A stretch of DNA of 19,220 nt from Sphingobacteriales bacterium (GTDB lineage Bacteria; Bacteroidota; Bacteroidia; Chitinophagales; Chitinophagaceae). Position numbers and translations under genes: made by a program. Every line of letters starts with the position of its first letter. The first letter of the stretch is position 1. The stretch is taken from positions 1,628 through 20,847 of the forward strand of contig JAHEFC010000012.1 of the NCBI GenBank assembly GCA_024640385.1. Direction: 5' to 3'. The notes beneath the pieces are model-generated. The model did not search any database and was not told where the DNA came from. It worked only from the letters and a program-made list of their open reading frames with translations. Shown here one piece after another: positions 1-19,220 of this stretch.

Positions 1-86
1 CACAAGTAGAATCCATGGGTGGAAAAATCAGTGTCAGCAGTGAGGTAAATGTAGGTACGCAATTTAGAATTGAATTTAATTCATGA
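1..86 (+). CDS. Sensor histidine kinase, C-terminal fragment
   Basis: This is the last 27 codons of a gene that begins outside the window. The frame starting at base 3 reads to a TGA at 84-86. The visible residues (MGGKISVSSEVNVGTQFRI and neighbours) have the pattern G-G-x-I-x-V-x-S-x(5)-G-T-x-F-x-I, which is the end of the HATPase_c domain of histidine kinases: the last strand after the G2 box. The stop overlaps the start of the response regulator (ATGA at 83-86), so the two are probably translationally coupled and form a two-component pair. The sensor part cannot be seen, so the signal is unknown. Confidence 0.85.
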   Translation, partial: QVESMGGKISVSSEVNVGTQFRIEFNS

Positions 87-484
87 TAAGACCTATTACA
101 ATGATACCATCAAAATTTATTGTAGTCGATAATGACCCGGTCAATAACTTATTATGCGATCTGGCTATCAGGGAAGGGGTCTCTGGTGCCAATTTTCTGG
201 CCTTCACGGACCCGCTTAAAGCATTTGATCACATCAGTGCAGACGATGGAGACAATAATAGTATGAACATTTTATTGCTTGATATCAACATGCCCATCTG
301 GTCCGGCTGGGATTTTGTTGAACATTATGATAAGCTGGATGAAAAAATTAAAAACCGTTTTAGGATCTATATGCTTTCATCGTCTATCGACAACAATGAT
401 AAACAAAGGGCGATGGAGAACAAGAATGTTGTAGACTATATCGAGAAACCACTCACAAAAGAAAAAGTATTTTCTCTGCTGTAA
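83..484 (+). CDS. Single-domain response regulator (CheY-like receiver)
   Basis: A 133-residue protein made only of a receiver domain. Visible landmarks are the acidic pocket D16/D18 in VVDND, the phospho-acceptor D67 in LLLDINMP, the switch Ser cluster at 99-101 after strand 4, and K122 in the E-K-P motif. There is no output domain after about residue 130, so it probably passes phosphate on or acts through protein contacts, as CheY/Spo0F-type regulators do. The start at 83 overlaps the kinase stop (ATGA); a second ATG at 101 would remove six residues without harming the domain and cannot be excluded. The kinase just upstream is the likely partner (inference from overlap). Confidence 0.92.
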   Translation: MIRPITMIPSKFIVVDNDPVNNLLCDLAIREGVSGANFLAFTDPLKAFDHISADDGDNNSMNILLLDINMPIWSGWDFVEHYDKLDEKIKNRFRIYMLSSSIDNNDKQRAMENKNVVDYIEKPLTKEKVFSLL

Positions 485-577
485 GAGTATGGATCAGTTA
501 GAAATGTTGGCATTAAGGAGATTTGAGATTTTGCCCCTTTTTATAACTTGCTGATTATCAGTCTTCCTGAAACAACA

Positions 578-597
578 ATGTCTCCTTGCGGAGACAT
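578..597 (-). terminator. Hairpin terminator of the tRNA-Asp transcript
   Basis: An 8-bp perfect stem (578-585 with 590-597) closes a four-base loop that reads GCAA on the minus strand, a GNRA-type tetraloop. It starts 4 nt past the 3' end of the tRNA and is followed on the minus strand by a T-rich stretch (TTGTTGTTT). Position and shape fit an intrinsic terminator for the tRNA unit. Confidence 0.75.
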
Positions 598-601
598 CTT
601 G

Positions 602-675
602 CGGACCGGACGGGACTCGAACCCGCGACCTCCGCCGTGACAGGGCGGCATTCTAACCAACTGAACTACCGATCC
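602..675 (-). tRNA. tRNA-Asp (anticodon GTC)
   Basis: The minus strand folds into a complete 74-nt cloverleaf. The acceptor stem is GGATCGG paired with CCGGTCC (one T-G pair), with discriminator G. The D arm lies around AGTTCAGTTGGTTAGA. The anticodon stem GCCGCC/GGCGG carries the loop CTGTCAC, giving anticodon GTC. The T loop is GTTCGAGTC. The CCA end is not encoded: the next minus-strand bases are CAA. It has its own promoter (694-723) and a hairpin terminator (578-597). Confidence 0.97.
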
Positions 676-693
676 TTTCAGTTTTCGGGACGG

Positions 694-723
694 CAAAGAT
701 AGGGTTTTTTAGTTTTTATCAAA
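694..723 (-). promoter_or_regulatory. Bacteroidota-type promoter for tRNA-Asp
   Basis: On the minus strand, TTTG (720-723) and TATCTTTG (694-701) are separated by 18 nt. This matches the Bacteroidota vegetative consensus (TTTG at -33, TAnnTTTG at -7) exactly in both boxes. Transcription would start near 688, about a dozen bases before the mature tRNA 5' end at 675. Confidence 0.8.
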
Positions 724-756
724 ATTTTCGGAAGAATTGGTCATTTTTTCCTGCAT

Positions 757-1023
757 TTGCAAATGATAAGATATAACTCACTATTTTATGTAGTTCTTCC
801 TGGCAGGAAGGTTTCACCGGAAAATCTTCGGCGCCAAAACACATGCAGTTATTCATTAAAACAGATACCTGGAGCTTTTAAAGGTGACTTAGTGATTACG
901 ATTACCACTGTAGTGGGGTGGGGTTATCGATTTGCAGGAAATTGTGGAGAACCACTATGGTTCATTCCTGCTGAGCGTGTTTTGGGTGCGGGATCTACGT
1001 TCACAGTCATACTGCCAGAGTGA
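757..1023 (+). pseudogene. Decayed remnant of a histidine kinase C-terminus
   Basis: A continuous frame of 88 codons exists, but only its last residues (LGAGSTFTVILPE) look like protein: the end of a HATPase_c domain. The preceding kinase motifs are in the other two frames: YHCSGVGLSIC (G2-box region) at 903-935, then EIVENHYGS at 938-964, then the in-frame tail from 982 to the stop at 1021-1023. Ordered this way they rebuild the usual G-x-G-L-S-I-C-K-x-I-V-E-N-H-Y-G ... G-S-T-F-T-V-x-L-P series, so at least two frameshifts separate them. Upstream of about 900 nothing recognisable remains. It is probably not functional. It is not the same gene as the intact kinase end at 1-86. Confidence 0.7.
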
Positions 1024-1107
1024 CGGATATCATATTTTTATGCATATAATATCAACAAATATTATCATTTGAGGTATTATTTTTATGCCTAAACCTCTAA
1101 TCCCCTG

Positions 1108-2733
1108 ATGTATAGAATCCCGTCAAAGCTGGAAATATTTGATGAGCTGGAAAAGATCCTGGTAAGTCGTTATTTTATCCATTCCAAAATACTATCGGCA
1201 TTTCTTGACTTTGTTGTCAGGAAAACGGTAGAAGACAAGGCTATTGAGATCAAGGAATATACCATCGGTTTGCAGATCATGAACCGTAAAGAGGGGTTCA
1301 ATCCGCAGAAAGATGCGTCGGTGCGGATTCATGCCGTAAGGCTCAGGAAGATCCTTGAAAAATACTATAAGGTTGAAGGACGGGAAGACAAGGTCATCAT
1401 AGACATACCTAAAGGAAGCTATTTTGCGCGCTTCAGGTATTCCGATTCGCCCACAACAGAGTTTGCTGAGATCGTGCATCTTCAGTCTGAAACCGGCATC
1501 CAAATGCGGGTACAGCAGCCACTGATTGCTGTAATGCCTTTTGTCACTTATTCTGATAAAGAACTTGCACAGGTGATCACTGACGGTATCGGCGAAAAAC
1601 TCTGTGCTGAACTGTCGCGTTTCGAGGATATTTCAGTTCTGTCGTATTATTCAACAGTGATGTACGATGCTGAAAAATGGGATCTGCAGAAACTCAGGAA
1701 CGAGTTCAATGTGACTCATCTAGTGACTGGTAGTGTTAACTATTTTGGAAACGATATGTTCGTCTCCTACGAACTGGTCAACACCGAAGATTTTAAAGTC
1801 CTTTGGGCAGAGACCCTGGAAGAACCTCATCAATCGAACATATTCCTGGATTTTGATAAAATTGTATCCCGGATCTCTTCGGTCCTGGGAGGATATACGG
1901 GCATGATACAACTTCGGAGAAATTCCCTGGTGGAGCCTGCGGAGAATTATGAAAAAAATGTGATAGACGCTGTATTCTGGTTCTATCATTTCCAGATCAG
2001 GTTTACAGAGGATATTTATCGTAAGGCTGTTGAGCAATTAGAGAAATGTGTGAAAACCTACCCTTCTTATGCGCTGGGACATGCGTTGCTTGCGCATTTA
2101 TATGCCGATGGACCTCTATTCGGGTATGATGGAGTGGATGACCTGATGGGAAAGTCAAAATATCATGCTGAAGAAGCGCTGCGATTGGATCCGAATTGCC
2201 AGCAGGCATATTTCACATTAGCGTTTTTCCAAGTCCTTACCGGTGATAAGCAGGGGGCATACTTGTCCCTGGAAAAATGCCTCGCCATAAATCCGAACTC
2301 TGCATTTTTCCTTGGTGGGGTTGGTCTTGGAATGTCATTTCTTGGGTATTGGGACCGCAGTATTGAATTGATAAAAAAAGCAGCCATTGTTAATCCGATC
2401 CACAGGTGGTGGCTGCATTTCGCCAGTATGCTTTACGAAATTCATCAAAAAGATTTTGTCCATGCCCTGCATATTGCCAGGCAGATCGACCCACAGCGAG
2501 GGATGTATTACAGGGTATTTGAAATTACCCTGCATGCTTACCTGGGGCAGGATGCTGAAGCAGCAAAGATCGCAGAAGAGTACTGTAGAAAATACCCCAA
2601 CGGGGTCAGAGTGGTGGATCATAGCATGGACCTGCTGCTTTCAGACCGGGAGGTTTATGATGTACTGCACCAGGGATTTATCCGATCTGGCTTATTGAAA
2701 GAACCGACTATCCGCCAGCTTTCCGAGTTTTAG
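1108..2733 (+). CDS. Winged-helix-like / TolB-like / TPR protein, probable regulator
   Basis: A 541-residue protein with three parts. Residues 1-110 (hallmarks FLDFVVRKT, EIKEYTIG, ASVRIHAVRLRKILEKYY, IPKGSYFARF) match the N-terminal module of many proteins annotated as winged-helix regulators or, loosely, as adenylate cyclases; it resembles OmpR/CadC-type DNA-binding domains. Residues about 136-245 (LIAVMPF, ITDGIGEKLCAELSR, THLVTGSV) are TolB/FlgO-like. Residues about 285-500 are TPR-like helical pairs (for example GHALLAHLYADG, QAYFTLAFFQVLTGDKQGAYLSLEKCLAINP). No signal peptide or membrane segment is visible, so it should be cytoplasmic. No cyclase domain is present. A near-match to the -7 box (TATCATTTG, 1063-1071) lies upstream. 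The target is unknown. The frame stays open for 57 codons past the TAG stop (see 2758-2907). Confidence 0.85.
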   Translation: MYRIPSKLEIFDELEKILVSRYFIHSKILSAFLDFVVRKTVEDKAIEIKEYTIGLQIMNRKEGFNPQKDASVRIHAVRLRKILEKYYKVEGREDKVIIDIPKGSYFARFRYSDSPTTEFAEIVHLQSETGIQMRVQQPLIAVMPFVTYSDKELAQVITDGIGEKLCAELSRFEDISVLSYYSTVMYDAEKWDLQKLRNEFNVTHLVTGSVNYFGNDMFVSYELVNTEDFKVLWAETLEEPHQSNIFLDFDKIVSRISSVLGGYTGMIQLRRNSLVEPAENYEKNVIDAVFWFYHFQIRFTEDIYRKAVEQLEKCVKTYPSYALGHALLAHLYADGPLFGYDGVDDLMGKSKYHAEEALRLDPNCQQAYFTLAFFQVLTGDKQGAYLSLEKCLAINPNSAFFLGGVGLGMSFLGYWDRSIELIKKAAIVNPIHRWWLHFASMLYEIHQKDFVHALHIARQIDPQRGMYYRVFEITLHAYLGQDAEAAKIAEEYCRKYPNGVRVVDHSMDLLLSDREVYDVLHQGFIRSGLLKEPTIRQLSEF

Positions 2734-2757
2734 TCGGACAGTGCTTTTGAGGTCTCT

Positions 2758-2907
2758 ATGCATACATTGTCGGGGCATTGTTCCGAAGTTGCCGGGCTGA
2801 CTGATGAATACCTTACATTGTATCCTTCGGGTTTAGATACCATATATGATAGTGTGGGCATGATGATCCTGAATGAACAGGTGAGTGACACCCTTCGCCG
2901 GGGGTGA
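2758..2907 (+). CDS. Possible small ORF (49 aa), unrecognised
   Basis: An ATG-started frame of 49 codons in the gap between the TPR gene and the membrane-protein gene. It is in the same frame as the upstream gene, which is open from 2734 straight through to TGA 2905-2907, so it may be a lost C-terminal extension rather than a separate gene. The residues (for example DEYLTLYPSGLDTIYDS) have normal protein-like composition but match no family I know. The open length is only mildly unlikely by chance. Reported as a weak candidate. Confidence 0.2.
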   Translation: MHTLSGHCSEVAGLTDEYLTLYPSGLDTIYDSVGMMILNEQVSDTLRRG

Positions 2908-2972
2908 TTTTATCCGGATCGGGTGCTTATGCCAGAAAAGGTGCTGACAGATAAACATTAAAAAACATTCCC

Positions 2973-4139
2973 ATGGACAATGATTTTTTATTTGAAGGAA
3001 GTTTTTATGGAAGGGTGCTCGGCAAACTGGGTATTGGTGGTAACAGCATGAAAGTGCAATTTGCCCGGGTGTTGTTTTTTCTGGTCATTTGCTGGCTTCC
3101 TTTGGCAGTGATCACCCTGTTCCGGCATAATTTCTGGACTGGTCATGTGACAGATTCTTTTATTTCAAATTTTGACACCCAGACGAGGTTCCTGGTATCC
3201 CTGCCCATTTTTATCCTGGCAGAAAGGATCATCAGTCCAAAACTGGCACTCACATTGAACCAATTTTTAACATCCGGAATTGTGAGAAAAGAGGATGTTG
3301 GGGTATTCAATCAAATCATTGAAAAGAAGTCTGCTTTTTTGAGATCGGCCAGAACCGACCTGGTGGTATTGCTTATATGTTATGTTCAAACGGTGTTTGT
3401 AATATTCTATCAGAAAGACTATACCTCCTTACTGTCCTGGCAAACCTATATTGATGAAGGTGTCACCAGGCTGAATGTGGCAGGGATATGGAGTACGCTG
3501 ATCAGCAGGCCAATATTGCTTTTTCTGTTTTATCGTTGGCTGTTAAGGATCATTGTCTGGGGTGTCATTCTGAAAAAGATCTCCGCACTGGACCTGGATC
3601 TCTATGCCATACATCCTGACCAGTGCGGCGGGCTCGGTTTCCTGGGATATTCCATTCGTAATTTTTCACCCATAGCATTTGCCATTTCTGCAACGGTAGC
3701 CGGCAACATGGCAGACCTGGTGCTGTCCGGGCAGAGCCATGTTATGAATCTCAGAATGCCGGCAGCATTGTATCTTATTTTTATCCTGATCCTTTTTACT
3801 CTTCCCCTGATGTCTTTTGCAGGCAAACTGATCTACGCGCGGGAAAGAACCATTCATGATATCTATAATTATACCAATGGGATGTACAGGGAACTCAGGA
3901 AGAAAATTGCTAAAGGTTATGAAAAAGTAACAGATGAAGATCTCTCCTCACCATATTTTTCAACGGTGGCGGACATGAATGCTGTTGTTGGTGATGCATT
4001 AAAAATAAAATTCCTTCCGTTTACGATCAAAGACCTGGTGCCTTTAGTGGTAACTGCAGCCATACCCTTTTTATTTGTAGTATTATTAGAACAGCCGCTG
4101 ACGGAGCTCATCAAAAGGGTGATGAGCCTGGTTGTTTAA
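2973..4139 (+). CDS. Polytopic membrane protein of unknown function
   Basis: A 388-residue protein I cannot assign to a named family. Hydrophobic segments suggest about six or seven membrane spans: roughly residues 28-48, 66-85, 128-146, 170-195, 225-245, 262-285 and 352-372. Between the last two lies a charged, probably cytosolic stretch (IYARERTIHDIYNYTNGMYR and onward, about 286-350). Motifs such as DLDLYAIHPDQCGGLGFLG (about 208-226) look conserved-type and may be useful for family searches. There is no cleavable signal peptide. The start at 2973 has no clear ribosome binding site, normal for this phylum. The yqhA-like gene begins 18 nt after the stop, so the two are probably co-transcribed. 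Confidence 0.85.
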   Translation: MDNDFLFEGSFYGRVLGKLGIGGNSMKVQFARVLFFLVICWLPLAVITLFRHNFWTGHVTDSFISNFDTQTRFLVSLPIFILAERIISPKLALTLNQFLTSGIVRKEDVGVFNQIIEKKSAFLRSARTDLVVLLICYVQTVFVIFYQKDYTSLLSWQTYIDEGVTRLNVAGIWSTLISRPILLFLFYRWLLRIIVWGVILKKISALDLDLYAIHPDQCGGLGFLGYSIRNFSPIAFAISATVAGNMADLVLSGQSHVMNLRMPAALYLIFILILFTLPLMSFAGKLIYARERTIHDIYNYTNGMYRELRKKIAKGYEKVTDEDLSSPYFSTVADMNAVVGDALKIKFLPFTIKDLVPLVVTAAIPFLFVVLLEQPLTELIKRVMSLVV

Positions 4140-4157
4140 AAAAAGATAAATTAGCTG

Positions 4158-4628
4158 ATGAAAAAGTTACTGGGGATCCGTTATATTTTCATTATCGGTA
4201 TCATTTTTACCGGGATCAATTCTGTTTTTTTCCTTGTTGGTAGTGTATTGGAGGCCATTCATGGATATAAAATATTCTTCGAATATGGAATGGATAATCC
4301 TGATCAAAAGCCCGGTGTTTATCTATTGAAGAGCCTGGATCTATTCCTGGTAAGTATGGTTTTTCTCATTTTCGCGCTGGGTATCCTGCGGATATTTATT
4401 ATTGGTTCTGACCAGCACGAAAAAATGCCGGAGTGGATGAATTTGTCAAATTTCAAAGACCTCAAAGTATTGTTGTGGGAGACCATCCTCGTGACCCTGG
4501 TGGTATTCACATTCACTGAAATGGTTTCTGCCAAGGAAGTAATGCAATGGCAGATGCTGATCATGCCGGGTGTGATACTGCTGCTGACCCTGTCACTGGC
4601 AATTATGAAGATGAGCAAAAAAGACTGA
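4158..4628 (+). CDS. UPF0114 (YqhA) family membrane protein
   Basis: A 156-residue inner-membrane protein. It shows the UPF0114/YqhA layout: an N-terminal span (about 8-32), a second one containing LDLFLVSMVFLIFALGILRIFI (about 60-82), the motif MPEWMNLSNFKDLKVLLWETIL (about 93-114) leading into a third span, and a final span near 132-150. The family occurs widely but has no established biochemical role. It follows the unknown membrane protein by 18 nt. Its TGA is immediately followed by the stop of the convergent mscS-type gene, with no base between them. Confidence 0.85.
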   Translation: MKKLLGIRYIFIIGIIFTGINSVFFLVGSVLEAIHGYKIFFEYGMDNPDQKPGVYLLKSLDLFLVSMVFLIFALGILRIFIIGSDQHEKMPEWMNLSNFKDLKVLLWETILVTLVVFTFTEMVSAKEVMQWQMLIMPGVILLLTLSLAIMKMSKKD

Positions 4629-7088
4629 TCATTTTTTTTCCGGGTCATTTTCGTCCAGTGGCCTATCTATACTATGCAGCACCATTTGCGGATAAGGAAT
4701 TTCGATATTATTTTCAGCAAAGGCCGCCTTTACTTCCCGCATAACATCACTCCTTACTAGAATCCAGTTGTCCTGGTTATCTACCCAGAGTAGTAAACGC
4801 AGGTCAATAGAACTTGTACTGAAATTATTGACCAATACAAGTGGTTCGGGATATAAAAGGATCCTCTTGTCTTTCGCAAAGATATCCATGATCAGTTTGA
4901 TGGTTTTGTCAATTTCAGTGCCGTAATTAACGCCAACCAGTATTTCCACGCGCCGGGCAGTTGTATTCAGCGTCCAGTTCACAAGATGCTGGTTCAACAG
5001 GTCGCCGTTGGGGATAACCACTTCGGACCCATCAAATGTTGTGACCACACTGGCTCTGAAACCAATGGATTTCATGGTGCCCTGCCTGCCACCGATCTCA
5101 ACTACATCACCCACATTGACGGGTTTTTCAAACGCAATGATCAATCCGCTTACCAGGTTATTGACCAGGTTCTGCAGCCCAAAACCAATACCCACACTGA
5201 GTGCGCCAAAAACGATAGCCACTTTGTCAAGAGGTATGCCAGTTGCGGCAAAAGCGAGGAAAATACCGAATGTGATAATGGCTATCCGGATCAGCAGCAT
5301 CCAGCTGCCGATCTTCTTCTTTTTAACAGTACTGCCCGAGTCATCAGCAAAATAGGAGACCAGTTTGGAGATCAGTCCGGCGATGGTGATGATTGAAATA
5401 AAAAGAAGGATATCTCCCAGGGAAAATTCATATTTTCCAAGAGTTCGTTTTGTGATAAAAAAATCAATGATGGGGTCGGTGATCTGCTTATAGATATAGA
5501 AATTCCTGCCGATCAGTACAAACCATCCGACTCCCAGAATATAATATAGCACCCTGGGCACCTCAGACTCCATCTTGGTGAAGTCCAGGTAGAATCTTTT
5601 CTTTTGGTCATCCCTGTATGCTTCTGCACTCAATTTGAACATTTCGTGTAATAAAGTGATCGTCCACAATAGCTGGATTCCTACCAGGAGGTTAAAAAAA
5701 CCTGATGTCATCAGGGATTTGGTTAGATTATAACTGCCTCCCAGGTTGGCGAGAATAGAAGCCGCTTCGAGCACTACAAAAAGCCAGAGAAAGATCAGGA
5801 GCCTTTTCTCTTTTAATTCTGATTTATGCTCAGAAAACAGGAAGCTGGATCCGCCTGCCAGGCCCGTCAAGGCAAGCACCAGCATTCCCCACCTCTCGAT
5901 ATGGGAAGCCTGCAATATGAGATTGAACATACATGCAAGCAGGAAATGCAGTACAACCAGCAACCAGAACTTTCTCCAGTATACCGTAATAAAATCCCAG
6001 AGGATGATGGTCAGGCTGTAACTTGAAATGGCCCAGAGACTGGCATAAAATGAAAATGGGGGTGTGGGAAATATGAACTGCCCGATTGACAATGTGATCA
6101 GCACTGCGGTAAGTATAGGGTGTTCAAGTGTCAGATGCTTTTCAAGGTCTTTATGGCTGCCCATAGCCGTTCTGATGTTCTTTTTTAGGTTCCTTAAAAA
6201 GACTGAAAGAACGATCATGACAATAAACAGCATGAATATTTTTCCCGAATGGTTACTGACATAGAACGTAAAAACCAGATATGCCTTTTCAAGAGAGAAA
6301 TTCATGATCTCCCTGATGGGCCTGTGAAATATGGACTTTTGCCAGAGGTAGACCACCTCTTTTTTAAAGGTATTCTCAGAAAGAACTTTATGGAAGTTTT
6401 CAATATCCTCCAATCTCGATTGTATATCGCCGGCAAGAATATCGGCTTTGATTTCAAGGGCACGCATTTTTTTTATGGTGCCATTCAGCACTGAATCAGT
6501 GCCCCTGACCTCCTTATTGAATGAGGTAAGGCGTTGGATGAATTCTTCCACTTCAGTGGAATCTGAAGGGATATAAAATAACAGGCTGTCACTGGCTAGT
6601 GAATCTATGGCATGCCTGAACCCCTCGAGATCACTCATATATTTCTTGATCTCCCTTACCCTGAAGGAATTCCTGTCAGCCAGTTCAACCAACAGTATCG
6701 AAGATGTTGAAATATTCCTGGCTGTTTGTATGGTGCCCTGGTTGATAAAGATCCCGTCTCCGGCTATCTCGATCTTTTTCTCGGTCTGTTTAAGATCCCT
6801 TTCGATCCTCAGGGTATCCACCCCTCTTTTCAGGTAATCTTTAGTTCTCTGGAAAACAGCCCGCAGATTGGCAAATAACTGGGATTGTTTGCTCATTGCG
6901 ATCTGTTCCAGGTATTTTTCGCGAAGTATCTGGTTAGCCTTTACAGCTCCTCTTTCCAGTCTGCCACGATAGACCGAATCTTTTACAATACCTGCAGAAT
7001 CTTTCAGCGTGGTACGCAGACTATCACCCTGTGCGAAAGAGGAAATTGCGATAAACAGGAAAACGGCCAGGGTAAGATATTTACGCAT
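4629..7088 (-). CDS. Large MscS-family mechanosensitive ion channel
   Basis: An 819-residue channel of the long (MscK/MscM-like) type, expected to open under membrane tension and release solutes in osmotic downshock. Residues 1-19 are a signal peptide ending in SSFA-Q. Residues about 20-265 form a charged, helical periplasmic domain. From about 275 to 645 there are roughly eleven membrane spans. The pore helix and MscS core is GALSVGIGFGLQNLVNNLVSG (about 613-640), followed by the beta domain (FEKPVNVGDVVEIGGRQGTM, then VVIPNGDLLNQHLVNW) and the C-terminal alpha/beta domain to about 800. The Gly/Ala-rich TM3 and the F-x-x-P-V-x-V-G-D signature are diagnostic. It is convergent with yqhA, the two stop codons touching. 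Confidence 0.95.
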   Translation of the reverse strand: MRKYLTLAVFLFIAISSFAQGDSLRTTLKDSAGIVKDSVYRGRLERGAVKANQILREKYLEQIAMSKQSQLFANLRAVFQRTKDYLKRGVDTLRIERDLKQTEKKIEIAGDGIFINQGTIQTARNISTSSILLVELADRNSFRVREIKKYMSDLEGFRHAIDSLASDSLLFYIPSDSTEVEEFIQRLTSFNKEVRGTDSVLNGTIKKMRALEIKADILAGDIQSRLEDIENFHKVLSENTFKKEVVYLWQKSIFHRPIREIMNFSLEKAYLVFTFYVSNHSGKIFMLFIVMIVLSVFLRNLKKNIRTAMGSHKDLEKHLTLEHPILTAVLITLSIGQFIFPTPPFSFYASLWAISSYSLTIILWDFITVYWRKFWLLVVLHFLLACMFNLILQASHIERWGMLVLALTGLAGGSSFLFSEHKSELKEKRLLIFLWLFVVLEAASILANLGGSYNLTKSLMTSGFFNLLVGIQLLWTITLLHEMFKLSAEAYRDDQKKRFYLDFTKMESEVPRVLYYILGVGWFVLIGRNFYIYKQITDPIIDFFITKRTLGKYEFSLGDILLFISIITIAGLISKLVSYFADDSGSTVKKKKIGSWMLLIRIAIITFGIFLAFAATGIPLDKVAIVFGALSVGIGFGLQNLVNNLVSGLIIAFEKPVNVGDVVEIGGRQGTMKSIGFRASVVTTFDGSEVVIPNGDLLNQHLVNWTLNTTARRVEILVGVNYGTEIDKTIKLIMDIFAKDKRILLYPEPLVLVNNFSTSSIDLRLLLWVDNQDNWILVRSDVMREVKAAFAENNIEIPYPQMVLHSIDRPLDENDPEKK

Positions 7089-7399
7089 AGTTCCCTATTG
7101 GTTTTGGGAGGTGTTTTGTCCTGATGTTTTATATGGAGGGATAATACAAGTTAACATCATTTCGGAGAAATTTTTGGACCGGATGGTATTAATATTTCAA
7201 TTCTGGTATAGTTTTCCGCAGAAATCCGTTCTTTTAAATGGGGGTTTTAACGGTTAACTGACCGGAACTGAAATATATCATGTGCAGGAGTCCTATTGCC
7301 CTATAACTTTACTGCAATTCCGTATGGTATTACTATCATTATACCGGCGAAAGACCGATGGTGAGATTCTGGCTTAATTTATTGACTGGGCGTTTGACC
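7089..7399 (+). other. Divergent intergenic region (mscS-type / DUF2490-type genes)
   Basis: About 310 nt between the starts of two divergent genes, so it should hold both promoters. I see no perfect TAnnTTTG on either strand. The best plus-strand near-matches are TAACTTTA (7304-7311) and TAGTTTTC (7209-7216), neither with a convincing -33 box. No RNA gene, repeat or small ORF is supported. Confidence 0.4.
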
Positions 7400-8176
7400 A
7401 TGAAAAAACAGATTTGGAAAAACAGCTATTCTGCTGCCGGGATCAATACGATCATTTTGTTTATGATCTCATACAGCCAGGGCTATGCACAGCCTGCTAC
7501 TAAAACGCAGGAGATATGGCCCTCTGTGGATGTATATTACAGGATCAGTCCCAAGTGGCGGTTATATGGTACGGTAGGCGGTACCAAATTGGATGGAACT
7601 TCTTATTCTGATGGAGCCATTGGTGCTTTTGTTGATTATTTTACTTTTCCTGTTGGAATACTTGGCCTGCGGAAGGGGCACTCGGATAGCCTGCCGGGTA
7701 AATTCCTCTGGTTGCGTGGCGGATACCAGTACAGTGCCACGCCCCCCAGTTCAGAGGACCCATTCAAGGAAAATATGATCGTCACAGAGGCGAATGGAAG
7801 ATTTTATCTTCCCTTTAATATGCTCCTTACCACTAAGAACCGTTTTGACTGGCGTATGAATAACGGCGAATTCAAGGCAAGATACCGGCCCCGGTTAGTG
7901 GTTGAAAAAGATCTGAAAACCGATTATCTATTTTTTACGGCTTATGGATTCCTGGAATATTTTGCCAATTTCGGCAGCGGAAATGTGAACCGGCTTAAAG
8001 CGCAATTGGGCGCTGAGTTCAGGGTTGCCAGGGTTATCAACTATGAATTGTTCTGGAATCACCAGTTCGCCAATGAGCCCGAGATCCAGTCTGTTGATGC
8101 ATTCGGGATGTGTTTGAAATTTTATCTTTCCAGGAAACCCAGAAGGGAAAAAGCAAAGAAGAATACAACCAGCTGA
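7400..8176 (+). CDS. Outer-membrane beta-barrel protein, DUF2490-like
   Basis: A 258-residue exported protein. I choose the ATG at 7400 over the in-frame ATG at 7358, because it gives a standard signal peptide (MKKQ..., hydrophobic core IILFMISYSQGYA, cleavage before Q). The rest is alternating polar/hydrophobic strand-like sequence rich in Tyr, Phe, Trp and Arg (VDVYYRISPKWRLYGTVGG, FLWLRGGYQYS, RFDWRMNNGEFKARYRPRL, YELFWNHQFANEP). It ends in a strand (FGMCLKFYLS) followed by a basic tail. This is the pattern of DUF2490-type outer-membrane proteins of Bacteroidota. Function unknown. It is a single gene, convergent with the rhodanese gene 53 nt downstream. Confidence 0.8.
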   Translation: MKKQIWKNSYSAAGINTIILFMISYSQGYAQPATKTQEIWPSVDVYYRISPKWRLYGTVGGTKLDGTSYSDGAIGAFVDYFTFPVGILGLRKGHSDSLPGKFLWLRGGYQYSATPPSSEDPFKENMIVTEANGRFYLPFNMLLTTKNRFDWRMNNGEFKARYRPRLVVEKDLKTDYLFFTAYGFLEYFANFGSGNVNRLKAQLGAEFRVARVINYELFWNHQFANEPEIQSVDAFGMCLKFYLSRKPRREKAKKNTTS

Positions 8177-8229
8177 TCAAAGGATGGGAATGCAACAATC
8201 AATGGTGTGCCCATGCTGCCTGCTATCCA

Positions 8230-8718
8230 TTATGCCGGATCTTTGCCACTAATTACCGGTAGCTTCCCGCCACGGATCTCCTGTTGTACCAGCGGCGACC
8301 ATACGCCTACCGGTGAGGCTTCGTACCACGACATCATTCCAAATCTGAGTGTCCAGGCATCATATCCCATCATCACAAGAATTCCATTGACGAGACTTGC
8401 GGATTGGCCTGTATAACAAACAACCAGGATGGGCTTATCGCGCGGCAATATGGCCAGTGAAGCGGGTTTGGCAATATCTCCCATTTCTACATTCACTGCA
8501 CCAGGAATATGTGCAGATTCATAGTCGCTCTTATTCCTGATATCAAGGATAAAATAGTCTTTCAATTCATCGGCTTTGCCGGCCTCGTCAATACCATCCA
8601 TCAATGCCTGGGCAAAAATGGTCCGGTGACCACCTGTTCCATTTTCTGCACTCAGAAATACATCAGCTAATTGTGTGATGGAGTCAATATATGCTGCATC
8701 AGGAGCAGTGATGGCCAT
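8230..8718 (-). CDS. Rhodanese-like domain protein
   Basis: A 162-residue protein with one rhodanese domain. Residues 57-75 read ILDIRNKSDYESAHIPGAV, the D-x-R and H-I-P-G-A motifs of the family. C101 begins the active-site loop CYTGQSA, so the persulfide-forming Cys is present. The family transfers sulfane sulfur to cyanide, thiols or protein partners; the real acceptor is unknown. No signal peptide is visible, so it is likely cytosolic. The start is well fixed: an in-frame stop lies 11 codons upstream and no other Met intervenes. It has an exact -7 box (8744-8751) and a rare strong Shine-Dalgarno sequence (8721-8730). Confidence 0.9.
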   Translation of the reverse strand: MAITAPDAAYIDSITQLADVFLSAENGTGGHRTIFAQALMDGIDEAGKADELKDYFILDIRNKSDYESAHIPGAVNVEMGDIAKPASLAILPRDKPILVVCYTGQSASLVNGILVMMGYDAWTLRFGMMSWYEASPVGVWSPLVQQEIRGGKLPVISGKDPA

Positions 8719-8720
8719 GG

Positions 8721-8730
8721 CACCTCCTTT
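8721..8730 (-). promoter_or_regulatory. Unusually perfect Shine-Dalgarno sequence of the rhodanese gene
   Basis: On the minus strand AAAGGAGGTG ends 2 nt before the ATG at 8718. It is a 10-base perfect complement to the conserved 16S rRNA 3' tail. Other genes in the window lack such a site, as is typical of Bacteroidota. The spacing is shorter than the usual optimum. Confidence 0.65.
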
Positions 8731-8743
8731 ATTTGATTGTTCC

Positions 8744-8751
8744 CAAATGTA
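8744..8751 (-). promoter_or_regulatory. -7 box upstream of the rhodanese gene
   Basis: TACATTTG on the minus strand is an exact match to TAnnTTTG and would give a leader of about 20 nt. No good TTTG is found 17-23 nt further upstream, so the call rests on one box plus position. Confidence 0.5.
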
Positions 8752-9040
8752 TCAACTTGACAGCGGGGTATTCATGACTATTGTCAGACAAAAAAACAGG
8801 ATATTTTAAAATGCAGGACAGTATTGGGTTTTATCTTTTTGAAGGCTGTAATTTAACGGTTACCTGTTGGGATCTTGTATCAAATAACGCATCAGTTTTT
8901 TAGCAAGAAATCCCGGAATGAACATGGCAGCCTGTATCGGATTCGGTTTTGAAACAGGTTAAATGGCATTTCATGTTCGTTAAATTGCCTTTTGTCGAAT
9001 TTTTTAGCCTTTATTCCCGCGTTTTAATTAGTTTGTCAAG

Positions 9041-9691
9041 ATGAAGTCACTAATTGTTACGCTTTGCTGCATAATGATGTTTTTTGTGGCTGATGCATCA
9101 TCTGGTTTCGATACAACTGGTCAGAAAGGTTTCTTCTATCGCGGAACCGAATTCACCAAAATATTCACCATACCAAGCGGGACTCCATTCCTGAATGCCG
9201 AAGGGGCATCTTCCGGATGGGTGAACTATTACGGCACAGTGTACAACGACGTACTGATTCAGTATGATATTGAAGATGATCAGTTGATATCACACGATAT
9301 TACCGGGGCTATCAGGATGCAATTGGTAAAAGAAAAAATATCTGCATTCGGATTTTCCGGAAGGGAATTCATCAGGTTTCCCGGATCAGATCTGTTTTTT
9401 GAAAGGGTTTACCAGGGCAGGCAGGATGTGCTGATCAGGTGGCAGAAAGTATTTACCCGTACAGGAACTGAGGAAGGGAAATATAAATTGTATAAAGCGG
9501 TATATATCAGGAAAGGCAACGAGGTTTTCCAGATACAGAACAACGGTGACCTGGCTGCTTATTTCGGGAAGAATGGCAAAAGTATAAGAGAGTATATGCG
9601 AAAAGAAAACCTTTCAGTAAAGAAAGATCCCGAAAAAGCTGTTGTAGCGGTAGTGGGCTATGCTGAAAAATACGGTCAGCATGAAAAATAG
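9041..9691 (+). CDS. Secreted protein of unknown function, first gene of envelope operon
   Basis: A 216-residue exported protein: hydrophobic signal peptide at 1-20 (MKSLIVTLCCIMMFFVADAS). The body has strand-rich segments with many aromatic residues (GWVNYYGTVYNDVLIQYDI, FIRFPGSDLFFERVYQG, KYKLYKAVYIRKGNEVFQI). The tail (SIREYMRKENLSVKKDPEKAVVAVVGYAEKY) is a helical, lysine-rich end common in short secreted Bacteroidota proteins encoded beside TonB-dependent receptors. I do not recognise a named family with certainty. Its last 11 bases overlap the start of the receptor gene, so it is the first gene of the operon and may act with that receptor in the envelope (inference). Confidence 0.85.
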   Translation: MKSLIVTLCCIMMFFVADASSGFDTTGQKGFFYRGTEFTKIFTIPSGTPFLNAEGASSGWVNYYGTVYNDVLIQYDIEDDQLISHDITGAIRMQLVKEKISAFGFSGREFIRFPGSDLFFERVYQGRQDVLIRWQKVFTRTGTEEGKYKLYKAVYIRKGNEVFQIQNNGDLAAYFGKNGKSIREYMRKENLSVKKDPEKAVVAVVGYAEKYGQHEK

Positions 9692-12398
9692 CCTGTTGAT
9701 CATAATATGTTCATGTTTTTTTTCAGTGGCAAGCAATGCCCAGCAGAAAACAAATGCATTTGACAGCCTTGTTCAGGTGATCGAGCAAAGGTCGGACTAC
9801 AGGTTTTTTTACGACAGGCGGCTGACCTCTGCGATAGAAGTAGATTCATCCTACGATCTGCAGAATATCGGATCGGCTTTACAACAGATTTTAAGGGGCT
9901 CGGGACTCAGTTACTCCATAGACAACAGGAAGAGGATCTTCATCAGCCAGGGGCCACCTTTACTGACATCTCTTCCCGGTGATTATTTTCGGTTACCAGA
10001 TACAGCAAGACCGCCGGAAATGGTGTATGAGCCTATTATAAAAAAGGAATCTGATGCTGCTCTGGAGAACAGGCTGATTGTCATCGGTTCGAGGTCCAGT
10101 GGCAGTTCCTTCATCTTGTCAGGGTATGTACGTGATGCCCGGAATGGAGAGCCATTGGGTTCTGCCTCAATTGTATTGGAAGATCTCCGCATTGGTGTGG
10201 CATCGGATGCATTTGGATTTTATTCTATAACCATACCGAAAGGAAGACATACGATCAGGATCAGCAGCCTGGGTATGAAAGATGCAAGGCGACAGCTTGA
10301 TATCAGGGGTGCGGGCAAACTCGATATTGAAATGAAGGAAGATGTGACCAGTCTCAAAGCGGCCGTGATCGTGGCCAGCAAACAGTCTTCCGTAAGAGGT
10401 ATGCAAATGGGTGTTGAAAGGCTGAGTATCAAAACTATCCGCCAAATACCGCAGGTGTTTGGAGAAACAGATATCATGCGGTCTTTACTTACACTACCTG
10501 GAGTGACTTCTGTGGGCGAGGGTACGGCAGGATATAATGTGCGAGGCGGTGCGGCAGACCAGAATCTTGTATTGCTGAATGATATGACCTTGTATAATCC
10601 AACACATTTGTTTGGATTTTTCACCGCAGTTGACGCGGAGGTGGTCAGGGGAGTTGAGCTCTATAAAAGTGCGATACCTGAAAAATATGGAGGAAGGATC
10701 TCCTCAGTGCTTGATGTTTCTACAAGGGATGGCAACAGCAAAAACTTCACAGGCACTGCAGGAATAGGGCCATTGACAAGCAAACTAACACTAGAAGGTC
10801 CCATTTCGGATAAGACAACCGTTTTATTTGGCGGAAGGGTGACATATTCAGACTGGCTGCTGAAACAAATAGATGACCCTTCTTTTCAGAACAGCCAGGC
10901 TTCGTTTTACGACATGATGGTGCAGGTTTCTCATACATTCTCAGAAAAAGACAGGCTTTACCTGTCGGCCTATACCAGTAATGATAAGTTCAGGCTGAAC
11001 GACGATTCAACTTATTCATACAATAATAAAAATATCAGTTTGAAATGGAAGCACAATTTCAGTAATAAGCTTTCACTGGTGCTTACAGGTGGCCTTGATC
11101 AATATCAATACAAGGTGGAAGGCAGGAATAATCCTGTGGATGCTTTCAAACTTGATTTTGGCGTTAAGCAGGGAAATATCAAGGCCGACATGAGTTATAA
11201 TCCGGATAACCGCAATGCTTTCAGCTTTGGTATTCATCATATTATTTACGATCTGGATCCGGGAAAACTTGAGCCTGCAGATGAAAATTCCCTGGTTGTT
11301 CCCCAAACCATGGACCCAGAACAGGGAACAGAAACGGCTGTTTACTTCGGCGATCAGTATAGGATCACAGATAAATTTTCCGTTCAGGCGGGATTGCGAT
11401 ACAGCCTATTCAGAAATGTGGGTCCGGGAAAAGTGTATACATATGCTCCTGGTCTGCCAAGGGATGAGGCCACGATCATTGATTCCACAACCTACGGGAA
11501 AGGGGATGTGATCCAGCAATACCACGGACCCGAGATCAGGTTGTCTGCCAGGTATCTCCTCAATGAGAAGTCTTCTTTCAAATTATCGTTTAATACGCTG
11601 AGGCAGTATATCCATATGCTGACCAATACCACGGCCATTTCGCCTACAGATATCTGGAAACTCAGTGATCAGTTTGTGCAACCGCTTACGGGGCAACAGG
11701 TATCTGCGGGTTATTATACACGATTTGGGAAAAAGGAGATCGAGTTCTCTGTTGAAGCCTATTATAAGATGATGCATAATTACCTTGATTACAAAAGCGG
11801 GGCACAGCTTATTCTGAATGAGGATATTGAGCAGGACATCATTGCCACCAAGGGTAAGGCCTATGGAGTAGAGTTGTTGATGAAAAAGACAAGCGGTAAA
11901 CTGACTGGCTGGCTGAGCTATACCTATTCAAGAACTTTCCTGAAAGTGGATGATCCGGTGGCTGGCGAAACGATCAATAACGGTGAATACTATCCTGCTA
12001 ATTTCGACAAACCCCATATTGCCAGTTTTGTTGGCAATTACAGGTTCACGCAGCGATTCAGCATGTCACTCACTTCTACTTACAGCACTGGCAGGCCGCT
12101 GACCATGCCGGTAGGGACATTCAACATGGGAGGTGCTCAAAGGGTATTGTATTCGGACAGGAATGAATTCAGGATACCTGATTTTTTCCGCACTGATTTT
12201 TCCATGACGCTGGAGGGAAGCCATAATGTGAAGCAAAAGCTGCATACATCATGGACCGTGGGAGTCTATAATCTTACCGGCAGAGACAATCCCTACTCCG
12301 TTTATTTTGTACTTGAGGATGGAAAGATCAATGGTTACCAGCTGTCGATCTTCGCTGTTCCTATTCCATTCATTTCATTCAACCTGAGATTCCAGTGA
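9681..12398 (+). CDS. TonB-dependent receptor with STN and carboxypeptidase-like N-terminal domains
   Basis: A 905-residue outer-membrane transporter. I prefer the ATG at 9681 to the in-frame one at 9660, because it starts directly with the signal peptide (MKNSLLIIICSCFFSVASNA-Q). Domains in order: an STN-like domain (about 27-90, YRFFYDRRL to KRIFISQ); a CarboxypepD_reg-like Ig fold (about 143-225, LSGYVRDARNGEPLGSASI); a plug (about 245-350, DIMRSLLTLPGVTSVGEG, YNVRGGAADQNLVLLNDM, KYGGRISSVLDVSTRDGN); then the 22-strand barrel ending in FISFNLRFQ. STN often signals to an anti-sigma factor, but no FecR/sigma pair is in the window. Its stop shares bases with the GTG start of the DUF4249 gene, its usual genomic partner in this phylum. 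The substrate is unknown; the GH130 in the operon hints at a glycan. Confidence 0.95.
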   Translation: MKNSLLIIICSCFFSVASNAQQKTNAFDSLVQVIEQRSDYRFFYDRRLTSAIEVDSSYDLQNIGSALQQILRGSGLSYSIDNRKRIFISQGPPLLTSLPGDYFRLPDTARPPEMVYEPIIKKESDAALENRLIVIGSRSSGSSFILSGYVRDARNGEPLGSASIVLEDLRIGVASDAFGFYSITIPKGRHTIRISSLGMKDARRQLDIRGAGKLDIEMKEDVTSLKAAVIVASKQSSVRGMQMGVERLSIKTIRQIPQVFGETDIMRSLLTLPGVTSVGEGTAGYNVRGGAADQNLVLLNDMTLYNPTHLFGFFTAVDAEVVRGVELYKSAIPEKYGGRISSVLDVSTRDGNSKNFTGTAGIGPLTSKLTLEGPISDKTTVLFGGRVTYSDWLLKQIDDPSFQNSQASFYDMMVQVSHTFSEKDRLYLSAYTSNDKFRLNDDSTYSYNNKNISLKWKHNFSNKLSLVLTGGLDQYQYKVEGRNNPVDAFKLDFGVKQGNIKADMSYNPDNRNAFSFGIHHIIYDLDPGKLEPADENSLVVPQTMDPEQGTETAVYFGDQYRITDKFSVQAGLRYSLFRNVGPGKVYTYAPGLPRDEATIIDSTTYGKGDVIQQYHGPEIRLSARYLLNEKSSFKLSFNTLRQYIHMLTNTTAISPTDIWKLSDQFVQPLTGQQVSAGYYTRFGKKEIEFSVEAYYKMMHNYLDYKSGAQLILNEDIEQDIIATKGKAYGVELLMKKTSGKLTGWLSYTYSRTFLKVDDPVAGETINNGEYYPANFDKPHIASFVGNYRFTQRFSMSLTSTYSTGRPLTMPVGTFNMGGAQRVLYSDRNEFRIPDFFRTDFSMTLEGSHNVKQKLHTSWTVGVYNLTGRDNPYSVYFVLEDGKINGYQLSIFAVPIPFISFNLRFQ

Positions 12399-13399
12399 GA
12401 AAGATACTGATCATATTATTTGCCCTGGCGCTGCTGTTTAACTGCCGAAAGCCATATTCGCCGCCGGCATCGGAGCTGAGCAATACCACTCTGGTGGTTG
12501 AGGGAATGATAGCGGTGGGAGACAGTGCTGATAACAGGATATTATTGAGCAGGCTGAAGCCGCTGGACGATACCACAATTAATGATCCGGAGGAGAGGGC
12601 ACAGGTGGTTATTGAATCGGCAGCAGGTGGCAGATGGGTTCTGCCCGAGGTTAGTCCCGGTAATTACCGCGCCATTAATAATATCCCGGTCAATTCGGAC
12701 TACCGTTTAAGGATAACTGCAACTAGCGGTAAGACCTATGAAACACCTTTTCTGAAGCCGGTGAATACGCCGCCGATTGATAGCGTGACATGGTCACAGC
12801 CGGATGATCTTAATATCTATGTGCACAGTTTTGATCCCTCGGGTACAACCCGCTATTACCGTTGGGATTACAACGAAACCTGGGAATATCGGTCCTATTA
12901 TAATCCCGAGGTGGAATATGTAAATGGGGCAATCGTGGTCATTCCACCGGCGAGACAGATATACAGCTGCTGGAGATTCCGGGACGCGAATGCCATTAAT
13001 ATTCTTAATACCACTGCATTATCTGAAGACAGGGTGAGTTATTTCCCGTTGAAGACCATTCCCAACGGGTCGGAAGAAGGGTCTGCGAGGTATAGTATCC
13101 TGGTGAAACAAATGGGACTCACAAAAGAAGCCTATGAATTCTGGAATATTCTGAAGAAGAATACGGAGATGACCGGGTCGCTATTTGATCCCCAGCCCTC
13201 ACAATTACCAACTAATATTATTTGCGTATCTGATCCTAAAGAACGTGTGGTGGGGTATTTGTGTGCCGGGAAACAGGAGACCAAGCGCATTTTCGTCACT
13301 TATGCGGAGCTGAATTTTGATGACACCAAGTGGATGATCTTTAAAGATGATGACTTATGCAGGGCAGATTCAACTGGCGGGACTGCGCGCATGGACTAG
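12395..13399 (+). CDS. DUF4249 lipoprotein, cut short by an in-frame TAG
   Basis: A 334-residue lipoprotein starting at GTG (12395), overlapping the receptor stop as GTGA. The signal peptide ends in LALLFN-C17, a lipobox-like site followed by RKPYSPP; LVVEGMIA then starts the Ig-like first domain. This is the DUF4249 layout, a family normally encoded next to a TonB-dependent receptor. The gene stops at TAG 13397-13399, but the same frame continues for 39 residues holding the family's usual C-terminus (CVDCREQGGTNVKPSYW) to TGA 13517-13519. The made protein would therefore lack the last tenth of the normal 374 residues, including two conserved cysteines. Causes could be a real nonsense mutation, readthrough or an assembly error. 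Confidence 0.88.
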   Translation: MRKILIILFALALLFNCRKPYSPPASELSNTTLVVEGMIAVGDSADNRILLSRLKPLDDTTINDPEERAQVVIESAAGGRWVLPEVSPGNYRAINNIPVNSDYRLRITATSGKTYETPFLKPVNTPPIDSVTWSQPDDLNIYVHSFDPSGTTRYYRWDYNETWEYRSYYNPEVEYVNGAIVVIPPARQIYSCWRFRDANAINILNTTALSEDRVSYFPLKTIPNGSEEGSARYSILVKQMGLTKEAYEFWNILKKNTEMTGSLFDPQPSQLPTNIICVSDPKERVVGYLCAGKQETKRIFVTYAELNFDDTKWMIFKDDDLCRADSTGGTARMD

Positions 13400-13519
13400 G
13401 ATCCCAATTATGTGCCGGCATTTTATTACGGTTCGCCGGGGGTGCTCGCCATCGCAAAGAAGATCTGCGTGGACTGCCGGGAACAGGGCGGAACTAATGT
13501 GAAACCTTCATACTGGTGA
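13397..13519 (+). pseudogene. Detached C-terminal part of the DUF4249 gene behind an amber codon
   Basis: After the TAG, codons 13400-13519 in the unchanged frame encode DPNYVPAFYYGSPG and then KKICVDCREQGGTNVKPSYW. The pattern C-x-D-C-x(3)-G-G-T-x-x-K-P-x-[FYW]-W is the normal end of DUF4249 proteins. The TGA here overlaps the next gene's ATG by one base (TGATG at 13517-13521), the kind of junction seen elsewhere in the operon. A single base change from a sense codon to TAG explains the arrangement; no frameshift is needed. Confidence 0.8.
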
Positions 13520-15111
13520 TGGGCAGAAAATTATTACTCATATCGATCCTTTGTTGTTCAATGGTAGCAGCCCATGCCCAATTGGGATTCATTAGGGCTT
13601 ATACAGACCAGCAGGTATACATAGCCGGAGAAAAGATCTGGATTTCCGGTAAGAAGCTGGGCAACCCCATGGACAAAGATCACCCGGTGAGGGTTTACCT
13701 GGTAGACAGAATGGGAAATGTGGTTGAACGAATGACGGTTATGGATGCAGAGGGCCGTATCAGTGGTTATTTACAGTTGCAGGGAAATTTAAGATCTGAT
13801 AATTACCTGGTTGCAGTCAACAGCATGGGCTACAAGCCCGAATTCATCCCGGTAACAATTGTCAACCCTGTGATCCCTCCAACGAGAGTGGCTGTTAAAC
13901 AAAAGTCCCCTGACCCTCTGGCGCCTGATAAGCTGGTAGTCAGGGCCGGCCGGGATGTCTATGGCAAAAGGGAATTGGTCAATGCATCTGTAGAAGCGCC
14001 TGAAGATATGGATCTGCAGATCTCCATAGTACGTAAAGATTTATTGAGCATTTACATTGACAGTCTTTTGGGGCGATGGAATAAATCCGGGCTTGAAATT
14101 ATAGAAAACATACCCAAAGGTGAAGGCCAGCAAATTAAGGTGACAGTATATAATTCATCCAATGAATTGGCAGGGGGTGTGCGCGTATTCGCTTCAGTTC
14201 TCGGCGATCAGGCCAATATTGCAACTGCTTTGTCTGACAGGAATGGCAACGCCCAGGTATCTATTCCCTATCCATATGGTAATGTATCGCTGGTTTTGTC
14301 GGCCAGGGGAGAAGAAGGCCAATCTTATCGTTTAGTGTATGAAGAAGCGGCCGTTCAGATCAAGGGCGACCTGGATCTGCCTGCTCTTCAGCTGGATGAG
14401 CGATTTCGCGCATCGATCACTGAGAGGTTGCTGAATGCAGAGGTGACCAATAAATACCGGCCCGAAACAAAAACCAGGTATTTGGTGGAAGGTCTGGATA
14501 CCACTGATTTTTATGGAAAACCCGATAAGCGGTATATGCTTGATGATTATACCCGGATCCCAAATATGGAAGAGATCTTGTTCGAGTATGTACAGGAGGC
14601 CAGGGTAAGAAGACAGGGGGATAAACCAGCCATCCTGGTGTTCAATACGCCTTTTAAAACATTTTTTGAATTGCCCGCGCTGGTATTGCTGGATGGTGTT
14701 CCGGTATCTGATATCAGCCAGTTGCTGGCCCTGGATCCTTTACAGTTAAAATCGGTTGATATTGTGGCCAGGAAATTTCTGCTCGATGAACTGCAGATCC
14801 CGGGAATAGTCCATTACAAATCTTACAAAGCCGATCTTGGCGGGTACAAATTGCCGGCGCAGGATATTATTTACCTGATACAGGGCAACGCCATTCCTGT
14901 GGAGCCTGTTTTTGTGCAGTATTCTGGTAAAAATGATGAAAAGCTCCCTGATATGCGTAACCTTTTGTACTGGACTGCTTTTCTCAGGCCTGGAACCAAC
15001 GCCATAGAGTTTTACACGCCCGACAGTGAAGGTGAATATACCTTGGTGGTCCGGGGACTGGATAAGCAGGGAAAAGAATACAGGGGAGAAATGGTGATCA
15101 GGGTCAAATGA
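13519..15111 (+). CDS. Secreted macroglobulin (MG2)-like protein
   Basis: A 530-residue exported protein. The ATG at 13519 (after a possible GTG at 13516) starts a signal peptide MGRKLLLISILCCSMVAAHA with cleavage before Q. The segment right after it, FIRAYTDQQVYIAGEKIWISG with RVYLVDRMGNVV, is the MG2-type domain of alpha-2-macroglobulin-like proteins. Another Ig-like region spans about 205-275. The C-terminal half contains IPNMEEILFEYVQEARVRR and ALVLLDGVPVSDISQLLALD (about 395-415), which resembles a TonB-receptor plug segment and recurs in Bacteroidota proteins of this type. There is no thioester motif and no barrel, so it is neither a complete macroglobulin nor a receptor. It overlaps the original DUF4249 end by one base and precedes GH130 by 13 nt. 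Role unknown; probably periplasmic or surface-associated. Confidence 0.85.
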   Translation: MGRKLLLISILCCSMVAAHAQLGFIRAYTDQQVYIAGEKIWISGKKLGNPMDKDHPVRVYLVDRMGNVVERMTVMDAEGRISGYLQLQGNLRSDNYLVAVNSMGYKPEFIPVTIVNPVIPPTRVAVKQKSPDPLAPDKLVVRAGRDVYGKRELVNASVEAPEDMDLQISIVRKDLLSIYIDSLLGRWNKSGLEIIENIPKGEGQQIKVTVYNSSNELAGGVRVFASVLGDQANIATALSDRNGNAQVSIPYPYGNVSLVLSARGEEGQSYRLVYEEAAVQIKGDLDLPALQLDERFRASITERLLNAEVTNKYRPETKTRYLVEGLDTTDFYGKPDKRYMLDDYTRIPNMEEILFEYVQEARVRRQGDKPAILVFNTPFKTFFELPALVLLDGVPVSDISQLLALDPLQLKSVDIVARKFLLDELQIPGIVHYKSYKADLGGYKLPAQDIIYLIQGNAIPVEPVFVQYSGKNDEKLPDMRNLLYWTAFLRPGTNAIEFYTPDSEGEYTLVVRGLDKQGKEYRGEMVIRVK

Positions 15112-15124
15112 TGTAGATTAAAGT

Positions 15125-16207
15125 ATGAAAACTTTAGTTGCTGTCTTCCTGCTTCTAAGCACATCTGCCTTTGCGCAATTATCCTGGAGTGATCAGCCAT
15201 TCACCAAGGTCAGTGAAAATCCCATCATGGGTGCAGATTCTTCATATTCTTTTTATTGTCCTGTTCAGCAAAAAAATGTCAGGTGGCAGCGGGCTGATGT
15301 ATTCAACCCAGCGGCAGTTGTCAAAGATGGCAGGGTTTACCTTTTATTCCGGGCCGAGGACAATCCCAAAGCCGAGATCGGTGGCCGCACTTCGCGTATA
15401 GGCATTGCCGTTAGTGACGATGGGGTGCATTTTAAAAAACATCCTCTGCCTGTATTGTACCCTGATAAGGATATGTTTTCTGAATATGATTATCCGGGAG
15501 GATGTGAAGATCCCCGTGTCATTGAAACCGATGATGGGCGTTATGTTATGGCTTATACAAGCTGGAACGGGAAAACAGCCAGGCTGAGTATTGCTATGTC
15601 GAAAGACCTCTATAAATGGGAAAAGAAAGGCCCGGCATTTCTGAAAGCATATGGAGGGAAGTATAAGGACCAGTGGTCCAAGTCGGGCTCCATCATCACG
15701 GCGGTCAGGAATGGCCGGCCTGTAGCCGCAAAGATCAATGGGAAATACTGGATGTATTGGGGAGAACATTTTATCAACCTGGCCTGGTCAGATGATTTTT
15801 CCAATTGGAATCCCCTGGAGAATGAAAAAGGTGAATTAAAACAACTGGTCAGTACCCGGGAGGGGAAGTTTGACAGTGATCTTACCGAATGTGGACCCCC
15901 GGCGATGGTGACGGACAAAGGGATCCTGCTTTTATATAACGGGAAGAATTCGAATAATGACCATGCGAGTCCTGATCTACCCCGCGGAACCTATTCTGTT
16001 GGGCAGATCATTTTTGATCCTGCCCAACCTGAACTGGTGAGATCGAGATCGGAGCAGCCTTTCCTGAAACCCTCGTTGCCGCATGAAGTCACCGGTCAGT
16101 ATGCCGCCGGCACTACCTTTGCTGAGGGGCTGCTGTTCTTTAAAGGGAAATGGTTTTTGTACTACGGTACTGCGGATTCCTATGTAGGGCTGGCGGTGAA
16201 GAATTGA
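15125..16207 (+). CDS. Exported glycoside hydrolase family 130 protein
   Basis: A 360-residue five-bladed propeller enzyme of the GH130 type, acting on beta-mannosides as phosphorylase or hydrolase. Residues 1-18 are a signal peptide (ending SAFA-Q), so it works outside the cytoplasm. Family landmarks are VFNPAAV (59-65), GGCEDPRV (125-132, with D129 as the conserved acid), WSKSGSI (184-190), TECGPPA (254-260, E255) and LYYGTADSYVGLAV (345-358). Known mannosyl phosphorylases of GH130 are mostly cytoplasmic, while the exported members described are beta-1,2-mannosidases; export therefore favours hydrolysis (inference). It is last in the operon. Its TGA (16205-16207) lies inside the first unit of the inverted repeat array that follows. 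Confidence 0.9.
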   Translation: MKTLVAVFLLLSTSAFAQLSWSDQPFTKVSENPIMGADSSYSFYCPVQQKNVRWQRADVFNPAAVVKDGRVYLLFRAEDNPKAEIGGRTSRIGIAVSDDGVHFKKHPLPVLYPDKDMFSEYDYPGGCEDPRVIETDDGRYVMAYTSWNGKTARLSIAMSKDLYKWEKKGPAFLKAYGGKYKDQWSKSGSIITAVRNGRPVAAKINGKYWMYWGEHFINLAWSDDFSNWNPLENEKGELKQLVSTREGKFDSDLTECGPPAMVTDKGILLLYNGKNSNNDHASPDLPRGTYSVGQIIFDPAQPELVRSRSEQPFLKPSLPHEVTGQYAAGTTFAEGLLFFKGKWFLYYGTADSYVGLAVKN

Positions 16208-16277
16208 CGGATTGACGGATTGACGGATTAGCGGATTAACTATTTCCGCCAATCCGCCAATCCGTCAATCCGCCAAT
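16203..16277. repeat. Inverted array of 8-nt repeats forming a 33-position stem
   Basis: The left arm is TTGACGGA three times (16204-16227) then TTAGCGGA (16228-16235). After a 9-nt loop, the right arm is TCCGCCAA, TCCGCCAA, TCCGTCAA, TCCGCCAA (16245-16276). Bases 16203-16235 pair with 16245-16277 at 30 of 33 positions; the three mismatches (16207, 16223, 16230) are all A opposite C. No T-run follows, so it is not a classical intrinsic terminator, though it separates the envelope operon from accA and could stop transcription or protect mRNA ends. The GH130 stop codon is inside the first unit. Confidence 0.93.
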
Positions 16278-16297
16278 CCGATAATCCCCAAATCCCA

Positions 16298-16305
16298 TAT
16301 CTTTG
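16298..16305 (+). promoter_or_regulatory. -7 box of the accA-dapA operon
   Basis: TATCTTTG is an exact TAnnTTTG match 21 nt before the accA ATG. The expected -33 position falls in the right end of the repeat stem (about 16275-16280), where no TTTG is seen. The box overlaps a possible upstream TTG start at 16303 and so argues for the ATG at 16327. Confidence 0.6.
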
Positions 16306-16326
16306 AATTTCATCAATTGGATAGAT

Positions 16327-17304
16327 ATGCCCGAACTACAGAACAGGCAGTTCCTTGAATTTGAAAAACCGATCAAAGATCTATACGACCAGATCACGCA
16401 GTTGAGGATCACGGCTGAGAAGAATAAGATCGATCTGAACGATTCAATTGCCCAACTTGAAGAGAAGATCACAGAGAAGAAAAAGGAGATCAGGAATTCA
16501 CTGACCAACTGGCAGAAAGTGCAGTTGAGCAGACATCCAGACCGTCCCTATACCCTTTCCTATATTAAAAGGATCTGCGAGAATTTCATTGAATTGCACG
16601 GGGACCGGAATTTTAAAGATGATAAAGCCATCGTTGGAGGATTTGCCCAGCTCAACGGGGAAACCGTTATGATCATTGGTCAGCAGAAAGGCGTGAATAC
16701 AAAAATGCGCCAGCTCCGGAATTTTGGTATGGCAAATCCGGAAGGATACAGGAAAGCATTGAGGTTGATGAAGCTGGCTGAGAAATTCAACAAGCCAGTG
16801 ATCACCATGGTTGATACTCCCGGTGCGTTTCCAGGCATCGAGGCGGAGGAAAGAGGCCAGGGTGAAGCCATCGCAAAAAATATTTTTGAAATGATGCGCC
16901 TGAAAGTGCCTGTGATCTGTGTGATCATCGGTGAAGGTGCCAGCGGAGGTGCCATGGGTATTGGCGTGGGGGACAGGGTATTCATGATGGAGAATACCTG
17001 GTATACGGTGATATCTCCGGAAAGCTGCAGTTCGATATTATGGCGGTCATGGGATATGAAAGAAAAAGCTGCAGATGAGCTTAAACTGACTGCGGATCAT
17101 ATGATGAAGTTCGGCCTGGTGGATGGCATTGTGCCGGAACCCCTGGGAGGTGCACATTGGGACTATGATGAGGCGGCGGCGCTATTGAAAGAATACCTCA
17201 TTCCTGTACTGGCTGAACTCAAAAAGATCAATCCCCAGGAAAGGATCAGCCAGAGAATAGAAAAATTCAGTAAAATGGGCTTCTGGGAGGAAGCTTCAGT
17301 ATAA
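16327..17304 (+). CDS. accA: Acetyl-CoA carboxylase carboxyltransferase subunit alpha
   Basis: A 325-residue protein of normal length for AccA. With AccD it transfers the carboxyl group from carboxybiotin to acetyl-CoA, making malonyl-CoA for fatty-acid synthesis in the cytoplasm. It has the N-terminal helical part ([15 protein letters not shown]), [23 protein letters not shown], the crotonase-fold core [20 protein letters not shown], the oxyanion region [15 protein letters not shown] and the C-terminal [20 protein letters not shown]. The ATG at 16327 is preferred to an in-frame TTG at 16303, which lies inside the promoter box. dapA starts 9 nt after the stop, so the two are one transcript. 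Confidence 0.97.
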
Positions 17305-17313
17305 ACTTAATAC

Positions 17314-18195
17314 ATGTTGGCAAAAGATTTCAGGGGAACAGGTGTAGCCATCGTTACTCCTTTCACCAAAGAGGGCTCAATTGACTGGGAGGCGCTGAAA
17401 AAGCTGATCGATTTTCTCAGCAATGGGAAAGTGGAATACCTGGTGGTGATGGGAACCACGGGTGAAAATGTTACCATTACCAAAGAAGAAAAACAGGAGA
17501 TATTTGCATATGTTGCCAGGCACAATATGGCCGGGCTTCCTTTGGTTGCAGGAATCGGGGGAAACAACACGGCTGAGGTTCTTCATGGCCTGAGGCATAC
17601 CGATCTGTCAGGATATAGTGCCGTACTTTCTGTGAGCCCCTATTATAATAAGCCCAACCAACAGGGCATTTTCCATCATTATAAGCTGATAGGAGAACAC
17701 AGTCCTTTGCCTGTGATCATGTACAATGTTCCGGGGAGAACGGGGATGAATGTCAGCGCAGAAACTACGATCAGGATAGCGAATGACTGTCCTAATATTA
17801 TCGCTACTAAAGAAGCTTCCGGAAATTTTGACCAGATCATGCAGATCATCAAAAATAAGCCTGCAGGATTTGAGGTGATCAGCGGCGATGATGCCATCAC
17901 CCTGCCGATGATCGCACTGGGATCCATCGGCGTGATCTCGGTGGTGGCCAATGCTTATCCTGCAAGGTTCTCCGAGATGGTCAGGCTGGCTTTGGCAGAA
18001 AACTATCCTGCCGCCAGGGAACTGCATTACAAATTCATCGACATTATCAACACCTTGTTTGAGGAAGGCAGTCCCAGTGGTGTGAAAGCATATCTTTCCG
18101 AAATGGGTGTTTGCGGGAACTATTTCAGGATGCCGGTGTACCCGGTGAGTGATAAGCTGATGAACAAGATCAGGCACCAAATAGTACAAATGTGA
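17314..18195 (+). CDS. dapA: 4-hydroxy-tetrahydrodipicolinate synthase
   Basis: A 293-residue TIM-barrel aldolase that condenses pyruvate with aspartate semialdehyde, the first committed step to diaminopimelate and lysine. The Schiff-base lysine is K166 in ATKEASG. Y137 in YNVPGRTG is the proton-relay tyrosine, R142 the substrate-binding arginine, T48-T49 in GTTGE and Y110/Y111 in SPYYNKP complete the site. Length and residues are those of an active enzyme. It is co-transcribed with accA. The last codons and TGA (18193-18195) lie inside the first unit of the repeat array 18189-18304. Confidence 0.97.
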   Translation: MLAKDFRGTGVAIVTPFTKEGSIDWEALKKLIDFLSNGKVEYLVVMGTTGENVTITKEEKQEIFAYVARHNMAGLPLVAGIGGNNTAEVLHGLRHTDLSGYSAVLSVSPYYNKPNQQGIFHHYKLIGEHSPLPVIMYNVPGRTGMNVSAETTIRIANDCPNIIATKEASGNFDQIMQIIKNKPAGFEVISGDDAITLPMIALGSIGVISVVANAYPARFSEMVRLALAENYPAARELHYKFIDIINTLFEEGSPSGVKAYLSEMGVCGNYFRMPVYPVSDKLMNKIRHQIVQM

Positions 18196-18304
18196 TGAAT
18201 GTGATGAATGTGGAAAATGTGAAAAATGAATGTGATAAATGATCATTTTTCAATTTTCACATTCATTTCCCCACATTAACCACATTGATCACATTCATCA
18301 CATT
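18189..18304. repeat. Inverted array of 9-nt repeats forming a long stem between convergent genes
   Basis: The left arm is built of ATGTGATGA (twice), ATGTGGAAA, ATGTGAAAA, ATGA and ATGTGATAA from 18190. The right arm, read on the minus strand from 18303, is ATGTGATGA, ATGTGATCA, ATGTGGTTA and related units. Bases 18189-18221 pair with 18272-18304 at 30 of 33 positions, then after a 2-by-3 internal loop 18224-18235 pair perfectly with 18257-18268; the tip contains the palindrome AAATGATCATTT. It fills the whole space between dapA and the convergent hydrolase gene (one base from the latter's stop), so a bidirectional terminator role is plausible. Confidence 0.93.
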
Positions 18305-18305
18305 G

Positions 18306-19214
18306 TCACTGGGCATAGCCCAATGACTTCATCCACTTGATCATCTCATCCGGCCAGAAAATATCGGACTGCTTATTGTACATGCCGTATCCATGGCCTC
18401 CTTTATCATACAGCAGCAGTTTTACCGGCACATTATTTTTCTTCAGAGCTTCTTCATAAACAACTGAGTTCATGTAACTCACCCCGTCATCTTTTGCATG
18501 CACCAGGAATGCCGGGGGCGTTTTTGAGTCAACCTGCAATTCGTTGGAGTATCTGTTTACTTTTTCGGGAGCGGGATTTTTCCCAAGCAGATTGTTTTTC
18601 GAGCCGCTATGTGTGATACTGTCGGAAAAACTGATCACCGGGTAGATCAGGATGGAAAAATCGGGCCTCAGGGCAGCGGCGTTTTCATTATAACGGTAAA
18701 GCGTAGACGCATTTGCCGCCAGGTGTCCCCCTGCTGAAAATCCCATCACACCTACCTTTGATGGGTTTATGCCGTATCTGGCTGCATTATTTCTCACATG
18801 AAGGACAGCCTGCTGTGCATCCTGCAGGGGACCGGTTTCGGGGGATTCCATGGTAGCAGAATCAGGAATCCTGTATTTGACCACAAAAGCTGCAATGCCT
18901 TTTTCGGTAAAATATTTTGCCACATCCCAGCCTTCGTGTTTGATGGCATTGACACGGTAACCTCCGCCGGGGAAGATGATCACTGCCGTGCCTGTTGCAG
19001 TTTTCTTATCAGGCAGATAAACTGCAATGGTAGGTATGGAGATGCCTGAAACGATAACTATGCCATTGGCTATCGTATCTGTTTTCTCTTTGTCCGGAGC
19101 AGGTTTGGAACCGGGTATCTCTTTCTCGTAAAGCGGAAAAATGGTCTGCGCATTTGTCGTGACGGAAATGCCGAATGTAGTGACCATAAACAATAATTTC
19201 AGGCTTCTGATCAT
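18306..19214 (-). CDS. Secreted alpha/beta hydrolase, acetyl-esterase type
   Basis: A 302-residue exported esterase-like enzyme. Residues 1-22 are a signal peptide ending TTNA-Q. The fold shows the oxyanion segment IIFPGGGY (79-86), the nucleophile elbow GFSAGG with S160, the acid in HAKDDGVSY (D242 or D243) and the histidine in GGHGYG (H274), so the triad is complete. These are the features of the BD-FAE/acetylxylan-esterase-like family that removes acyl groups from plant polysaccharides; the exact ester is unknown. The start at 19214 gives the signal peptide directly. Upstream sequence lies outside the window. It is convergent with dapA, separated only by the repeat stem. Confidence 0.92.
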   Translation of the reverse strand: MIRSLKLLFMVTTFGISVTTNAQTIFPLYEKEIPGSKPAPDKEKTDTIANGIVIVSGISIPTIAVYLPDKKTATGTAVIIFPGGGYRVNAIKHEGWDVAKYFTEKGIAAFVVKYRIPDSATMESPETGPLQDAQQAVLHVRNNAARYGINPSKVGVMGFSAGGHLAANASTLYRYNENAAALRPDFSILIYPVISFSDSITHSGSKNNLLGKNPAPEKVNRYSNELQVDSKTPPAFLVHAKDDGVSYMNSVVYEEALKKNNVPVKLLLYDKGGHGYGMYNKQSDIFWPDEMIKWMKSLGYAQ

Positions 19215-19220
19215 GATACA

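Follow-up and report, generated by a model that had tools for sequence, protein, structure and literature searches.

Elements A and B, which occupy the spaces on either side of accA and dapA in a Sphingobacteriales genome, are two members of a large set of short-tandem-repeat elements. Arrays of this set are mostly intergenic, often lie right at a stop codon and are often backed by an inverted array, so that a hairpin can form. As a whole, they are best explained as dispersed families whose units probably reached gene ends by copying, were inverted in place and are tolerated there, an account in which we place moderate confidence. Such arrays should not be read as locus-specific signals.

The window, meaning the whole stretch of 19,220 nt that was analyzed (contig JAHEFC010000012.1, positions 1,628 to 20,847), contains the following features.

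15125..16207, plus strand: GH130-like gene, with its TGA (16205-16207) inside the first unit of element A
16203..16237, plus strand: near array of element A, GGATTGAC-type units of period 8, family A8
16245..16292, minus strand: far array of element A, inverted units that pair with the near array
16327..17304, plus strand: accA, Pfam ACCA
17314..18195, plus strand: dapA, Pfam DHDPS
18189..18241, plus strand: near array of element B, AATGTGATG-type units of period 9, family B9
18257..18304, minus strand: far array of element B, inverted units
18306..19214, minus strand: convergent alpha/beta-hydrolase gene, TGA at 18308-18306

The gene names accA and dapA, proposed by the first-pass annotation, agree with the Pfam matches, and alignment of orthologues places the accA start at the ATG at 16327 instead of the TTG at 16303. 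Both elements are tandem arrays with inverted copies, and their units, 8 and 9 nt long, are unrelated. In element A (unit of the TTGACGGA type, period 8), the arms at 16203-16235 and 16245-16277 pair at 30 of 33 positions around a loop of 9 nt, and no T-tract stands directly 3' of the element. Element B (unit of the ATGTGATGA type, period 9) has an outer stem formed by 18189-18221 and 18272-18304, likewise paired at 30/33 positions, and an inner stem of 18224-18242 with 18250-18268. The coordinates and the common architecture of unrelated units were thus confirmed as first described, as was the presence of the upstream TGA in the first unit of each element (16205-16207 and 18193-18195); in dapA, the last Met codon also falls within element B. 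On the minus strand, element B starts 1 nt past the TGA of the hydrolase gene and is therefore flanked by a stop codon at both ends. RNA folding of the two elements gave z-scores of -8.7 to -12.1, with 0/200 shuffles equally stable in each of four folds, a structure far outside chance expectation. With an E-value limit of 1, an Rfam search of positions 15900-18600 returned 17 matches, every one under its gathering score, and the matches to microRNAs were discarded as sub-threshold.

The first-pass annotation had taken the two elements not to be dispersed repeats, and this part of its reading does not hold. The A pattern occurs at 134 places in its own genome and the B pattern at 132 (reversed controls, 0). 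Of the outcomes that it had set against its own proposal, a lack of further cases and a lack of stop association did not come about, but a dispersed family is present within this genome. A census of arrays on 80 contigs of this genome distinguished no fewer than eight families of dispersed units, of which nearly all have a period of 7-9, at a density of about 1 element per 7 kb; by extrapolation from these contigs, the elements would number in the hundreds genome-wide. Period 7-9 accounted for 150 of 174 intergenic arrays and was absent when the 80 contigs were block-shuffled once, while 36/209 arrays fell outside every family.

Two unit families other than B9, tested across genomes, are almost private to this species, with 79 and 294 places in the species compared with 4 and 3 in 40 same-genus genomes, and a third unit family is private to a relative. 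The architecture recurs with other units, and orthologous gene ends in other species bear different units, as the first-pass annotation had anticipated. Given the near-complete privacy of the two tested families within the genus, their origin, spread and loss could be traced across strains of one species. If gene ends indeed change at such a pace, it is repeat turnover that sets their 3' untranslated regions and some of the last codons.

The association with stop codons extends well beyond A and B. Elements lay close to the codon on 48/99 stop sides and on 6/83 start sides, exceeding a uniform-placement expectation of 32.0 +- 4.2, a null that leaves aside start-side promoter constraints, which shift elements towards stops. 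Binned by distance, 49/110 stop sides and 5/88 start sides fell between -5 and below +5, and 65/110 stop sides between -30 and below +5; in a relative (G019), 11/33 were stop-proximal against an expected 3.6 +- 1.5. Convergent gaps were occupied more often than divergent gaps (15/28 and 11/53, respectively). The identity of the stop codon was tied to the repeat family (permutation p = 0.0002) and TAG was enriched at array-bearing ends (24/68 vs 76/393); alternatively, an inserted array could itself have provided the stop codon. The near arm had a surplus of stop triplets (66 vs 51), which was rejected as a signal of its own, since it shrank to 53 vs 51 once the gene's own stop was subtracted.

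A fixed polarity was also found. In all two-armed elements scored (50/50) the unit came first and its complement second, and at 61/68 arrays behind a stop the G-richer strand was the sense strand of the ending gene. G stood above C in 53 cases vs 3 in the own genome and in 12 vs 2 in other genomes. "G above C" describes this polarity better than "purine-first", which was dropped as a general rule: the latter held in 49 cases vs 6 in the own genome, all six belonging to family C7, and the units of G019 are T-rich. Within one element, the arms matched each other far better (914) than did same-family arms of different elements (638 +- 33; 0/2000 as good) and carried common variants in register. 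This supports inverted copying inside the locus or upkeep of pairing; the match could stem from selection for pairing instead. By eye, no common loop sequence was seen among 58 two-armed elements.

Under the account of copying and tolerance that we favor, template switching would bring a unit to a further gene end, with the few bases common to the stop codon and the unit acting as primer, after which slippage would amplify it and the array would be copied in inverted form in place. Selection would purge arrays from genes and promoters, so that gene 3' ends would remain, where the elements would be tolerated in positions like those of REP elements. The microhomology step is suggested by the sequence of junctions in one strain of the species.

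It is possible, but rather unlikely, that the stems are instead kept as functional 3'-end hairpins that end transcription, block 3' exonucleases or slow the ribosome at the stop codon. Stop proximity, enrichment between convergent and depletion between divergent genes, strong predicted stems and the in-register match of the arms are consistent with this, and effects of this kind are reported for REP elements that lie no more than 15 nt from a stop codon (PMC12306157). However, no support was obtained for the suggestion of the first-pass annotation that the stem ends transcription or shields mRNA. In the sense RNA of 34 co-directional elements, A-C mismatches were not rarer than G-U (40 vs 31; p = 0.34), which speaks against G-U-based RNA selection, and no trace of selection on RNA pairing was found in this set. 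The build of an intrinsic terminator was rare: only 5/34 co-directional two-armed elements were followed by a T-rich tail, with >=6 T among the 10 nt behind the stem, against 2 in the mirror control. Arrays and intrinsic terminators did not complement each other over 209 gaps (p = 0.71), and the idea that they are mutually exclusive, prompted by arrays that stand 41-58 nt behind the stop codon with a terminator in between, was abandoned. Moreover, 67 of the 117 elements in the first scan had arrays in one orientation only.

We consider it unlikely that stop codons themselves are the landing sites of repair-like copying, with a species-specific 7-9 nt unit priming on the shared stop bases, so that the choice among TAG, TGA and TAA genes depends on the family and the gene ends of every species are rewritten with its own units.

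It appears improbable that the hairpins are mobilized, in the way of REPs and MITEs, by a transposase of the Y1/RAYT type or of another kind. The palindromes are dispersed, and the genome has two Y1_Tnp genes whose contigs both carry D7 arrays (L221, 3781-3870; L222, near 2396), which is weak evidence because D7 is very common. The RAYT-like gene, however, is bracketed by another, 15-nt palindromic repeat that is neither A8 nor B9, and the D7 arrays are located elsewhere than this repeat. Furthermore, the elements have no loops in common, and at least eight families would demand an equal number of specificities. A telomerase-like or Ku-based origin was set aside, as neither RVT_1 nor Ku was matched in the genome, which is 94% complete, at a limit of E = 0.001; this leaves room for other reverse transcriptases or end-joining routes. 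Carriage by phage was considered as well: among viral contigs, 6 had the D7 pattern exactly and 0 the A8 pattern.

Local birth, in which the bases at each gene end are amplified and then copied inverted, as the first-pass annotation proposed, is highly improbable despite the stop codon in the first unit, the arms in register and the differing units that other species carry at the orthologous ends, since identical units at scores of loci in the own genome refute a locus-specific birth of the unit; its component of inverted copying or kept pairing within the locus stands, and local birth may be how a new family starts.

The STRR repeats of cyanobacteria are short tandem repeats, heptamers dispersed in intergenic space. 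In Xanthomonas, GGGAATC heptamers form convergent inverted pairs, 70 in Xcc and 75 in Xac; these and the GGGGA(C/T)T heptamers (Xanthomonas, Nostoc) are described as one type per genome, with GGG tracts that can form G-quadruplexes (PMC4692102). Like those repeats, the elements described here are dispersed and intergenic, place their G-rich strand in the sense direction near or over stop codons and are rare between divergent genes, and the 61/68 gene ends and 50/50 two-armed elements reproduce the sense-strand and inverted-pair placement. Unlike the heptamers as described, at least eight families exist side by side, with periods of 7, 8 and 9 and mostly without GGG tracts (A and B, of periods 8 and 9, have GG or single G; other families have period 7), the stop codon is family-tied and the units that were tested are nearly species-private. 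The same source terms the over-representation of 7-nt units among long bacterial repeats an open question, and here one genome combines at least eight period 7-9 families with fixed polarity and stop-codon phasing. TAACTGA heptamers also form intergenic arrays, patchy over phyla and including some Bacteroidetes; in a Beggiatoaceae genome they are described as mostly direct, just 5' of start codons, with one indirect repeat (PMC4679880), whereas the present elements follow stops and are often inverted. REPs are palindromes of 20-40 bp with a conserved tag, found at gene 3' ends and on both sides between convergent genes, and GTAG REP termini often supply the TAG stop of flanking genes (PMC3733652). 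The placement at gene 3' ends, in convergent and co-directional gaps, was likewise seen here; unlike REPs as reported, the elements are tandem arrays of 7-9 nt units with dissimilar loops, and a core with a GTAG- or CGTC-type tag was not found among the arrays or the 58 loops. The letters CGTC in A8 are merely part of the unit. Searches of the open-licence PMC literature yielded no paper that describes elements of this kind in the bacterial group and, judged from those searches alone, the form with multiple private families phased to stop codons has not been published; the remark of the first-pass annotation that no named element has this definition needs qualifying, as very similar ones have been published (PMC4692102, PMC3733652). 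Overall, the placement of the elements resembles that of REP elements and their build that of the Xanthomonas GGGAATC pairs.

Both elements of the window share one design, in which short direct units are followed by inverted copies:

16203-16292, element A, between an upstream GH130-like gene and downstream accA
18189-18304, element B, occupying the gap that separates dapA from the alpha/beta-hydrolase gene convergent with it

As the first-pass annotation had described, 30 of 33 positions of the outer stem are paired in each, and the first unit of both includes the TGA of the upstream gene. Their folding z-scores range from -8.7 to -12.1, and on the minus strand element B begins 1 nt past the TGA of the hydrolase gene. 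The accA relatives of the window are Chitinophagaceae and kin.

The annotation also held that the two units are not a dispersed repeat in the usual sense and suggested that they arose locally; for the origin of the unit at each locus, this view has to be abandoned. In the genome of the window (4.08 Mb, 585 contigs, 94% complete), a 21-nt A pattern and a 24-nt B pattern were found at 134 and 132 places (≤3 mismatches), corresponding to fewer loci since overlapping places within one array were counted separately; the reversed control patterns matched at none under the same tolerance. Elements A and B are dispersed, not local. The scan for further cases yielded many arrays beyond these two. It covered periods 5-15 in 80 contigs (626 kb, including ~22 kb of N), of which 58 were random, 20 picked for A8 matches and 2 picked for transposase genes; genes were called with our own simple codon-usage script, whose stops are more reliable than its starts, some of which are expected to be wrong. 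This periodicity scan detected 174 intergenic arrays, with 63, 65 and 22 of periods 7, 8 and 9, and none of period 5, 6, 10 or 11; a block-shuffled copy of the sequence gave no array of period 7-9. The remaining 24 had longer periods, from 12 to 15 (14 nt in 8 of them and 15 nt in 11, largely the repeat belonging to a RAYT-like gene). Gene calls contained 35 more arrays, 22 with period 7-9. Nine unit seeds derived from the data accommodated 173 of the 209 arrays, and 36 fitted none. The random contigs held 55 elements in 383 kb, or ~1 per 7 kb, which extrapolates to ~590 per genome; this density, if anything, underestimates A8 because A8-rich contigs were drawn before the random ones.

Repeat-unit families of the window's genome (digit, period in nt), with arrays assigned and predominant stop codon
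A8: unit GGATTGRC; 43 arrays; TGA 12/19
D7: unit GCAGGTT; 34 arrays; TAG 7/9
E7: unit AAAAGTM; 26 arrays; TAA 6/9
B9: unit AATGTGATG; 21 arrays; TGA 7/10
H8: unit AGAGAGTC; 17 arrays; TAG 8/12
C7: unit CGGATTC; 15 arrays
I8: unit AATTAGCT; 10 arrays
F7: unit GAGAGGC; 6 arrays; TAG 3/3
G8: unit ACGCAGAG; 1 array

Privacy was compared for A8, D7 and a GTTCGTTG heptamer pattern of G019, a relative in the same-genus set. A8 occurred at 4 places in 3 of 40 other same-genus-labelled genomes versus 79 in its own, and D7 at 3 places in 1 of 40 versus 294. Among 394 further Bacteroidota genomes, D7 was present in 7, at 1-5 places apiece, and its reversed control matched in 2, one of them also among the 7. 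The GTTCGTTG pattern occupied 147 places in G019 and none in the other 40 genomes, including that of the window. Orthologous gene ends carried different units, as had been anticipated: a lower-threshold scan placed arrays no farther than 150 nt from the stop at a minimum of 13 of 108 accA and 7 of 81 dapA loci, several beginning -5 to +8 nt from it. Heptamer families of GTTCGTT, GTTCATA and AACGTTG types, in arrays of up to ~17 units, are peculiar to G019 (L253-L264), which contig matching identifies as Pollutibacter soli JS81. Exact GCAGGTT-type arrays are present in six IMG/VR viral contigs (L311-L316).

The proposed association with stop codons was borne out. An element edge lay within -12 to +5 nt of the stop at 48 of 99 stop sides, against 32.0 ± 4.2 expected when elements were slid uniformly within their gaps (maximum 46 in 2000 runs); only 6 of 83 start sides had an edge in the equal range. 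Random contigs gave 25/49 (expected 14.9 ± 2.8), picked contigs, the weakest case, 23/50 (17.3 ± 3.0), and G019 alone 11/33 (3.6 ± 1.5). The other genomes (149 loci, 955 kb) gave 22/73 (12.2 ± 2.7), a count somewhat inflated by regions present twice, a duplication of which the G019 stretches are free. The stop codon was linked to the repeat family (permutation p = 0.0002), and TAG was the stop codon at 24 of the 68 gene ends that had an array between -40 and +8 nt, versus 76 of 393 others (three-codon test p = 0.005). No stop codon occurs in the consensus unit of H8, D7 or F7; in many cases the array junction is placed such that bases of TAG form part of the array. A Met-TGA from B9 arrays terminates three genes including dapA, whose product ends only a few residues from the end of most orthologues listed. 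Two G8 gene calls of this genome (L155 9795-10370 and L195 2871-4778) share a repeat-like tail, INTETQR, apparently translated out of a ACGCAGAG-type array.

The elements are also polar. Of 117 in the array scan, 50 were two-armed, and in every one of these the complement followed the unit and never preceded it; elements whose arrays had a single orientation numbered 37 for one orientation and 30 for the other. An independent inverted-repeat finder gave 58 two-armed elements, of which 53 had a first arm richer in G than in C and 3 a poorer one, the corresponding counts from other genomes (somewhat inflated) being 12 and 2 of 14; short ordinary inverted repeats had no purine bias (45 vs 39, n = 95). 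The family strand was the sense strand at 61 of the 68 array-bearing ends, with G > C at 58, G < C at 9 and equality at 1. For arrays -40 to +50 nt from the stop in other genomes, the somewhat inflated counts were 37, 8 and 5.

Arm matching was tested in six families (53 of the 58 elements). Far arms matched their own near arms above those of other elements (score 914 vs 638 ± 33), a score reached in 0 of 2000 permutations; E7 alone matched weakly (80 of 2000). The elements had been selected for matching arms, but the bias is small because 429 of 498 between-element pairs pass the filter too. Loops, as listed, shared no common sequence by eye. Units are thus common to the whole genome, whereas each hairpin was made or maintained at its own site.

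The annotation suggested that the stem is kept because it ends transcription or shields mRNA. Among gaps of 60-600 nt, elements occupied 15/28 convergent, 51/156 co-directional and 11/53 divergent gaps (random contigs: 7/13, 24/90 and 4/26; other genomes, somewhat inflated: 8/38, 35/192 and 3/57). Elements and intrinsic terminators showed no complementarity (p = 0.71), T-rich tails stood behind 5 of the 34 elements in co-directional gaps, and the sense RNA had no fewer A-C (40) than G-U (31) mismatches. These data speak against strong selection on RNA pairing, although a function may exist.

The genome has two Y1_Tnp genes. One, RAYT-like (L221 1738-2313, minus strand), has palindromes of the 15-nt unit CCTACCTCCAAGGTC on both sides (L221 1688-2462), a unit also found on 5 more of the 80 contigs; it looks like a separate RAYT/REP pair of its own. 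Neither an RVT_1 reverse transcriptase nor Ku gave a passing match in this 94% complete assembly. We favour spread by replication- or repair-based copying, in which a new array would be templated on an existing one; microhomology at the stop codon would prime the copying, and slippage would follow.

PMC4692102 reports GGGAATC heptamers dispersed in Xanthomonas, where they lie close to stop codons or across them, on the sense strand, and form 70 convergent inverted pairs in one species and 75 in another; the present elements are alike in build but lack a defining GGGAATC feature. They are likewise placed as REPs are, but lack a defining REP feature: according to PMC3733652, REPs adjoin both 3' ends between convergent genes and their termini frequently supply TAG, and PMC12306157 cites ribosome stalling due to REPs ≤15 nt from stops. 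TAACTGA heptamers are described in PMC4679880. Against the literature found, and as far as our searches show, several families of periods 7-9 side by side, their family-specific stop codons and the privacy within the genus of those compared are new.
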